From positions 2,976,001 through 3,040,000 of the forward strand of contig NZ_CP098740.1 in assembly GCF_026167665.1 (NCBI RefSeq): DNA of 64,000 nucleotides, written 5' to 3'. A program made the position numbers and the translations under genes. Positions 1-64,000 of this stretch are shown piece after piece; positions within the stretch are counted from its first letter, which is position 1; each line of letters begins with the position of its first letter. Under the pieces are notes generated by a model, which worked only from the letters and a program-made list of their open reading frames with translations, made no database searches and was not told the origin of the DNA. Origin of the DNA: Streptomyces drozdowiczii. Its GTDB lineage: Bacteria > Actinomycetota > Actinomycetes > Streptomycetales > Streptomycetaceae.

Positions 1-1
1 G

Positions 2-733
2 TTCAGCGACCGGATCGCCGCGTTCAGCATGGGCGCCCGGGAGGTCTCCCCCGCCGAGGCGCCGGAACTGCACGGGGCGATCGACCGGATATGCGCCCTT
101 GCCGATATGCCGAAACCGCGTGTGGCGATCGCGGAGAGCGATGTGCCGAACGCGTTCGCGACCGGGCGCAGCCGGAAGTCGTCGCTCGTCTGCGCCACGA
201 CGGGGCTGCTGCGCAGACTGGAGCCGGAGGAACTGGAGGGCGTCCTCGCGCACGAGATGTCGCATGTCGCGCACCGGGACGTGGCCGTGATGACGATCGC
301 CTCGTTCCTCGGCGTCCTGGCCGGGATCATCACCCGGGTCGCGCTCTGGGGCGGCTTCGCCCGCAACAGCCGCGGCAACGACCCGATCGGCGTCCTCGTC
401 CTGCTCATCCCCCTGGTCAGCGCGGTCGTCTACGCGCTGAGCTTCCTGCTCACCCGGCTGCTCTCCCGCTACCGGGAACTCACCGCCGACCGCACGGCCG
501 CCCTGCTCACCGGCCGCCCCTCGGCCCTCGCCTCCGCGCTCACCAAGGTCAGCGGCCAGATGGCCCGGATCCCGACGGAGGACCTGCGGAAGGCGGAGCC
601 GTACAACGCCTTCTACTTCGTCCCGGCCTTCGCCTCGAAGGAGAGCATCGGCCGGCTGCTCTCCACGCACCCGACGCTGGAACAGCGCCTCGACCAGCTG
701 GCCCGCATCTCGGCCGACCTGTCCCGCCCGTGA
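2..733 (+). CDS. htpX: M48 family zinc metalloprotease HtpX, 3' part
   Basis: Membrane-bound zinc endopeptidase of the HtpX group, which degrades misfolded membrane proteins. The frame is open to the left edge, so the N-terminus and first membrane helices are missing; the methionine at base 29 is internal. Seen: the zinc motif HEMSH inside LAHEMSHVAHRD, two hydrophobic stretches after it (about bases 290-345 and 395-450), and ELTADRTAALL, which supplies the downstream Glu ligand as usual in M48. The C-terminal THPTLEQRLDQL is typical of HtpX. It lies 29 bases upstream of pspAB, a pairing usual in Streptomyces, so the two are probably co-transcribed and part of envelope stress response. Confidence 0.88.
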   Translation, partial: FSDRIAAFSMGAREVSPAEAPELHGAIDRICALADMPKPRVAIAESDVPNAFATGRSRKSSLVCATTGLLRRLEPEELEGVLAHEMSHVAHRDVAVMTIASFLGVLAGIITRVALWGGFARNSRGNDPIGVLVLLIPLVSAVVYALSFLLTRLLSRYRELTADRTAALLTGRPSALASALTKVSGQMARIPTEDLRKAEPYNAFYFVPAFASKESIGRLLSTHPTLEQRLDQLARISADLSRP

Positions 734-762
734 GTGAGGGTGCCCGTCCGTAAGGAGACCCC

Positions 763-1347
763 GTGGGCCTGCTCGACACGATCCTGGGCCGCAGCAAGCC
801 GGTCCGCCCCGACCTCGACCAGCTCTTCGCCGTCCCGTCCGCCGCGCTGACCCTCCAGGCGGCGACGGGCTTCGCGCCGACGGGCCTGGGCTCGGTGTGC
901 TTCGCGGGCGTGGAGGGCTCCGCCTTCGCCCGGGTCCAGCAGGACGTACGCGAACTGCTCGACGCGGATACGGGGCGCGGCGGCATCCCGGTGGAGTTCA
1001 GCCGCGACCCGTACGGCTACACCTGGCTGCTCGCCCGGCAGCCGCCGGAGGACGCCGCCGCGCTGGTCAACGACCTGCACGCGGTCAACACCCTGCTCCA
1101 GGACGGCGGCTTCGGCCCCCAGCTGCTGTGCTCGCTGGTCGCCTTCCGGGACCCGGGCGGGCGCTCGCTGGCGCTGGTGTACCTGTACAAGCGCGGCACG
1201 TTCTATCCGTTCGCCCCGGTCCCGGGCGGCGCCGAAAAGCGCGACAACCAGCTGGAATTGCAGGTCCGGGCCGCGCTGGGCGACGACCTCCGGGTGGAAA
1301 GGGATCTGTCCCGGTGGTTTCCGGTGTGGGGGGCGCCGGGGTTGTGA
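763..1347 (+). CDS. pspAB: PspA-associated protein PspAB
   Basis: A 194-residue soluble protein that matches the PspAB family found next to htpX or pspA genes in actinobacteria. Its biochemical role is not established; the family is linked to phage-shock and envelope stress by neighbourhood. The GTG start at 763 is chosen because TAAGGAGA sits 7 to 12 bases upstream and the protein begins with the family-typical MGLLDTILGRSKP. No membrane segment or signal peptide is visible. It probably forms an operon with htpX. Confidence 0.82.
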   Translation: MGLLDTILGRSKPVRPDLDQLFAVPSAALTLQAATGFAPTGLGSVCFAGVEGSAFARVQQDVRELLDADTGRGGIPVEFSRDPYGYTWLLARQPPEDAAALVNDLHAVNTLLQDGGFGPQLLCSLVAFRDPGGRSLALVYLYKRGTFYPFAPVPGGAEKRDNQLELQVRAALGDDLRVERDLSRWFPVWGAPGL

Positions 1348-1438
1348 GGAATATTTGCGTACGCCCCCGCGAAATGCGCCAATTCGGCGCTATGCTCGGC
1401 GGACTTCCGCGGTGCAGCGGAACTCTGGGGGGTCACGT

Positions 1439-1875
1439 ATGTTCAGCCTCACCATCGGCGCCCATGCCCACGGCACGCGCATCGAATCCCTTTACCGGCT
1501 GGTCGACGCCGCGGGACTCGTGATCACGGTGCACGGCTCCGGAGATCAGGGCCGGACGGCGGCGGCGATCTTCGCAGCGGCGCCGCGCCTTTCGGACGAT
1601 TACGAAGTGCGGGACAACGGCATGATCCTCAGCACGCTGGCGCAGTTCCGCGTGTTCTGGGGGTGGTCGGATATTCCGGGGGCGCGCTGGCGATCCTCAC
1701 GCCCCTTTCCTTGTACGAGACACAGAACAAGCGCGACTGGATCAGCCATTACATCCGTGACGTGCTCGATCCCGTCAATGCTCTCGCCGGTCACGGCTTC
1801 CGCGTGGGCGGGGGCGGCGACGGAACGGTGAGCGATCCCGAGTTCGCCCGCGCTTTCGCGAGCGCGTACGTGTGA
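1439..1875 (+). CDS. Conserved hypothetical protein upstream of STAND module, frameshifted
   Basis: A protein of about 145 residues of unknown function, split by a frameshift. The 5' part runs from ATG 1439 (MFSLTIGAHAHGTRIES) to about 1660; the 3' part (VVGYSGGALAILTPLSLYE) continues one frame over to the TGA at 1873-1875. Adding one G to the G5 run at 1659-1663 rejoins them. The stop overlaps a possible GTG start of the next gene, which supports this as the native 3' end. No membrane segment or known motif was recognised. It may be an accessory of the NB-ARC ATPase encoded two genes downstream. Confidence 0.55.
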
Positions 1876-2288
1876 CGCGTCCGTCCGGGCGGAACGAAGA
1901 AATGGTGGAACCGCGAGGGGTTCGAGGGGCGGAGATGTCACGGACCTGGAAGATCACGGTCATTGTCCTGGCGCTGGCCGGAATCGCGTCCACTCCGTTG
2001 ATCTGGCTGCTCGACAGCCCCGACTCCGGGCAGCTCGTCGGGGCCTCGGTGCAGGGCGCCGTCGGAATCGCGGCGCTCGTCTGGGCGTTGTTCCAGAGCC
2101 CCGCCGGCCAGGTCGAGGACGTCGCCGTACAGACCGGTGAGGCCGAGGCGGAGGACGGCGGCACCGCCGTCACCGGCGTCAAGCGCCCCAGGGGCCGGGG
2201 CACCGGCTCGGCGGAGGCGCGGCGCACCGGCAGGGCGAAGGCCACCGGCGAGGGCAGCCGGGCGGTCAGCGGTGTCGACTACGAGTGA
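1872..2288 (+). CDS. Small membrane protein with C-terminal TG-motif tail
   Basis: A protein of up to 138 residues with two predicted membrane helices (around ITVIVLALAGIASTPLIWLL and the following GAVGIAALVWALF) and a long low-complexity Gly/Thr/Arg tail. The tail (GGTAVTGVKRPRGRGTG, ending AVSGVDYE) resembles the N-terminal segment of the STAND ATPase that follows. Start is uncertain: GTG 1872 overlaps the previous stop (GTGA), while ATG 1902 or ATG 1935 would begin closer to the first helix. It overlaps the next gene by 17 bases, so translation is probably coupled. Function unknown; it may anchor the ATPase at the membrane. Confidence 0.6.
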   Translation: MTRPSGRNEEMVEPRGVRGAEMSRTWKITVIVLALAGIASTPLIWLLDSPDSGQLVGASVQGAVGIAALVWALFQSPAGQVEDVAVQTGEAEAEDGGTAVTGVKRPRGRGTGSAEARRTGRAKATGEGSRAVSGVDYE

Positions 2289-4700
2289 GCCGGGCCCGGC
2301 CGGCCCGCGGCCCGACGTCACCGCGACCGACACCGGCGCCCCGACCGCCGGGGGCGGCGGAAAGGCGGTGACCGGCTACTCGGGGCCGCGCCGGACGCCC
2401 GAGGGGCCGGCGGCCGGTGCCGTGCGCGTGTCCGGGACCGGGGACGCGACGGCCCCCGCCGGGGGCGTGGCCAACACCGGCTACATCCACGAGCTGAACG
2501 TCAACACGCTCACGATGGTGGTGAGGCAGGGGCCTCGCGACCCGGCCCCCTGGCCGCACCAGGTCGGCCTGGTCCCCCCGCGGGCGCTCTCCTTCCAGCC
2601 CCGGTCCGAGCTGGACCGGCTGAAGGAGGCGGTCACGGGCGGGGGCACCGCCGTGCTGACCGGCATGGGCGGTGTGGGCAAGACCCAGCTCGCCGCCGAC
2701 CACGCCCACACCGCCTGGCTGAGCGGCCGCCTCGACGTGCTGGTGTGGATCTCGGCGGCGAGCCGTTCCGCCGTGGTGGCGGGGTACGCGCAGGCGGGCG
2801 TCGAGCTGTGCCGGGCGGACGCCGCCGATCCGGAGCAGGCGGCGCGGGCGTTCCTGGCCTGGCTCCACCCCAAGGCGGGCGCCGACCCGTGCCGCTGGCT
2901 CGTCGTCCTGGACGACGTGTCCGACCCGGCGGATCTCCGTGGCCTGTGGCCGCCCGCGAGCCCGGACGGGCAGACCGTCGCCACGACCCGGCGCCGCGAG
3001 GCGGCCCTCGTGGGGCACGGCCGCCGCCGGATCGAGGTCGGCCTGTTCACGGAGGCGGACGCGGTCGCCCACCTCACCGCGTCCCTGGCGGCCCACGACC
3101 GCCACGAGCCCGCCGACGGGCTGGCCGCGCTGGCGTCCGACCTGGGGCACCTGCCCCTCGCGCTCTCCCAGGCGACCGCGTACCTGGTCGACGCGGACCT
3201 CGACTGCGCCGCCTACCGCCGCCTGCTCGCGGACCGGGCTCGGACGCTGGCCCAGGTGATGCCCGGGGCGGGCGCGCTGCCCGACGACCAGGAGGTCGGC
3301 CTGTCCGCCGCCTGGTCGCTGTCCGTCGAGCGCGCGGACCGGCTCGAACCGGCCGGGCTCGCCCGCCCCATGCTGCGGCTCGTCTCCCTGCTCGACCCCA
3401 ACGGTGTGCCGGGCGACGCCCTCGTCGGCCCGCACGCCCTCGCCCATCTCGCGGAACACCGCCCTGAAGGCGCCGACCCCGTGGACGCGGTCCTCGCGCT
3501 CCGCGTCCTGCACCGGCTCAGCCTCATCCACCACACCCCGGACACCGAGCGGCAGGCGGTGCGCGTCCACCAGCTGGTCCAGCGGGCGACGCGGGAGGCC
3601 GTCCCGCCGGACGCGTACGAGGAGTTGGCCCGTACCGCCGGTGACGCCCTGCTCGACACCTGGCCCGAGGTGGAGCGCGACAGCGCCCGCGCCCAGATCC
3701 TGCGGGCCAACACCGACGCCCTGTTCTCCCACGCCCCCGGCCCGCTCCGGTCGCCCGGGGTGCATCCGGTGCTCTTCCGCGCCGGAAGGAGCCTGGGCGA
3801 GTCCGGGCAGCTCGACGCCGCGGAGGCGTACGGGCGTGAACTCCGCGCCACCGCCGACCGGTTCCTGGGTCCGGACCACCCGGACACCCTCAGAGCCCGG
3901 CACTACCTCGCCTTCTGGCGGGGCGAGGCGGGGGACGCGGCCGGGGCCGCCGCCGCCTTCGCCGCGCTGCTGGAGGACGGGCTGCGCGCCCTCGGCCCCG
4001 ACCACCCCGACACCCTCAACGCCCGGGCGAACCTGGCCTACCAGCGCGGCGAGGCGGGGGACGCGGCCGGGGCGGCGGACGCCTTCGCGGAGCTGCTGGC
4101 GGACCGGCTGCGCGTCCTCGGCCCCGACCACCCGGACACCCTCGTCACGCGGGGGACGTGGCCGGGTGGCGCGGGATGGCGGGCGACGTCGAGGGCGCCA
4201 TCACCGCTTACGCCGAGCTGCTGGCGGACCGGCTGCGCGTCCTGGGCCCGGACCACCTCCACACCCTCAACACCCGTGGCCACCTGGCCTACTGGCGGGG
4301 CGAGGCGGGGGACGCGGCCGGGGCGCTGACCGCGTACGAGGAACTGCTGGCGGACCGGCTGCGCGTCCTCGGGCCCGACCACCCCCACACCCTCACGAGC
4401 CGGCACAACGTCGCCCGGTGGCGCGGGGAGACGGGGGACCCCGCGAGGGCCGCCGCGGAGTTCGCGGAACTGATGGAGGACCGCCTGCGGATCCTGGGCC
4501 CCGACCACCCCAACACCTTCCTCAGCCGGGCGAACCTGGCCCGCTGGCAGGGCGAGTCGGGGGACCCGGAGGCCGCCGTCGACGGGCTCACCGACCTGCT
4601 CGCCGACGTCACGCGCGTCCTGGGTCCGGACCACCCGAGGACGCTCAGGGTCCGCTCCCTGCTCACGGAGTGGCAGAGCCGCCGGGGCGCCGCCCCCTAG
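2272..4700 (+). CDS. NB-ARC (STAND) ATPase with C-terminal TPR repeats, frameshifted
   Basis: A STAND-class NTPase of about 809 residues once one frameshift is repaired. Walker A is GMGGVGKT at residues 131-138, Walker B is WLVVLDDV, and TTRRREA follows as a sensor-like motif. A winged-helix region follows, then about seven TPR units of 42 residues built on LGPDHPDTL and LAYWRGEAGDAAGA. Start GTG 2272 is in frame after the upstream shadow region and overlaps the membrane protein gene. The reading frame breaks in the G5 run at 4151-4155 inside the third TPR; one extra G restores TRG-VAGWRG and the rest to TAG 4698. Proteins of this class act as nucleotide-switched signalling or defence ATPases; no substrate can be assigned. 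Confidence 0.8.
3866..4660 (+). repeat. Tandem TPR-coding repeats of about 126 bp
   Basis: The 3' third of the STAND gene consists of about six tandem units of roughly 126 bp, each starting near a CTG-GGC-CCG-GAC-CAC codon block (LGPDH). The middle units are nearly identical at the DNA level, which makes the array prone to recombination and assembly collapse. Repeat number could differ between strains. Confidence 0.8.
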
Positions 4701-4736
4701 ACCGCGGGTCATACGCCGTGCCGAACGGGCGCCCCC

Positions 4737-5606
4737 TCACGGGTGCTCGAACCACTGGAGGACCCCCGTCGCCGCGAAGCACAGGGCGCCCGCGAGGGTG
4801 CCGGTGTTCGAGACCGTCAGGCTCACCGGGACGTGGGCGCCCGGCGTGACCAGGTCCGCGAGCGCCGCGATCATGAACAGCGCCGAACCGGCCATGTTCA
4901 CCGTGACGATCCACCAGCCGAGGTCGTGCGGGCGGACGCCCGTGGGTGCGTGGCAGACCTCGGCGAGGGCGAGCTGGCCGGAGATCAGGAAGAGCACGCA
5001 GCCGATCACGTCCGGCGCCCACACCAGGCGGGCCGCCTGCTGCGTGCTGAGGCCCTGGAGGAACGAGTCCAGCAGGTTGAGCCCGAAGACCAGCGTGCCG
5101 GCGAGGAGCAGGAACGCGCTGAGCCAGTCGATGCGCATCGGCTCGTAGCTCCACCACCGCCACGCGGCCGTCTCCAGGCGGTACGCACCGGCCGGGCGGC
5201 GCGGTGCGTTGACGGCCTGGAGGAGCGACGCGTAACCCCCGATGTTGAAGAAGAGGCCGCCGCCGAAGTACGTGGCCGATACGGCTGTCGCCGCCGCACC
5301 GGTGAGCGCGAGCGCCGCCCCGGCCGCGAAGAGGAGGCCGCCGAGCGTGAACGTCACCGCCGCGACGGAGTTGAGCGTACGCATCCGGGCGAGGCCCCGG
5401 GCGTCGGCCCGGTGGACGACGGGCGCGGCACCGTCCGCCGCGCGCACCGTCAGCGACCCCCGTCGGCGGGCCCTGCGGGACTCCCACACCGCCTCGGCCC
5501 CGCCGCTCCCCCGCAGGGTCAGCCGGGTGGTGAACGGGCCCACGCCCTCGGACAGTTTCCCGCTGCCCGGACGGGCCGGTTCCTCGTCTCGACGCACCCG
5601 CGCCAC
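4737..5606 (-). CDS. Polytopic integral membrane protein
   Basis: A 289-residue protein of unknown function. An N-terminal soluble part of about 75 residues rich in Arg and Glu is followed by about six or seven hydrophobic segments, among them VTFTLGGLLFAAGAALALTG and IDWLSAFLLLAGTLVFGL. The pattern of paired helices with YEPMRIDWLSAFL is seen in conserved actinobacterial membrane proteins distantly like the YrhK group, but this is only an impression. The start ATG at 5606 is uncertain because no strong ribosome binding site precedes it. It is convergent with the STAND gene and 108 bases beyond the last CIS operon gene, so it may be read through from it. Confidence 0.6.
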   Translation of the reverse strand: MARVRRDEEPARPGSGKLSEGVGPFTTRLTLRGSGGAEAVWESRRARRRGSLTVRAADGAAPVVHRADARGLARMRTLNSVAAVTFTLGGLLFAAGAALALTGAAATAVSATYFGGGLFFNIGGYASLLQAVNAPRRPAGAYRLETAAWRWWSYEPMRIDWLSAFLLLAGTLVFGLNLLDSFLQGLSTQQAARLVWAPDVIGCVLFLISGQLALAEVCHAPTGVRPHDLGWWIVTVNMAGSALFMIAALADLVTPGAHVPVSLTVSNTGTLAGALCFAATGVLQWFEHP

Positions 5607-5714
5607 TGTACTGTCCGAAATGTCCCGGAAGCCCGGAGCCGGCCGGGGTCGATCCCGAACTCTTCGGCATCGCCGCCGCGCGGGACGGCGACGCGGCCCT
5701 CGGCATGGACCTGT

Positions 5715-6758
5715 TCAGGTCCGCTTGAAGTACTCGATCTCGCCCAGGGCGATCGGGTGGCCGTTGCCCCGGCCCGCCGCCTCGCGGATCGTGAAGCGGA
5801 CCGATACGACGTCGCCGATGCCCATCCGCAGGGTCTGCTCGCCCGGCTTGTCGGCGAGGGTCATCGTCTTCTCGTGGACCTTTCCGTCCTTCGTCGTGAT
5901 GGTCAGGTCCGCGCGGGTCGGCCGCGCGCCCTTCTGGAAGACCTCGGCCTTCGTCGAGACGCCCGTGTGGACCGTGACGCCGACCAGCCGGAACGGGTCC
6001 TCGAACTCCGCCGTCAGCGCGTCGCCCGTCTTCGGGGCGCCCCAGTACGTGTTCGTCACCCCGTCCACCGCCGCCTTGGCCGGGTGCCCCGGGGCGGACG
6101 CGTTCGCGGAGACGTGGAGCGGGCTGACCTCGCCCGTACCGCCGAGCTTGTCGCGTACGTCCTCCACGACGTAACGGCCCGCCGGGATCAGCAGGAACCC
6201 CGCGACCAGGAGGCCCGCGACCACCAGCGCGACGAGGCAGCCCCGCAGCAGCCGCCCCGAGCCCGCCCGCACCCGGCGGTTGAACGGCCACCGGGTCCGC
6301 CACCAGGGCAGCGGAGCCGCCGTGGCACGGGGCTTCAGGGGCTCGGCGCAGTTCCGGCAGAACGTGCGGCCCGGGCGGTTGTTCGTCCCGCAGGAGGGGC
6401 AGGGCTCGCCGTCCGGTTCGTCGTCCACCGCTGCGGTCCTGACGGTGGGGCGGGCGGCGACGGGCACGCCGGGCCGGACCGCACCCACGGGCTCCTCGGC
6501 CGGTTCCGGTTCCGGTTCCGGTTCCGGTGGGGCCGGGCGCGTTGGCCGTACGGGGGCGGGCGCGGGTTCCGGTTCGGGCTCGGGGGCCGGGGTCGGTTCG
6601 GGGGCCGGTTGCGGTTGCGGTTCCGGCTCCGGGTCCGGGTCCGGGGCCGGCGCCCCGGGGCGCGCCCGCGTCGACCAGCCCAGATACGTACCGCAGCTTC
6701 CGCAGAAGTCCTCGTCGTCCGCGTTCGCGGCTCCGCAGGACGGGCAGGGGCGGGTCAT
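5715..6758 (-). CDS. Zinc-ribbon membrane protein with discoidin-like C-terminal domain, last CIS operon gene
   Basis: A 347-residue protein. Residues 1-27 form a zinc ribbon (Cys 5, 8, 19, 22); a Pro/Glu repeat linker follows (about 33-100); a second zinc ribbon has Cys 120, 123, 134, 137; one membrane helix spans about 172-195; residues 205-347 form an extracytoplasmic beta-rich domain like discoidin or NADase-type glycan-binding domains (HPAKAAVDGVTNTYWGAP is the typical opening). The ATG at 6758 overlaps the stop of the gpI-like gene (ATGA), so it belongs to the CIS operon. The topology suggests a link between cytoplasmic CIS particles or another cytoplasmic partner and the cell envelope; this is inference. 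Confidence 0.72.
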   Translation of the reverse strand: MTRPCPSCGAANADDEDFCGSCGTYLGWSTRARPGAPAPDPDPEPEPQPQPAPEPTPAPEPEPEPAPAPVRPTRPAPPEPEPEPEPAEEPVGAVRPGVPVAARPTVRTAAVDDEPDGEPCPSCGTNNRPGRTFCRNCAEPLKPRATAAPLPWWRTRWPFNRRVRAGSGRLLRGCLVALVVAGLLVAGFLLIPAGRYVVEDVRDKLGGTGEVSPLHVSANASAPGHPAKAAVDGVTNTYWGAPKTGDALTAEFEDPFRLVGVTVHTGVSTKAEVFQKGARPTRADLTITTKDGKVHEKTMTLADKPGEQTLRMGIGDVVSVRFTIREAAGRGNGHPIALGEIEYFKRT

Positions 6759-7297
6759 GCGGGGCTCCCGGTGATCTCGACCCGGCAGGTCAGGTGGGCC
6801 GGGCAGGAGGCGCGGGCCACCGCGAGGACTCGGGTCTCGTCCACGGGGCGGTCCGAGTGGATGCGTATCAGCAGCTCGCCCGTCGGGGCGGGCGGCAGCG
6901 GTGAGTCCGGCTCCGACGACCACGTCACGCCGCCGCCGTCCTGGATGTCCGCCTCCACGCCGAAGCAGAGGCGGAGGAGGTCCGCCAGGCCCTGGCGGGT
7001 GCCTCGGCGGCGGTGGAGTTCCACGGCTCGGGCGACGGCCGCGCGGCGGCGGTCCTCCGGCCAGGCCGGGTCGATGCCGGCGCCGACCCAGGAGGAGAGC
7101 CAGGGGAGGAAGTCCGCCGGGGCCAGCGCCGGGTCGAAGTAGGCCGGGAGGTTGTCGAGCGTGGACAGGACCGGGGCGAGGACCGTGTCCAGGCCCGCCG
7201 TGAAGCGCTGGGCCAGGTCGTCGTCCGCGTACAGGGCGGGCAGCAGCCCGCCGATCGGGTAGCGGCTGGGGAGGCCGGGGACGGCGGCCCGCGTCAT
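6755..7297 (-). CDS. cis12: CIS baseplate protein, phage tail protein I (gpI/Afp12-like)
   Basis: A 180-residue baseplate component of the contractile injection system, in the phage P2 gpI/Afp12 group that completes the baseplate wedge. Typical family segments are seen: SRYPIGGLLPALYADDD near the start, LPWLSSWVG, the WPEDRRRAAVARAVELHRRRGT block and a C-terminal beta part. The ATG at 7297 overlaps the gpJ-like stop (ATGA), and its stop overlaps the next start, so it is translationally coupled on both sides. Confidence 0.85.
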   Translation of the reverse strand: MTRAAVPGLPSRYPIGGLLPALYADDDLAQRFTAGLDTVLAPVLSTLDNLPAYFDPALAPADFLPWLSSWVGAGIDPAWPEDRRRAAVARAVELHRRRGTRQGLADLLRLCFGVEADIQDGGGVTWSSEPDSPLPPAPTGELLIRIHSDRPVDETRVLAVARASCPAHLTCRVEITGSPA

Positions 7298-9249
7298 GCG
7301 CGCTCCCCCGCGGCCGTCACCGCGACCTGGTGCTGGTGGGAGAAGACGAGCGCGTTGGCCGCCACCTCGACGCGGTCCACCGCACCGCCGCGCCTCCCGG
7401 TGAGGGGATCCGCCGGGAACAGGCGGACCTCCTCGACCAGGCGGACGCCGGGCACGTTCTGGAGGGCGGCGAACACCTCCCCGTACTGCACGGGCCTGCC
7501 GAACGGCCACCCCGTGCCGTCCGCGCCGCCCCGCAGCGGGTCGATGAGGCGGAAGAGCGCGTCGAGCGCGGCCGTGCGGACGCGGTCCGTCTCGCCGTCG
7601 TCCGCGACCAGGCCCGCGACGACCGTGACGCCCTGGTAGGCGGGGGGTTCGACCACCAGGCGGGTGCCGACGAGCCGCCGTTCGTCCAGGCGCCCGGCCA
7701 CCGCCGCGAGCACGGAGTCCGGCGGGATCAGCTGCTCGAAGCGGAGCCGGCCGCCCTCGTCGGGGACCGCGTCCGGGACGACCAGGACCCGGACCGCGCC
7801 GCCCTCGCCGGGGGCGGCGGGCAGGCAGCGGACGCGGCGCAGCGAGGGCGCGGCCTCGCGGGCGATGGCCTCGTGGTCCTCGGCGGTGACGGCCCGCTCC
7901 TGGACGCGCAGGATCTGCGGCGCGCGCAGCTTCGCGTTCTCGACGGTCTCGCCGTCCACCCCGCCGCGCGCCGCCTCGCGGTTGTCGACCCCGGCGACGT
8001 ACGGGACGGAGCTGCGCAGGACGCGGATCGCGCCGCGCGCCACATTGCCGGCGGCGCCGCCGCCCGTGCGGTAGCGGGGAAGGCGGATGTGGGCGCCCTT
8101 CGCCGGCACCGCCCCGTACGCCCGTATCGTGCCGTCCGCCTCGCGCACCTCGGGCGGGAAGGCGAACCGGCCCGAGACCGCGTCGATCCGGACGTGCCGG
8201 TCGCCCGGGCCGGATGCGCCGAAGTGCTCGACCGGGGTCCAGGTCTGCCAGCCGTCCGCCGAGGACACCTCCACGAGCGGCGGTTCCCCGTCGAGCAGGA
8301 CGGGCGTCCGGGGCGCCGCGAACGTCTGGCCCGCGACCCCCTCGGAGGTGCCGAGCGGCACGTCGTACACGGTCTCCGCGTGCTCGGCCCCGATCGTGCC
8401 GCCGACGGTGAAGACCTCCGCCTCGCGGATCGTCGGGGACTCGGAGTAGAAGGGCTGGCCGGGGGCGGCCTCGGTGACCCGGCAGCGCAGCCAGCCCGCG
8501 CGGATGCCGGCGGTGACGGACGCGGTGTGTCCGGCGGGCACGAACACCGTGATCTCACCGGGCTTGTTGAGCCCGCCGGTGGAGTCGACGCCGGTCGCGC
8601 ACGGCACCCAGCGGGCGCCGTCCCACGCCTCCCAGACCAGCGGCGGCTGCCGGGGGTCGACGCCGACGCCCTCCACCCGGCTGTCCAGGCGTACGGCGAC
8701 GATGCAGCGCGGCACGGCGGTGGGCAGCCCGAACAGGAGGGCGTCGCCGGGCTGGGGCCGGGCCTGGAAGCAGGGGATGTCCCGGCCCTCGGCGAGCGGC
8801 GCGGTGCGGTCGGTCTGCTCGCCGGACGCCGGGACCGTGACCAGGCGGACGAGGGAGCTCGGCACGATCGCCAGCTCCTCACCGGTCGAGAAGACGACCG
8901 CCTCCTCCGTCTCGCCGCGCGCGGTCGCCACCTCCGTACCGGCCGGGAGGCGCACCGTGTCCGGCTGCGGCGCGGACAGCCAGAAGTCGACGTCGGCGCG
9001 GGCGGCCGTCGGCGGGAACAGCTGCACGCCGAGCAGGTCCAGGAAGGCGAAGTAGTTGCGGTCGGGCACCCGGTTCAGCCGGTAGAGCAGCTGGTCGACC
9101 ATGTACGCGAACGTCTCGATCAGCGTAACCCCCGGGTCCGACACGTTGTGGTCGGTCCACTCGGGCGAGCGCTGCTGGACGTACCGCTTGGCCTCGTCCA
9201 CGAGCTGCTGGAAGCGGCGGTCGTCCAGATTGGGCGGGGTCAGGGACAT
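7294..9249 (-). CDS. cis11: CIS putative baseplate assembly protein (gpJ/Afp11-like)
   Basis: A 651-residue baseplate wedge protein. The N-terminus (MSLTPPNLDDRRFQQLVDEAKRYV, with WTDHNVSDPGVTLIETFAYM soon after) is diagnostic of the CIS 'putative baseplate assembly protein' family. The central part is beta-rich; the C-terminal part (VDNREAARGGVDGETVENAK, VPGVRLVEEVRLFP) is the gpJ-like region. It overlaps gp25-like and gpI-like genes by ATGA junctions on either side, as expected for stoichiometric wedge components. Confidence 0.92.
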   Translation of the reverse strand: MSLTPPNLDDRRFQQLVDEAKRYVQQRSPEWTDHNVSDPGVTLIETFAYMVDQLLYRLNRVPDRNYFAFLDLLGVQLFPPTAARADVDFWLSAPQPDTVRLPAGTEVATARGETEEAVVFSTGEELAIVPSSLVRLVTVPASGEQTDRTAPLAEGRDIPCFQARPQPGDALLFGLPTAVPRCIVAVRLDSRVEGVGVDPRQPPLVWEAWDGARWVPCATGVDSTGGLNKPGEITVFVPAGHTASVTAGIRAGWLRCRVTEAAPGQPFYSESPTIREAEVFTVGGTIGAEHAETVYDVPLGTSEGVAGQTFAAPRTPVLLDGEPPLVEVSSADGWQTWTPVEHFGASGPGDRHVRIDAVSGRFAFPPEVREADGTIRAYGAVPAKGAHIRLPRYRTGGGAAGNVARGAIRVLRSSVPYVAGVDNREAARGGVDGETVENAKLRAPQILRVQERAVTAEDHEAIAREAAPSLRRVRCLPAAPGEGGAVRVLVVPDAVPDEGGRLRFEQLIPPDSVLAAVAGRLDERRLVGTRLVVEPPAYQGVTVVAGLVADDGETDRVRTAALDALFRLIDPLRGGADGTGWPFGRPVQYGEVFAALQNVPGVRLVEEVRLFPADPLTGRRGGAVDRVEVAANALVFSHQHQVAVTAAGERA

Positions 9250-9656
9250 CAGCGGGCTCCCGCCTCGGGGATCGTGTAGAAGGGGAAGACGAGGTTGCGC
9301 AGGTCGTTGGTGGACCGGACGGTGTAGTGCACGTCGATGTAGAGCGTGCCTTCCTCGACGGTGTCGTACGCGACGACCACGTCCCGGACCTCGATGCGCG
9401 GCTCCCAGCGCTCCAGGGACGTCCGCACCTCGTGGGCGATCCGCCCGGCGGTCGCGCCGTCGCCGGGCGCGAAGACGTACTCGTGGATGCCGCAGCCGAA
9501 TTCGGGGCGCATCGGGCGTTCGCCGGGCGCGGTGCCGAGGATCAGGCCGATGGCCTCCTCGATCTCCTGCTCCCGCTCGACCATGCCGATGCCGCCCGTG
9601 GCGCCCACGCGCAGCGGGAAGCCCCAGCCGCGCCCGATGAAGCCGTGCTCGCTCAT
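9249..9656 (-). CDS. cis9: CIS baseplate gp25-like lysozyme-fold protein
   Basis: A 135-residue member of the gp25/IraD family, the baseplate subunit that contacts the sheath and starts its polymerisation (Afp9 equivalent). Seen: GWGFPLRVGATGGI, the EQEIEEAIGLILGTAPGERPMRP core and a final beta hairpin. The family shares the gp25 fold but is not an active lysozyme. It overlaps the PAAR gene upstream and the gpJ gene downstream by four-base junctions. Confidence 0.92.
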   Translation of the reverse strand: MSEHGFIGRGWGFPLRVGATGGIGMVEREQEIEEAIGLILGTAPGERPMRPEFGCGIHEYVFAPGDGATAGRIAHEVRTSLERWEPRIEVRDVVVAYDTVEEGTLYIDVHYTVRSTNDLRNLVFPFYTIPEAGAR

Positions 9657-9970
9657 ATCGGGCCCCCGATCAGGACGTTGGGCGCCCCGGCGATGATCTT
9701 CGCGCCGCAGCTGGTGGTGTCGCCCACGCGGGCGGCGGGCAGCCCGCCGATCAGGACCGCGCCGCCGACGGCCGCCGCCGGGTTCGGCATGACGACGTTC
9801 CCCGGGCCGAGCAGGGCGTGCGGGGGCACGACGCAGACGTGCAGGCTTCCGGTGACGGCGGCCGGCTTGCCGCCGATCCACACGGTGGCGACGGCCGCCG
9901 CTCCCGGGGGCGGGGTGCCGATGGCGCCCCCGTGGACGGTGGGGTCGCCCGTACGGGCTGCCTGGGGCAT
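9653..9970 (-). CDS. cis10: CIS PAAR-repeat spike tip protein
   Basis: A 105-residue PAAR protein that caps the VgrG spike and sharpens the tip. PAAR-type motifs are seen: AARTGDPTVHGG at the N-terminus, IGGKPAAV, IGGLPAARVGD and a final VLIGGP. It starts 27 bases after the VgrG stop, with a GAGGAG box just upstream of its ATG on the minus strand. Confidence 0.92.
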   Translation of the reverse strand: MPQAARTGDPTVHGGAIGTPPPGAAAVATVWIGGKPAAVTGSLHVCVVPPHALLGPGNVVMPNPAAAVGGAVLIGGLPAARVGDTTSCGAKIIAGAPNVLIGGPI

Positions 9971-9997
9971 GGCTGGTGATCTCCTCGGTGGGACACG

Positions 9998-11767
9998 TCA
10001 GTTGATGCGGACGAGTGCGGCCTTCAGGACGGCGAGCAGGCCGCCGTCGACGGTGACGCCGGTCTTGCCGTTGATGGTCACCGACGCGCCCTTCACCTGG
10101 ACGTTCCCGGTGCCCGCGTCGAGCGTGATGCCGGTGCGGCCGAGCGACAGGGAGCTGAGGACCCGGCGGGTGCCGCGCGCGTACACCTTGAGCGCGATCT
10201 CGCCGCGCCGCTCGTCCAGCACGACCTCCAGCTGCTCGTCGCCGGTGGCGAGACGGACGCCGGACGGGCCGCGCGGGGTGTCGAGCAGTTCGACCCGGTT
10301 GCCCGAACGGGACACCAGGGAGCGGCGGTTGACCTTGCCGCTGGTCGGGTCCACGAGCGGGACGTCGTGCGGGGACGGCTTGTCGACGCCGTTGTAGAGG
10401 CCGCCGAGCACGTACGGGGCGTCGATCAGGCCCTGTTCGAAGCCGACCAGCACCTCGTCGTTGACCTCGGGGCTGAAGACCCCGCCGCCGCCCTGCCCGC
10501 CCCACTGCACCGTACGGACCCAGTCCGTGACGTACGTGTCGTCCAGCCAGGGGAACTTGAGCTTCACCGAGCCGCGTTCCTTGCCCCGGCCCTCGCGGAT
10601 GTCGGTGACGACGCCGATCGCCAGGCCCGGCATCCGGGGTCCGGGCACGGGTGCGCCCTGCCCCCCGGTGAGGCCGGTCAGCGAGCGGTCCGGGTCGGTG
10701 CTGACCAGGACGGTCGTACGGTAGCCGTCCTGCGGGTCCAGGGTGTGGTGGGCGGCGGTCGCGGTGTAGCGCCCGGCGAAGGCGGGGCCGACGTTGCCGA
10801 GGGCGACCGGTTCGCCCGCGCGGAGCTTCGGGTTGCCCTCCGCCACCGCCTCGATCTCGCCGAAGCCGGAGGAGACCCGTCCGGCGACGGCACCGGCGAC
10901 CGCGCGGGCCTCGGCCTGGGTGCGGTACGGGGTGTCCGCGACGGTCATCCGGGCGTTCTTCCCGAACAGGGCGGCGGGCGTGGCGGGGTTGGTGCCCGGG
11001 GCCACGGTCTCGGAGCGGATGGACTGCTCGCGGGCCAGGACCCGGACCTTGTTCTGCACGTCCCAGCCGCGCACCTCCACGCTGTCCGCCCCGTCCGACG
11101 CGGTCAGCACGGCCCGGAGCGCCAGCAGGTTGCGGCCGTACTCCAGGACCATCGGGTGTTTGGACGCGGAGGTGGACGGGGACGGCGCCGAGGAGGCGGG
11201 CTTCGGCTTCACGAACTGGAGCACGCCCTTCTCGTCCACCCGGACATGCGCCCCGCACTCCCCCGCGAGGTACTGGAGGAAGTCCCAGTCCGAGATGTTC
11301 GGCTGGGTCAGCTGCTTGTACATCACCGGGGCCGCCTCGACCTTCCCGCACGGCAGCCCGGCCCCGGCGGCGACCTTGCGGACGATGTCGGCGGCCTTCA
11401 TGTTCCGGTACGCGACGACCTTGCGGCCGCGCCGCAGCCGGTGCGCCTTGGAGAACGCGCGGACGACGGTGAACGATCCGGTGGTGTCGCTGTCCAGCTC
11501 CAGCGCGGTGACCTCACCCGTGAACAGCCGCTCGCGCGCCCGTTCCTGGACGGTCACGACGGAGATCTTCAGCTCGGTGCCGATCGTGATCCCGGTGGCG
11601 GTGAGCAGTGTGTGGTACGGGTCGCGGTAGGTCAGGACCGCGCTGTCGGGCAGCCCGATGTTCTCGTCCACCGCGCAGCTCACCAGCTGGGCGGCCCACG
11701 CCTGGGGCAGCTCGGCGGGCGCCTCCACGATGGGGTCGGCGGCGAAGGAGCGGGCGGGGCCGGTCAT
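9998..11767 (-). CDS. cis8: CIS VgrG-like spike protein
   Basis: A 589-residue spike protein of the phage late control D/VgrG family (Afp8 equivalent). The N-terminal half holds the gp27-like rings (residues about 15-330), followed by an OB-fold region (GVVTDIREGRGKERGSVKLK) with the family block WVRTVQWGGQGGGGVFSPEV, and a C-terminal beta-helix (LDAGTGNVQVKGASVTINGK). The ATG at 11767 overlaps the TGA of the LysM gene. No extra effector domain is fused to the C-terminus. Confidence 0.93.
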   Translation of the reverse strand: MTGPARSFAADPIVEAPAELPQAWAAQLVSCAVDENIGLPDSAVLTYRDPYHTLLTATGITIGTELKISVVTVQERARERLFTGEVTALELDSDTTGSFTVVRAFSKAHRLRRGRKVVAYRNMKAADIVRKVAAGAGLPCGKVEAAPVMYKQLTQPNISDWDFLQYLAGECGAHVRVDEKGVLQFVKPKPASSAPSPSTSASKHPMVLEYGRNLLALRAVLTASDGADSVEVRGWDVQNKVRVLAREQSIRSETVAPGTNPATPAALFGKNARMTVADTPYRTQAEARAVAGAVAGRVSSGFGEIEAVAEGNPKLRAGEPVALGNVGPAFAGRYTATAAHHTLDPQDGYRTTVLVSTDPDRSLTGLTGGQGAPVPGPRMPGLAIGVVTDIREGRGKERGSVKLKFPWLDDTYVTDWVRTVQWGGQGGGGVFSPEVNDEVLVGFEQGLIDAPYVLGGLYNGVDKPSPHDVPLVDPTSGKVNRRSLVSRSGNRVELLDTPRGPSGVRLATGDEQLEVVLDERRGEIALKVYARGTRRVLSSLSLGRTGITLDAGTGNVQVKGASVTINGKTGVTVDGGLLAVLKAALVRIN

Positions 11768-12500
11768 CGGGCAGCCTCCGGTACGCCGTCCTCGGCCGCG
11801 CCGTCCTCCAGCGCGGGCACCAGGAGTTCGCTGCCCGGGGCAGGTGCATGGGGTCGTCGATGCCGTTCGCCTCCGCGATCGTCCGCCAGGCGGTGGCGTC
11901 GCCGTACTCCCGCCAGGCGAGCAGCGGCAGGCTGTCCCCGGCGACGACCGTGTGCGTACGCCGGGCCTCCCGCGAGCCGGAGGTCGGGTTCTGCCCGGCC
12001 GGGTCGACGCTCGCCTCCTCGATGGAGAGCGAGCAGGTGGCGCGCAGCGGCTTCCCGTCCACGTCGAAGAGCGTGTACGAGACCGAGAGGCTGGAGAGCA
12101 CCCCGTCGAACGACGTCGTCCGCGAGGTCCCCCAGTCGAACCGCACCCACGGGCTCGACGGCTTCTTCCGGCCCAGGCTGCTCGGCGTCGGCACACAGGC
12201 CGTCATCAGCTGCTCGACCGCCTTCTCCACGGAGTTGTCGTGCGTGGCGGTGGCGTCCAGGAACACGTCGAGGGACAGCGCGCGCGGCCCGCTGCCCACG
12301 AATTCGGGCAGCGCGGACTCGCCCGCCGTGCGGGACGGGGTGCGGCGCCACTCGGTGGACTTGCGCAGCGAGAGCGTCGCCGGGTTGAACTGGAGCGTGA
12401 GCCGGGCGAGGGTCCCGCCCGGCTTGGCGCCGACGTCGGACGGCGGCTCCATGATGGTCAGCTGTGCGCGGGCACGGCTCGTGCGGGCTGCGGCGGGCAC
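11764..12500 (-). CDS. cis7: CIS LysM baseplate-hub protein (Afp7-like), frameshifted
   Basis: A protein of about 245 residues with a C-terminal LysM-like motif (HTVVAGDSLPLLAWREYGDA), the baseplate-hub adaptor found before VgrG in CIS operons. The GTG at 12500 is chosen because AGGAGG lies 6 bases upstream. After DDPMHL the frame breaks at the GGGG run 11837-11840; adding one base restores APGSELLVPALEDG and the TGA at 11764-11766, which overlaps the VgrG ATG exactly as in the other junctions. If the frameshift were real this CIS would lack its LysM subunit, but the pattern across the window suggests a sequence error. Confidence 0.82.
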
Positions 12501-12537
12501 GGGTTCCCTCCTTCCGGGGCGTTCTGGTGGCGGCACA

Positions 12538-12963
12538 TCAGGAGGGGACCAGCCCCTCGTGCGCGATCTCCAGCGTCTCGACGGCCGCCTGGGAGCTGGC
12601 CGGGTCGAAGGACGGCCCCTGCCAGCGGACCGGGACGATCCCCTGCACCTGCCAGCTGACGATCCGGCTGAGGTCGGGGCGCAGGGCGACGATCTCGCCG
12701 TCCTTGCGCTCTACGCGCTGCGTCGTCTCGTTCAGCCAGCGGGCGATCTTGAGGGTGTCGGCGGTGACGGGGCGCGTCAGCGTGATGTTCGTCCAGGTGA
12801 TCCGGCCCGGCAGCTGCCAGGTGTACCCGTTGTTGCCGCCCTCGGCGTACTGCTCGATCTCCACCTCGGCGCCGAGCCCCGAGCAGGTGTGGAACGCGCC
12901 GAGGTCGCTGCCGCCGATGGTGAGCTTGAAGAACACGCTCGTCGCGAAGATGTTGTCCGTCAT
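12538..12963 (-). CDS. CIS second tube-like protein (phage tail protein, Afp5-like)
   Basis: A 141-residue member of the phage tail tube family. Family segments: SVFFKLTIGGSDLGAFHTCSGLGAEVEIEQYAEGG and LPGRITWTNITLTRPVTADT. In characterised CISs a divergent tube paralogue next to the LysM/spike genes acts as the adaptor between spike and inner tube. It is clearly distinct from the main tube protein at 16662-17102. Confidence 0.88.
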   Translation of the reverse strand: MTDNIFATSVFFKLTIGGSDLGAFHTCSGLGAEVEIEQYAEGGNNGYTWQLPGRITWTNITLTRPVTADTLKIARWLNETTQRVERKDGEIVALRPDLSRIVSWQVQGIVPVRWQGPSFDPASSQAAVETLEIAHEGLVPS

Positions 12964-12979
12964 CTGCTGCTTTCTCTCT

Positions 12980-15900
12980 TCAGCGCCGGCCGTCGTACGG
13001 GCGTCCGGAACGTTCGCGGCCCCGCCGCAGGTCCGCCCGGAGCAGCCGGGCGACGGGGTCGATGAGGCGTCGGGCGAGGTCTTCGACGTCGAGGTCGGTC
13101 TCCCGCTCCGGCGTCGGCCGCTCGGGCGCGGGGCCCCGGTCGGGCTTCCGCTGCACGACGGTGACCGGGACGCCGGTCAGGCCGGCCTCGGCGACGGCGC
13201 GCTGTACGGCCTGCGCGTTGCCCTGCGCGTTGCCCTGCGGGGCGGTCGGTCGTACGGCGGCGGGGCGGGGGGCCTGTGCCACTTCGGGGAGCGGGGGCTC
13301 CTGGCCGGCGGGCGGCGCGGTGCGGGCCGGGAGCGGCGCGTGCGGGCGGGGCGGGGCGACGGGGTCGGCGGCGACGCGCTGGACGACGGGGGCGGCGGTG
13401 TCGCGCCGCCAGGTCGCCGGGACGACGGGCCGGGTGGCCCCGGCGGACGGCCGTGCGGTGAACCCTTCGGCCGCCCCGGTACGCACGGCGAGCGTCCGCC
13501 CGCTGAGCAGAGCGCGAGCCCGCTGCACGGGGGCGGGGCGGGGGGCGGGGCGGACGGGGACGGGCCCCTCCGAGGTGCGCTGAACGACGGGCGGCGGGGT
13601 GGCGGGGGCCGCGCGCAGGGGCATCGCGGGCGGCACGGCGGGACCGGGCTGCGCGGGGCGCGCGGTACCGGCGGTGGGCGGGAGGGCCGACAGGGGCGCG
13701 CCGAGCCCGCCCCGGGCGCGGGCGTGGGAGCCGGGGGCGGCGGGCGGGTTGCCCGGGACCGGGCGCGCGGGACCCGCTTCGCGGGCAGGCGGGGCGAAGG
13801 GGGCCGCCTCTGCGGGGAGTTCGCGGAGAGGCTTGCCCAGGGTCGGGCGCGTGGCGCGCCCGGGGGGCGCGACGGGGCGGGCCGGGTGCGCGGGGGCGGA
13901 CGCGTCCGGCTGACGCTGGACGACCGGCAGGACGGGGGCGGCCGGGGCACCCGGGTGCGCGGTGGCGGGCGCGTCCAACTGCCGCTGGACGACCGGCAGG
14001 ACGGGAGCGGCCGGGGCACCCGGGTGCGCGGGGGCGGACGCGTCCGCCTGACGCGGGGCCGCCACGGGCGGCTGGGCGGCCAGGGTCGGGCGTACGGAAG
14101 ACGCATCCGCCTGGCGCCTCACCGGCGGCGGGGCGGACCCCTCCGGGGTCGGCTGCACCGAGGTACTGGCCGCCGTTCCGGTGGATGCGTCCACCTGGCG
14201 CTGGACCACCGGCAGACCGGGCCCGGCCGGGGCACCCGGAGCGGCGGGCGCGTCCGCCTGGCGTTGCACCACCGGCGGGGTGGGGGTAGCCGGGTCCGCC
14301 ACGGACGGCTGCCCGCCCAGGGTCGGACGTACGGAGGGGGCATCCGCCTGGCGCCTCACCGGCGGCGGGGTGGGCCCGTCCGGGGACGGCTGCACCGAGG
14401 TACTGGCCGCCGTTCCGGTGGATGCGCCCACCTGGCGCTGCACCGCCGGAAGACCGGGCCCGGCCGGGGCACCCGAAGCGGCGGGCGCGACCGCCTGGCG
14501 CCTCACCGGCGGCGGGGTGGGCCCGTCCAGGGTCGGGCGTACGGAGGGACCGCCCGCCGGTCCGGCGGATGCGTCCGGCTGCCGTTGAACCACCGGCAGG
14601 TCGGGCCCGCCCGGCGCCGCCACGGGCGCCTGCGCGTCCGGGATCGGACGTACGGAGGGGGCGGGCGCGGCCGGTTCCGCCACGGGCGGCTGCCCGCCCA
14701 GCGTCGGCCGCACGGACGGACCGGCCCCCGGGCCGGTGGACGCGGGGGCGGGCTGCTCCGGAGCGGCGGACGTGTCCGCCTGACGCTGGACCACGGGCAG
14801 ATCGGGAGCGGGGACCGCCTCGCCCGACGCCGGGCGCACGGAGGGACCGCCCTCCGGACGCTGAACCTTCGGCAGTTCGGGGGCGGGAGCAGCCCCGGGC
14901 AGCGTGGGGCGCACGGAGGGACCGGCCGCCGGTCCGGTGGGCCCGTCTACCTGACGCTGAACCACCGGCAGCGCAGGCCCCACCGAGCCACCCGGCGCGG
15001 GCTGCTCCAAGGTGGCGGACACGTCCACCTGACGCTGCACCACCGGCAGCGCAGGCCCCACCGAGCCGCCCGGCGCGGGCTGCTCCGGGGTGGCGGATAC
15101 GTCCACCTGACGCTGCACCACCGGAAGTTCGGCCCCGCCCGGTGCCACCGCAGGCGGCTGCGCGTCCAGGGTCGGGCGTACGGAGGGAGCGGCGGGCGCG
15201 CCCGAAGGGGCGTCCCCGGGCCCAGGGCGTACCGCAGGCCCGGCGGACGCGTCCGCCCGGCGCTGGACCACCGGCAACTCCGGCGCCCCGGGCGCCAAGG
15301 GCTCGCCCGGCCCAGGGCGTACCCCGGGCCCGGCGGACAGCCCCGGCGTGGACGCGGCGGCCTCGCCCCCTCGGACGGGGCCGACTGAACCGGCAACGTG
15401 CCCAAGCGCCGTACCGGCGCCACCGTGCGCAGGGGCGTCGCCGGGCGACGGGCGACGATCAGCGGGGGCCCGGTGCGGCGGGCGCGTACCGGTGCGGGGG
15501 TCGCCTGCGGAGGCGCGGGCGCCCCGCCGCCCCCGGACGCCGATCCGGCCACAGCGGGGACAACGCGCCGGGGCACACGCGTGTCCCGGGCCTCCGGCGC
15601 CGAAGGCGCCACGGGCGCTTCCGTACCCCCGGCAACCGCGTCTGCGGGGGCGTCCACCGCGCGCAGCACCAACGGCGTGCCCGACGACGCGGTGCGCGGG
15701 GTGCCCGGCGTCCGGGTCACCCCGTGCACGAGCCCCACCGGGGCCGACGGCAGCACCGCGTGGCCCAGTTCGCTGTCGCTGTAGGCCACGTTCTGCCAGG
15801 ACGCCAGGCGGGACCGGAAGCGGAGGCCGTCGCTGACGCCGATCGAGGACCGGGCGACGGTCACCGTCGGCGGCGCGACGCGGCGCCACCCGCCGTCCCA

Positions 15901-16017
15901 GTCCGCACCGGGGCCACCGGGACGCGGCGAGGCGGGCCCCGGAGCCGGGACGGCCGACGCCGCATCCGGCCCCGGCCCGCGCGCGGGCCCCCGCCTGAAC
16001 CAGCCCCTCAACTCCAC
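12980..16017 (-). CDS. Giant proline-rich VQR-repeat protein of the CIS operon, frameshifted
   Basis: A protein of about 1012 residues once one frameshift is repaired. The GTG at 16017 lies 4 bases after the preceding stop. The N-terminal part contains an ordered patch (RFRSRLASWQNVAYSDSELG) then Pro/Ala-rich disorder. The frame breaks in the C5 run 15366-15370; one added base joins SAPSEG to EAAASTPGLSAG. The rest carries 17 VQR motifs (mostly LPVVQRQ), three PPPVRRQ variants and eight SVRP(T/A/I) motifs, ending in a charged, probably helical tail (DVEDLARRLIDPVARLLRAD). It sits where a tape-measure-like protein might be expected, but it does not look helical. Function unknown. Confidence 0.7.
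13850..15340 (-). repeat. Degenerate tandem repeats coding for LPVVQRQ/SVRPTL units
   Basis: The central part of the Pro-rich CIS gene is built from imperfect DNA repeats. One set has a period near 72 bp (around 13,900-14,060); another about 240 bp block near 14,110 is repeated near 14,345 with few changes; two near-identical blocks lie around 14,960-15,110. The array is very G+C rich and likely to vary in length between strains and to be misassembled from short reads. Confidence 0.75.
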
Positions 16018-16021
16018 GCCC

Positions 16022-16180
16022 TCACCCGCTCTCGTTCACGCGGGTGTTGATCCGCGCTATCTCCCTCACCCATTCCTGCCGCTCACCATGCGTGAGGTCG
16101 AGGATCTCCTCGCGCTGCCAGTGGAAGTGGTAGGCGATGTACGCGATCTCCTCCCGCAGCCGGGAAGGCGCGTACGTCAC
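16022..16180 (-). CDS. Small CIS-associated protein, 52 residues (DUF6760-like)
   Basis: A 52-residue protein (starts MTYAPSRLREEIAYIAYHFH, ends INTRVNESG). The GTG at 16180 overlaps the TGA of the upstream gene, and its TGA at 16022 is 4 bases before the start of the Pro-rich gene. Trp/His-rich small proteins like this, with HWQREEILDLTHGERQEWV, occur between tube and downstream genes in many actinobacterial CIS loci, matching my memory of DUF6760. The role is probably in assembly; not established. Confidence 0.75.
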   Translation of the reverse strand: MTYAPSRLREEIAYIAYHFHWQREEILDLTHGERQEWVREIARINTRVNESG

Positions 16181-16665
16181 GATTCCCCCAGGCGCTCACC
16201 CGACAGGTCCACCTCGAACGAGCCCTGGCACAGCGGGCAGGTGACCGCCGCGTGGGTGTGGCCCTCGCTGTTGATGCGCCGGTAGAAGTCCTGGAGGAAC
16301 GCCACGTCGGTCGCGTACATCCGCTCGACCACCCCCGCGTGCACGTCGGTGATCGTGCCGAGGCGGGTGATGACCTGGCTGAGGAGCACCACGCTCAGGT
16401 ACGCGGGGTTCTCCTTGACCCGGAGGTCGATCTGCGGACGCAGCTCGTCGCGGGCGGTGGCGAGCCGCATGGTCCCGGTCCGGTGGGTCCGGCCCTCGTC
16501 GTCCACGTAACCGCGCGGCAGCTCGAAGTCGAACTCGTCCGGACGCCGAGCGGCGGCCGGGGGCGGCGCGGGGGCCGGAGACTCGGCCGGCGCGGGCGCC
16601 GGCGTCGCGGCGAGGGTGTCCAGGACCTGGTCGAGGTCCCCGCCGGAAACGGTCCTGCGCCTCAT
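16177..16665 (-). CDS. CIS assembly protein of unknown function
   Basis: A 162-residue protein with a Pro/Ala-rich stretch (about residues 20-40), then a folded domain (FDFELPRGYVDDEGRTHRTG, VTRLGTITDVHAGVVERMYA-like helices) and a single CPLC pair near the C-terminus (VTCPLCQGSFEVDL). Its position right after the tube gene, with ATGA and GTGA overlaps on both sides, matches the tail-assembly-chaperone-like genes of phage tails and CISs. No enzymatic motif is visible. Confidence 0.7.
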   Translation of the reverse strand: MRRRTVSGGDLDQVLDTLAATPAPAPAESPAPAPPPAAARRPDEFDFELPRGYVDDEGRTHRTGTMRLATARDELRPQIDLRVKENPAYLSVVLLSQVITRLGTITDVHAGVVERMYATDVAFLQDFYRRINSEGHTHAAVTCPLCQGSFEVDLSGERLGES

Positions 16666-17102
16666 TCGACCACGATCTCCTCGAAGGTGATGGTGACCGT
16701 CTCGGTCGCCGCGCTGGACTCGCCGGCCTTCAGCGAGGGGCCCTCCCAGCGGCTGGCCCAGCCCTGCATCAGCTGGATGCGGCGGACGGTGTCACCCTTC
16801 GAGTCCTTGATCTCGATGGTGAGGTTCTGCCGCGCGGTGTCGACGGCGCCGTTGTTCAGCGTCTCCTTGATCCACTTGGTGAACTCGCTGCTCTTGTCGA
16901 GTCCCCGGGTGATCGTCACCTCGCCGGCCTGCCGCGCGCCGGGCTGCTTGCGGATGATCTGCTTGCCGGTGGAGGTCACCTGCCGGACCTCCACCACCTC
17001 CTCCTCGACGGTGAGGCCGCTGATCTCCTGGATGGACTCCACGAGATAGCCGCCGAGCTGCACGCCGAAGACGTGGGTGGAAAGAGCGTCGCCCTCTGCC
17101 AT
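16662..17102 (-). CDS. cis1: CIS inner tube protein (Afp1-like)
   Basis: A 146-residue phage tail tube family protein that stacks as hexamers to make the inner tube propelled by sheath contraction. Family segments: STHVFGVQLGGYLVESIQEI, GLTVEEEVVEVRQVTSTGKQ and GEVTITRGLDKSSEFTKWIK. It follows the sheath gene by 66 bases and overlaps the next gene by four bases. Confidence 0.92.
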   Translation of the reverse strand: MAEGDALSTHVFGVQLGGYLVESIQEISGLTVEEEVVEVRQVTSTGKQIIRKQPGARQAGEVTITRGLDKSSEFTKWIKETLNNGAVDTARQNLTIEIKDSKGDTVRRIQLMQGWASRWEGPSLKAGESSAATETVTITFEEIVVE

Positions 17103-17168
17103 GACTGTGTGTCACCTGTTCCGTTCGCTGTCGTCAACTGCTGAGTTACCGCGGGAGAGGGAGTGCGC

Positions 17169-18695
17169 TCACTCGTCCACGAGGCTCGTGCTGTCCGAGA
17201 ACTGGGAGAGGCGGAAGACGACGAACTCCGCCGGCTTCACCGGCGCGACGCCGATCTCGCAGACGACCTGGCCGAGGTCGATGGACTCCTGCGGGTTGTT
17301 GTCCCGGTCGCACTTGACGTAGAACGCCTCCTCCGCCGTACGCCCGAAGAGCGCGCCCCGGCGCCACTCCTCGGAGAGGAACGCGGTGACGTTGCGCCGG
17401 ATGCTCGACCAGAGGCGGTCGTCGTTGGGCTCGAAGACGACCCACTGGGTGCCCAGGAGGATGGACTCCTCCAGGTAGTTGAAGAGCCGGCGGACGTTGA
17501 GGTAGCGCCAGGCCGGGTCGGAGGAGAGGGTGCGGGCGCCCCAGATCCGGATGCCCCGGCCGGGGAACGCGCGCACGCAGTTGACGCCGATCGGGTTGAG
17601 GAGGTCCTGCTCGCCCCGGCTCAGGCGGAGTTCGAGGTCGAGCGCACCCCGGATGACCTCGTTGGCGGGCGCCTTGTGCACCCCGCGTTCGCCGTCGCTG
17701 CGGGCCCACACGCCGGCGACGTGGCCGCTCGGGGGCATCAGGGTCTGGCGGCCGGTGGCCGGGTCGAGGACCTTGAGCCAGGGGTAGTACACGGTCGCGT
17801 AGCGCGAGTCGTAGCCGGCGTCGTCGTTGCGCCAGGTGCGGACGCGCTGGGCGTTCATGCCGGGCGGGGTGTCCAGGACGGCGACCCGGTCGCCCATCTG
17901 CTCGCAGTGCGCGATGAGGGCGAGCTGCACGGCCCGGACGCCCTCGTCGTCGAGGTCGCCGCGCTGGTGCGCGCTCATCAGGTCGGGGACGGCGACCATG
18001 GTGATCTCGTCGATCGCCTCAAGGGCGGCGATGCCGGTACGGGCGGAGGCGTCGCCCACGTACTCGGTGGGGCCGGTCCGGCCGGTGGTGGACGCGTCCG
18101 GGGTGGCGGGCGCGAGGGTCAGGCTCTGCTTCTCGGGGCGGGACTGCGCCGCGCCGGGCTGCTCGGTGACCTCGATGAGCTTGGACTGACGGGCCTGGGT
18201 GACCAGGTAGCCCTTCACGTTCTTGCGTACGGAGGTATCGAAGGTCTCCACGACCTTGCCGCCCTGCCGGACCAGCAGGCGGAAGCGGTCCTCCGGCGGG
18301 TTCTCGCCCTCGGCGTCGGCGACCTCGATGGAGATCCCGTCGCCGGCGCCCGGCCGGGCCGAGACCAGGAAGCCGCCGACGGCCACGGAGGGCGCCGTGG
18401 CGGGCGCGTCGTCCTGCGGCGCGTCCTCGGCGGGACCGCCGATCCGCACGATGTACGCGGCGCCGCCGCCGTTGCTGAAGAACCCGTGGACGGCGAGCGT
18501 CAGATACGTGTCCGGGGTGAAGGTGCCGAACGTCGAAACGTACTGGTCCCAGCTGGTCACCAGCGTCGGCCGGTGGAAGGGGCCGGTCTCCGCGAAGCCG
18601 ACGAAGGCGGCGACCGCGGTGCCGACACCCTCGATGGGCCGTGCTCCGGACTGCACCTCCTCCACGTATACACCTGGGGTGAGGTACGACGGCAT
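17169..18695 (-). CDS. cis2: CIS contractile tail sheath protein
   Basis: A 508-residue tail sheath protein, first gene of the leftward structural operon. The N-terminus MPSYLTPGVYVEEVQSGARP and the C-terminal part (QESIDLGQVVCEIGVAPVKP, EFVVFRLSQF) are diagnostic of the sheath family. AAGGAG lies 6 bases upstream of the ATG. Contraction of this sheath drives the tube; in Streptomyces the particles are cytoplasmic and linked to regulated cell death and sporulation. Confidence 0.95.
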   Translation of the reverse strand: MPSYLTPGVYVEEVQSGARPIEGVGTAVAAFVGFAETGPFHRPTLVTSWDQYVSTFGTFTPDTYLTLAVHGFFSNGGGAAYIVRIGGPAEDAPQDDAPATAPSVAVGGFLVSARPGAGDGISIEVADAEGENPPEDRFRLLVRQGGKVVETFDTSVRKNVKGYLVTQARQSKLIEVTEQPGAAQSRPEKQSLTLAPATPDASTTGRTGPTEYVGDASARTGIAALEAIDEITMVAVPDLMSAHQRGDLDDEGVRAVQLALIAHCEQMGDRVAVLDTPPGMNAQRVRTWRNDDAGYDSRYATVYYPWLKVLDPATGRQTLMPPSGHVAGVWARSDGERGVHKAPANEVIRGALDLELRLSRGEQDLLNPIGVNCVRAFPGRGIRIWGARTLSSDPAWRYLNVRRLFNYLEESILLGTQWVVFEPNDDRLWSSIRRNVTAFLSEEWRRGALFGRTAEEAFYVKCDRDNNPQESIDLGQVVCEIGVAPVKPAEFVVFRLSQFSDSTSLVDE

Positions 18696-19165
18696 GCTCG
18701 CTCCTTCGGCTGGTCAGACGTTCGCCCGCCCAGTCTCGCCAGCCCGTACGCACGGACAGTAGGCCCCAAAGTCCTGGCCCGGGGGCAGGGCCACTGCCTT
18801 TCCGGGCCCACCCGGCCACGCCCCCGCGCCGACGATTAATTTCAGCCAGAAACTACCCGGCGCCCGGAGGGGATTCGGCTGAATTTCCACGGTCGGCCGG
18901 GGCAACCGGGAGTGGCCCGATCCGCTCCACCCCGCCGTGACCTGAGTGGTCCAGTCCATTCGCCACTTCCGGAAATGCCCGGGAATGACCGGGGAATCGG
19001 CCCGATTCACCTGCTGCCCGCGCTCCGCGCATTTACGCGTCCAGTCGTTCCGGGCGTGTCCGGGTGTGTGGAGGGACACATCCGGATGAACGCCCGGTGG
19101 CGCATCCTCGCAGGTGGGAAACCCGTCTGTTCACACAGCCGGAACAGTGGGACGGGGTCCCGGCG
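18696..19165. other. 470-base intergenic region upstream of the sheath operon
   Basis: No plausible gene was seen here. It should hold the main promoter of the structural operon (leftward). Visible elements are the sheath ribosome binding site AAGGAG next to 18695, an AT-rich island at 18835-18886 with short inverted repeats (TTTCAGCC near 18840 and GGCTGAAT at 18877), and the long hairpin at 19051-19096. No clear -10/-35 pair could be assigned by eye. Confidence 0.5.
19051..19096 (-). terminator. Long imperfect hairpin between the CisA-like gene and the sheath gene
   Basis: A nested inverted repeat: CGGGCGT pairs with ACGCCCG at the base, CCGG with CCGG, and TGTGT with ACACA near the loop. 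It begins 70 bases after the stop of the CisA-like gene. No T-run follows, which is usual for Streptomyces terminators. It probably ends transcripts from the CisA-like gene and separates them from the sheath operon; it could also be a regulatory site. Confidence 0.55.
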
Positions 19166-20494
19166 CTATCGTTCGTCTCGCGGGACATCGGTCAGCTCAC
19201 CGCTGACATTGAGCACTTGGTGACACCCGGAAGCCTGCTTACCGGTGGCCGGAGTCCCCGGCTTCGCGCAGGTCACGGAAACGGTGACCGCCGCCTTCTC
19301 CGGTATCTGAATGGGGGTGACCCAGTGATAGTCCTGGTTCCTGAACGTCTCCAGGGCAATGGTGGTGATCTTCCGCTGCCCGAAGGAGATGGTCAGCAGC
19401 CCTTCGTCGCCCTGGAAATTGGCGACGACGATGTCCGTGACCCCGAAAGTCTTGCCTTCCGGAACGACATAGGTACCGGTCTTCCGGCCCCCGGCGCCGG
19501 TCTGCACGTCGATGGTCTCGGACATCTGCTGCGGGTTCCCTCCGCCGCCCGAGCCACCCGAACCGCCGGTGGAGCCGCCCGAGCCGGAACCGCCCGAGCC
19601 GCCGCCGGACCCGTCGGCGCCCGCCGAGCCCTCCCCCTTGCCCTGGGGGTCCTGCTGCCCGCCGCCGGATGCCGAACCGCCCTGCCGGGGCTGCCGGTTC
19701 TCCTCCTGCGCGGCCTTGGCGCCCGCCTCCTTGGCGGTGGAGCGGACGGCCGGGCGCACCAGCGCGAACCAGGCGAGCAGCAGCGCGAGGATCGCCGCGA
19801 GCAGGATCAGCAGCCACTTCGGAAAGACCGGGATCTGGGCGAACTCGCCCTGGAGCGGTTCCGGCCGCCCCTCCGGGGGGCGCTCGGCGTCCTCCGGCTC
19901 CCCGGCCACCACCTCGAACGGCCAGGCGGCCGGCGCACCGAACCAGATCAGCTTGCGGGCCCGGACCTTGAGGCCCGCCTCGGCGGACTCGCCGGGCTCC
20001 AGCTTCCGGCGCTCCGGCGTGAACGCGAGGCGCAGTTCCTCGCCCTGCTGCCGGCCCGCGAGGGACACCTCGGTGGGCGCGTTCCCGAGGTTCTGCACGA
20101 CGGTACGGAAGCGGGCCCCCAGCCAGCCCCGGCGGCGCCCCGGTTCCAGGCGTGCGCGCAGCTCGTGGAACGGCTCGATCACCACCGTCATCTCGGGGAC
20201 GGCCACCGACTCGGGGTGCTCGGCGGGCAGCACCCGTATGCCCAGCGGCTTCTCACCGGCGCGGACCTCGTGGGACCGGGGCGGCGCGAAGCGCACCGTG
20301 ACGGTCTCGGAGGTGCCGGGGTAGAGGGAGACCCGGGCCGGTTCCACCGTGGTCCACGCCGCGCAGTCGCCGACCACGTCCAGGGTGTACGCCTCGACGA
20401 TGTCGCCGTCGTTGCGCACGGTGAGCGTGGTCGTCGCTTCGGCGCCGGGCGTCACCGTCACCGTGGGCATTGCGAGTTCGGCAGATGTGGTCAC
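19166..20494 (-). CDS. CisA-like CIS-associated membrane protein
   Basis: A 442-residue protein. Residues 1-215 form two Ig-like beta domains of the COG1470 type (TVTVTPGAEATTTLTVRNDG; TVVQNLGNAPTEVSLAGR). One strong membrane helix lies at about 225-247 (WLLILLAAILALLLAWFALV), then a charged segment, a Gly/Ser linker (271-320), and a C-terminal domain of about 120 residues that would be outside the cell. The gene neighbourhood and architecture match the Streptomyces CIS effector/anchor described as CisA in S. venezuelae and SCO4256 in S. coelicolor, which connects firing to cell death; I cannot confirm by alignment. GTG start at 20494; divergent from the LuxR-type gene. Confidence 0.75.
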   Translation of the reverse strand: MTTSAELAMPTVTVTPGAEATTTLTVRNDGDIVEAYTLDVVGDCAAWTTVEPARVSLYPGTSETVTVRFAPPRSHEVRAGEKPLGIRVLPAEHPESVAVPEMTVVIEPFHELRARLEPGRRRGWLGARFRTVVQNLGNAPTEVSLAGRQQGEELRLAFTPERRKLEPGESAEAGLKVRARKLIWFGAPAAWPFEVVAGEPEDAERPPEGRPEPLQGEFAQIPVFPKWLLILLAAILALLLAWFALVRPAVRSTAKEAGAKAAQEENRQPRQGGSASGGGQQDPQGKGEGSAGADGSGGGSGGSGSGGSTGGSGGSGGGGNPQQMSETIDVQTGAGGRKTGTYVVPEGKTFGVTDIVVANFQGDEGLLTISFGQRKITTIALETFRNQDYHWVTPIQIPEKAAVTVSVTCAKPGTPATGKQASGCHQVLNVSGELTDVPRDER

Positions 20495-20547
20495 CCTGCG
20501 ACGTTAGGCCGCACCGCGCCCCCGGCAGCAGGGGCGCGAGGGCAATG

Positions 20548-20596
20548 TGCGGGCAGGGGCGGTGCCCCGGGGGCACACCCGCGCCGGATGCCCGCA
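20548..20596. promoter_or_regulatory. Nested inverted repeats in the divergent CIS promoter region
   Basis: In the 200-base region between the CisA-like gene and the LuxR-type gene there is an outer perfect inverted repeat TGCGGGCA (20548-20555)/TGCCCGCA (20589-20596) around an inner palindrome GTGCCCCGGGGGCAC (20562-20576). This is a plausible operator for the neighbouring regulator, or an RNA hairpin in a 5' leader. Seen directly; function inferred. Confidence 0.45.
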
Positions 20597-20694
20597 CCGC
20601 ATCCCCGGGCCAGGTCGCCCTGCGCCTCCCGGACGTTCGCGTACGGCACCGGACGTAACGGAATTCGGCGGAAGCGGCCCAGAAGGACGAGCAC

Positions 20695-21441
20695 ATGACC
20701 ACGATCACGACAGACATGACGACGACGGGGACGGCGACGGGGACGGCTTTGGGGGCGGCGCACCCGCGCACCCCCGCCCCGCCCGAGCAGCCCGCGCCCG
20801 GCATACCCGCCCCGGCGTCCGGCCGGGTCTCGGTGGCGGTGTACGCGGAGGACCTGATCCTCCGGACCGGGGTGGTGCAACAGCTGCGCCGACGCCCGGA
20901 GATCGAGCTGATCCCGGACGAGGAGGCGGACCGGGCCCAGGTCTCCCTGGTGGTGGTGGACGTGGTGAACGAGCCCGCCGTCCAGCTCCTGCACCGCCTC
21001 CAGCGCAATACGGCCACCCGGACCGGCCTGGTCGTCGGCTATTTCGAGGCGGGCGCCCTCCAGACCCTGATCGAGTACGGGGTGGCCGCCGTGCTGCGGC
21101 GCGGGGAGGCCGACCAGGACCGGCTGGTCCACCTCGTGACGGCCGTCGCGAAGGGCGAGGGGGTCCTTCCCGGGGACCTCCTCGGCAAGCTCATCGACCA
21201 CGTCAGCAGCCTGCACCGCTCGGTCCTGGACCCGAGGGGCCTCTCGCTGTCCACGCTCACGACGCGGGAGGCGGAGATGATCCGGCTGGTGTCGGAGGGG
21301 TACGGCACGGCGGAGATCGCGCAGAAGACCTCGTACTCCGAACGCACCGTCAAGAACGTGCTGCACGAGGTCGCGACCCGGCTCAACCTGCGCAACCGGG
21401 CGCACGCGGTGGGGTACGCGATGCGTCACGGGCTCATCTGA
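20695..21441 (+). CDS. LuxR-family response regulator of the CIS locus
   Basis: A 248-residue regulator. Residues 1-42 are a Thr/Ala/Pro-rich extension; about 45-160 form a receiver-like domain (VYAEDLILRTGVVQQL, VSLVVVDVVNEPAV) that keeps an Asp at the end of strand 3 but lacks the usual Lys (AAVLRRGE), so it may be phosphorylation-independent. The C-terminal LuxR HTH is clear (LTTREAEMIRLVSEGYGTAE, SERTVKNVLHEV). AAGGACG precedes the ATG. No histidine kinase is nearby. It is divergent from the CisA-like gene and is the obvious candidate regulator of CIS expression. Confidence 0.85.
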   Translation: MTTITTDMTTTGTATGTALGAAHPRTPAPPEQPAPGIPAPASGRVSVAVYAEDLILRTGVVQQLRRRPEIELIPDEEADRAQVSLVVVDVVNEPAVQLLHRLQRNTATRTGLVVGYFEAGALQTLIEYGVAAVLRRGEADQDRLVHLVTAVAKGEGVLPGDLLGKLIDHVSSLHRSVLDPRGLSLSTLTTREAEMIRLVSEGYGTAEIAQKTSYSERTVKNVLHEVATRLNLRNRAHAVGYAMRHGLI

Positions 21442-21652
21442 CGCGAGAGTGCGTGCATGGCGTCGCCCGGCAGACGGGAATTGTCGGACAGGCCCTGGTC
21501 CGGCACCGGGAGGGCAGCCGCTGTTGCCCCCTCGGTGCCCCGGCGCGGCCGTCCGGCCGGGGACCGCGTCCCGGGGTCTGCCCCGGTGCCCCTTGCCCCG
21601 GACCGGGCCGGACCGGTCTGGTGGCGGTGACCGTTCGTGGAAAGGCAGACCG

Positions 21653-23044
21653 TTGTCCCAGCGTGAGCACCGCACCGACCGGACCGCCGAGACCCGGTCC
21701 GCCCCTTCGCGCGGCCCGTCCCCCGCCGAACGGGCCGAACTCCTCGAAGTCCAGCGCACCCTGGGCAACGCGGCGGCCCTGCACCTGCTGCGGCAGGCGC
21801 GGGAGGCGTCCCCTGAGCAGCCCGCCGTGCAGCGCTCGGCCGTCCACGACGTGCTGAGCGGCAGCGGCAGGCCCCTGGAGGCTTCGCTGCGCGCGGAGAT
21901 GGAGTCCCGGCTCGGCGCGGACTTCTCGGACGTACGCGTCCACGACGACGCGGCGGCCCGCGCGTCCGCCGCCGGGGTCGGCGCCCGCGCGTACACCAGC
22001 GGCCACCACGTCGTCATCGGCGAGGGCGGCGGCGACAAGCACACGCTGGCCCATGAGCTGACCCACGTCATCCAGCAGCGCCAGGGCCCCGTCTCCGGCA
22101 GCGACAACGGCTCCGGGCTGCGGGTTTCCGACCCGGCCGACCGCTTCGAGCGGGACGCCGAGGCCAACGCGCACCGGGTGATGCGGGGCGCGGCCCCGGC
22201 CGCGCACGAGGGCCACGCGCACGAGCACGCCCACGCGGCGGCGGACGGCGTCGTGCAGCGGGCTCCGGAGCAGACCATGGGCCGGAACATCGCCGGGGGG
22301 CTCGGCCAGTACGGGGCGCAGATCGGTGAACTGGCCGCCAGGATCGGCACGACGAGCGAGAACGTGATCAACGCCCTGCTCGACCCCGCGTACGACCCGA
22401 TGGGCGCGCACGACATCGCGCCCGAGATCCTGGACAGCAACCTGAAGGACCCGATCGAGTACGCGGCGTGCTTCCCCACCGCGCACGCTCTCTTCCCGGT
22501 GCTCACCGACCCCGCCGCGAACCCGCCCCAGCAGGGGCCCAACCCGGAGAGGGCCGCCGACATCCCGGAGTTCCAGGCGGCGGTGCGCACCCTGACGGAC
22601 TCGATCCGGGAGGCGTGGGACACCGGCCTGCAATCGGTGTTCCGCATCGAGTACGCGGGACACGGCTTCACTCTGGTGATCCGGATGGCCGAGGACGGGC
22701 AGGCGCACGTCGAGCTCATCGAGAGCCTGGCCCACGCGGCCGGGATCACCACGTCGCTGAGCAACGCGCCGGGCATGAGCGTGGAGCATGTGATCGAGGC
22801 CCTGACCGCGATGTCCTCCGGCGCGGTGGCCGAGCGGGTGCGGGGTGCCGGCATGCTCGGCTGGAACGCCCACGCGCTCTACCTCGGGGACCCCCAGCCG
22901 ACCGAGCAGGAGCGTTTCCCGCAGACCCGGATGAAGTGGTGGCGGCAGCCGCTGTCCGCGCAGGCCGGTAACAACTGGCACGCGCAGTTCGTGCTGCGCT
23001 TCAACTTCGTCGCCCAGACCTACGGCACGACGCAGCTGCCCTGA
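21653..23044 (+). CDS. CIS cargo-like protein with DUF4157 (eCIS core) domain
   Basis: A 463-residue protein. A disordered N-terminus with SPAERAELLEVQRTLGNAA is followed by a DUF4157 domain (about residues 65-155) with the zincin motif HELTH at 134-138, a His-rich linker, and a C-terminal domain of about 240 residues. VQR motifs (AVQRS; VVQRA) flank the DUF4157 domain on both sides. DUF4157 is the hallmark of extracellular CIS-associated toxins, so the C-terminal domain is probably the payload; a Cys (273) and a His in GHGF (337) could be a papain-like pair. The start is TTG 21653: no ATG or GTG start fits the onset of coding bias, and AAAGG is just upstream. Confidence 0.75.
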   Translation: MSQREHRTDRTAETRSAPSRGPSPAERAELLEVQRTLGNAAALHLLRQAREASPEQPAVQRSAVHDVLSGSGRPLEASLRAEMESRLGADFSDVRVHDDAAARASAAGVGARAYTSGHHVVIGEGGGDKHTLAHELTHVIQQRQGPVSGSDNGSGLRVSDPADRFERDAEANAHRVMRGAAPAAHEGHAHEHAHAAADGVVQRAPEQTMGRNIAGGLGQYGAQIGELAARIGTTSENVINALLDPAYDPMGAHDIAPEILDSNLKDPIEYAACFPTAHALFPVLTDPAANPPQQGPNPERAADIPEFQAAVRTLTDSIREAWDTGLQSVFRIEYAGHGFTLVIRMAEDGQAHVELIESLAHAAGITTSLSNAPGMSVEHVIEALTAMSSGAVAERVRGAGMLGWNAHALYLGDPQPTEQERFPQTRMKWWRQPLSAQAGNNWHAQFVLRFNFVAQTYGTTQLP

Positions 23045-23170
23045 CCGGCCGGGCAGCCGCAAAGGGCACCCCTTCTTCCCCCACCCCGGGTACTCCCGGC
23101 CCTGTTCCGCCGGTCCCCGTCGGCGGATGCTCATGGTGGAGAACCATCGACCCAGACTGTGAGGTGGACC

Positions 23171-26100
23171 GTGGGCGGTCCTGCTGGCCCGGCAAGAGGT
23201 CCCCGATTGCGCCGGCTCGGCGGTGCCGTGGTGCTGCTGACGCCGTTGCTGGTGGCGGGGTCCGTGTCCGCCCCGCAGGGCGCCCAGCCGGCCGCCGCGG
23301 CCTCGAAGGCGGTGACCGACACCGGGCGGATCGCCTTCGCCGGTACGGGGCACCGCAGCCTCGGCCGGGTCACGTCCGAGGCGGCCACCGAGGACCTGTT
23401 CGGGGGCGGCGTCCCGGCCCACTACGACCAGGACCCGTACGGGCGCGGCGACACGCTCGTCTTCACCGGTCTCCGGGACGAGACGCGCCCCCAGGTGTAC
23501 GTGCGCGGCGCGGACGGCACCGTACGGCGGCTGACCACCGGCATGGACGCCGCGCACCCCGAACTCTCCCGCGACGGCAGGACCGTGGTCTTCGACTCGC
23601 CCGGCAACGGCGGCCGCCGGGACCTGTGGTCGGTGCCCGCGGACGGGTCCGCGAAGCCCCGGCAGCTGACGGACACCCCGGCGGACGAGACGCACCCGAC
23701 GCTCTCCCCGGACGGCAAACGCATCGCGTACGCGAGCGACGGCGGACCCGAGCCGGGCACCCAGATCTACGCACGCGACCTGGACGGCGGCCCGGTCACC
23801 TGCCTCAGCGACAGCGCGGAGGGCGACGCGGACGAGCCCGAGTGGAACCCGGTGGACGACGGCGCCCACGGGTCCCGCGTGTCGTACACGCTGCACGTCG
23901 AGCCGGCCTCCGACACGGACACCGGGCACCGGCTGCGGGTCACCGACGGGCCCGGGACCGCGCGGCCCGTGCTGACCGGCCTCGGCAACGACTGGGGCAC
24001 CCGCTCGTCGGCCTGGCTGCCCGACGGCGAGGGCCTGCTCTTCCTCAGCCCCAACACGGACTGCGGCTGCTCCGTCTACGACCACGTCTACCGGATCCCG
24101 TCGCTCGACGACCCGGCCCCGCGGATGGTGCTCGACGAGGACCGCGAGGTCGGGCCCCCGGCGGTGCTCGGCACCCCGGACTCCTGGTCCACGATCGTCA
24201 CCCGCAGGACCACGAAGGACGCCGACCTCGTCACGCTCCAGGACATGCGGCAGGACGGCTCCGACCCGCGCGACCTGCGGATCGACGTCCTGCGCGAGGA
24301 CCCCGAGGCGAGGACCAACACCAGCGACGACCCCGCCGACGACCCGCTGTTCCACCCCCGCCCCGGCTACGACCCCTGGACCGAGCGGCAGACGTACACG
24401 CCCGACGGGCGGCGCATCGCCGTGACCCGGTTCGAGACGATCGACGGGCAGCGGGTCCAGCGGATCTGGCTCGCCGACACGGACGGGACGCGCCCCTCGG
24501 CCATGAAGCTGGACGGGCGCGGCCCCCGGGACCGCGACACCGACCCCTCGTTCTCGCCGGACGGCACCCGGATCGCCTTCACCCGGTCCACGCCCGGTAC
24601 GGACGGCTCCTGGACCAGCCGGGTGCTCGTCGCGGACGTGGCCTCCGGGCGCGTCACCGGTGAGGTGGTCCCGCCCGAGGGCGAGGTCACCGGCGCCGAC
24701 GCACAGCCCGCCTGGTCCTCGGACGGCACCCTGCTGGCGTTCACCCGGGCCGAGGTCGTCCGGGGCCTCGGCGGCATCAAGCACATCTGGACCGCCCCGC
24801 TGGACGCGCTGGAGCAGCAGCGGGACCTCAGCCGGGCCGGCGGCTGCCCCGGCGAGTGCAAGGTCATCGACGACAGCCCCGCGTTCTCGCCGGACGGCAG
24901 GTCCATCGCCTTCAACCGCAAGGACCGGGCGGACCAGATCAACCAGCGCGCCAGCGTCGTCGTCGTCGCGCCGGACGGGACGAACTGCCGGGTCGTCCTG
25001 CCGACCGGCCGGAACGACGACCCCACCGCGTGCGCCGCGCCGATCCCGGACGTCGAGACGACCGGCCCGTACCAGCCGCGTGACGTGGCCTGGTCGCCGG
25101 ACGCCTCCCGGCTGGTCCTCAGCCACCGCCGGGACCGGGCGCCCAGCTCCCCGGAGCAGCTCTCCGAACTCGACCTGGCCACCGGCACCCTGACCCCGCT
25201 CACCGCGCGGCTGCCCGGCCGCCAGAAGGAGCCCGCGTTCCAGCAGAAGGTGGACCTGGCCGTCACCGCGCCGCCCACCGCGCCCACCGTGGAGAACGGC
25301 TCCTCGGTGACCGTCACGGTCACCGTCACCAACAACGGACCTGCCCCGTCCCCCGGCACCACGCTGGTCGCCGACCTCCCGCCGGGCGTCCGGCTGGACG
25401 GCATGACGACACCCACGGGACCGTGCGCCGAGGACTCCCCGGTCTGCGACCTCGGCGTGCTGGCGCCCGGCGACGAGGTCCCGGTCACCGTGCGGCTCAT
25501 CGGCGTCACCAACGGGCCCTGGCAGCTGGGCTGGTCGGTCAACGGGTCGGTGGTCGACCCCAACCCCACGGACAACGCCACCGGCACGACCGTACGCGTG
25601 CGCACCACGCCCGACCTGCCCAGCCCGCCGCCCTCCGGACCGGCGACCCCGCCCAAGCTGCCGCCCCCGGCCGCACAGCCGCCCGCGCAGCCGCCCCTGC
25701 CGCCCGCGCCCGAGGCCGGTCCCGGCGTCGTCGTCCGGGCGCAGCCCAGCCCCGGCTATGTCGGCGGCCGGGTCGTGGTCACGTACACCGTCCGCAACGG
25801 CGAGAACGCCCTCGCCACCGGCCTCCGGCTGCGGCTCGGGCTGCCCTCCGGCATCCCCGTGGCCACGCTCCCGCCCGGCTGCACCGGCGAGGTGTGCGCG
25901 CTGCCCGACCTGGCGCCCGGCGCCTCCTCGGTCCTGCGGGTCGTGCTCGCCCCGGACCACGCCCTGCGGACCCGGATCACCGGCACGCTGACGACCACCG
26001 GCACCGACGCGGACCGGGGCGACAACGTCTCGCGCATCCCGCTGCGCATCCTCCAGCCCCGGATCGTCTCGGTGCCGGAGATCGGCAAGCCCGGCTTCGT

Positions 26101-26356
26101 CACCTCGGTGCGCGGCAAGGACTTCCCGCCCGGAGTCCCCGTGAAACTGGCCTGGAAGCCCGGGATCACGGCCGCCGCCGCGCCCACCCTGCCGGGCCGG
26201 GACGGCACGTTCATCGCCCAGCTCCTGATCCTGGTCAAGGACCGGACCGGGCCGCGCACGATCACCGCGTCGGGGCCCGGCTTCTCACCGGTGAAGACGG
26301 ACTTCCTCGTGGTGACGGGCAACCTGGTGCCGCCGGACGAGATGGGGCGCCGGTGA
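23171..26356 (+). CDS. Secreted PD40/TolB-like propeller protein with DUF11-type domains
   Basis: A 1061-residue exported protein. Signal peptide: LRRLGGAVVLLTPLLVAGSV followed by Ala-rich cleavage region. Residues about 75-680 contain at least seven PD40 beta-propeller motifs (for example HPTLSPDGKRIAYAS, DPSFSPDGTRIAFTR, SPAFSPDGRSIAFNR). Then come two DUF11/CARDB-like beta domains (VDLAVTAPPTAPTVENGSSV; SPGYVGGRVVVTYTVRNG), separated by a Pro-rich linker, and a final Ig-like domain. GTG 23171 is chosen for GAGGTGGA immediately upstream. The stop overlaps the cap gene (GTGA), so it is in the CIS operon. Role unknown; perhaps extracellular or wall-linked. Confidence 0.75.
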   Translation: MGGPAGPARGPRLRRLGGAVVLLTPLLVAGSVSAPQGAQPAAAASKAVTDTGRIAFAGTGHRSLGRVTSEAATEDLFGGGVPAHYDQDPYGRGDTLVFTGLRDETRPQVYVRGADGTVRRLTTGMDAAHPELSRDGRTVVFDSPGNGGRRDLWSVPADGSAKPRQLTDTPADETHPTLSPDGKRIAYASDGGPEPGTQIYARDLDGGPVTCLSDSAEGDADEPEWNPVDDGAHGSRVSYTLHVEPASDTDTGHRLRVTDGPGTARPVLTGLGNDWGTRSSAWLPDGEGLLFLSPNTDCGCSVYDHVYRIPSLDDPAPRMVLDEDREVGPPAVLGTPDSWSTIVTRRTTKDADLVTLQDMRQDGSDPRDLRIDVLREDPEARTNTSDDPADDPLFHPRPGYDPWTERQTYTPDGRRIAVTRFETIDGQRVQRIWLADTDGTRPSAMKLDGRGPRDRDTDPSFSPDGTRIAFTRSTPGTDGSWTSRVLVADVASGRVTGEVVPPEGEVTGADAQPAWSSDGTLLAFTRAEVVRGLGGIKHIWTAPLDALEQQRDLSRAGGCPGECKVIDDSPAFSPDGRSIAFNRKDRADQINQRASVVVVAPDGTNCRVVLPTGRNDDPTACAAPIPDVETTGPYQPRDVAWSPDASRLVLSHRRDRAPSSPEQLSELDLATGTLTPLTARLPGRQKEPAFQQKVDLAVTAPPTAPTVENGSSVTVTVTVTNNGPAPSPGTTLVADLPPGVRLDGMTTPTGPCAEDSPVCDLGVLAPGDEVPVTVRLIGVTNGPWQLGWSVNGSVVDPNPTDNATGTTVRVRTTPDLPSPPPSGPATPPKLPPPAAQPPAQPPLPPAPEAGPGVVVRAQPSPGYVGGRVVVTYTVRNGENALATGLRLRLGLPSGIPVATLPPGCTGEVCALPDLAPGASSVLRVVLAPDHALRTRITGTLTTTGTDADRGDNVSRIPLRILQPRIVSVPEIGKPGFVTSVRGKDFPPGVPVKLAWKPGITAAAAPTLPGRDGTFIAQLLILVKDRTGPRTITASGPGFSPVKTDFLVVTGNLVPPDEMGRR

Positions 26357-27063
26357 TCCACGAAGTGGACGAGGCGCTGCGGCTGTTGCTGGTGGACGCG
26401 GGCCTTGAGGACAGCGGCGTGGACCTGGTCTTCGACGCCCCGACGAAGGACTGGTCCGCCCGCCGCAACGCGCCCACGGTGAGCGTCTTCCTGTACGGCA
26501 TCCGCGAGGACGCGACGCGCCGCCGCAGCGGCACGTCGGAGGAGTACGACGCGGAGGGCCTGGTCACCGGCCGCCGCGAGCCCCCGCGCTGGTTCGAGCT
26601 GACGTACCTGGTGACGGCCTGGACCAACCGCCCCCAGGACGAACACCGCCTGCTCTCCGAGGTGTTGCGCTGCCTGATCCGCACCCGCGCGATGCCCGCC
26701 CGCATGCTCACGGGCAGCCTCGCCGACCTCGCCCTCACGGTCGAGATGGAGGCCGCGTCGGCCGGCACGGGCGACCGCCCGTCCACGGTGGACGTCTGGT
26801 CCGCGCTGGGCGGCGAGCTGAAGGCCGCGATCGACGTACGCGTCTGGGCCCCGCTCTCCGGCGAGGTGGCGCCCGCCGGGCCGCCGGTCACCGAGGGCCT
26901 GCTCGTACGCACGGCTGCCGCCGTGGACGGCGAGGCGACGGACCCGGGCCGCCGCCTGCGCTACGAGGGCCCCACGGCCGCGTCCGGCGAGGGCTTCGCG
27001 GCCGAGCGGGAGCGCCGACTGCCACCGGGGCGGCGGAAGCGCGGGGGCGGGGCCGCCCAGTGA
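26353..27063 (+). CDS. cis16: CIS cap/terminator protein, DUF4255 family (Afp16-like)
   Basis: A 236-residue DUF4255 protein. The family includes Afp16/Pvc16, which caps the tube and sheath and fixes particle length. Typical segments: IHEVDEALRLLLVDAG at the start, PTVSVFLYGIREDATRR, WFELTYLVTAWTNRPQDEHR. The GTG start overlaps the preceding stop, and its stop overlaps the ATPase start. The C-terminal 25 residues are basic and probably disordered. Confidence 0.92.
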   Translation: MIHEVDEALRLLLVDAGLEDSGVDLVFDAPTKDWSARRNAPTVSVFLYGIREDATRRRSGTSEEYDAEGLVTGRREPPRWFELTYLVTAWTNRPQDEHRLLSEVLRCLIRTRAMPARMLTGSLADLALTVEMEAASAGTGDRPSTVDVWSALGGELKAAIDVRVWAPLSGEVAPAGPPVTEGLLVRTAAAVDGEATDPGRRLRYEGPTAASGEGFAAERERRLPPGRRKRGGGAAQ

Positions 27064-29159
27064 CCACCGCTCAGCGGCTCTCCGCCCCCGACACCGCCCT
27101 CGCCGAACTCTGGGAACGGCTCGGGCACGTCGAGCGGCGGGTGCGGGTCGCCGTCGCGCTCCGGCACGAGGGGGACCCCGCGCCGGACGATCCCCTGCGC
27201 GGCCAGTACCTCACGCCCGCCGGTGCCGAACGCGTCCTGGACTCGCGCGACGCGTTCCTCCCCGTACCGGACCTCGGTCCCGGCGCGCCGCCCGAGCGCG
27301 GGCGGATCGCGGAGCTGGCCGGGCGGTTCGGGCTGACCGGGCCGGACGTCGACCTGCTGCTCGTCGCCATGGCGCCGGACGTCGACGCGCGGTTCGAGCG
27401 GCTGTACGGGTATCTCAACGACGACCTGACACGGCGCCGCGCCACGATCGGCCTGGCGCTCGAACTGTGCGGGCTGCCCGGCGCGGGCCCCGGCCGGTTC
27501 CGGTTCGCGCCGTCCGCGCCGCTCGTCGCGGGCGGGCTCGTGGAGGTGCTGGAGCCCGAACGCCCCCTGCTCTCCCGGGTGCTGCGCGTCCCGGACCGGG
27601 TCACCGCGCATCTGCTCGGCGACGACGAGGTGGACGCGCGGCTGCACGGGCTGGTCCGGGTCGCGGAACCGGGCGACGAGCCGGACGGCGGCCCGGTCAC
27701 GCGGAGGGTCGCGGCGGCGGCCGGGACCGGGAGCGGGTTCACGCATCTACTGGACCGGGGCGGTGACCCGGCCCGGCTCGCCGTCGCCGCGCTCACCGCG
27801 TCCGGGCTTCGCCCGCTCATCGTGGACCCGGCGGCCCTGGCGGCGGCGCCGGAGCCCGCGCGGGCCGCCCGGCTGCTGGCGGCCGAGGCCCGGCTGAGCG
27901 GCGGCGGGCTCGTCCTCGGCCCGCTGGAGGCACTGGCGCCGGAACAGCCCAAGGGCGCGGCGCTCGTCGGGGCGCTGTGCGCGGCGGTCGGCGGCCTGTC
28001 CCCCTTGCTCGTGTACGGGCGGAAGCACTGGGACCCGTTGTGGGCCGGGGAGAGCCCGGTCACGGTCGCGGTCCCGCCGCCGGACCCGGCGGACGCGGTA
28101 CGGCGGTGGCGCTCCGCGCTCACCGGGGCCGGTGCCGCCGCCGGGCTCGCCGCCGGGACGGAGGAGGCCGACGCCCTGCTCGCGGACGCGACCCGGGCGT
28201 ACCGGCTGGACTCCGGCCAGATCCGCCGGGCGGCCGACGTGGCCGTCCGGCTGGCCGCGCAGGAGGGCCGCCCGGTGGAGCCCGCCGATCTGCGGACCGC
28301 CGTCCGGGCGCAGAACGGCGCGGGGCTCGCCCGCCTCGCCCGGCGCATCGAGCCGACCGTCGGCTGGGACGACCTCGTGCTGCCCCCGGCGACCCGCCGC
28401 CAGCTCTCCGACCTGGCCCTGCGCGCCCGCCACCGCGACCAGGTGCTCGGGCGGTGGCGGATGCGGCCGGGCGGCGGCCGGGGGCGGGGCATCGTCGCGC
28501 TGTTCGCCGGGGAGTCCGGGACCGGCAAGACCATGTCGGCGGAGGTCGTCGCGGCGGACCTGGGCATGGAGCTGTACGTGGTCGACCTGTCGTCCGTGGT
28601 CGACAAGTACGTCGGGGAGACCGAGAAGAACCTGGAACGGATCTTCGTGGAGGCGTCCGAGGTCAACGCGGTGCTGCTGTTCGACGAGGCGGACGCCGTC
28701 TTCGGGAAGCGCTCGCAGGTCAAGGACGCCCAGGACCGGCACGCGAACGTCGAGTCGGCGTACCTGCTCCAGCGCGTCGAGTCCTTCGACGGCATCGCCG
28801 TACTCACGACCAACCTGCGGGCCAACCTGGACGAGGCGTTCACCCGCCGCCTGGACGTGGTCGCCGACTTCCCCGTACCGGACGCGCAGCAGCGCCTCGC
28901 CCTGTGGGAACGCTGCCTGGGTACGGAGATCCCCCGCGCCCCGGACCTGGACCTGGCGACGTGCGCGGACAGGTTCGAGCTGACCGGCGGCTCGATCCGG
29001 GCCTGTGCGGTGACTGCCGCGTACCAGGCGGCGGAGTCCGGCCGTCCGCTGGACACGGAGCAGCTGGTCGCGGCGGTCCTCGCGGAGTACCGGAAGCTCG
29101 GACGGCTGGTCCTGGAGAGCGAGTTCGGCCCGTGGCTGGAGCGGGGCCGCAGGCGCTAG
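27060..29159 (+). CDS. cis15: CIS AAA+ ATPase (Afp15-like)
   Basis: A 699-residue ATPase. The N-terminal two thirds are a degenerate AAA-like and winged-helix region; the C-terminal AAA+ module has Walker A GESGTGKT at residues 484-491, Walker B VLLFDEADAVFGKR, sensor 1 VLTTNL and an arginine-finger region (RRLDVVADF). ATPases of this type are needed for assembly or stability of CIS particles; mechanism not settled. GTGA overlap with the cap gene upstream; convergent with the thioesterase gene by a 4-base overlap. Confidence 0.92.
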   Translation: MTTAQRLSAPDTALAELWERLGHVERRVRVAVALRHEGDPAPDDPLRGQYLTPAGAERVLDSRDAFLPVPDLGPGAPPERGRIAELAGRFGLTGPDVDLLLVAMAPDVDARFERLYGYLNDDLTRRRATIGLALELCGLPGAGPGRFRFAPSAPLVAGGLVEVLEPERPLLSRVLRVPDRVTAHLLGDDEVDARLHGLVRVAEPGDEPDGGPVTRRVAAAAGTGSGFTHLLDRGGDPARLAVAALTASGLRPLIVDPAALAAAPEPARAARLLAAEARLSGGGLVLGPLEALAPEQPKGAALVGALCAAVGGLSPLLVYGRKHWDPLWAGESPVTVAVPPPDPADAVRRWRSALTGAGAAAGLAAGTEEADALLADATRAYRLDSGQIRRAADVAVRLAAQEGRPVEPADLRTAVRAQNGAGLARLARRIEPTVGWDDLVLPPATRRQLSDLALRARHRDQVLGRWRMRPGGGRGRGIVALFAGESGTGKTMSAEVVAADLGMELYVVDLSSVVDKYVGETEKNLERIFVEASEVNAVLLFDEADAVFGKRSQVKDAQDRHANVESAYLLQRVESFDGIAVLTTNLRANLDEAFTRRLDVVADFPVPDAQQRLALWERCLGTEIPRAPDLDLATCADRFELTGGSIRACAVTAAYQAAESGRPLDTEQLVAAVLAEYRKLGRLVLESEFGPWLERGRRR

Positions 29160-29974
29160 AGGGGCCGTACGGTGAGGATCTGCTCGGCCCGGCCGACGGG
29201 GCCGTTGACGTCGTGCAGGACCGTGCTGGTGAGGCCCTGGCCGGTGGGGCCGAAGACGACCGTGGTGTCCAGGCCGGTCCAGCGGCCCTCCGGCTGGCGG
29301 TGCAGATGGATCGTCAGGTCCACGTTCGGGAACATCCACTCCGTGGGCTGCTCGCGTACGGCGATGCCGTTGGCGGTGTCCACGAGCGCCACGTACGAGG
29401 CCAGCGGCCCGGCGGTCTCGCCCGCGACCAGGTCGAGCGGGGTGGAGATCCAGGCGGTCGTGCGGCCGGGCAGCGGCGGGGCGAGCGGGCGGACGTCGAG
29501 CGACGCGATGTAGCCGCCGGGCCAGAGGTCGGCCATCGGCCAGGGGGCGAGCGCCTCGGGCGGGGTGAGCGGGTCGTCCTCGCCGTCGGCGACCTCGGTG
29601 GTGTCGACGGGGGCGAGCGACCAGGCCCTGGCGCGTACGACCGGGCGGCCCGCGATGAGCGCGAAGGCCTCCACCAGCTCGATGGTGCGGCCGGGGCGGA
29701 CGGTCTCGACGCGGATCTCGCACTCGTCCAGGGCGAGCCGCCCGAGGATGTCGAAGCTGATCCGGGACAACAGCAGCCGCTCGCCGGGCCGTTCCGCGAG
29801 ATGGCGCTCGACGGCGTGGACGAGGAGCCCGCCGAACGGGCTGAAGTGCACCTCGTCCGTGCTCCACGCGCCGCTCGCGTGGGCGGTCGGCTTGTAGCGG
29901 TGGGCGTCGATGCGCTCGTAGTAGCTGCCGGTGTTCAACGGATCGCTTCCCTCACGGCCGTACGGATCGGGCAC
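29156..29974 (-). CDS. Thioesterase family protein (acyl-CoA thioesterase-like)
   Basis: A protein of up to 272 residues with a double hot-dog architecture: an N-terminal half with PFGGLLVHAVERHLAE and LLLSRISFDILGRLAL, and a C-terminal half with the TesB-like NVDLTIHLHRQPEG and WTGLDTTVVF. The substrate is unknown. ATG 29974 gives MPDPYGREGS before the conserved YYERID; a shorter start is possible. It has no functional link to the CIS genes it faces. Confidence 0.75.
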   Translation of the reverse strand: MPDPYGREGSDPLNTGSYYERIDAHRYKPTAHASGAWSTDEVHFSPFGGLLVHAVERHLAERPGERLLLSRISFDILGRLALDECEIRVETVRPGRTIELVEAFALIAGRPVVRARAWSLAPVDTTEVADGEDDPLTPPEALAPWPMADLWPGGYIASLDVRPLAPPLPGRTTAWISTPLDLVAGETAGPLASYVALVDTANGIAVREQPTEWMFPNVDLTIHLHRQPEGRWTGLDTTVVFGPTGQGLTSTVLHDVNGPVGRAEQILTVRPL

Positions 29975-30125
29975 CCCCAGCGTGCCACCGGGGGCGATCC
30001 GGCCGGCGCCCGGGTGCCGCGCCCCGCACCCGCGTTCGAGACCCGCGTTCGGGCGTGATCAATTCGCAATCGATTCCGGTCTTGACCGAGACCCATCAAG
30101 GAGTCACGCGATTACGCTCCGATTC

Positions 30126-31316
30126 ATGTCCGACAGCGCACCTACCGCCGGTAGCACTTCCCCGGCCCCCACCGACCTCACCGAGGACCGCCCCGTCTAC
30201 GTCATCGGCGGCGGCCCGGGCGGACTGGCCGCGGCGGCCGCCCTGCGCGCGCGGGGCGTCCGGGCGGTCGTCCTGGAGAAGTCCGGGGCCGTCGGCGCCT
30301 CCTGGCGGGGCCACTACGACCGGCTGCACCTGCACACCACCCGGCGCTGGTCCGCGCTGCCAGGGCTGCCGATGCCGAGGAAGTTCGGCCGCTGGGTCGC
30401 CCGGGACAACGTCGTGCGGTACCTGGAGAAGTACGCCGAACACCACGAACTCGAAGTCATCACCGGCGTCGAGGTCTCCCGGATCGACCGCGCGGCGGAC
30501 GGCACCGGCTGGCGGCTGAGCGCGAGCGGGGGCCGCGAGCTGACCGGCCGCGCCGTAGTCGTCGCCACCGGCTTCAACCACACCCCGCGCCTGCCGGACT
30601 GGCCCGGCCGCGAGACCTTCACCGGGGAGCTGCTGCACGCCTCGGACTACCGCTCCCCGGCCCCGTACGCGGGCAGGGACGTCCTGGTCGTCGGCGTCGG
30701 CAACACGGGCGCGGAGATCGCCGTGGACCTCGTGGAGGGCGGCGCCTCGCGCGTACGGCTCGCGGTGCGCACCGTCCCGCACATCGTGCGCCGCTCCACG
30801 GCGGGCTGGCCCGCGCAGGCGACCGGCATCCTGGTCCGCCGGCTGCCCGTCGCCCTGGTGGACCGGGCCGGCCGCCTGATGGCGCGCGCGGCCGTGCCGG
30901 ACCTCTCGGAGCACGGGCTGCCCCGCCCCGACACCGGTCTGTACTCCCGCGTCAAGGAGGGCGCGATCCCGGTCCAGGACGTCGGTCTGATCGACGCGGT
31001 GAAGCGCGGCCGGGCCGAACCCGTGGCGGCCGTCGAGTCGTTCGACAAGGACGCGGTGGTCCTCGCGGACGGCACCCGGGCCACCCCGGAGATCGTGATC
31101 GCGGCCACCGGCTACCGCCGCGCCCTCGAACCCCTGGTCGGCCACCTCGGCGTCCTGGACGACCGGGGCCGCCCGGTGGTCCACGGCCCCCGCACCCCCA
31201 AGCAGGCCCCCGGCCTGTACTTCACCGGCTTCACGAACCCCATCAGCGGCATGCTCCGCGAACTGGCCAGGGACGCGGAGAGGATCGCGAAGCGGGTCGC
31301 CCGCAAGGGGCGTTGA
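30126..31316 (+). CDS. Flavin-containing monooxygenase, YUCCA-like
   Basis: A 396-residue FAD- and NADPH-dependent monooxygenase. The FAD Rossmann motif is VYVIGGGPGGLAAA near residue 24, and the NADPH-binding motif VLVVGVGNTGAEIA is central. Other FMO features are ATGFNHTPRLPDWPG and the C-terminal ATGYR. Proteins of this shape oxidise small substrates such as indole-3-pyruvate, but the substrate cannot be named here. ATG 30126 lies about 20 bases after AAGGAG, an unusually long spacing, so the start is not fully certain. Confidence 0.8.
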   Translation: MSDSAPTAGSTSPAPTDLTEDRPVYVIGGGPGGLAAAAALRARGVRAVVLEKSGAVGASWRGHYDRLHLHTTRRWSALPGLPMPRKFGRWVARDNVVRYLEKYAEHHELEVITGVEVSRIDRAADGTGWRLSASGGRELTGRAVVVATGFNHTPRLPDWPGRETFTGELLHASDYRSPAPYAGRDVLVVGVGNTGAEIAVDLVEGGASRVRLAVRTVPHIVRRSTAGWPAQATGILVRRLPVALVDRAGRLMARAAVPDLSEHGLPRPDTGLYSRVKEGAIPVQDVGLIDAVKRGRAEPVAAVESFDKDAVVLADGTRATPEIVIAATGYRRALEPLVGHLGVLDDRGRPVVHGPRTPKQAPGLYFTGFTNPISGMLRELARDAERIAKRVARKGR

Positions 31317-31402
31317 GGGTCAGCGGGTGGAACGAACGGTCCTCGCACTCGGCCACCACGAGCCGCCCCGAGACGGGCGCCGAGCCGACGGGCCTTCCGG
31401 CC

Positions 31403-32716
31403 CTACGCCGCCAGCCGCACGGCCGGCGCCCCACGCCGGATCACCAGCACCATCAGCGCCGCCACCGCGCACAGCGCCCCCGCCGCGTACCAGACCACGT
31501 CATACGTACCGAAGTAGTCCCGCGCCACCCCGCCCAGGAAGGCGACCAGGGCCGCGCCCACCTGGTGCGAGGCGAGCACCCAGCCGAAGACGATCGCGCT
31601 GTCGTCGCCGTACTGCTCGCGGCACAGGGCCAGCGTCGGCGGGACCGTGGCGACCCAGTCCAGGCCGTAGAAGACGATGAAGAAGACCATCGGCGGCTCC
31701 ACCGTGGCCTGCATCAGGAGCGGCAGGAAGAGCAGCGAGACGCCGCGCAGCCCGTAGTACACCGCCAGCAGGCGGCGCGCGTCGAAGCGGTCCGTGAGCC
31801 AGCCGGAGAACACCGTGCCGACGATGTCGAAGATCCCGATCACCGCGAGAAGCGAGGCCGCCGCGGTGATCGGCATGTGGTGGTCGTGCGCCGAGGGCAC
31901 GAAGTGCGTACGGATCAGGCCGTTGGTGGACGCGCCGCAGATCGCGAAGGACCCGGCCAGCAGCCAGAACGGGCCCGTGCGCGCCGCGTCGAACAGCACC
32001 CGGACGGTCCGGCGCGCCGCACCCCGCGCGGGCGCCGGCTTCTCGGCGTACTCCCCGCCGTACGGGGCGAGCCCCACGTCGGCCGGGTGGTCGCGCATCA
32101 GGAGCCACACGAACGGGACGACGACCAGGGCCGCCAGCGCCACGGTCACCGACGCCGGGCGCCAGCCGTGCCGGTCCACGATCCAGGCGCAGAGGGGGAG
32201 GAAGACCAGCTGGCCCGAGGCCCCGGCGGCGGTCAGGACACCGGTCACCAGCCCGCGCCGGGCGGTGAACCAGCGGTTGGTGACCGTCGCGGAGAACGCC
32301 AGCGCCATCGAGCCCGTGCCGAGCCCCACGAGGAGGCCCCAGTAGAGCATCAGCTGCCAGGCGGCCGTCATCCACACGCTCGCCAGCGCCCCGGCCGCGA
32401 CCGCGCTCAGCGCCACGGCCACCACTCGCCGGATGCCGAACCGGTCCATCAGCGCGGCGGCGAACGGCGCGGTGAGCCCGTACAGCGCCATGTCGATGGA
32501 GACGGCGAGCCCGATCTGCCCGCGCGACCAGCCGAACTCGTCCTGGAGCGGGTCGAAGAGCAGACCGGGCAGCGAGTTGAAGGCGGCCCCGCCGATGATC
32601 GTCACGAAGGTGACCGCGGCGACGATCCAGGCACGGTGGATACGCCACCGGCCGGGCTTCCCGGGGGCGTTCGGTGCGGGGGCGACGGGAGCGACGCTCT
32701 CGGTTGTCGGATTCAC
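31403..32716 (-). CDS. MFS transporter
   Basis: A 437-residue major facilitator with about 12 hydrophobic segments. The conserved loop between helices 2 and 3 reads DRFGIRRVVAVALS, and a second copy is DRFDARRLLAV. The opening AWIVAAVTFVTIIGGAAFNS followed by DPLQDEFGWSRGQIGLAVSI resembles the oxalate/formate antiporter-like (OFA) branch, whose substrates are usually carboxylates; the actual substrate is unknown. GTG 32716 was chosen just before the hydrophilic N-terminus. Confidence 0.85.
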   Translation of the reverse strand: MNPTTESVAPVAPAPNAPGKPGRWRIHRAWIVAAVTFVTIIGGAAFNSLPGLLFDPLQDEFGWSRGQIGLAVSIDMALYGLTAPFAAALMDRFGIRRVVAVALSAVAAGALASVWMTAAWQLMLYWGLLVGLGTGSMALAFSATVTNRWFTARRGLVTGVLTAAGASGQLVFLPLCAWIVDRHGWRPASVTVALAALVVVPFVWLLMRDHPADVGLAPYGGEYAEKPAPARGAARRTVRVLFDAARTGPFWLLAGSFAICGASTNGLIRTHFVPSAHDHHMPITAAASLLAVIGIFDIVGTVFSGWLTDRFDARRLLAVYYGLRGVSLLFLPLLMQATVEPPMVFFIVFYGLDWVATVPPTLALCREQYGDDSAIVFGWVLASHQVGAALVAFLGGVARDYFGTYDVVWYAAGALCAVAALMVLVIRRGAPAVRLAA

Positions 32717-32903
32717 CCGCCCAGCATCCGGGCGGCGGCCCTCCCCCACGAGTGGCCCGAGGGCCACGGTTCGCAAGGATCGGGCCACCCTCGCCCCGGA
32801 CCCTGCGCCTCGAACGCCGGCGAGGGCCGAAGGGAGCGACGCGGCGCAATCAAGCCCCTCCGGCGATTGAGGAGCGGGGGCCCGGGGGCGGAGCCCCCGG
32901 AAC

Positions 32904-34208
32904 TCAGCCGATCCGTTCCAGGCGGCGGATCGGGCGGGCCGCCAGCAGCACGCCCACCGCCAGGACGTTGACCACCGCACCCGCGAACAGCACCTCCGGC
33001 GCGCCCAGTTCGTCCGCGAGCGGGCCCGCCAGGGCGCGGCCCGCCGCCACCATGAGCAGCGAGCCGGCGACGTCGTACGCGTGCAGGCGGTTCAGGGATT
33101 CGGGCGGTACGTGGGTCTGGACGGTGGTCGACCACATCACCAGCCAGAACGCGGAGGCCGCGCCCGCCACGAACTGGCCCGCGCCCAGGGCCGGTACGGA
33201 GAGCCCGAGGCCCAGCACGACGAGGTTCGCGCAGACGCCGGTGAGCGCGACGGCCCCCGCCGCGAGCGGGCGGCGCGGGCGCAGGCGCAGGGCGAGCAGG
33301 CCGCCGACGACGCTGCCCGCGCCGTTCACCGCCATCATCGCGCCGTACGTTCCCGAGCCGTGCGCCTCGGTCACGCGGACGGCGGTGAGCGGGAGCATCG
33401 GGCCGAGCACGGCGAAGCCGTACACCGTCCAGACCGCGATCACGCCCCAGAGCCAGCTGCGCGCGGTGAACTCGCGCCAGCCGTCCACCAGCTCGGCGAG
33501 GAACGAGCCGCGCGGTGTCCCGTCCGAGGGGGCCGGGGCCAGCCGGAGCAGGAAGAGGCACACCCCGGAGACCAGGAAGGTCGAGGCGTTGGCCGCGTAG
33601 ACCGCGCCCGCGCTCGCCAGGCCGACGAGGACGCCCGCGAAGGCCGGGCCCGCCATGGTCATCAGGGCCTCGGAGACGCGCAGTACGGCGTTGGCGCGCT
33701 GCACGTCCGGGGCGACGCGCGGCACGGTGGACGCGACGCCCGGCTGGAAGAGGGCCGCGCCGACACCGGCGACCGAACTCAGCGCGTACACCGCCCACAG
33801 GGGCGGATTGCCGGTCGCGAAGGTCACGGCGAGCACGGAGGCGCCGACGAGCCGGAGCGCGTCGGCGATGATCATCATGCGGCGCGGCGTGAACCGGTCC
33901 GCGAGGACGCCGCCGAAGAGGACGAAGACGGCGAGCGGGCCCATCCAGCAGGCCAGCGCGTAACCGACCGAGGAGGCGGGACGCCCTGCGCCGAGGAGTC
34001 CGGCGGTGAGGGCCACGGGGATCATGCCGTCACCGAAGAGCGCGGCGGTCCGGGCGACGAAGAACAGCCTGAAGTTGCGGTTCCAGAGCTGCCTGCCGGA
34101 CTCCTCGAACAGGGGCGGCAGGGGCGGGAGAGGGGACGGGCCACCGAGGGCGGCGGCCTGGGGGTCCGTGGCGGGAATGCACACGGAGTCTGCTGACTTT
34201 TCCTTCAC
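32904..34208 (-). CDS. MFS transporter, MFS_3-type drug efflux-like
   Basis: A protein of about 434 residues with 10 to 12 membrane segments of the enterobactin exporter/MFS_3 type. Motifs: LWNRNFRLFFVARTAALFGD at the first helix and FGGVLADRFTPRRMMIIADA at the helix 2-3 loop. Start uncertain: GTG 34208 or GTG 34184. It is divergent from an AraC/DJ-1 regulator starting 80 bases away, which makes it the likely regulatory target. Substrate unknown. Confidence 0.82.
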   Translation of the reverse strand: MKEKSADSVCIPATDPQAAALGGPSPLPPLPPLFEESGRQLWNRNFRLFFVARTAALFGDGMIPVALTAGLLGAGRPASSVGYALACWMGPLAVFVLFGGVLADRFTPRRMMIIADALRLVGASVLAVTFATGNPPLWAVYALSSVAGVGAALFQPGVASTVPRVAPDVQRANAVLRVSEALMTMAGPAFAGVLVGLASAGAVYAANASTFLVSGVCLFLLRLAPAPSDGTPRGSFLAELVDGWREFTARSWLWGVIAVWTVYGFAVLGPMLPLTAVRVTEAHGSGTYGAMMAVNGAGSVVGGLLALRLRPRRPLAAGAVALTGVCANLVVLGLGLSVPALGAGQFVAGAASAFWLVMWSTTVQTHVPPESLNRLHAYDVAGSLLMVAAGRALAGPLADELGAPEVLFAGAVVNVLAVGVLLAARPIRRLERIG

Positions 34209-34287
34209 ACCGATGACATGTATCAGCTTATGGTCTATACCAGCTAGGGCCTTTTCCCGGGCCCCTGCCGGCCGAAGGGAGTCCGCT

Positions 34288-35280
34288 GTGCCGCACCGGG
34301 TCGTCGTCCTCGCCCTCGACGGGCTGCTCCCCTTCGAACTGGGCATCCCCCAGCGGATCTTCGGGCTCGCCCGCGCCCCGGAGCCGCAGGACCGGACGCG
34401 GAAGCTGTACGACGTGGTGACCTGCTCGGTCAGGCCGCCGGGCCCCGTCCACACCGACGCGGACTTCTCCATCATGGTCGGGCACGGCCCCGAGGCGCTC
34501 GCCACGGCCGACACGGTCGTCGTCCCGGCCAGTTACGAACTGGGGCCCGTGTACGACGAGGGCCGGCTCTCCGACGAACTGGCCGCCGCGTTCGCGTACA
34601 TCCGGCCGGGCACCCGCATGGTGTCCATCTGCACCGGCAGCTACGTCCTGGCCGCGGCGGGCTGCCTCGACGGGCGCCCCGCCACCACGCACTGGGCCTC
34701 CGCCGACCACTTCCAGCGGCTCTTCCCCGGGGTCCGGGTCGACCCGGACGTCCTGTTCATCGACGACGGGGACGTGCTGACGTCCGCCGGGGTGGCCGCC
34801 GGGATCGACCTCTGCCTGCACATGGTGCGACGCGACCACGGGACCGCGGTCGCCAACGACGTCGCCCGGCGCACGGTCGTGCCGCCGCACCGGGACGGGG
34901 GCCAGGCGCAGTACATCCAGCGGCCCGTGCCGGACACCCAGTACGCCACGACGACCACCGCCCGGGCCTGGGCGCTGGCCCGGCTGGAGCGGCCGATCCT
35001 GCTGCGGGACATGGCCCGGCAGGAGTCGATGAGCGTACGGACGTTCACCCGGCGGTTCCGCGAGGAGGTCGGCGTCAGCCCCGTGCAGTGGCTGACCCAG
35101 CAGCGCGTGGAGCTGGCGCGCCGGCTCCTGGAGTCCACGGACCTGTCCATCGACCAGGTCGCCCGGGACGCCGGCTTCGGCACCTCCACCTCGCTGCGCC
35201 AGCACCTCCAGGCGGCACTGGGCGTCTCACCGACGGTATACCGCCGCACGTTCCGCTCGACGGCGGGGAGGAGCGCCTAG
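34288..35280 (+). CDS. GlxA-family regulator (DJ-1/PfpI domain plus AraC HTH)
   Basis: A 330-residue transcriptional regulator. Residues 1-190 form a DJ-1/PfpI-like ligand-sensing domain with the nucleophile-elbow region SICTGSYVLAAAG; residues about 225-325 form an AraC-type double HTH (SVRTFTRRFREEVGVSPVQW and VARDAGFGTSTSLRQHL). GTG 34288 follows GAAGGGAG by 6 bases. It is divergent from the MFS_3 transporter and probably controls it. Confidence 0.9.
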   Translation: MPHRVVVLALDGLLPFELGIPQRIFGLARAPEPQDRTRKLYDVVTCSVRPPGPVHTDADFSIMVGHGPEALATADTVVVPASYELGPVYDEGRLSDELAAAFAYIRPGTRMVSICTGSYVLAAAGCLDGRPATTHWASADHFQRLFPGVRVDPDVLFIDDGDVLTSAGVAAGIDLCLHMVRRDHGTAVANDVARRTVVPPHRDGGQAQYIQRPVPDTQYATTTTARAWALARLERPILLRDMARQESMSVRTFTRRFREEVGVSPVQWLTQQRVELARRLLESTDLSIDQVARDAGFGTSTSLRQHLQAALGVSPTVYRRTFRSTAGRSA

Positions 35281-35744
35281 GGCACCGCGGGCTCGGCGCC
35301 GTGGGTGCCCGGCTGGAGCTTGACCTGGATCAGCGGGACGCTGCGGTCCACCTCGCACCAGATCCGCTTGCCCGCGCCCTCCGGCTGCCAGCCCCAGCGG
35401 TCGGCGAGGCCGTCGACCAGCTCCAGGCCCCGGCCGCCGGTGTCCTCACCCCGCGCGTGCCGCTGCTGCGGCGGGCGGCAGCTGGCGTCGGCCACCTCGA
35501 CGCGCACGGTCCCGGCGCCGCCCGGGGCGCCCGCCGGGCCGAAGAGCATGCGCAGCACGGCCGGACAGCCGGTGTGCACCACCGCGTTGGTGACCAGCTC
35601 CGAGATGAGCAGGATGAGGGTCTCGGCCAGCGGCTCGTCGTCTCTGACGCCGGAGCCGGCGAGCCGTGAGCGCGCCCATCTGCGGGCCCGTCCGACCTCC
35701 GCGGGGTCGGGCCCGACCTCCAACTGAACCTGAAGCACCTGCAC
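35277..35744 (-). CDS. ATP-binding SpoIIAB-like anti-sigma/regulatory kinase
   Basis: A 155-residue HATPase_c protein of the RsbW/SpoIIAB-like group, very abundant in Streptomyces. N-box-like LISELVTNAVVHTG and G-box GGRGLELVDGLADRWGWQ are intact. These proteins phosphorylate or bind STAS partners or sigma factors. Start is GTG 35744 without a strong ribosome binding site. Convergent with the GlxA-family gene by a 4-base overlap. Confidence 0.85.
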   Translation of the reverse strand: MQVLQVQLEVGPDPAEVGRARRWARSRLAGSGVRDDEPLAETLILLISELVTNAVVHTGCPAVLRMLFGPAGAPGGAGTVRVEVADASCRPPQQRHARGEDTGGRGLELVDGLADRWGWQPEGAGKRIWCEVDRSVPLIQVKLQPGTHGAEPAVP

Positions 35745-36094
35745 CGCTCACACCATCCGAACCGGCGGACACATCGCCTCGCGCCTCCACAGGGTCACGG
35801 AACGTGATTCCCTTGCACGACAGCATGGTTGACGTACAGTCACCGCAACAAGCGCTTCGGGCATATTCCAGCGCGAAGGAGTACGCGTAGTGCATACTGT
35901 GCGACGCACATTGCGGGGAGTCGAACAGCACCTCACCCGGACCCGACGCGCCGCGCAGGCCGCGTCCGGACCGACAGGTTCCAGAACCACTCGCATCCCA
36001 CGGAGGGTACCCGAGCCGGGCGCCGACTCCACGCCGTGACGAATCACGCAAAGGACACAAGCCGGTATCGGTGACCGGTCGTAGCGCTGCGTCA
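35745..36094. other. Intergenic region between HATPase gene and EF-hand gene
   Basis: About 350 bases without a convincing gene. Visible: a perfect inverted repeat TCACGGAACGTGA at 35795-35807, close to the HATPase gene start and a possible operator; and a 49-codon frame 35890-36039 on the plus strand preceded by GAAGGA, but it lacks the G/C third-position bias of real genes here and was not called. Confidence 0.4.
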
Positions 36095-36131
36095 CGCCCA
36101 GGGGTACCCCTGGCACGGGTGCCCCTGGGCG
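36095..36131 (-). terminator. Hairpin downstream of the EF-hand gene
   Basis: Perfect 10-bp inverted repeat CGCCCAGGGG (36095-36104)/CCCCTGGGCG (36122-36131) starting 8 bases after the EF-hand stop. An alternative inner palindrome CCAGGGGTACCCCTGG overlaps it. It is a likely factor-independent terminator. Confidence 0.65.
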
Positions 36132-36138
36132 TTCCGGA

Positions 36139-36660
36139 CTAGTCCGGCTCGATCACCGTCACGTACGTCGCGAGCGCGGCCACCGCGTCCTCCTCGACGA
36201 CCCCGCCGTCCCGGTCCGTGTCCAGGCTCTGCGCGGCGAACGCCGCCGCGTCCGGGCCGGCGCCGAGGACCTTCAGGGCCCGCTCCACGGCCTGCACCGG
36301 CGCCCGGCCGTCGGAGGACGGCCCCGCCGCCACCGCGAGCGCCGCGCGCAGGAACGGGCGGGCGATCTCCGCGAACCGCTCCGGGTTGTCGCGCAGCCGC
36401 TTCACCGCGCCGCCCACGAACTCCTCACGGGTGACCCGCTGGTCCCCGTCCACGTCGGCGATGCCCGCCATGCCCTGCCAGAACGCCTCGGCGCCGTTGT
36501 AGAGCGCCTGGCCCTTGTCGCAGCGGGCCGTCGTACCGAACTCGGTGAGCAGACGGGCCGCGGCGGCGTTGAAATCCGCGCGATCGATGTATCCGTTGCC
36601 GTCCTGGTCGAAGGCGGCGAAGCGGAAGGCGATCTTGCGCTCATACTCTGCGCTGTCCAT
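36139..36660 (-). CDS. EF-hand calcium-binding protein
   Basis: A 173-residue soluble calmodulin-like protein similar to actinobacterial calerythrin/CabB proteins. Three canonical EF loops: Asp18/Asp20/Asn22/Asp26/Asp29, Asp69/Asp71/Asp73/Glu80 and Asp147/Asp149/Asp151/Asp158; a fourth, degenerate hand lies between the second and third. No signal peptide, so it probably buffers or senses cytoplasmic calcium. ATG 36660 fits. Confidence 0.88.
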   Translation of the reverse strand: MDSAEYERKIAFRFAAFDQDGNGYIDRADFNAAAARLLTEFGTTARCDKGQALYNGAEAFWQGMAGIADVDGDQRVTREEFVGGAVKRLRDNPERFAEIARPFLRAALAVAAGPSSDGRAPVQAVERALKVLGAGPDAAAFAAQSLDTDRDGGVVEEDAVAALATYVTVIEPD

Positions 36661-36753
36661 GCGGGGAGCGTACGACGCCTTCGGGCGTCAGGTGTCACTT
36701 ACCGGGCTCAGCCCTGTGACAGCTCCGCACGCGCCGGTGCGGCGACGGCCGTT

Positions 36754-37128
36754 TCAGGCCGTCAGCGGCTCGGCCTCCTCGTCCACGGCCGCGTCCCAGT
36801 CCGGAAAGACATCGAACAAGCGCCGCACGCCGAGGGCGGCGAGCACGCGGTTGACGTGGGAGCCCTCCTCCGCGCCCCGGGCGGGCAGGATCAGCCGCAG
36901 CCGGCCGCCGCAGGACCGCATCAGGCGGCGCAGGGCGATGAGCACCCCGACCCCGCTGGAATCGCAGAACTGGACACCGGACAGGTCGAGGACCACGTCG
37001 TGGCGGCCGACGGCCACCACCTCGTGGACGGACTGGCGGACGGTGGCCGAAGTCAGCAGGTCCAGTTCGCCGCCGATGTGCAGCACGGTCCACCCGCCCC
37101 GCTCGGTCTCCGAGACTTTCAGGGTCAC
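36754..37128 (-). CDS. STAS-domain anti-anti-sigma factor
   Basis: A 124-residue STAS protein of the SpoIIAA/BldG type. The phosphorylatable serine lies in DLSGVQFCDSSGVGVLIAL. Such proteins bind anti-sigma kinases like the HATPase protein encoded 1 kb away, although that pairing is only inferred. GTG 37128 starts just before VTLKVSETERGG. It is divergent from a sigma-factor gene across a region with a large inverted repeat. Confidence 0.88.
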   Translation of the reverse strand: MTLKVSETERGGWTVLHIGGELDLLTSATVRQSVHEVVAVGRHDVVLDLSGVQFCDSSGVGVLIALRRLMRSCGGRLRLILPARGAEEGSHVNRVLAALGVRRLFDVFPDWDAAVDEEAEPLTA

Positions 37129-37209
37129 GCGACTGGGCCTCTCGTTCCGGGGATTCCGGGGCAGCCCCAGTGATCCGGAAGTTAGCGTTCCTGCCTGGCG
37201 GCTGCCCCC

Positions 37210-37264
37210 GTACGTCCCTCGCGAAACACGCGTCTCGCAAAGAGGGCGTGTTCCCGGGACGTAC
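37210..37264. promoter_or_regulatory. Large nested inverted repeat between STAS and sigma-factor genes
   Basis: Outer arms GTACGTCCC (37210-37218)/GGGACGTAC (37256-37264) are perfect, and inner arms AACACGC (37225-37231)/GCGTGTT (37246-37252) are also perfect. It lies between divergent genes, so it is not a terminator of either. It is either an operator or a 5'-leader structure of the sigma-factor mRNA. Confidence 0.5.
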
Positions 37265-37365
37265 TTGTCGTAAAGGGGCGTGCTTCTCCGGGGGTGGGGA
37301 CTACATTCGGACAGGACGAGTGGGACAGGGACGCACAGGTCCGACGGTGGAGGGCTGGGGGGCAG

Positions 37366-37938
37366 ATGGCCGAAAACGCACCACCCCGCTGGGACCGCCG
37401 GATGCAGCAGCGGCTGTCGCGCGGCGAGGCCGCCGCCCTCGGCGAGATGTACGACCGGTTCGCCGCCCTCGTCCACAGCCAGGCCAACCGGATGCTGGAC
37501 GACGAGGACGCCGCCGCCGTGGTCACCCGCGAGGTCTTCGGCTACGTCTGGGAGAACCCGGACATGTACGACCCGAAGCAGGGCTCCATGCGGGCCTGGC
37601 TGGCCTTCCTCACGCACCGCGAGTCCGTACGGCGGCTGCGCGGCGAGCCGGACGACGACGAGGACCCCGACGATCCGGACGCCCTGGACGAGCGGGTCCG
37701 CCGGGCCACCGCCGCCGCCCGGGCCGACTACATCGTCGCCTCCATGCCGGCGCCGCTGCGGGCGGCCCTGGAGCTGGCCTACGTACAGCGCCGCGACTAC
37801 CGCCAGACCGCGGCGGACCTCGGCGTCACGGAGGACGAGGCGCGGCGGCGGCTGCGGCTCGGGCTCCAGCTGCTGTCCACCGCCCGGACCCGGCCGGTCG
37901 AGGGCGCCCCGCCGCCCGGATACGGGAGGGCGCTGTGA
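37366..37938 (+). CDS. ECF-like RNA polymerase sigma factor
   Basis: A protein of 190 residues (214 from GTG 37294) with sigma region 2 (AALGEMYDRFAALVHSQANR, VVTREVFGYVWENPDMYDP) and region 4 (MPAPLRAALELAYVQRRDYRQTAADLGVTEDEARRRLR, only partly canonical). ATG 37366 is preceded by GGGGGG; GTG 37294 is the alternative. Its stop overlaps the start of a zinc-finger anti-sigma gene (GTGA), the standard arrangement for a sigma/anti-sigma pair. Confidence 0.82.
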   Translation: MAENAPPRWDRRMQQRLSRGEAAALGEMYDRFAALVHSQANRMLDDEDAAAVVTREVFGYVWENPDMYDPKQGSMRAWLAFLTHRESVRRLRGEPDDDEDPDDPDALDERVRRATAAARADYIVASMPAPLRAALELAYVQRRDYRQTAADLGVTEDEARRRLRLGLQLLSTARTRPVEGAPPPGYGRAL

Positions 37939-39215
37939 GCGGCGGTGCGGGCGGCGACCCGGACGAGGAGGGCCGCGACGAGGTGCGCGGCGCCCGGCGC
38001 ATACCGGGCCCCAGGCCCGCCGCGGACGACTTCGGCGACCTGGGGCGCGTACCGCCGCCGGAGCCCGCCCGGCCGGAACCGGAACCCGAAGCGGAACGCG
38101 TACCGCGCCCCGCGACGCCCGCCCTCGTCCTCCCGCACCGGGTGCTCCAGGCCCTGCTGGGCGCCTGGGCGCTCGCCGCGTGCTCGGCCGAGGAGACCGA
38201 GGCCGTCGAGGCGCACCTCACCGAGTGCGCCCCCTGTGCCGAGGAGGCGCAGCGGCTGCGGGACGCGGTCGGGCTGCTGCACACCGACCGGAGCCTGGAT
38301 CTCGATCCGCTGCTGCGGTCCCGGGTGCTGGAGAGCTGCCTGAGCCGCCGCCCCGCGAAGATCCCGGTGCCGGACTGGGCGGCCCCGTACGACGCCGAGA
38401 CGGCGCGGCTCGACGCGCTGCTGCGGGACATCGACGCCGCCGAGTGGCACGCCCCGGTGCGGCTGAAGTGGTTCGAGGACGAACGGCAGGCGGGCCGCCG
38501 GACCACGGTCGCCGGGGTGATCGGGCACCTGATGAGCGTGGACGGCCTGGTGGGCGCCGCGCTCGGCCTGGACGACCCGCTCCCCGGCGCCCCGCTCACG
38601 CCGACCGCGCGCACCGAGGCGTACTGGTCGTCCGCCCGGCGCCCGCCCACCCGCGCGGTGCGTGAGCCGTGGCGCGAGCAGAGCCACACGCTGATCAGGA
38701 CCGTGTCGTTCGCGCGGCGCGGGGCCTCGGAGCTGTCCGTGCCGTACGGGAGCTTCGCGCTGCCGTTGCAGGACGCGATGCTGGACCGGGCCTTCGAGTG
38801 CTGGGTGCACGGGCGGGACATCGCGAAGGCGGTGGACTACCCGTACGAGCCGCCGGCCGCCGGGCATCTGCACCGGATGATCGACCTGGCGGCCCGGATG
38901 CTGCCGGGGGCGCTGCGGCGCCGGGCGGGGCTCGCGGGGCCGGCCAGGCGGCTGGTGCCGGCCGGGTCGCCGGGGCGCTCGCTGCACCTGGAGATCGAGG
39001 GCTCGGGCGGGGGCGACTGGTACATCGCGCTGGACTCCCCGGCCGCGCGCGGGTCCGCCGAGCAGGTGGTGGCGCAGGTCGCGCTGGAGGGCGTGGAGTT
39101 CTGCCGGCTGGTGGCGGGGCACGTACGGCCGGTGGACGCGGCGGCCGGGCAGCGCGGGGACCGCGAGGCGATCAGCGACGTGCTGTGCGCCGCCGCCTCG
39201 CTCAGCAGGCTGTGA
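37935..39215 (+). CDS. ZAS-type anti-sigma factor fused to a mycothiol-dependent isomerase-like (MDMPI/DinB) domain
   Basis: A 426-residue protein. After a disordered N-terminus (1-60) comes a zinc-binding anti-sigma domain with His94, Cys98 and Cys101 (HLTECAPC). Residues about 135-290 form a four-helix MDMPI_N/DinB-type bundle (LKWFEDERQAGRRTTVAGVI; ECWVHGRDIAKAV), followed by an alpha/beta C-terminal domain. There is no membrane helix. ZAS domains release their sigma factor on oxidation, and MDMPI domains are linked to mycothiol, so this may be a thiol-responsive anti-sigma factor; that link is inference. Confidence 0.8.
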   Translation: MSGGAGGDPDEEGRDEVRGARRIPGPRPAADDFGDLGRVPPPEPARPEPEPEAERVPRPATPALVLPHRVLQALLGAWALAACSAEETEAVEAHLTECAPCAEEAQRLRDAVGLLHTDRSLDLDPLLRSRVLESCLSRRPAKIPVPDWAAPYDAETARLDALLRDIDAAEWHAPVRLKWFEDERQAGRRTTVAGVIGHLMSVDGLVGAALGLDDPLPGAPLTPTARTEAYWSSARRPPTRAVREPWREQSHTLIRTVSFARRGASELSVPYGSFALPLQDAMLDRAFECWVHGRDIAKAVDYPYEPPAAGHLHRMIDLAARMLPGALRRRAGLAGPARRLVPAGSPGRSLHLEIEGSGGGDWYIALDSPAARGSAEQVVAQVALEGVEFCRLVAGHVRPVDAAAGQRGDREAISDVLCAAASLSRL

Positions 39216-39224
39216 GCACCCCGC

Positions 39225-40093
39225 TCAGTCGAAGACGACCGTGCGGCGGCCGTTGAGCAGGATGCGGCGCTCCGCGTGCCACTTCACCGCGCGGGCCAGG
39301 GCCTGGCACTCCACGTCGCGGCCGATGGCGACGAGCTGGTCGGGGTGACGCCGTGGCCGACGCGCTCGACCTCCTGCTCGATGATCGGGCCCTCGTCCAG
39401 GTCGGCGGTGACGTAGTGGGCGGTGGCGCCGATGAGCTTCACACCGCGCGCGTGCGCCTGGTGGTACGGCTTCGCGCCCTTGAAGCTCGGCAGGAAGGAG
39501 TGGTGGATGTTGATGATCCGGCCGCTGAGCTGCTTGCACAGGTCGTCCGAGAGGACCTGCATGTAGCGGGCCAGGACGACCAGCTCGACGTTCTCCTCGC
39601 GGACCAGGTCCAGCAGCTCCGCCTCGGCCTGCGGCTTGTTGTCGCGGGTCACCGGGATGTGCCGGAAGGGCACGTCGTACGAGGCGACCAGCTCGGCGAA
39701 GTCCGGGTGGTTGGACACCACGGCGGCGATCTCGACCGGCAGGGCGCCGATCCGGGACCGGAAGAGCAGGTCGTTGAGGCAGTGGCCGAACTTGCTGACC
39801 ATGAGCACGATCCGCATGCGCTCCGAGGCGCGGTGGATCTGCCAGTCCATGGCGAAGGAGTCACCGATCGCGGCGAAGCTGGCCCGCAGCTTGTCGACGG
39901 TGACCGGGGTGCCCGCCGAGAAGTGGACGCGCATGAAGAACAGCCCGGTGTCGTGGTCCCCGAACTGCTGGCTGTCCTCGATGTTGCAGCCGGTCATGAA
40001 GAGGTAGCTCGACACGGCGTGCACGATGCCCTGTTTGTCGGGGCAGGACAGCGTGAGGACGTACTGGTCGGGGGCAGGCTGCGGCGCGGTCAT
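39225..40093 (-). CDS. purU: Formyltetrahydrofolate deformylase, frameshifted
   Basis: PurU hydrolyses 10-formyl-THF to formate and THF, balancing one-carbon units and supplying formate. It is about 289 residues, the usual length. An N-terminal ACT domain ([20 protein letters not shown]) precedes a formyltransferase domain ([32 protein letters not shown]). The frame breaks in the G4 run 39342-39345 after GHGVTP; adding one base restores [19 protein letters not shown] and the stop at 39225. ATG 40093 starts the protein. Confidence 0.9.
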
Positions 40094-40121
40094 CCCCGTA
40101 GCGTGCCACACCGGCCGGGCA

Positions 40122-40619
40122 TCAGGCGGACCTGGTCAGAATGCGGAGGACGTCCAGGGAGCGCGGCGGGGTGCCGGGGTCCTCGCCGTCGTTGGAGGCG
40201 AGCAGCACATGCGCCTCGCGGGCGGCGGCGACCGCCTCCGGCCAGCCGGGGTGCTCCAGGTAGACGGAGACGGGCGCGTCCGCTCCGACCTGGTGCAGGA
40301 TGCGCAGCACCCGGAGCACGGCGGCGTCCACGAGGGCGGCCTCGGTGGCGTCCCGGAAGATCGTGCCGACGTACTTCTCGGCGGACCAGTTGTCGAGCCA
40401 GGTGTCCTCGACCAGGCGGTACACGGCGTCGGTGACGTCGCCGTACCCCTCGCGGCCGGCCAGCCAGCACTCGCGGTGGAAGACGGGGTCGGAGAGCATG
40501 TGCAGCGCCGAGCGCACGTTGCTGCGCCAGCGCCACCACGGAAGGTCGTTGAGCGGCATGCCGCCCATGGTGGAGGAGCGACGGCCGCGACGGGAAGAGT
40601 TCTCGGAACCTTGCTGCAC
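40122..40619 (-). CDS. Conserved hypothetical protein
   Basis: A protein of 165 residues from GTG 40619, or 148 from ATG 40568. It has no membrane segment or signal peptide. Features: PWWRWRSNVRSALHMLSDPV, RECWLAGREGYGDVTDAVYR and a C-terminal half resembling a small alpha/beta fold (VSVYLEHPGWPEAVAAAREA). I do not recognise the family. It lies upstream of purU on the same strand with a 28-base gap, so the two may be co-transcribed. Confidence 0.7.
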   Translation of the reverse strand: MQQGSENSSRRGRRSSTMGGMPLNDLPWWRWRSNVRSALHMLSDPVFHRECWLAGREGYGDVTDAVYRLVEDTWLDNWSAEKYVGTIFRDATEAALVDAAVLRVLRILHQVGADAPVSVYLEHPGWPEAVAAAREAHVLLASNDGEDPGTPPRSLDVLRILTRSA

Positions 40620-40742
40620 GGTTGTCGATCGTACGTTCCCTTTTCGGTGCCCTTGACCGGCCCCCGGCGTTCACGGTGACGTCACCCGCCGTTGACGGCT
40701 CCACACCACGGCGTTACCCGGGGCGGGGAAAGGTCTCGGTCC

Positions 40743-42023
40743 ATGACCGGACGGCGACGCCCCCTTCCCTCCCGCCCCTTCGGACTGCTCACCGGCGCGG
40801 TGACGGCCGGGGCCCTGCTGCTGTCCGGCTGCGGCGCGCTCCCTGGGGGTTCGGGGGACTCCAGGGAGCGCGTCACCGTCATGACCTGGGCGCCGAGCGG
40901 CGCCTCCGGCCCGGACGCCGTGAACATGGCCGGGATGACCGCCATGGCCAAGGCGTACGAGCGCTGGATCAACGCGCGGGGCGGGATCGACGGGCACGAG
41001 CTGCGCGTCCTCACCTGTGACGAACAGGACGCCTGGACCGGCGCGGGGGACTGCGCCCGCAAGGCCGTCGAGGAGAAGGCGGTCGCGGTCGTCGGCTCGT
41101 ACAGCCGGCACGGGCGGGCGTACATGGCCCCGCTGGAGGTCGCCGGAATCCCGTACATCGGCGGTTACGGCGCCTCCGAGGAGGAGTTCCGCAGCTATGC
41201 CGCCTACCCGGTGACCGGGGGCCAGTCCGCGCTGCTCGCCGGGACCGCCGAGCAGCTGGCGCACGACTGCGACCGGATCTCGCTGGTGCGCCCGGACACC
41301 CTGTCCGGCGACAGCCAGGCATGGCTGCTGCGCACCGGCCTCAAGGAGGCGGGGCGGCCCGCGCCGCTCGACATACCGGCCGCCGAGGGCGCCACCTCGT
41401 ACGACGCGGAAGCGGAACACGCGCTGTCCGGCGCGGGCGCGACCGGCGGCTGCGTGACGTCCGTGCTGGGCGACCGCACGGAGACCTTCTTCGACTCGTT
41501 CCGGCGGCTGGAACCGGAGGGTGCCGCCGTGCGCGTGGCCTCCGTGCTCGGCAGCGTGGGGCAGCCGCTCATCGACCGCACCGGCGGCCGGAACAGCCCG
41601 TTCGAGGGGGCGTACGTCACCGGCTGGTACCCGCCCCCGGGCGACGCCAGGTGGAACCCGATGCGGAAGGTGATCCGCGAGCACGCCTTCGGCGACAACC
41701 GGATCGACCCGGACGACACGGGCGTGCAGACCACCTGGATCGCGTACACCGCGCTGAAGTCGGTCATCGAGTCGATGCGCGAGTCCGATATCACCGCGGC
41801 GAAGCTCACCCGGGCCCTCGGCCAAGGCGTCCGCGCCGACACCGGGGGCCTCACGCCCCCGCTGCGCTGGCGCTACGAGGACATGATCGGCTCCCGGTCC
41901 TACCCGCGTGTCGTCAACACCGAGGTGACGTTCCAGGTGGTGCGCGACGGGCGGCTGGTCGCGGCGCGCAAGGGCTTCGTGGACGTCACGGAGACCATGG
42001 CCGAGGCCAGCGCGACCCGCTGA
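40743..42023 (+). CDS. ABC-type solute-binding lipoprotein, branched-chain amino-acid receptor-like
   Basis: A 426-residue lipoprotein. The lipobox is LLLSGC with Cys30 after a basic N-terminus. The mature part resembles periplasmic-binding-protein type I receptors of the Leu/Ile/Val-binding group (AKAYERWINARGGIDGHELR, EKAVAVVGSYSRHGRAYM, PYIGGYGASEEEF). No permease or ATPase gene is adjacent, so it is either an orphan receptor or part of a sensory system. Convergent with the next gene with no gap. Confidence 0.82.
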   Translation: MTGRRRPLPSRPFGLLTGAVTAGALLLSGCGALPGGSGDSRERVTVMTWAPSGASGPDAVNMAGMTAMAKAYERWINARGGIDGHELRVLTCDEQDAWTGAGDCARKAVEEKAVAVVGSYSRHGRAYMAPLEVAGIPYIGGYGASEEEFRSYAAYPVTGGQSALLAGTAEQLAHDCDRISLVRPDTLSGDSQAWLLRTGLKEAGRPAPLDIPAAEGATSYDAEAEHALSGAGATGGCVTSVLGDRTETFFDSFRRLEPEGAAVRVASVLGSVGQPLIDRTGGRNSPFEGAYVTGWYPPPGDARWNPMRKVIREHAFGDNRIDPDDTGVQTTWIAYTALKSVIESMRESDITAAKLTRALGQGVRADTGGLTPPLRWRYEDMIGSRSYPRVVNTEVTFQVVRDGRLVAARKGFVDVTETMAEASATR

Positions 42024-43451
42024 TCAGAGCGCGGTCGCCTGGCGCGTCGTCAGCCCGTACTTCTGGGCGATCTTGTTCCACAGCGCGGCCGCCTCCTGCT
42101 TCGCCTTGCTGGCCTCGCCGCTCTTCACGGTCGCCTGCTGGGTGTGCGAGGTGGTCCTGGCGTGGCCGTGCTTGCAGACCTTCTTGCTCTTGGCCTGCGT
42201 CGCCCAGGCCGCGTAGTGGTCGTCGGCGGACGCGGACGCCTGCCACGCCCGGGTGAGCGCGGAGGTCAGCCGGTCGTGGTCCGGCAGCTTGTCCACGGAG
42301 AGCGCCTTGAGCCGGGTGACCAGGTCGCGGCGCTGCTCGGCCGCGCCCTTGAGGTCGGAGACGGCCGTGTCCAGGTCGCGGCAGGACTTGGTCTTCTCGA
42401 CCGCCCCGATCACCGCCGCGCGGCTGTTGTTGCTGTCCGCGAGGAGCTTGTCCAACTCCTCGGCCTGCGGCTTCGCCGGGTCGGCGGCGGGCTGTTCCTT
42501 CTCCTTGGACGGTTCCCCGGCGGCCGGTGAACTCGCGGACGCCACCGGCTGCTTGGCGTCCTTGTCGTCGTCGCCGCCGCTCATCAGCGCGCCGGCGCCG
42601 AGCCCGATCACCGCGCAGCCGACGACGACGGCCGCGATCAGCGGCACCGCGCCGGACTTCTTGCGCCGCCCGCCGTCGCCCTCGTCGAGCCCCGGCCCGT
42701 CCTGCGGACCGCTGTACGGGGGCGGCGGCTGCTGGAAGCCCTGCTGCGGCGGGGGGCCCGCCTGGTACGGCTGCTGCTGCGGGCGCTGCTGGTACGGGGG
42801 CTGCTGCTGGGCCGGGTCGAACCGGGGCATCTGCTGCGTCGCGCCCTCGGGCTCGTCGCTGCGGAAGAGGTTGTCGAACTCGGCGGGCGGCTGCCGCTCG
42901 CCGGGCGTCCCGGGCCGGATGCCGTACGGGGCGCCGCCGGGCACCGGCGGGATGTACTGCGTCGCCTCGGCGTCCCCGCCGCCGCCCTGGGGGCCCTGCG
43001 CGGCGCGGCCCAGGAACTGCGTGGACTCCGCGGGGTTCTCCGGCGGCAGCCCGCCGGGTATCGGCGCGATGTACTGCGTGGCGTCGGCGTCCCCGCCGGG
43101 AGCGCCGCTCTCGGGCGGCAGCGGCTGCGCGGGCGGCAGGGGCGCGGCGCCCTGGTTCCCGCCGTACGGGGCGCCGTACGCGTCCTGCCGGCCGTACCCG
43201 CCCTGCTGCTGCCCGTACGGATCCGGCTGCTGCTGGTACGGCTGCTGCTGCGGCTGCCCGTACGCGTCCTGGTTCCCGCCGTTCTCCGGGCCCCACGACT
43301 GCCCCCACGGCCGGCCGCCGGCCGGGGCCGCCTGGTCCGCCGCTCTGCCCGGCGTCCAGGGCTCGCCGCCGTCCGAGGGCAGCACGACACCCTCGTGCGC
43401 GGGTCGTACAGCAGGGTGCTGCTGCTCGTCGCCCTGTCCGCTCTGTGTCAC
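42024..43451 (-). CDS. Pro/Gln-rich single-pass membrane protein
   Basis: A 475-residue protein. The N-terminal 250 residues are low complexity, with many QQQPYQQ and ATQYI(A/P)P(I/V)PGG units, followed by one membrane helix (VPLIAAVVVGCAVIGLGAGA) and an extracytoplasmic Lys/Ala-rich helical domain of about 190 residues with two Cys (SCRDLDTAV; KVCKHGH). The repeated ATQYI/ATQQMP motifs resemble cytoplasmic tails of actinobacterial membrane proteins that bind FHA or similar partners, but no function is known. Confidence 0.78.
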   Translation of the reverse strand: MTQSGQGDEQQHPAVRPAHEGVVLPSDGGEPWTPGRAADQAAPAGGRPWGQSWGPENGGNQDAYGQPQQQPYQQQPDPYGQQQGGYGRQDAYGAPYGGNQGAAPLPPAQPLPPESGAPGGDADATQYIAPIPGGLPPENPAESTQFLGRAAQGPQGGGGDAEATQYIPPVPGGAPYGIRPGTPGERQPPAEFDNLFRSDEPEGATQQMPRFDPAQQQPPYQQRPQQQPYQAGPPPQQGFQQPPPPYSGPQDGPGLDEGDGGRRKKSGAVPLIAAVVVGCAVIGLGAGALMSGGDDDKDAKQPVASASSPAAGEPSKEKEQPAADPAKPQAEELDKLLADSNNSRAAVIGAVEKTKSCRDLDTAVSDLKGAAEQRRDLVTRLKALSVDKLPDHDRLTSALTRAWQASASADDHYAAWATQAKSKKVCKHGHARTTSHTQQATVKSGEASKAKQEAAALWNKIAQKYGLTTRQATAL

Positions 43452-43604
43452 CGGGACTCCTACGTGCGTGTCAACTATGGAATCGTCGGCTCACGCTATC
43501 GGGTGGCGACCGCGGTATGCCAAGTGCCCGTGGTCCGCAGCACACCCGTGACACAGGGTGCAACGCCGCGACCTCGTGAGACGCGGTCAGGGGCCCGCCC
43601 CGGT

Positions 43605-44987
43605 TCACGCCGCCTGGAGCTCCAGCCGCGCCCCGAACTCGCGTACCGCGGGCTCGTCCCCGTACGGCAGGAGGCGCTGCTGAAGGTCCTCCAGATACTC
43701 CGCGCCCCGGGTCGAGCGCACCGTGCCGAGCAGCTCCATCGCCCGGGTCCCCGTGTGGCACGCCTGCTCCACCTCGCGCAGTTGCACCTGGGCCGTGGCC
43801 AGCAGCGCGAGGCCGATGCCGCGGCGCCGGGCGCGGGACTCCGGGTGGCCGTCCAGGGACTCCTTCGCCCGGCGCGCGGCGGCCTCCGCCTGCCCCAGGT
43901 CCCGGTGGCAGTGGGCGAGTTCGTCCGCGAGGTAGGCGTGGTCGAAGTGGGCGATCCAGTCCGGGTCGTCCCCGCTGTCCGGCTCGGCCCGCTCCAGGGC
44001 GGCCTCGGCCCGGCCCGCGATCTCCAGGCAGGTGCGGGCGTCTCCGAGCAGCGCGTGGCCGCGCGCCTCCGCCGCGTAGAACATCGCCTCCGCGCGCGGG
44101 GTGACCCGGCCGCGCGCCCCCTCCTGCGCGGCCCGCGCCAGCTGGGCGATCTCGCGCGGGTTGCCGAGCTGGGCGGCGAGGTGGCTCATCGAGGCGGCCA
44201 GCACATAGCCGCCGTAGGCCCGGTCGCCCGCCGCCTGCGCGAGGCGCAGGGCTTGGATGTAGTAGCGCTGGGCCAGGCCCGGCTGACCGGTGTCGATGGC
44301 CATGTAGCCGGCGAGTTCGGTGAGCCGGGAGACCGCGGCGAAGAGCTGACGGCCCGTCGATTCGCGGTACGCCCCCGAAAGGAGCCCGGAGACCACGCTG
44401 TTGAGGTAGTGCACGAGGACCGGGCGCACATGCCCGCTGCCGAAGCGGTGGTCGAGGTCGACCAGCGCGGCCGTCGTCGCCCGCACCGCCTCCACGTCCG
44501 CCATCCCGACCCGGGACCCGGAGGCCCGGGCGACCTGCGGGTCGGCGCCGGTGATCAGCCAGTCGCGGCTGGGCTCCACGAGCGCGGACGAGGCGACCGC
44601 CGAGCCGGTGAGGAAGTCGCGGCGGCCGACGTCGCTGCGCCACAGCTCGCAGACCTGCTCGATCGCCCCGATCACCGTCGGCGCGAACTGGAGGCCGACG
44701 CCCGAGGCGAGGTTCTTGCCGTTGGCCATGCCGATCTCGTCGATCGTGACCGTACGGCCGAGCTTGCGGCCCAGCGCCTCGGCGATGGTGCCCGGCGCCC
44801 GGCCGCGCGGCTGCTGGCCGCGCAGCCAGCGGGCCACGGAGGTCTTGTCGTAGCGGAGGTCGAGGCCGCGTTCGGCGCCGACCATGTTGACCCGGCGGGC
44901 CAGGCCCGCGTTGGAGCATCCGGCTTCCTGGATGAGCGCCTGGAGCCGTTCGTTCGGCTGACGTGCGACGAGTGGCCTGGCTGCCAT
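43605..44987 (-). CDS. HTH/TPR transcriptional regulator
   Basis: A 460-residue cytoplasmic regulator. An N-terminal lambda-like HTH (ERLQALIQEAGCSNAGLARR, TSVARWLRGQQPRG) is followed by about eight TPR-like helical repeats (for example LAQRYYIQALRLAQAAGDRA; VQLREVEQACHTGTRAMELL). This architecture is common among Streptomyces developmental and antibiotic regulators of the NsdA kind. ATG 44987 has GGGGGA upstream. A perfect inverted repeat (45006-45031) just upstream suggests autoregulation. Confidence 0.82.
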   Translation of the reverse strand: MAARPLVARQPNERLQALIQEAGCSNAGLARRVNMVGAERGLDLRYDKTSVARWLRGQQPRGRAPGTIAEALGRKLGRTVTIDEIGMANGKNLASGVGLQFAPTVIGAIEQVCELWRSDVGRRDFLTGSAVASSALVEPSRDWLITGADPQVARASGSRVGMADVEAVRATTAALVDLDHRFGSGHVRPVLVHYLNSVVSGLLSGAYRESTGRQLFAAVSRLTELAGYMAIDTGQPGLAQRYYIQALRLAQAAGDRAYGGYVLAASMSHLAAQLGNPREIAQLARAAQEGARGRVTPRAEAMFYAAEARGHALLGDARTCLEIAGRAEAALERAEPDSGDDPDWIAHFDHAYLADELAHCHRDLGQAEAAARRAKESLDGHPESRARRRGIGLALLATAQVQLREVEQACHTGTRAMELLGTVRSTRGAEYLEDLQQRLLPYGDEPAVREFGARLELQAA

Positions 44988-45005
44988 GTGTGTCCCCCTG
45001 AGGCC

Positions 45006-45031
45006 GCAGTGATAGGTGGCGGGATCACTGC
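45006..45031. promoter_or_regulatory. Perfect inverted repeat upstream of the HTH/TPR regulator
   Basis: GCAGTGAT (45006-45013), 10-base spacer, ATCACTGC (45024-45031). It is 19 bases upstream of the regulator start and within the 300-base divergent region shared with the prim-pol gene (44988-45288). A TAAAAT box at 45114-45119 is a possible -10 element. The rest of this region shows nothing clear. Confidence 0.5.
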
Positions 45032-45288
45032 CCGACATATGACTGAGAAATGCGCCGATTCATCGTGTTGGTCACTTTCCGCGCGACTTACCTCATTCGT
45101 CACGGCCGGTCACTAAAATGCCGCGCCGGACCGCACGGGACGACACCGGCCGGACGTCCCGTAACCAGCTACCCGCCCCGGGCCCGTGCCTCTCCCACGC
45201 GCCCCCGCCCGTGCATCCGTGCGCCCCGTATGCGGAACCGCGCACCGGGCGGCCGTAACTCTTCGTGAAGCCCGTAGTTGAGCCGGAC

Positions 45289-45969
45289 GTGGAAGAGCCC
45301 ATCGGAGTCATGGAAGCCGCACAGGTCCCCCGGCAGCGCGTGGAGCAGCTGCTCGACGCCGCCGTGCGGTACACGGAGGAGAGGCACTGGGACGTGTGCC
45401 CGGGCACCTGGCTGGAGCCGTCCGGCGGCGGCCGCCGGTGCTCGTGCGGCGAGGAGGCGTGCGCCGCGCCCGGCGCCCATCCCACCGGGGAGGGCTGGGC
45501 GGACGGCGCCACCGGCAGCGGCGCGGCGGCCCGCCGGATGTGGACCCAGCGGCCGGGGGCGGCGGTGCTGCTGCCCACCGGGCGCGCGTTCGACGCCGTG
45601 GACGTGCCGGAGTCGGCGGGCTTCCTGGCGCTCGCCCGGATGGAGCGGATGAGCCTGCCGCTCGGCCCGGTCACCCGCACCCCGGACCGCCGCATGCAGT
45701 TCTTCGTGCTGCCCGGCGCCGCCGCGAAGGCGGACGACCTGGTCCGCCGGGCCGGGTGGAACGCCGCGTCGATCGGCCTGCGCGGGGTCGGCGAGGGCGG
45801 TTACGTCGTCGCGCCGCCGACCCGGGTCGGCGGGGTCGGCGCGGTGCAGTGGGCCCGCTCCCCCACGACCGCCAACCGCTGGCTGCCCGAGGTCGAGGAG
45901 CTGATCGGGCCGCTCGCGTACGCCTGCGGGCGCGCGGCGGCCGACACGCGCCAGAAGCGCCTTTCGTAG
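45289..45969 (+). CDS. Bifunctional DNA primase/polymerase N-terminal domain protein
   Basis: A 226-residue protein with a prim-pol-like fold (VQQLL..AAVRYTEERHWDV, GAHPTGEGW, WTQRPGAAVLLPTGRAFDAV). A Cys/His cluster CSCGEEACAAPGAH could bind zinc. Such stand-alone domains are common in Streptomyces and often lack proven polymerase activity; function unclear. GTG 45289 is preferred; GTG 45265 and ATG 45310 are alternatives. 36 bases upstream of the ABC transporter genes. Confidence 0.72.
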   Translation: MEEPIGVMEAAQVPRQRVEQLLDAAVRYTEERHWDVCPGTWLEPSGGGRRCSCGEEACAAPGAHPTGEGWADGATGSGAAARRMWTQRPGAAVLLPTGRAFDAVDVPESAGFLALARMERMSLPLGPVTRTPDRRMQFFVLPGAAAKADDLVRRAGWNAASIGLRGVGEGGYVVAPPTRVGGVGAVQWARSPTTANRWLPEVEELIGPLAYACGRAAADTRQKRLS

Positions 45970-46005
45970 GGTGGTCCCCGCGTACGTACGGGGACTTCGA
46001 AAGGC

Positions 46006-46824
46006 GTGCAGATGCCGGACCGGATGCAAGACGACGGAACAGACCTGCCGCGGGCGGCACCGCCCGCGGTGCGCGTCCAGGGGCTGTGGAAACGGTTCGG
46101 CGAGCAGACCGCGGTCGCCGGCATCGATCTGGAGCTGCCCGCGGGCAGGTTCATCGGCCTGGTGGGGCCCAACGGGGCGGGGAAGACCACCACGCTCTCG
46201 ATGGTCACCGGTCTGCTCCGGCCCGATCAGGGGCGGATCGAGATCGGCGGGCGCGACGTCTGGGGCGACCCGGTCGAGGTGAAGTCCCGGATCGGGGTCC
46301 TGCCCGAGGGCCTGCGGCTCTTCGAGCGGCTGTCCGGCCGCGAACTCCTCGCCTACACCGGCCGGTTGCGCGGGCTGCCGGGGCACGAGGTGGACAGCAG
46401 GGCCACCCAGCTGCTCGACGTGCTGGACCTGGCGGGCTCCCAGCACAAGCTGGTCATCGACTACTCGACCGGGATGCGCAAGAAGATCGGGCTCGCCGCC
46501 GCCCTGCTGCACAACCCCGAAGTCCTCTTCCTGGACGAGCCGTTCGAGGGCGTCGACCCCGTCTCGGCGCAGACCATCCGCAAGGTCCTGGAGCGCTACA
46601 CGCGGTCCGGGGCGACCGTCGTCTTCTCCAGCCATGTGATGGAGCTGGTCGAGTCGCTGTGCGACTGGGTGGCCGTCATGGCGGCCGGTGCCATCCGCGC
46701 CCAGGGCCCCCTGGCCGAGGTGCGCGGCGAGGCGTCCTCCCTCCAGAACGCGTTCCTGGAGCTGGTCGGCGCGGGCGACCGCGACACCGGCGAGACCCTG
46801 GACTGGCTGGGCGGCGACCGATGA
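46006..46824 (+). CDS. ABC transporter ATP-binding protein
   Basis: A 272-residue ATPase. Walker A GPNGAGKTT, signature YSTGMRKKIGLAAALL and Walker B EVLFLDEPFEGVDP are all intact. With the overlapping permease gene it forms an exporter of the ABC-2 type; substrate unknown. GTG 46006 follows GAAAGG. Its stop overlaps the permease ATG (ATGA). Confidence 0.9.
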   Translation: MQMPDRMQDDGTDLPRAAPPAVRVQGLWKRFGEQTAVAGIDLELPAGRFIGLVGPNGAGKTTTLSMVTGLLRPDQGRIEIGGRDVWGDPVEVKSRIGVLPEGLRLFERLSGRELLAYTGRLRGLPGHEVDSRATQLLDVLDLAGSQHKLVIDYSTGMRKKIGLAAALLHNPEVLFLDEPFEGVDPVSAQTIRKVLERYTRSGATVVFSSHVMELVESLCDWVAVMAAGAIRAQGPLAEVRGEASSLQNAFLELVGAGDRDTGETLDWLGGDR

Positions 46825-48472
46825 GCGTGCTCGACGCCCCGGCCGGCACCGGCCCCGGACCGGGGCCGCGACCGGTGCCGCGGCGCTGATCCCCGTATTC
46901 GCGCGGCTCAAGCTGGCCCTGCTCCGCAACGGGCTGCGCCAGTCCTCCGGGCGGAAGGCCGTCTATCTGGTCTCGGTCGTGGGCGCCCTGCTCGCCGCTG
47001 CCGGGCTGATGCTGGGGCTCGTCCTGCTGCGCGGCCACGACCACGCGGCCTCGCTGGTGGTGCTGCTCGCCGGGGTCCTGGCGCTCGGCTGGGCCGTGAT
47101 GCCGCTGTTCTTCTCGGCCGGGGACGAGACCCTGGACCCGACCCGGCTGGTGATGCTGCCGCTGCGGCCCCGGCCGCTCATCGTCGCGCTGCTGGTCTCC
47201 TCGCTGATCGGGCTCGGCCCGCTGTTCACGCTGTGCCTGGCGGCCGGGTCGGTGGCCGCGCTGGCCCACGGGGCGGGCGCGGTGGTCTTCGCGGTGCTCG
47301 CCGTCCCGCTGACCCTGCTCGTCTGCGTGGCCCTGGCCCGCGCGGTGGCCGCCGCCAACACCCGGCTGCTGACCTCGCGCAAGGGCCGGGACCTGGCGGT
47401 CCTCAGCGGCCTGCTGATCGCGGTGGGCATCCAGGTCGTCAACTTCGGCGCCCAGCGCCTCGGCCGGACCGGCGGGCTCGCCCCGCTCGACCCGGCGGCC
47501 GACGTGGTGCGCTGGCTGCCGCCCGCCTCGGCCGTGGGGTCCGTCGACTCCGCCGCCCAGGGGGCGTACGGGCGGGCCGCCGCCCAGCTGCTGATCGCGG
47601 CGGCCGCGCTGGTGGTGCTGCTGTGGCTGTGGCAGCGCAGCCTGACGAAGCTGATGACCGCGCCGGACGGTTCCACGACCGCCGCCGCCGGGCCGGACCG
47701 CGAGAGGTCCGGGCGGATCGGGGCGGGCCTGTGGGCGCTGCTCCCCGAGGACCGCACCGGCACGGTGATGCAGCGGTTCCTGCGGTACGTGGCACGGGAC
47801 CCGAAGACCAAGGCCGCCTGGGTGACCGCGCTGGCCATCGGGCTGATCGTGCCGCTGATCAACGCCCTCCAGGGCCAGGGCACGGTGTACTTCGCCTGCT
47901 TCGCCGCGGGGATGCTCGGCATGCAGATGTACAACCAGTTCGGGCAGGACACCTCCGCGTTCTGGATGGTCGCCCAGACGATCTCCTCGCCCCGGGACGC
48001 GTACCTGGAACTGCGCGCCCGCGCCCTGGCGCTGCTGCTGGTCACCCTGCCGTACACGGTGCTCGTGGCGGTGGTGACGGCGGCGCTGCTCGGCGACTGG
48101 AAGGTGCTGCCGGGGGTGGTCGGGCTGTCGTTCGCGCTGCTGGGCGCGATGCTGGCGACGGGCGCGGTGGCCTCGGTGAACTTCCCGTACTCGATTCCGC
48201 AGGAGGGGGCGTTCAAGAACGTGGCGCCCGGGCAGGCCGGGCTCGCCTGGATCTCCATCCTCGGCGGCATGGTCTCGGCGGCCCTGCTGAGCGCCCCGGT
48301 GATCGCCCTGACGATCACCCTGCACGTCACCGACCGCACGGACCTGCTGTGGCTGCTGCTGCCGGTCGGCGCGGTGTACGGGGCACTGATCGCCTGGGGC
48401 GGCCTGCGCCTCGCGGCCCCGCGCATGGCCCTGCGGCTGCCGGAGATCCTGACGGCGGTCAGCAAGGGCTGA
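46821..48472 (+). CDS. ABC transporter permease, frameshifted
   Basis: A polytopic membrane protein of about 550 residues with at least 10 to 12 hydrophobic segments (for example AVYLVSVVGALLAAAGLMLG, VSSLIGLGPLFTLCLAAGSV). The ATG at 46821 overlaps the ATPase stop, but its frame ends after 22 codons. One extra base in the GGGG run 46862-46865 joins MSVLDAPAGTGPGPG to AATGAAALIPVFARLKLALL and the full permease to TGA 48470. It pairs with the upstream ATPase. Confidence 0.85.
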
Positions 48473-48503
48473 GCGGGAGTGCGGGCCGGCTTACGGGGAC
48501 GGC

Positions 48504-49409
48504 TTACGGGGATACGGGCTCGCGGTCGCCCCGGGCGTCCTCGGAGAGCTGTTCGAGGAAGGGTTCGACCGCGGCGCGCCAGCCCTCCGGCTGGTCGAAG
48601 TGCACGAGGTGGCCGGCGTCGGCCACCTCGGCGTACTGACCGCGCGGCAGCACCCGGACCATCTCCTGGGCCTCCGCCCGGCCCAGCTCGCCGTCCAGGC
48701 CGCGCAGCACCAGCGTCGGGCAGCGGACCTGGGCCAGCTCCTCCCAGTGCGCGTCGAACACCCAGGTGGCGCGGGACTCCAGCATCTGGCGGCGGGAGAA
48801 CACGGGCCACCAGCCGCCGTCCCGCTCGGCCATCACCTCGGCGTAGAACGCGCCCCGGGACGGGCTGGGGCCCTCCGCCCAGGGGTCCTCCTCGCCGAAC
48901 CACCGCCGCACGGCTTCGGGCGAGGCGAAGGGGAGCGGCCAGCTCCCGAACCAGTCCTCCCACTCGCGCTGCGAGGCCGCGCCGAGCGCGGAGGCGCGCA
49001 TGTCGCAGACGACGAGCGCGCGCACCAGGTCGGGGCGCTTGGCGGCGAGCTGCCAGGCGGTGAGCGCTCCCATGGAGTGGCCGACGAGGGTGACGGGGGC
49101 GAGCCCCAGCTGTTCGATGACCGCCTCGGCGTCCGCCACGTAGGCGTCGCGGGTGTAGGGGCCTTCGGCCGGCTTCCCGCTGTCGCCGTGGCCGCGCTGG
49201 TCGAGGCCGACCGGGCGGTGCCGCTCGGCGAGCCAGCCGGCGACGGGCGCCCAGTGCGAGGCCCGGCCCATCAGTCCGTGCAGCAGTAACACGGCGGGGG
49301 CGGGGGCGCCGTCCGCGCCCGCGCGGGGCGGGTCGGCGAACTCCCAGGCCGCGAGGCGTACGCCGTCCGATCCGGTCACTTCGATGCGCCGCGCCATAGC
49401 TTCTGGCAC
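48504..49409 (-). CDS. Alpha/beta hydrolase
   Basis: A hydrolase of about 301 residues with an intact triad layout: nucleophile in VGHSMGALTAW, oxyanion strand VLLLHGLMGRASHW, acidic residue near VLRGLDGEL and His in DAGHLVHFDQP. The substrate is not predictable. GTG 49409 is preferred (AGGGAG upstream); ATG 49397 is an alternative. A LexA-like box lies 46 bases upstream. Confidence 0.85.
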   Translation of the reverse strand: MPEAMARRIEVTGSDGVRLAAWEFADPPRAGADGAPAPAVLLLHGLMGRASHWAPVAGWLAERHRPVGLDQRGHGDSGKPAEGPYTRDAYVADAEAVIEQLGLAPVTLVGHSMGALTAWQLAAKRPDLVRALVVCDMRASALGAASQREWEDWFGSWPLPFASPEAVRRWFGEEDPWAEGPSPSRGAFYAEVMAERDGGWWPVFSRRQMLESRATWVFDAHWEELAQVRCPTLVLRGLDGELGRAEAQEMVRVLPRGQYAEVADAGHLVHFDQPEGWRAAVEPFLEQLSEDARGDREPVSP

Positions 49410-49454
49410 CCCCTTCTCTCCCTGAGACACCGGGTGGTCGTGTCGGCCAGACTA

Positions 49455-49470
49455 TCGAACCTTTATTCGA
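49455..49470. promoter_or_regulatory. LexA (SOS) box-like site
   Basis: TCGAAC-CTTT-ATTCGA matches the actinobacterial SOS box TCGAAC-N4-GTTCGA at 11 of 12 positions. It is 46 bases upstream of the alpha/beta hydrolase start, a position suited to repression. Confidence 0.5.
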
Positions 49471-49636
49471 AAACCGGGATCTGCCGGCCAACACCGCTCG
49501 TTCGAGTGACTGCTTCCCAGGATTGACGGCGGCAGCGGCGGGGAGATCTTCTGCGGGAGGCGGGCCACTCGGGGATGAGGGCTCGCGGGACCGACCTAGG
49601 GAGCTCGGGGCTCCAGGTCGGGCACAGGGAGGGACA

Positions 49637-49664
49637 GGCCCCGGCGCCTTGCGGCGCCGGGGCC
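49637..49664. terminator. Perfect 12-bp stem-loop
   Basis: GGCCCCGGCGCC (49637-49648), loop TTGC, GGCGCCGGGGCC (49653-49664). Very stable; probably a back-up terminator for dmdR1 transcripts. There is no T-run. Confidence 0.6.
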
Positions 49665-49786
49665 ATCCGCTTGTCTGCGTACGGCGGGTGCATCGCAGCT
49701 CCCCTCCCGGCGGCGGGGCGGTGGCCGACACGCTCAGCCACCCCTCCGCCACAGCCTGGCACGGTCCGCGCCGGAGCGCTGCGGTT

Positions 49787-49822
49787 CCGGACGGAAAAAG
49801 AGAACCGGACGGAAAAAGAGAA
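49787..49822 (-). repeat. 18-bp perfect tandem duplication
   Basis: Two identical copies of CCGGACGGAAAAAGAGAA (49787-49804 and 49805-49822). Read on the minus strand they supply two T-rich tracts directly after the dmdR1 terminator stem. Confidence 0.8.
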
Positions 49823-49852
49823 ACCGGGCACCGGCGGCTGCCGGTGCCCGGT
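49823..49852 (-). terminator. Rho-independent terminator of dmdR1
   Basis: Perfect 13-bp stem ACCGGGCACCGGC (49823-49835), loop GGCT, GCCGGTGCCCGGT (49840-49852), beginning 17 bases after the dmdR1 stop. On the minus strand it is followed by TTCTCTTTTT, a T-rich tail unusual for Streptomyces. Confidence 0.85.
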
Positions 49853-49868
49853 CTCCCGGAAGGCGGGT

Positions 49869-50561
49869 CTACTTCTTCGCCACGAAGACGTGCGAGGCGA
49901 TCTCGGAGTCCAGCTCCGCCGCCTCGCCGCTGCTGCCGACCAGCACCCCGCCGGGCGACTGGGTCACGCTGACCACGGAGCCGGGCTGTACGCCCGCCCG
50001 CCGCAGCGTGTACATCAGCTGGGCGTCCGTCTGGATCGGCTCCCCGATCCGGCGGACCACCACCGTCTTGCCGTCGCTGCCCGGGTCGAGATCGGACAGG
50101 CTGACCATGCCCTCGTCGAGGAACGGGTCGGCCTCGGCGCTCTCGCCCAGCTCCTCCAGACCCGGGATCGGATTCCCGTACGGCGACTCCGTCGGGTGGC
50201 GGAGCAGCTCCAGCACCCGGCGCTCGACCGCCTCGCTCATGACGTGTTCCCACCGACACGCCTCGGCGTGGACCTGCTCCCACTCCAGGCCGATCACGTC
50301 GACCAGCAGGCACTCGGCCAGCCGGTGCTTGCGCATGACGCGGGTCGCCAGGCGGCGGCCCTCCTCCGTCAGCTCCAGGTGCCGGTCCCCCGCGACCTGC
50401 ACCAGGCCGTCGCGCTCCATGCGCGCCACGGTCTGGCTCACGGTCGGACCGCTCTGGTCCAGCCGTTCCGCGATCCGGGCGCGCATGGGGACCACGCCTT
50501 CCTCTTCGAGTTCGAGGATGGTGCGGAGATACATCTCCGTGGTGTCGATCAGTCCGGACAT
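49869..50561 (-). CDS. dmdR1: Iron-dependent regulator DmdR1 (DtxR family)
   Basis: A 230-residue DtxR-family repressor, exactly the length of S. coelicolor DmdR1. An N-terminal winged helix (RTILELEEEGVVPMRARIAE, SQTVARMERDGL) precedes the metal-binding/dimerisation domain (CRWEHVMSEAVERRVLELL, with Cys and His ligands) and an SH3-like domain. With Fe2+ it represses siderophore genes. Divergent from a SIS-domain gene, with a DasR-like site in between. In S. coelicolor an antisense gene (adm) overlaps dmdR1; a long plus-strand frame is also present here. Confidence 0.93.
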   Translation of the reverse strand: MSGLIDTTEMYLRTILELEEEGVVPMRARIAERLDQSGPTVSQTVARMERDGLVQVAGDRHLELTEEGRRLATRVMRKHRLAECLLVDVIGLEWEQVHAEACRWEHVMSEAVERRVLELLRHPTESPYGNPIPGLEELGESAEADPFLDEGMVSLSDLDPGSDGKTVVVRRIGEPIQTDAQLMYTLRRAGVQPGSVVSVTQSPGGVLVGSSGEAAELDSEIASHVFVAKK

Positions 50562-50659
50562 TCGTGCCCCTCGATGCAATCGTGCGCTGGCCCTGGCATC
50601 AATTCTGACGCATCGCGCGCGGAACCGTGCCGCGCCGTCGTCACCGGGGCCGTGCGGTA

Positions 50660-50665
50660 TTGACA
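50660..50665 (+). promoter_or_regulatory. Possible -35 element of the SIS-domain gene
   Basis: TTGACA at 50660-50665 in the promoter region of the SIS-domain gene. A weak -10 match, CAACGT, lies about 18 bases downstream. The dre-like site falls inside this spacer, so bound DasR would block RNA polymerase. Confidence 0.4.
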
Positions 50666-50669
50666 GGCC

Positions 50670-50685
50670 ACTGGTCCAGACCGCA
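50670..50685. promoter_or_regulatory. DasR responsive element (dre)-like operator
   Basis: ACTGGTCCAGACCGCA matches the dre consensus ACTGGTCTAGACCACT at 13 of 16 positions, with the palindromic core CTGGTCCAG. DasR is the GlcNAc-responsive GntR repressor of Streptomyces, and it is known to control dmdR1 and thereby siderophores in S. coelicolor. Its position between dmdR1 and the SIS-domain gene fits. Confidence 0.65.
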
Positions 50686-50745
50686 ACGTGATCGGCGTTA
50701 CGGACGCCCCCTGGACATCCCACCCCGCCGGAAAGGTCCTCCCCG

Positions 50746-51501
50746 ATGAGCGAAAGCAAGCTGGCCGGTCAGTTCTTCGATGCGGCGATCGGCCTGCTGG
50801 GGAGGGTGCGGGACGAGGAGGCCGGGAACATCGCGGCCGCCGGTGCCGCCATCGCCGACACCGTCGAGGCGGGCGGCCGGCTCTTCGCCTTCGGCGCCGG
50901 GCACTCCTCGCTCGCCGCGCAGGACGTCGTCTACCGCGCGGGCGGGCTCGCCCTGATGAACCTCATGGTCGTCCCCGGGGCCCTCGGCGTGGACGTCATG
51001 CCCGCGACCCTCGGCTCGGCCCTGGAACGGGTGGACGGCCTCGCGGGCGCGGTGCTCGACTCCAGCCCCGCGAAGTCCGGCGACGTCCTCGTGATCATCT
51101 CGCTCTCCGGGCGCAACGCGCTGCCCGTCGAGATGGCGCTCAACGCCCGCGCGCTGGGCCTGAAGGTCATCGGCGTCACCTCGGTCGCGTACGCGGAGAA
51201 CACCCGGTCCCGGCACAGCTCGGGCGGCTTCCTGCGGGACCACTGCGACATCGTCCTCGACAGCAAGATCGCGATCGGCGACGCGGAGCTGGAGGTGGAC
51301 GGCATCGAGGCGCCGTTCGCGCCGGCGTCCACGGTGGTCACCAGCGCGATCATGCAGAGCATGATGGCCGCGGCGGCGGAGCGGTTGCTGGAGCGGGGGA
51401 TCGAGCCCCCGCTGCTGCGGTCGGGGAACGTGGACGGCGGCCACGAGTGGAACGGGCGCGTGATGACGCAGTACGCGGACCGGATCTTCTACCGGCACTG
51501 A
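50746..51501 (+). CDS. SIS-domain phosphosugar-binding protein
   Basis: A 251-residue SIS protein. The phosphosugar-binding region is seen as RLFAFGAGHSSLAAQD near residue 46 and VLVIISLSGRNALPVEMALN near 120. Proteins of this type bind or isomerise phosphorylated (amino)sugars. The dre-like operator upstream supports a role in aminosugar metabolism. The orthologous position in S. coelicolor is next to dmdR1. Confidence 0.85.
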   Translation: MSESKLAGQFFDAAIGLLGRVRDEEAGNIAAAGAAIADTVEAGGRLFAFGAGHSSLAAQDVVYRAGGLALMNLMVVPGALGVDVMPATLGSALERVDGLAGAVLDSSPAKSGDVLVIISLSGRNALPVEMALNARALGLKVIGVTSVAYAENTRSRHSSGGFLRDHCDIVLDSKIAIGDAELEVDGIEAPFAPASTVVTSAIMQSMMAAAAERLLERGIEPPLLRSGNVDGGHEWNGRVMTQYADRIFYRH

Positions 51502-51567
51502 GGCTTACGGGGCACCCGGGCTTCCCGGTCCGTGAGGTGCCGTTTCCCGGCGGCACCGGTTCCGTCC

Positions 51568-52974
51568 TCAATCGCCGGACGGGCTCGACAGGTGCAGGTC
51601 CACCGACGCGGCCACCCGGGCCGCCACGCTCTCCGCGTACATCGCGTCCGGGCGTTCGAACGCGGCGCGGTGCGCGGAGCGGAGGAACGTCACCACGCCC
51701 AGGGTGCGGCCGCGGCTGCGCAGGACCGTGGAGAGGGCGTGGACCGCGTCCGGGGGCCACTGCCGCTGCCGGGCCCACTCGCCGTCCGTACGGCCCGCTC
51801 CCGCCGACGTACGCACCGAGCCGGTGCGGTCCACCGCCTGGAGGGCCGGGTGGCCCGGCGCGTACCGCAAGGGGATGCCGCCGCCCGCCACCGGGAGGCA
51901 GGGGCCCGGGGCGTCCGCCGGGGTGGCCGCCGCCCGGACCAGCCGCTCCCCCGCCACCAGGTCGACCAGCGCGTGGTCCGCGAACCCGGCCAGCGCGAAG
52001 TCGAGCGACGCCATCGCGGCCTCCATCGGGTCCTCGCACTCCGCGGCGGACCGCGAGGCGCGGTGCAGCTGGTTGGAGCGGAAGCGGAGCCGGTCCGCCT
52101 CCTGGGCGGCGAGCCGGGCGTCCGTGACGTCCTGGAAGACCCAGCCGGCGCCCAGCGGCACGGGCTCCTCGGTGAGCGGGGACGCCAGCCGCAGGAAGCC
52201 GCTGCGCCAGCAGCGACGGCGGGTGCCCTCACCGCCGCGCAGCGTCACCCACAGCTCGGCGGGCGGCGCGTCCGGCGCCCCCTCGGCGAGGACGTGCTGA
52301 AGGGCGCCCTCCAGCTCCTCGACCCCCTGGGCGATCAGCTCGCCGAGCGGCCGCCCCAGCATCGTCGTACGGCCGCCGCCCAGGGCGCGGGCGGCATGGG
52401 CGTTGACGACGGTGGGGCGCAGGTCCACGTCGACCAGGACGACGCCCCAGGAGGCGTCCTCGAACAGGGCCTCGCTGAGCGCGATGGCCCGTTCCAGGTC
52501 GATCTGGGCGTGGACCTCGCTGAACGCGCAGTACACCCCGGCCGGCTTGCCGTCCGCGCCCCGGACCCCGGCGGACTGGGTGCGCACCAGGACCCGGCCG
52601 CCGTCCTTGCGCAGCAGCGCGAACTCGTGGACCTGGCGCCCCGGCGCGTCCATCACCGCCATCAGCCGCCCCTGCACCTCGTCCGCGTCGGCCCGGCGCA
52701 CCGCCCAGCCGGCCAGGCCGGGCCGGCCCACGGCCTCGTCGGCGGACCAGCCGAGGACGCGTTCGGCCTCGCGGTTCCAGTGGGTGACGGTGCCGTCCGC
52801 GTCGAAGGCGCAGAGCGCCGCGTCCATCCCGTCGAGGAGCGCCGCCAGCAGCTCCGCCCCGGGAATGGCACCGGCCGTCCCCTGCTCGTGGAAGCGCTCA
52901 TCCCGGACCCCCTGCGAGACGTGTCCGCCATAGCCGCACGTCAGACCATTGAACTCGAACGTGACCCGGGGCAC
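51568..52974 (-). CDS. PAS-domain sensory protein
   Basis: A protein of about 468 residues. Two PAS domains (ALLDGMDAALCAFDADGTVT, then HWNREAERVLGWSADEAVGR; and SEALFEDASWGVVLVDVDLR) are followed by a GAF-like domain (about residues 300-465). No kinase, phosphatase or DNA-binding output domain is present, so it must signal through a partner. GTG 52974 is the longest start; a later start is possible. Confidence 0.75.
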   Translation of the reverse strand: MPRVTFEFNGLTCGYGGHVSQGVRDERFHEQGTAGAIPGAELLAALLDGMDAALCAFDADGTVTHWNREAERVLGWSADEAVGRPGLAGWAVRRADADEVQGRLMAVMDAPGRQVHEFALLRKDGGRVLVRTQSAGVRGADGKPAGVYCAFSEVHAQIDLERAIALSEALFEDASWGVVLVDVDLRPTVVNAHAARALGGGRTTMLGRPLGELIAQGVEELEGALQHVLAEGAPDAPPAELWVTLRGGEGTRRRCWRSGFLRLASPLTEEPVPLGAGWVFQDVTDARLAAQEADRLRFRSNQLHRASRSAAECEDPMEAAMASLDFALAGFADHALVDLVAGERLVRAAATPADAPGPCLPVAGGGIPLRYAPGHPALQAVDRTGSVRTSAGAGRTDGEWARQRQWPPDAVHALSTVLRSRGRTLGVVTFLRSAHRAAFERPDAMYAESVAARVAASVDLHLSSPSGD

Positions 52975-53011
52975 AGCGACTTTCCCGGAAATAGGTCCGC
53001 GGTTAATTCGC

Positions 53012-53041
53012 TTGCCCGGGCCCGCGGGCGGTTCCTAAGGT
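53012..53041 (+). promoter_or_regulatory. Possible promoter of the small mRNA
   Basis: TTGCCC at 53012-53017 and TAAGGT at 53036-53041 are separated by 18 bases and fit a Streptomyces housekeeping promoter. A start near 53047 would leave a leader of only about 8 bases before the AAAGGAGG sequence. Confidence 0.45.
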
Positions 53042-53073
53042 GGCTGTACACGCGAAAGGAGGTGATCCGAAAA

Positions 53074-53112
53074 GTGCAGTCTTATCGGATTCGTGAGGTG
53101 GCTGCGGGCTGA
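53074..53112 (+). CDS. Leader-like peptide MQSYRIREVAAG
   Basis: A 12-codon frame from GTG 53074 to TGA 53112, or 16 codons from GTG 53062 (inside the ribosome binding site). AAAGGAGG ends 11 bases before GTG 53074. The stop lies inside the first of two alternative hairpins, the layout of translation-coupled attenuators. The sequence also resembles the first residues of MerR regulators (YRIxEVAA), so it might be a gene relic. Too short to judge by composition. Confidence 0.4.
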   Translation: MQSYRIREVAAG

Positions 53113-53174
53113 CAGCCCGTCGTCGCACTTCGTGCACCTCGGCGGGCTGTCCGCCGAAACCCAAGCAGTCACCG

Positions 53175-53246
53175 ACCCGCAGGCTCGCCGGTAGATCCGG
53201 CCGGCTCCTCCGCAAGGAGGGACCAGAGCCTGCGGGTTCTGCTTTT
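53175..53246 (+). terminator. Long-loop terminator with T-run
   Basis: Perfect 12-bp stem ACCCGCAGGCTC (53175-53186)/GAGCCTGCGGGT (53226-53237) followed by TTTT at 53243-53246. The 39-base loop contains a second hairpin CCTCC-GCAA-GGAGG with a GNRA loop; its CCTCC could also pair with the upstream AAGGAGG. It also lies just beyond the pdxH stop on the other strand. Confidence 0.7.
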
Positions 53247-53272
53247 CCCGGACCCGTACGCCCGGTACGGCT

Positions 53273-53956
53273 CTACGGGCACAGGCGCTCGACGCGCCAC
53301 TTGCCTTCCTCGCCGCCCTCGCGGACGTAACGCAGCCGGTCGTGGAGCCGGTTCTCGTGGCCCTGCCAGAACTCGATCGTCTCGGGGACCACGCGGAAGC
53401 CGCCCCAGTGCGGGGGCGCCGGGACCTTCTCGCCCTCCGGGTAGCGGGCCGACAACTCCTCGTAGCGGGCGGTCAGCTCCTCGCGGCTGCCGATCACCGT
53501 GGACTGCTCGCTCGCCCAGGCGCCGAGCTGGGAGCCGTGCGGGCGGGTGCGGAAGTAGGCGACGGTCTCCTCGCGCGCGACGCGGGCCGCCGTGCCGGTG
53601 ACGATGACCTGGCGGGCCAGCGGGTGCCAGGGGAAGAGCAGCGAGACATACGGGTTGGCCGTCAGCTCGCGGCCCTTGCGGGAGCCGTAGTTGGTGAAGA
53701 AGACGAAGCCGCGCGCGTCGTACATCTTCAGCAGCACCGTGCGGGAGGAGGGGCGGCCCTCGGGGGTCGCCGTGGAGACCACCATGGCGTTCGGCTCGTG
53801 GAGCATGCCTCCGGCGGCGACTTGGCGGAACCAGCGCGCGAACTGGTCCATCGGGTCGGGCGCGAGCGAGTCCTCGGTGAAGGTCTCGGATCGGTATTGC
53901 TCGCGCATCGCGGCCGGATCGGTGGTGGAATCGAAGGAGGAGTCTGGGGTGGGCAC
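53273..53956 (-). CDS. pdxH: Pyridoxamine 5'-phosphate oxidase
   Basis: A 227-residue FMN enzyme that oxidises pyridoxamine/pyridoxine 5'-phosphate to PLP. Family motifs: [51 protein letters not shown] and the C-terminal [19 protein letters not shown] with RLHDRL. GTG 53956 gives the short N-terminal extension usual in Streptomyces. Divergent from the citrate synthase gene by 75 bases. Confidence 0.95.
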
Positions 53957-54031
53957 GGTGCCATCCTGCCGCAGCGGCCGGACGGGCAGGAGGTCCGCCC
54001 GGCGCAACCGTCGAACCGAGGGAGCCGCCTG

Positions 54032-55135
54032 ATGTCCGACTTCGTACCCGGACTCGAAGGAGTCGTCGCGTTCGAGACGGAAATCGCCGAACCCGACAAG
54101 GAAGGCGGTTCGCTCCGGTACCGGGGCGTCGACATCGAGGAACTGGTCGGTCACGTCTCCTTCGGGCATGTGTGGGGGCTGCTGGTGGACGGGGCGTTCG
54201 AGCCCGGTCTGCCGCCCGCCGAACCGTTTCCGCTCCCGGTGCACTCCGGGGACGTCCGGGTCGACGTGCAGGCCGCGCTGGCGATGCTCGCCCCGGTCTG
54301 GGGGCTGAAACCGCTGCTCGACATCGACGCGGAGACCGCCCGCGAGAACCTGGCGCGGGCCGCCGTGATGGCGCTGTCGTACGTGGCCCAGTCGGCGCGC
54401 GGACAGGGTGTGCCGATGGTCCCGCAGCGGGAGATCGACAAGGCGGAGTCCGTCGTGGAGCGGTTCATGATCCGCTGGCGCGGCGAGCCGGACCCGCGCC
54501 ATGTGAAGGCCGTCGACGCGTACTGGACGTCCGCCGCCGAGCACGGCATGAACGCGTCCACCTTCACCGCCCGGGTCATCGCCTCGACCGGCGCCGACGT
54601 GGCGGCCGCGCTGTCCGGCGCGGTGGGCGCCATGTCGGGCCCGCTGCACGGCGGCGCCCCGTCCCGGGTCCTCGGCATGATCGAGGAGATCGAGCGGACC
54701 GGGGACGCCACGGCCTACGTGAAGAAGGCGCTGGACAAGGGCGAGCGGCTGATGGGCTTCGGCCACCGCGTCTACCGCGCCGAGGACCCGCGCGCCCGTG
54801 TCCTGCGGCGCACCGCCGAGGAGCTGGGTGCACCCCGGTACGAGGTGGCGCGGGCGCTGGAGAAGGCGGCGCTGGAGGAGCTGCACGCGCGGCGCCCGGA
54901 CCGGGTGCTCGCGACGAACGTGGAGTTCTGGGCGGCGATCATGCTGGACTTCGCCGAGGTACCGGCGCCCATGTTCACGTCGATGTTCACCTGCGCCCGT
55001 ACGGCGGGCTGGTCGGCGCACATCCTGGAGCAGAAGCGGACGGGCCGCCTGGTGCGCCCGTCGGCGCGTTACGTGGGCCCGGGCGCGCGGAGCCCGCGCG
55101 AGGTCGCGGGGTACGCGGAGCTGAACACGCTGTAA
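54032..55135 (+). CDS. Citrate synthase 2 (type I-like short form)
   Basis: A 367-residue citrate synthase family enzyme condensing acetyl-CoA (or a related acyl-CoA) with oxaloacetate. Catalytic segments: [12 protein letters not shown] (His), [15 protein letters not shown] (His) and [10 protein letters not shown] (Asp). It is the citrate synthase-like paralogue that lies next to pdxH in Streptomyces rather than the main CitA; 2-methylcitrate activity cannot be excluded. ATG 54032 follows GAGGGAG. Confidence 0.88.
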
Positions 55136-55215
55136 GGCAGGCAGAGTTCGAGACACCGCACTGACGGACACGCCCTCGTGGCCCGTACCCCGCCCCCGAC
55201 CCCGAGGGAACGCCC

Positions 55216-55941
55216 ATGCTCAGCCTGCCCGCCGGAGTGGTCCTGGTCGAGTCCTTCGGTGACACGGGGGACGCGGCCGGGATGCGCCTCTTCCCGGAGG
55301 AGGAGGCACTGATCGCGGACGTGGTCGAGGAGCGGCGGCGCGAGTTCACGACCGTACGGGGCTGCGCCCGCGAGGCCATGCGGCAGTTGGGCCGGGAGGC
55401 CGCCCCGCTGGTACGGCAGGGGCGCGACGGGCCCGCGTGGCCGGAGGGCCTGGTGGGCAGCCTGACGCACTGCGTGGGCTACCGGGCCGCCGCCGTCGCG
55501 CCCGCCGGGGCGTTCCGGGCGGTCGGGATCGACGCGGAGCCGGACGCGCCGCTGCCCTACGGGGTGGACCGGCGGGTGCTGAACGCCGGGGAGATCGAGG
55601 CCGTCGCGGAGTTGGCGCGCGCGGGGGCGCCGGTGGCGTGGGACCGGCTGGTGTTCTGCGTGAAGGAGGCCGTGTACAAGGCGTGGCACCCGCTGACCGG
55701 GCTGCCGCTGGGGTTCCTGGACGCGGAGGTGGCCCTGTCGGTGGACGGCACGTTCACCGCGCGGGTGCCGGGCGGCCCGGTGCCGGGCGGGCCGCCGTTC
55801 CCGGAGCTGCTGCGCGGGACCTGGGCGGCCGGACGCGGGCTGCTGCGGGTGGGTCTCGCCGTGCCGGCCCCGGTACCGGAGGGCGGTACGGGGCCGGGGG
55901 CGGCGGCGGTGCAGGCGGAGGCCGGGGCCGCGGCGGGCTGA
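55216..55941 (+). CDS. 4'-phosphopantetheinyl transferase (Sfp/EntD type)
   Basis: A 241-residue PPTase that activates carrier proteins of polyketide, non-ribosomal peptide or siderophore synthases. Motifs: [36 protein letters not shown] (104-108) and [16 protein letters not shown] (Lys150 and Glu151). EntD-like rather than AcpS. The C-terminal 25 residues are low complexity. ATG 55216 has GAGGGAA upstream. It is probably co-transcribed with the citrate synthase gene, 80 bases upstream. Confidence 0.9.
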
Positions 55942-55986
55942 GGGGGCGGGCTGACGAGGGCCGGGCTGACGGGCCGGGGCGGGGGC

Positions 55987-56532
55987 TCAGGCCCGGTCGA
56001 GCGCCCAGGTCTGGAGGGCGTAGGGCCGCCCCTTCTCCTCGCCCTCGATGAGCGGTACGCCGAGCAGCCGGAAGCCGTTCGCGGTGGCGACGGCGACGCT
56101 GGCCGCGTTCTCCGCCTCCAGTTCCAGGATGACCCGGTCGACGCCCAGCTCCTCGAAGGCGTACGCGGCCATCACCCGCACCGCCCGCCCGGCGAGCCCC
56201 TGCCCTCGGTGCGCGGGGCCGACCGCGTAACCCAGCTCCGTGCCCTCGGGGGCGCGCCGCAGCATGACCTCGCCGAGCGGGGCGCCGCCGTCGAGCGTGA
56301 TGGCGAGCAGGAGCGCGATGCCGTCCGCCCTGAGCTGCCGGTCCCTGGCCAGCCGGGCGCGGGCGGCCTCGGCGTCGAACGGCGAGACGATCGGCGTCCA
56401 GTACGCGATGTCCGGGTGGTCGAACAGGTCCGGCATGGCGGCGAGGTCGTCCTCGGTCCAGTCGCGCAGGACGAGCCCCTCACCGGTGAGTCGGACGTGC
56501 CGGGGGAAGGGGGGCGTGGGGCTGCTGGTCAT
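55987..56532 (-). CDS. GNAT family N-acetyltransferase
   Basis: A 181-residue RimJ/RimL-like acetyltransferase (GEGLVLRDWTEDDLAAMPDL, acetyl-CoA site GPAHRGQGLAGRAVRVMAAY, then ENAASVAVATANGFRLLG). Substrate unknown. ATG 56532 is correct for this gene; the apparent longer frame upstream arises from the frameshift in the adjacent tetR-type gene. Confidence 0.85.
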   Translation of the reverse strand: MTSSPTPPFPRHVRLTGEGLVLRDWTEDDLAAMPDLFDHPDIAYWTPIVSPFDAEAARARLARDRQLRADGIALLLAITLDGGAPLGEVMLRRAPEGTELGYAVGPAHRGQGLAGRAVRVMAAYAFEELGVDRVILELEAENAASVAVATANGFRLLGVPLIEGEEKGRPYALQTWALDRA

Positions 56533-56590
56533 GGTGCGGACCCTATCCGGGCGCTCCGCGGACACCAAGGCGTTTCCGCGCCCGGCCCGT

Positions 56591-57186
56591 TCAGCCCAGG
56601 GCCTCGTCCAGCAGCGCCCCCACTGGGCGACCACCTTGCGGCGGCGGGCGGTGTCGTCGGTGAGGACGTTGGCGAGGCCGAGCCCCCGGGCCATGTCGAG
56701 CAGCCCCTGCACGGTCTCCCGCACCCCGGGCCTCGTCTCGTCGGCGCGCAGGAGGTGGACGGCGATGCGGTGCGTCTCGCGGCCGACCCGGGCCTCCAAC
56801 TCCGTCACCCGGGGCCGCAGTTGCTCCTCGTTGGAGGCGGCGACCCAGAGCTGGAGGGCGGCGCGGAAGAGGGGCCCGGTGTAGAGGTCGACCAGGGCGG
56901 CGACGACGGCGGCGCGGTCCTGGTCGGGAACGGCGCGCAGGGCGGCGGAGCGTTCCTCGGCGACGTATTCGACGGCAGCGGTGAACAGGTCCTCGCGGGT
57001 GGGGAAGTGGTGCTGCGCCGCACCCCGTGAGACCCCGGCCCGCTCCGCGACGACGGCGACCGTGGACCCGGCCCAGCCGTGCTCGGCGAGGCAGGCCACC
57101 GCGGCCTCCAGGAGGCGCCGGCGGGTGGCGCGGCTGCGGTCCTGTTTGGGGCCCGGGCTGCTGCCGCCCGGTGTCACAACGCCCAT
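56591..57186 (-). CDS. TetR/AcrR family regulator, frameshifted
   Basis: A repressor of about 198 residues (ATG 57186; GTG 57177, which overlaps the previous stop as GTGA, may be the true start). HTH: RRRLLEAAVACLAEHGWAGS and GVSRGAAQHHFPTREDL. The ligand-binding domain follows. The frame breaks in the C5 run 56617-56621 six codons from the end; one added base gives QWGALLDEALG and the stop at 56591, instead of reading into the GNAT gene. It overlaps the enoyl-CoA hydratase gene and probably regulates it. Confidence 0.85.
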
Positions 57187-57911
57187 GCGGGGTCCCGTCG
57201 TTCGAGGAAGGCCGTCATCCCCTCCCGGGCCTCGTCGGAGGCGAAGAGCCGGGCGGAGCGGGCGATGAGGTCTTCGGCGTGCTGGTCGAAATTCTCCAGC
57301 ACAGTAGCCGTGACCAGCGCCTTGGACTCCGCCAGCCCCTGCGGGGACGCCCGCCGCAGAGCGTCCAGTACGCCGTCGAGCGAGCCGTCCACGTCGTCGG
57401 CGGCCATCGTGACGAGGCCGATGCGCTCGGCCTCGTCCGCGTGGAACTTCTCGCCGGTCAGGTAGTAGCGGGCGGCGGCGCGCGGGTCGATGCGCGGGAG
57501 CAGCGGCATCGAGATCACGGCGGGCGCGAGGCCGAGCCGCGCCTCGGTGAGCGCGAAGGTCGACCCGGTCCCGGCGACGGAGATGTCGCAGGCGGCGAGC
57601 AGCCCGAGCCCTCCGGCCCGCACATGTCCGTCGACCCGGGCCACCACGGGCTTCGGCAGCGCGACGATCCGCCGCATCAGGGCCACGAAGTCGTGCGGAT
57701 CGGCCGGGGCCCGCAGGTCGGCGCCCGCGCAGAAGGTGGTCCCGGTGTGGGTGAGCACGACGGCCCGCACGGAGTCGTCGGCCGCGCACGCCTCCAGCGC
57801 CTCCGCGAGACCGGCGACGAGCCCGGCGCTGAGGGCGTTGCGGTTGGCGGGCGAGTCGAGCGTGAGCGTGGTGACGCCGCGCGTACGGGCGGGCGGGGCG
57901 AGCGGGCTCAT
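57174..57911 (-). CDS. Enoyl-CoA hydratase/isomerase family protein
   Basis: A 245-residue crotonase-fold protein (TTLTLDSPANRNALSAGLVA, FCAGADLRAP as the CoA-binding oxyanion region, VDGHVRAGGLGLLAACDISV). The second glutamate typical of hydratases is seen near LTEARLGLAPAVIS. It probably acts in fatty- or amino-acid degradation, and is translationally coupled to the TetR-type gene that follows. ATG 57911. Confidence 0.88.
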   Translation of the reverse strand: MSPLAPPARTRGVTTLTLDSPANRNALSAGLVAGLAEALEACAADDSVRAVVLTHTGTTFCAGADLRAPADPHDFVALMRRIVALPKPVVARVDGHVRAGGLGLLAACDISVAGTGSTFALTEARLGLAPAVISMPLLPRIDPRAAARYYLTGEKFHADEAERIGLVTMAADDVDGSLDGVLDALRRASPQGLAESKALVTATVLENFDQHAEDLIARSARLFASDEAREGMTAFLERRDPAWAL

Positions 57912-58090
57912 CCGCGATCTCCTTCTCTGCCGGCGGTCGCGTCGAGCGTGGCAGCAGGACCGGGAACAATCAAGCGCGCTTGCATGATTTTGCTCAGCGG
58001 GCCCGGCCCGTACGCCCGTCGAGGAATTGCCGGACGATGTCCGGATGACCGGCCCGGGCGCGTCGTCCGCGTACGGCCGACCGCCCGCCG

Positions 58091-58947
58091 TCAGCCCAGG
58101 CTCGCCAGGTCCTCCGCGCTCAGCCGCAGTTCGCCCGCCGCGATGTTCTCCTCCAGGTGGGCCGGGGAGCCGGTGCCGGGGATGAGCAGGATGTTCGGCG
58201 ACCGGGCCAGCAGCCAGGCGAGCGCCACCTGCGGGACGGTGGTCTCGTGGCGCTTGGCGACGGCTTCGAGGCGTTCGGCGGTCAGGGGCTGGAAGCCGCC
58301 GACCGGATAGAACGGCACATAGGCGACACCGGCTTCGGCGCAGGCGTCGACCAGGGGTCGTCGTCGCGGCGCGCGATGTTGTACGCGTTCTGCACACAGG
58401 CGATCGGCGCCAGCTCGCGCGCCTGCGTGAACTGGTCGAGCGACACGTTGGAGATGCCGATGTGCCGGATCAGGCCCTCGTCGCGCAGGGCCAGCAGCGT
58501 CGCGAGGGGGCCGTCGAGCGGGGCGTCCTCATGACCCCGGTCGCCCAGGCGCAGGTTGACCACGTCGAGCCGGTCCAGGCCGAGCGACGTCAGGTTCGCC
58601 TCGACCCCGCGCCGCAGGCCGTCCGGGGTGAGACCGCGCTGTTCGGCGACCGGCCGCGCGATGTCCGGGCCCTCGACCAGGGCGCCGACCTTGGTGACGA
58701 TCACCAGGTCGTCCGGGTAGGGGTGCAGCGCGGACCGGATCAGCTCGTTGGCCGAAACCCCGTCGCGCGCGTAGTAGTTCGAGGTGTCGATGTGGTTGAC
58801 GCCCAGCTCGACCGCGCGCCGCAGAATGCCGAGGGCCGCGTCGCGGTCGGGCCGCTCGCCCCGGGGCCACCCCGTCAGCTTCATCGCGCCGTAGCCGACC
58901 CGGGCGACGCCCAAGTCCCCGCCGATTGCCCATCGTTTGGAGTTCAT
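58091..58947 (-). CDS. Aldo/keto reductase, frameshifted
   Basis: An NADPH-dependent oxidoreductase of about 285 residues. The catalytic Tyr is in SNYYARDG with Asp in NHIDTSNYY and Lys in IVTKVGALVEG; the cofactor region is CVQNAYNIARRDDD and later LLIPGTGSPAHLEENI. The frame breaks in the GGGG run 58354-58357; one extra base yields DPLVDACAEAGVAYVPFYPV and the stop at 58091. ATG 58947, or TTG 58956 with a better spaced GGGGGA. Confidence 0.88.
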
Positions 58948-58962
58948 GTCCCCCAACGTAGG

Positions 58963-59934
58963 TCACCGGCCGATCGGCGCGGCCCCCGTCGCCGCCACCG
59001 AGACCTCCCACAGCCGGGCCGCCGCCTCCGGATCGACGGCGTACGGGCGCACGCCGCCGCTCTCGGGCGATGCGGGGTCGTGGAGGCGGGCGACCTCGCA
59101 GTCCTCCAGGTAGAGGCCGCCCCGGTCGGCCAGGAGGGGTGAGGTGGCCGCCCACAGGCCGGTGGCGGCGCCCTGGGACGGGGACTTGAAGCCCTCGCCG
59201 ACCACGTTGCCGTGCTCGTCCACCCAGCCCCTGTCGATCTGCTCCTGGAGCGTCATGTCCCGCTGCAAGCCGGTGATGATCGCCCCGGGGTGGAGCGCGA
59301 AGGCCCGCACGCCGTCGCCCCGGCCGAGCGCGTCGAGGTGCACCGCGAAGAGCACGTTGGCGGTCTTGGACTGGCCGTACGCCTGCCACTTGTCGTAGCC
59401 GGTGCGGAAGTGCGGATCGTGGCGGCGGATGTCCGTGATGCCGTGTCCGGCGGAGCTGTAGACCACGACGCGCGCCCCGTCACCGGCGGCGAGGAGCGGG
59501 TACAGCTCGCAGGTCAGGGCGAAGTGCCCGAAGTGGTTCGCCGCGAACTGGCCCTCCCACCCGGGCCCGACGCGCCGCTCCGGGGTGGCCATCACCCCGG
59601 CGGTGGCGAAGAGCAGGTCGAGCGTGGTCAGCGACGCGCGGATGTGCGCGGCCGCCGCCCGTACGGACCCGAGGTCGGCCAGGTCCATGGCGACGACCTC
59701 GACGTCACCGCCCACCCCGTCGAGCGCGGCGCGGGCGGCCTCGGGCCGCCGCGCGGGCACGACCACCCGCGCCCCGGCGGCGACGAGCGCGCGGGTCGTT
59801 TCGAGCCCGAGCCCGGAGTAGCCGCCGGTCACGACGGCGTTCCGGCCGGAGAGGTCGAGCCCGGCGGTGACGTCCTGGGCGGTGCTGGCGGCGGAGAAGG
59901 GCGAGCCGATGGGCTGCTGTGCGGTGCTGGTCAT
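58963..59934 (-). CDS. Short-chain dehydrogenase/reductase
   Basis: A 323-residue SDR, retinol dehydrogenase/WW-oxidoreductase-like. Cofactor motif TGGYSGLG, NAG region reads FATAGVMATPERR (Asn replaced by Thr-Ala), active-site YSSAGH with YDKWQAYGQSKTAN supplying Tyr and Lys. Substrate unknown. ATG 59934. Divergent from a truncated MerR regulator with a MerR-like operator between them, so it was probably a MerR-regulated redox gene. Confidence 0.88.
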   Translation of the reverse strand: MTSTAQQPIGSPFSAASTAQDVTAGLDLSGRNAVVTGGYSGLGLETTRALVAAGARVVVPARRPEAARAALDGVGGDVEVVAMDLADLGSVRAAAAHIRASLTTLDLLFATAGVMATPERRVGPGWEGQFAANHFGHFALTCELYPLLAAGDGARVVVYSSAGHGITDIRRHDPHFRTGYDKWQAYGQSKTANVLFAVHLDALGRGDGVRAFALHPGAIITGLQRDMTLQEQIDRGWVDEHGNVVGEGFKSPSQGAATGLWAATSPLLADRGGLYLEDCEVARLHDPASPESGGVRPYAVDPEAAARLWEVSVAATGAAPIGR

Positions 59935-59951
59935 GGAGACGACGTTACGAG

Positions 59952-59967
59952 CTGGAGCTCGCTCTAG
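59952..59967. promoter_or_regulatory. MerR-family operator-like palindrome
   Basis: CTGGAGCTCGCTCTAG is a near-perfect palindrome of the CTnGAGCnnGCTCnAG type used by redox-type MerR regulators. Read towards the SDR gene it lies between TTGATC and TAACGT, a promoter with the long spacer typical of MerR control. Confidence 0.6.
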
Positions 59968-59989
59968 ATCAAGTCCCACGCTCCCCGGC

Positions 59990-60207
59990 ATGGCGACCAC
60001 CACCGGCACCCTGAGCATCGGCGAGGTGTCCGACCGCACCGGCCTCAGCGTCCACGCCCTCCGCCACTACGACCGCGAGGGCCTGCTCGCGGGCCCGGTG
60101 CACCGCACCTCCTGTACGGCCTGGGAGCGGTGCTGATCGGCGGAAGCACGGGCCGGTTCCGCCCGGCCGATCCGGCGGACCCGGACGGCCCCGGGCCGCA
60201 GGCGTAA
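59990..60207 (+). pseudogene. Truncated MerR-family regulator remnant
   Basis: ATG 59990 starts a clear MerR N-terminus (GTLSIGEVSDRTGLSVHALR, then HYDREGLLAGPVHRT) that ends abruptly at codon 40 and reaches a stop at 60136. In another frame the next bases read LYGLGAVLIGGSTGRFRPAD up to TAA 60207, like the C-terminus of an unrelated membrane protein. This looks like a deletion that fused the 5' end of merR to the 3' end of another gene. Adding or removing one base does not repair it, unlike the other frameshifts in the window. Confidence 0.75.
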
Positions 60208-60211
60208 GCCG

Positions 60212-60952
60212 TCAACTCGCCGCCCTCAGCACATCCAGCTCGCACCCCGGCGCCCCCGGGTCGAAGCCGTGCTGGACCAGCCAGCGGTACGCGGTGAGGC
60301 TGCGCAGCGACCACCAGGCGCGGACGATGTCCGTATCCACGTCGGTGCCGTACCCGGCGAGGAGGTCGCCCAGGCGCTCCTCGTGCCCGAGCGTCAGCGT
60401 GGCGAGGTCGAAGAGCGCGTCCCCCCGCGCCGCCTCGGACCAGTCGATGATGCCGGTGACCTCGTCGTCGCCGCCGGTGAACACATGCGTGATCTGCAAG
60501 TCGCCGTGCACGAACACCGGCTCCCACGGCCGCAGCGCCGCCTCCGCGATCCGGCGGTTGCGGGTGACCAGCTCGGCGGGCAGGACCTCGTGCGCGAGGA
60601 GCCAGTCGCACTCCCGCTCCAGCTCGGCCGTCAGGCCGTCCGCGCTCCGCCCGGGCCACGGCGGCAACGGTGCCCCGTGCAGGGTCCGGATCGCGGCTCC
60701 CGCCGCGGCCCACGCCTCCGGGGAGGCGGGCGACGGCTCCCCGAGGCGGCCCAGGGCGGTGCCGGGGACGGCCGCGAGCGCCAGCACGGACGGCTTCCGC
60801 CACAACACCTCCGGCGTCGGGACCGGCGCCAGCGCCAACGCCTCGGCCTCCACGGCGATCCGCTCCCGCTGCGCGTCCACCTTCAGGAACATGTCCCCGA
60901 CGCGCAGCGTCGTCCGCTCGGAGTGGGCTACGACGACCTCGACCTCATCCAT
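60212..60952 (-). CDS. Aminoglycoside phosphotransferase-like kinase (APH family)
   Basis: A 246-residue small-molecule kinase. Catalytic loop FVHGDLQITHVF (the usual Asn five residues after Asp is His) and metal-binding IIDWSEAARGDALFDLA. The N-terminal lobe has the Lys in DMFLKVDA. Substrate unknown; no evidence that it confers resistance. ATG 60952. Confidence 0.85.
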   Translation of the reverse strand: MDEVEVVVAHSERTTLRVGDMFLKVDAQRERIAVEAEALALAPVPTPEVLWRKPSVLALAAVPGTALGRLGEPSPASPEAWAAAGAAIRTLHGAPLPPWPGRSADGLTAELERECDWLLAHEVLPAELVTRNRRIAEAALRPWEPVFVHGDLQITHVFTGGDDEVTGIIDWSEAARGDALFDLATLTLGHEERLGDLLAGYGTDVDTDIVRAWWSLRSLTAYRWLVQHGFDPGAPGCELDVLRAAS

Positions 60953-61102
60953 GCCGCCCAGTCTCCCGGGGTTCGCCGCAGAGCCCCAACTCCCTTTACG
61001 TACAACGTTGTACGCGCACCCTTCCCGTAACGGCCGACCCACCCCACAATGGCGTGGGCGCGCTCCCACGATCCCGCCTCCCCCCACCCGAAAGGGCGCA
61101 GG

Positions 61103-61963
61103 ATGAGCCTCGCGACCGTACGGAAACCGAACCCCGCCCGCCGCCGGGGCCGGGCCCTGCTCGTGGCCGCCGCACTCCTGCCCGCGCTGCTGGCCGGCGC
61201 CGGTCCGGCGTCCGCGGCGACCCCCATAACGACGGCGGCGGCCACCGTCCAGAGCCCCGTGCCCCAGGCCGTGGTGAACCGCTTCCGGCTCGACACCGGT
61301 TGGTACGCGAAGTACGTGGAGGGCCCCAGGGACGTCAACACCGGCGCCTCCCTCGCGGTCCTGGGCTCCGCGCAGGTCTCCGACTCCACGCTGCTCAAGG
61401 CGGCCCGCCAGCTGGAGGCCCTGGTCCGCACCTGGCCGTACTACCCGGTCGGGGAGCTGGACCGCCGCAACCTCCGTGTGGTGATCACCGCCCGGAACGA
61501 GCGGATGAGTTCGGTCCCCGAGGTGCGCGCGGCGTTCGGGACCTCGCTCGACGACCGCTACTGGGCGGGGATGGGCGCCACCGACTACCTGCCGGTGTCC
61601 GTGGGCACCGAGGCGAACCTCGCGGACAACCAGGGCCGGGAGAACGTCTTCGTGCACGAATTCGGCCACTCGGTGGCGGACATGGGCCTCCGGCACATCG
61701 ACCCGGCCTTCACCGGCGAGTTGCAGAGCGCGTACGACCAGGCCCGCGCGTCCGGCCGCTGGGCCAACACGTACGCCATCAGCAACACCAGCGAGTACTG
61801 GGCCGAGGGCATCCAGAGCTACTTCGACGTGAACTACGAGGGCCGCCCCGGCGGCGACGGCGTCCACAACGACATCAACACCCGCGCCGAGCTGGCGCGT
61901 TACGACGCCCCGCTGTTCCGCCTGCTCGACCGCGTCTACCGGGGCGCGGCGCTTCCCTCGTAA
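61103..61963 (+). CDS. Secreted HExxH metallopeptidase-like protein
   Basis: A 286-residue exported protein. Signal peptide: Arg-rich start, GRALLVAAALLPALLAGAG, cleavage near ASA-AT at residues 37-39. The catalytic motif HEFGH is at 185-189, with a candidate third ligand in NTSEYWAEGIQSYF (Glu231 or Glu235), so a gluzincin-like site. I cannot name the family. ATG 61103 follows AAAGGGCGCAGG. Confidence 0.78.
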   Translation: MSLATVRKPNPARRRGRALLVAAALLPALLAGAGPASAATPITTAAATVQSPVPQAVVNRFRLDTGWYAKYVEGPRDVNTGASLAVLGSAQVSDSTLLKAARQLEALVRTWPYYPVGELDRRNLRVVITARNERMSSVPEVRAAFGTSLDDRYWAGMGATDYLPVSVGTEANLADNQGRENVFVHEFGHSVADMGLRHIDPAFTGELQSAYDQARASGRWANTYAISNTSEYWAEGIQSYFDVNYEGRPGGDGVHNDINTRAELARYDAPLFRLLDRVYRGAALPS

Positions 61964-61973
61964 CCCGGAGGGA

Positions 61974-63656
61974 TCACCGCCCGTCCAGCTGCAACGGCGG
62001 ATTCGGGTCGGTCTCGTCGCTCATGAAGTCCTTCATGCCCTGCCACAGCGACCGCGCCCGGTGCACCGTGGCGCCCCGCGCATCGGCCAGGACCTCCGCG
62101 CGCTCGCCGAATCCGACCGGGAGCGGCGGGAGGCCGAGCGCGGTCAGGGTGCGGATCAGGAGCTGCGACGGGTCGCCCGGGTCGCGCAGCAGCCGCGCGA
62201 TCTCCCGGGCGTCGCCCTGACCGGCCGCGCCGACGAGCAGGTCCGCGTGCCGGCGCGCGGTCTCCTGGGAGGGCGAAGCGCCGGGCCCCGCCCACCGGTG
62301 CCGGGCAGCCGTCCGGCCCTTGGCGACGACGGACAGGACGCACGCGTCGTCCCCCTCGCGCCGGGCGACCAGCGTGGTCATCCCGGCGGAGTCGAAGGCG
62401 CTCTCCGCCACCGCCGCCAGCCCGTCGAGCCGCAGCACCGACGCCCGCCGCCCGCGCTTGCCCGGCGCCTCCTCCGAGGGGGCCGACTCCATCAACGTCC
62501 ACCGCCCGGCCGGGGCGAGCCGCACGGTGGCCCCGCACAGCAGCAGCTCCTGCGAGACGCGCTGCGGCGGGCCGGGCACGTACGCGATCTCGTGGGCCGC
62601 CTGCGCATTCGCGGAGGACGGCAGGGGCACGGCGGGGGCGGGGACAGTGCCGTTACGGGGGATGGAGGCGGCGAGACCGGCGCGGGCGCCCTCCCGGACC
62701 TCCCGGAACGCCTCCAGGGGCTCGCCCATGTAGACCCAGGGGTGCGCGGTGGCGTACCGCCCGATGGAGCGGTAGACGTCCAGCGATTCGGCCCAGCGTT
62801 CGCGCCCGTTCAGCGCCCACACCAGGTGGTTGCGGATCAGCCGCGCGGCGTGGTCCTCGGGCGGGCGCGAGGCGGAGTACGCCTGCGCGGCGGCGATGAT
62901 CGCGTCGGCCCGGTCGGCGCCGGGGACCCCCCGCTTCGCCTCCCTCGGGACGACCTCGGTCAGGGCCACGACCTCCAGGGCGCGGAGGGGTGAGCCCTCC
63001 GGCGCGTCGGCGGCGACGCGGGCCGCGTAGGCGAACATCTCCTCATGGCTGCCGTGCCACTTGGCGGAGAGGTACTGGATGGCGTGCACATGGGTGGGCA
63101 GGTGGTGCGGCGCGCAGGCGAGCGCTTGCCCCAGGCACTCCTCGAAGACGTCGCGCGGCGCCTGGGCACCGATGCAGTGGGGCAGGACCGCGGACCACGG
63201 CACCGGGTCGCCGGGGCTCGCCTCGACGGCCGCCTCGATGACGGGCAGCGCGTCGTCCAGCAGCGTGCGGAAGGCCCGGTACTGCTCCTCGCTCACGTCC
63301 TTGGCACGCGCGGCCGTGCGGACCTCCCACGCCTCTTCGATACGCCGGAACGCCTCCACGACCAGCGCGTCGGGGTCCTCCGGCCAGCCCGCGTCCATCC
63401 CGGCGAGCGCGGTGACGACCTCGTGCCGGAGCACCCAGTCCCCCTCCGCGCGCGTGGCGGCGAGCAGCGCGCGCACCGGCTCGTACGCCCCCTGCCGGGC
63501 GGCGGCCAGCGGCTCGACGGCCCGCGCGTCGGGCGCGCCCACGACGACCGCGTGATCCGGCACGAGCCCGACCCCGGTCGCCTCCAGGTTCCGCACCATC
63601 CGCCCCACTTTGCCGAACACCGGCGCCCCCTCCGTAAACCCGTATGTGGGGGCCAT
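61974..63656 (-). CDS. Conserved protein with TPR-like N-terminal half (possibly DUF4034)
   Basis: A protein of about 560 residues without signal peptide or membrane helix. Residues 1-340 are helical, TPR-like (VSEEQYRAFRTLLDDALPVI, HAIQYLSAKWHGSHEEMFAY, LIRNHLVWALNGRERWAESL); this recalls DUF4034 proteins. The C-terminal part is beta-rich (SVLRLDGLAAVAESAFDSAG). Function unknown. ATG 63656; longer starts exist. Next to a DUF6000-like gene, it may belong to a contact- or phage-related accessory island, but nothing here proves it. Confidence 0.65.
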   Translation of the reverse strand: MAPTYGFTEGAPVFGKVGRMVRNLEATGVGLVPDHAVVVGAPDARAVEPLAAARQGAYEPVRALLAATRAEGDWVLRHEVVTALAGMDAGWPEDPDALVVEAFRRIEEAWEVRTAARAKDVSEEQYRAFRTLLDDALPVIEAAVEASPGDPVPWSAVLPHCIGAQAPRDVFEECLGQALACAPHHLPTHVHAIQYLSAKWHGSHEEMFAYAARVAADAPEGSPLRALEVVALTEVVPREAKRGVPGADRADAIIAAAQAYSASRPPEDHAARLIRNHLVWALNGRERWAESLDVYRSIGRYATAHPWVYMGEPLEAFREVREGARAGLAASIPRNGTVPAPAVPLPSSANAQAAHEIAYVPGPPQRVSQELLLCGATVRLAPAGRWTLMESAPSEEAPGKRGRRASVLRLDGLAAVAESAFDSAGMTTLVARREGDDACVLSVVAKGRTAARHRWAGPGASPSQETARRHADLLVGAAGQGDAREIARLLRDPGDPSQLLIRTLTALGLPPLPVGFGERAEVLADARGATVHRARSLWQGMKDFMSDETDPNPPLQLDGR

Positions 63657-63726
63657 GATCCCCGCCGCCCCGCAGGCCCGACGACCGGGCCCCCCGCAAC
63701 CCCTTCGCGGTGATCCGGCCACCGAC

Positions 63727-63999
63727 CTACCGGCGTCCGTCTTCGCCCTCGCCGCATTCCTCGACCCACGCGCAGAGTCGGCGCATGACGCTCAGGAAGT
63801 GGGGGGTGGGGTCCGGGCGGCCCCGCATGTGTGGCGCGTCCTGGAGCCACCGCTGCCACAGGCCCTCCGGTTGCCGGAAGCGGTCGGCCCGTCCGCCTCC
63901 GAGGTTCAGGTCGACGTACTGAAAAGCGCCCATGACGACGGCCTGGTCGTACCCGAGATCAGGGCGCCGGAGATAGCGGTCGAGGTAGGCGGCGAGCAG
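63727..63999 (-). CDS. DUF6000-like protein, C-terminal part
   Basis: The frame is open to the right edge, so the N-terminus lies outside the window. The visible 90 residues include LLAAYLDRYLRRPDLGYDQA and VVMGAFQYVDLNLGGGRADR, then WQRWLQDAP; this pattern matches DUF6000 proteins of actinobacteria. Function unknown. It is on the same strand as the TPR-like gene downstream, with a 70-base gap. Confidence 0.65.
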   Translation of the reverse strand: MLAAYLDRYLRRPDLGYDQAVVMGAFQYVDLNLGGGRADRFRQPEGLWQRWLQDAPHMRGRPDPTPHFLSVMRRLCAWVEECGEGEDGRR

Positions 64000-64000
64000 A

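Follow-up and report, generated by a model that had tools for sequence, protein, structure and literature searches.

An Ms_IGR-5 RNA of Streptomyces drozdowiczii with a short conserved frame as a candidate stand-alone mini-mRNA

What does an RNA do that is laid out like an attenuator and has no gene to attenuate? This question is raised by a short plus-strand unit of Streptomyces drozdowiczii, found in the 64,000-nucleotide stretch of DNA analysed here (the window), where the original prediction had placed a leader-like frame, a strong ribosome site, competing stems and a terminator. Here we establish the identity of the RNA, compare it across Actinomycetota, and weigh the functions that it might have.

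Identity and genomic setting of the RNA

The RNA at 53048-53245 on the plus strand is a known actinobacterial sRNA family, Ms_IGR-5. It matched the Rfam model RF02471 over its full length (1-184 of 184) with 89.6 bits, 44.6 bits above the gathering cut-off of 45, and this was the sole Rfam match over cut-off in the 64-kb window. Because of this match the RNA itself is not new, and the novelty claimed for it in the original prediction falls away. Its fold had a z-score of -6.45 against shuffles.

Ms_IGR-5 is widespread. At E 0.001 or better the RNA was detected in 148 of 150 genomes sampled from Streptomyces; the two genomes without a match (G008 and G139) are assemblies of about 740 and 1010 contigs, so absence from them is not established. 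The Rfam model found the RNA in 249 of 394 genomes of the class (247 over cut-off), and a 65-nt model of its 5' part, built from 48 of 73 candidate sequences, gave the same total of 249 of 394. A phylum sample of 296 genomes yielded the RNA in 57 (26 over cut-off), 38 of them outside the class. The comparison set comprised 161 loci, one being the window's own. Three were dropped from most counts, namely L117 (a weak second match without ribosome site), L118 (at a contig end) and L119, a Streptomyces member (genome G145) in which the 5' end and the ribosome site are degenerate and the start and stop are retained. An N filter removed one further sequence, leaving 157 of the 161 loci for alignment and covariation counts; pairing with the 16S tail was counted in 158 members. 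For frame counts, 159 of the 161 loci were anchored on GAGGTG and gave 145 distinct 5' regions. A second set held 38 previously unused loci from other families of the phylum, of which 37 were scored, L317 being omitted for want of an exact GGAGGTG.

The RNA is flanked by a PAS-domain gene and by pdxH. These two genes are both encoded on the minus strand, not divergently as had been predicted, and pdxH is convergent to the RNA. The next plus-strand gene encodes citrate synthase and starts at 54032, 780 nt away, in agreement with the predicted gap of about 780 bases. Analysis of the flanks in other genomes revealed pdxH and citrate synthase near the RNA in several groups, and genes for a heme-binding barrel protein, a GcvT-like protein, an aminotransferase IV or a Fur family protein in others. 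At two loci (L070 and L056) pdxH precedes the RNA on the same strand and the two do not face each other, as if the RNA had been inverted in place.

The promoter-like boxes of the original prediction are present at 53012-53041 on the plus strand, with TTGCCC (53012-53017) and TAAGGT (53036-53041) separated by 18 nt, and they are conserved. In a count over 195 members that took in the outlying families, 173 have a TANNNT whose first base lies 12-13 nt upstream of the RNA start, and 146 have a TTG 35-37 nt upstream. At the 3' end a terminator-like hairpin spans 53174-53239 of the same strand (arms at about 53174-53186 and 53227-53239), as indicated by the fold and by covariation of pair 136-183. 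The predicted terminator was thus found as a hairpin; its T-run is weak. Simple promoter and terminator scans of the window reported no site of either kind here. As a whole, the data support the idea of a stand-alone unit.

The ribosome site and the short frame

The RNA carries an extended Shine-Dalgarno sequence, GAAAGGAGGTGATCC, at 53054-53068 on the plus strand, which forms 15 contiguous pairs with the 3' tail of 16S rRNA. The mature 16S tail ends at UCU. A comparison of duplex energies over 112,419 20-nt windows containing GG, on both strands, ranked this site lowest at -29.9 kcal/mol, with the runner-up at -22.8 kcal/mol, and the very strong Shine-Dalgarno sequence that had been predicted is indeed exceptional. 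The sequence AAGGAGGTGATCC occurs seven times in the genome, once at the Ms_IGR-5 locus and otherwise antisense to the 3' ends of six 16S genes. Near-complete pairing is shared across the family: 143 of 158 members pair over 15-16 contiguous nt (G-U allowed), the lengths of contiguous pairing with the 16-nt tail being 16 nt in 125, 15 in 18, 14 in 2, 12 in 10 and 11 in 3. The Shine-Dalgarno core was mostly paired in 129 of 157 predicted minimum-energy folds.

Behind this site lies the predicted 12-codon frame, GTG...TGA (MQSYRIREVAAG), at 53074-53112 on the plus strand. Its boundaries are fixed. Of the 145 distinct sequences, 144 have a start codon precisely 21 nt upstream of the anchor (ATG in 74, TTG in 43 and GTG in 27; the exception has ATT), compared with at most 7 start-like codons at any other offset within 3 nt. 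Larger numbers occur further off, with 55 at -17, and 85 at -33 and 28 at -32, where the GTG of the ribosome site lies. A stop codon follows 15 nt past the anchor in 143 of 145 (TAG 120, TGA 15, TAA 8), and in one of the two exceptions it is the next codon. The spacing from GGAGG to the start was 10 nt in 28 sequences, 11 in 85, 12 in 30 and 13 in 1, with one outlier of 78 nt that is most likely L119. Since this spacing varies and the distance from start to anchor is a constant 21 nt, the length changes are located before the start.

The encoded peptide showed a different pattern. The 145 distinct regions encode 114 distinct peptides, and 14 of 63 one-base differences in codons 2-4 were synonymous, a fraction of 0.222 compared with an expected 0.200, so these codons look neutral. 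The peptide conservation proposed as a check in relatives was accordingly not found. This comparison of sequences suggests that the start, the open frame and the stop are kept by selection and that the amino acids of codons 2-4 are not; ribosome loading and passage, rather than a peptide, therefore appear to be the function. Of the predicted translated frame, it is the start, the reading frame and the stop that hold up, and not the peptide.

The outlying families gave a less regular picture at the start. In the second set no locus (0/37) had a start at the fixed place of the first set. The stop at +15 was present in 35 of 37 loci, and in none of the 37 did an in-frame stop precede the anchor. 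An in-frame upstream ATG, GTG or TTG was present in 18 of 37, compared with 10 and 12 for the other two frames; when CTG, ATT, ATC and ATA were added, the count rose to 34 of 37, compared with 19 and 24. Where a start is visible, it adds one to three codons to the frame. The start position in these families is less certain. At two loci, L322 and L325, a shorter RNA places a TTG start and a TAG stop in another common frame. Several loci (L296, L303, L304, L307, L308, L314 and 6 of 13 loci of family f49) have ATT, ATC or CTG as their sole in-frame start-like codon. Such starts recall genes controlled by initiation factor 3, and in the outlying families they could be sensitive to initiation factors.

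Helices that share bases with the frame

Pairing was assessed with a structure-blind alignment of 157 members, which was adopted because a complementarity search for one strand of the helix P2 hit wrong places in several rows. The four top scores of a structure-blind scan fell on terminator and P1a pairs (136-183, the highest, then 3-47, 5-45 and 133-186), and pair 44-147 ranked ninth. We also used a tree test in which independent evolution was simulated on a tree derived from the RNA itself minus the tested columns. As a yardstick, six terminator pairs were reached in 58, 547, 241, 3, 578 and 2 of 1000 simulations and slid controls in 412-802; since the yardstick pairs range from 2 to 578, the test is weak for single pairs. 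The clearest covariation was observed for three elements, namely the helices P1a and P2 and a pseudoknot with the terminator loop, several pairs of which were often reached by simulations. Compensatory stem changes in relatives, the other check that had been proposed, were thus found, and the earlier reading of a fold built partly from bases of the frame is supported.

P1a joins CACG at 53049-53052 to CGTG at 53092-53095 on the plus strand (2-5 with 45-48) and covaries, with A-T, G-C, T-A and C-G all seen at one pair. A separate tool applied to 48 sequences found 98.4% of cells paired compared with 79.2% in shuffles, 30 double-change cells compared with 5.1, and a covariation score of 0.506 compared with 0.142 in shuffles and at most 0.071 in slid controls. 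Two of the five measures did not exceed shuffles (double-change pairs, 3 versus 2.5; further pair types, 7 versus 5.9). In the tree test pairs 3-47, 4-46 and 5-45 were reached in 0, 54 and 152 of 1000 simulations.

P2 is a long-range helix between GGTGGCTGC at 53097-53105, within codons 8-11, and GCAGTCACC at 53165-53173, which directly precedes the terminator on the same plus strand. Each of its nine pairs is canonical in 145-157 of 157 members. The tree test gave 226, 161, 16 and 10 of 1000 for pairs 54-122, 56-120, 57-119 and 58-118, and 130 for a fifth pair. P2 was present in the predicted minimum-energy fold of 41 of 74 Streptomyces members, 29 of 31 members of family f4 and 45 of 52 other members. 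Just before its 3' strand stands a GAANNCC-like stretch (GAAACCC at 53156-53162 in the window) that recurs, by eye, in many members.

The pseudoknot pairs GGATT at 53087-53091 (codons 5-6) with GATCC at 53194-53198 in the terminator loop, both on the plus strand. In general form GGAC-N of codons 5-6 pairs with N-GTCC of the loop, the GG and the loop CC being invariant in 157 of 157 aligned members. The variable pair 44-147 was canonical in 119 of 156 (G-C 63, T-A 34, A-T 16 and six G-T or T-G), compared with a mean of 72.6 and a maximum of 92 in 5000 shuffles; when one row was kept per genus and state, 40 of 64 were canonical compared with a shuffle mean of 26.5 and a maximum of 39. Column 147 is the best partner of column 44 among 112 variable columns (z 8.6), and relatedness contributes to this signal, since the next-best column already reaches 6.3. 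Pairs 44-147, 43-148 and 39-152 were reached in 3, 115 and 268 of 1000 tree simulations.

A competing hairpin, P1b, would form between GGAC or GGAU in the frame and GGUCC or GAUCC in the ribosome site. Its five pairs were reached in 658, 857, 631, 436 and 293 of 1000 simulations, giving no covariation support in this test. P1b is mostly invariant, and as a conserved hairpin it is not supported. At four loci of the second set, from two families (L291, L292, L302 and L305), the frame strand reads CGACC or CGATC and the terminator region GGTCG, with the ribosome site still GGTCC, and this joint change favours the pseudoknot over P1b. The second set as a whole gives weak support for the pseudoknot, because swapped strands match nearly as well: a full five-pair partner was present in 32 of 38 loci, compared with a mean of 26.4 and a maximum of 33 when strands were swapped between families.

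The original prediction had described two mutually exclusive pairings around the stop codon, and both are possible in the window. CGGGCT at 53105-53110 can form a local hairpin with AGCCCG at 53114-53119, and the latter can instead join a longer helix with CGGGCTGT at 53143-53150 (all on the plus strand); pairs 65-103 and 66-102 of this helix are kept in many members. The minimum-energy fold of the window contains the longer helix, not the local hairpin. In Streptomyces members the pairs of the local hairpin (58-62 with 68-72) are canonical in 69/72 to 73/74, whereas outside this genus conservation is largely limited to the inner pairs 61-69 and 62-68. The outer pairs of the longer helix (63-105 to 66-102) are kept in 25-31 of 31 members of f4, compared with 66/74, 20/74, 59/74 and 63/73 in Streptomyces and 49/52, 21/52, 42/52 and 34/49 in other families. 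Its inner pairs with AGCCCG are uneven in Streptomyces (13/51 to 65/69) and present in at most 8 of 31 in f4, except for one pair with two letters. The two alternative pairings are thus only partly conserved, and of the longer helix the part next to the stop codon (63-66 with 102-105) is retained in some measure in addition to P2.

The structure line of RF02471 lacks P1a, P2 and the pseudoknot, which the present analysis adds together with the frame. In the Rfam consensus the ribosome site has codons 10-11 as its partner, and the 3' strand of P2 is unpaired. In the window this Rfam 5' helix forms 5 of 6 pairs, with one non-standard pair marked, and its 3' bases are also the partners of 118-122 in P2, for which support is mixed.

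Known systems, competing explanations and a proposed role

Some known systems resemble Ms_IGR-5 in part. In trp or erm leaders the choice between RNA folds depends on the ribosome that occupies a short frame; unlike these, Ms_IGR-5 has no downstream gene, and its function, if any, would lie in trans. CC2171 (RF01867) shares with Ms_IGR-5 GAAAGGAGGUGAUCC at the 5' end and a short frame behind it, and the window scored 16.7 bits against this model, below its cut-off of 75. A scan of named genomes for CGAAAGGAGGTGATCCB returned at least 119 stretches, of which 80 were read. Among these 80 matches listed, 10 were Ms_IGR-5-like, 63 had a start codon right after the site and 7 were neither; most of the 63 direct-start loci among the matches listed are alphaproteobacterial by title. 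At L174, L187, L210, L215, L231 and others of L172-L251, the site GAAAGGAGGTGATCC is followed by ATG or GTG at once. Again among the matches listed, 45 of the 63 frames begin M-S-H-G, all 43 with enough sequence read ATGTCTCATGGT, with codons 1-4 identical including third positions and a variable 3' half (43/43), and 40 of the 63 comprise 18 codons. When ten scan loci, seven of them alphaproteobacterial, were compared with Rfam, one of those seven (L231) passed the CC2171 cut-off. The neighbours of the alphaproteobacterial-type loci vary; a similar downstream gene, an aminotransferase by eye, was found in 12 of 67 examined, and some of these loci may therefore be leaders. The CC2171 and alphaproteobacterial frames differ from Ms_IGR-5 in that the start directly follows the site and most are 18 codons long, and any shared fold or common descent of the two sets would be hypothetical.

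One report (PMC10117765) describes rnTrpL of Sinorhizobium as a dual-function attenuator sRNA. It is like Ms_IGR-5 in being a small RNA with a short frame that also acts as RNA, translation of Ms_IGR-5 being suggested by comparison; it differs in being a leaderless trp attenuator, whereas Ms_IGR-5 has a near-maximal ribosome site and lacks a gene to attenuate. For the translated frame of a dual-function sRNA, the comparative data speak in favour.

Could the RNA nonetheless attenuate a gene in cis? The layout resembles a leader peptide with competing stems and a terminator, and the nearest predicted downstream gene was on the same strand in 8 of 76 Streptomyces loci and 34 of 84 loci elsewhere. 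That gene was on the opposite strand in 61 and 41 of these loci, respectively (none was found at 7 and 9), in predictions made by a codon-composition rule on flanks that for many Streptomyces loci span only 500 bases, and it varies between families. No regulated downstream gene on the same strand was found, and since the gene neighbourhood differs between families, a cis-controlled gene is unlikely. Cis attenuation was rejected on this ground, and we give it hardly any probability.

The remaining explanations act in trans or through the peptide. The conserved frame would suit a 12-residue peptide as the product, and E and V stand at codons 8-9 in 145 of 145 sequences, an invariance that arises by construction because those codons are the anchor by which the frame was located. 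The apparent neutrality of codons 2-4, the diversity of the peptides, the position of the better-kept codons within P1a, P2 and the pseudoknot, and the use of another frame by two outlying members all argue against it; codons 2-4 together with L322 and L325 make a peptide function very unlikely. An ordinary trans-acting antisense sRNA whose frame is incidental would be consistent with the Rfam class (sRNA) and the very stable fold, yet the first base of the start varies while its T is invariant and its G is present in 144 of 145, all at one fixed place. Interchangeable stops and frame-keeping length changes are also hard to explain without translation, and such an sRNA seems improbable. A decoy for the 30S subunit would occupy 16S tails in trans and lower Shine-Dalgarno relative to leaderless initiation, with the frame setting the hold time; Actinomycetota also use many leaderless mRNAs. 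The strongest site of the window, the 15-16-nt tail pairing in 143 of 158 members and the conserved promoter-like boxes are what a decoy would have, whereas the start, frame and stop would be needless for a pure decoy, which leaves this explanation with a minor share of the probability.

On comparative grounds, we consider it probable that Ms_IGR-5 is a stand-alone, structured mini-mRNA whose function is ribosome loading and passage and whose fold is opened by the translating ribosome. The RNA would capture a 30S subunit through its near-complete complement to the 16S 3' tail, and initiation would occur at the codon 10-13 nt downstream of GGAGG, the position indicated by comparison. In the folded RNA most of the remaining frame would lie in three consecutive, covariation-supported helices (the pseudoknot, P1a and P2). 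Because their strands follow one another at 40-44, 45-48 and 50-58, most of the frame would be helical and the site and start would lie in a loop closed by P1a. A ribosome reading the 12 codons would open all three helices and halt beside the next hairpin. P1b would hide the ribosome site in the free RNA and would be mutually exclusive with 16S pairing, so that ribosome binding would free its frame strand for the pseudoknot. We think that the RNA may thereby report or buffer ribosome availability in trans. Several results count against this reading. Outside the class no more than 18 of 37 loci have an ATG, GTG or TTG start in the expected frame, and in the second set swapped pseudoknot strands match nearly as well as native ones. 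Several pairs of P1a, P2 and the pseudoknot are often reached in the tree test, P2 is predicted in the minimum-energy fold of just 41 of 74 Streptomyces members, and in 129 of 157 such folds the Shine-Dalgarno core is mostly paired.

In the published record as far as available, Ms_IGR-5 is transcribed in S. lividans (PMC8079986, Table 2), is among 139 sRNA units of S. avermitilis (PMC8780764) and overlaps ncMSMEG15794c in M. smegmatis (PMC10454040). Ribosome reads on the RNA are reported for M. abscessus and M. smegmatis in a paper that itself cautions that such reads occur on many non-coding RNAs (PMC4974804). A literature search on the name and its synonyms, with the sRNA studies of M. smegmatis (2013) and S. 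coelicolor (2011) outside its scope, found in the accessible texts no frame, pseudoknot or function for Ms_IGR-5, and a term search of PMC11077062 gave no match. As far as searched, the mini-mRNA reading looks to be absent from print. Within the same search, three further points are absent: the 15-16-nt pairing of the ribosome site with the 16S tail; the covariation-backed 5' helix, long-range in-frame helix and pseudoknot between frame and terminator loop; and the variable gene neighbours, hence no cis attenuator.

A broader reading is offered tentatively, as possible rather than likely. Actinomycetota would have a phylum-wide RNA made for ribosome loading that captures 30S subunits by the whole tail, in which binding and passage switch between a site-hiding hairpin and the pseudoknot and the free fold reports ribosome supply; Alphaproteobacteria perhaps hold a second, independent set. 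If loading is the function, Ms_IGR-5 would serve many genomes as a sensor or buffer of ribosome supply that stands alone, and RNAs of this kind can be recognised by a frame that is conserved while its peptide is not. The comparative evidence makes RF02471, an sRNA without a stated function in the sources, a testable object.
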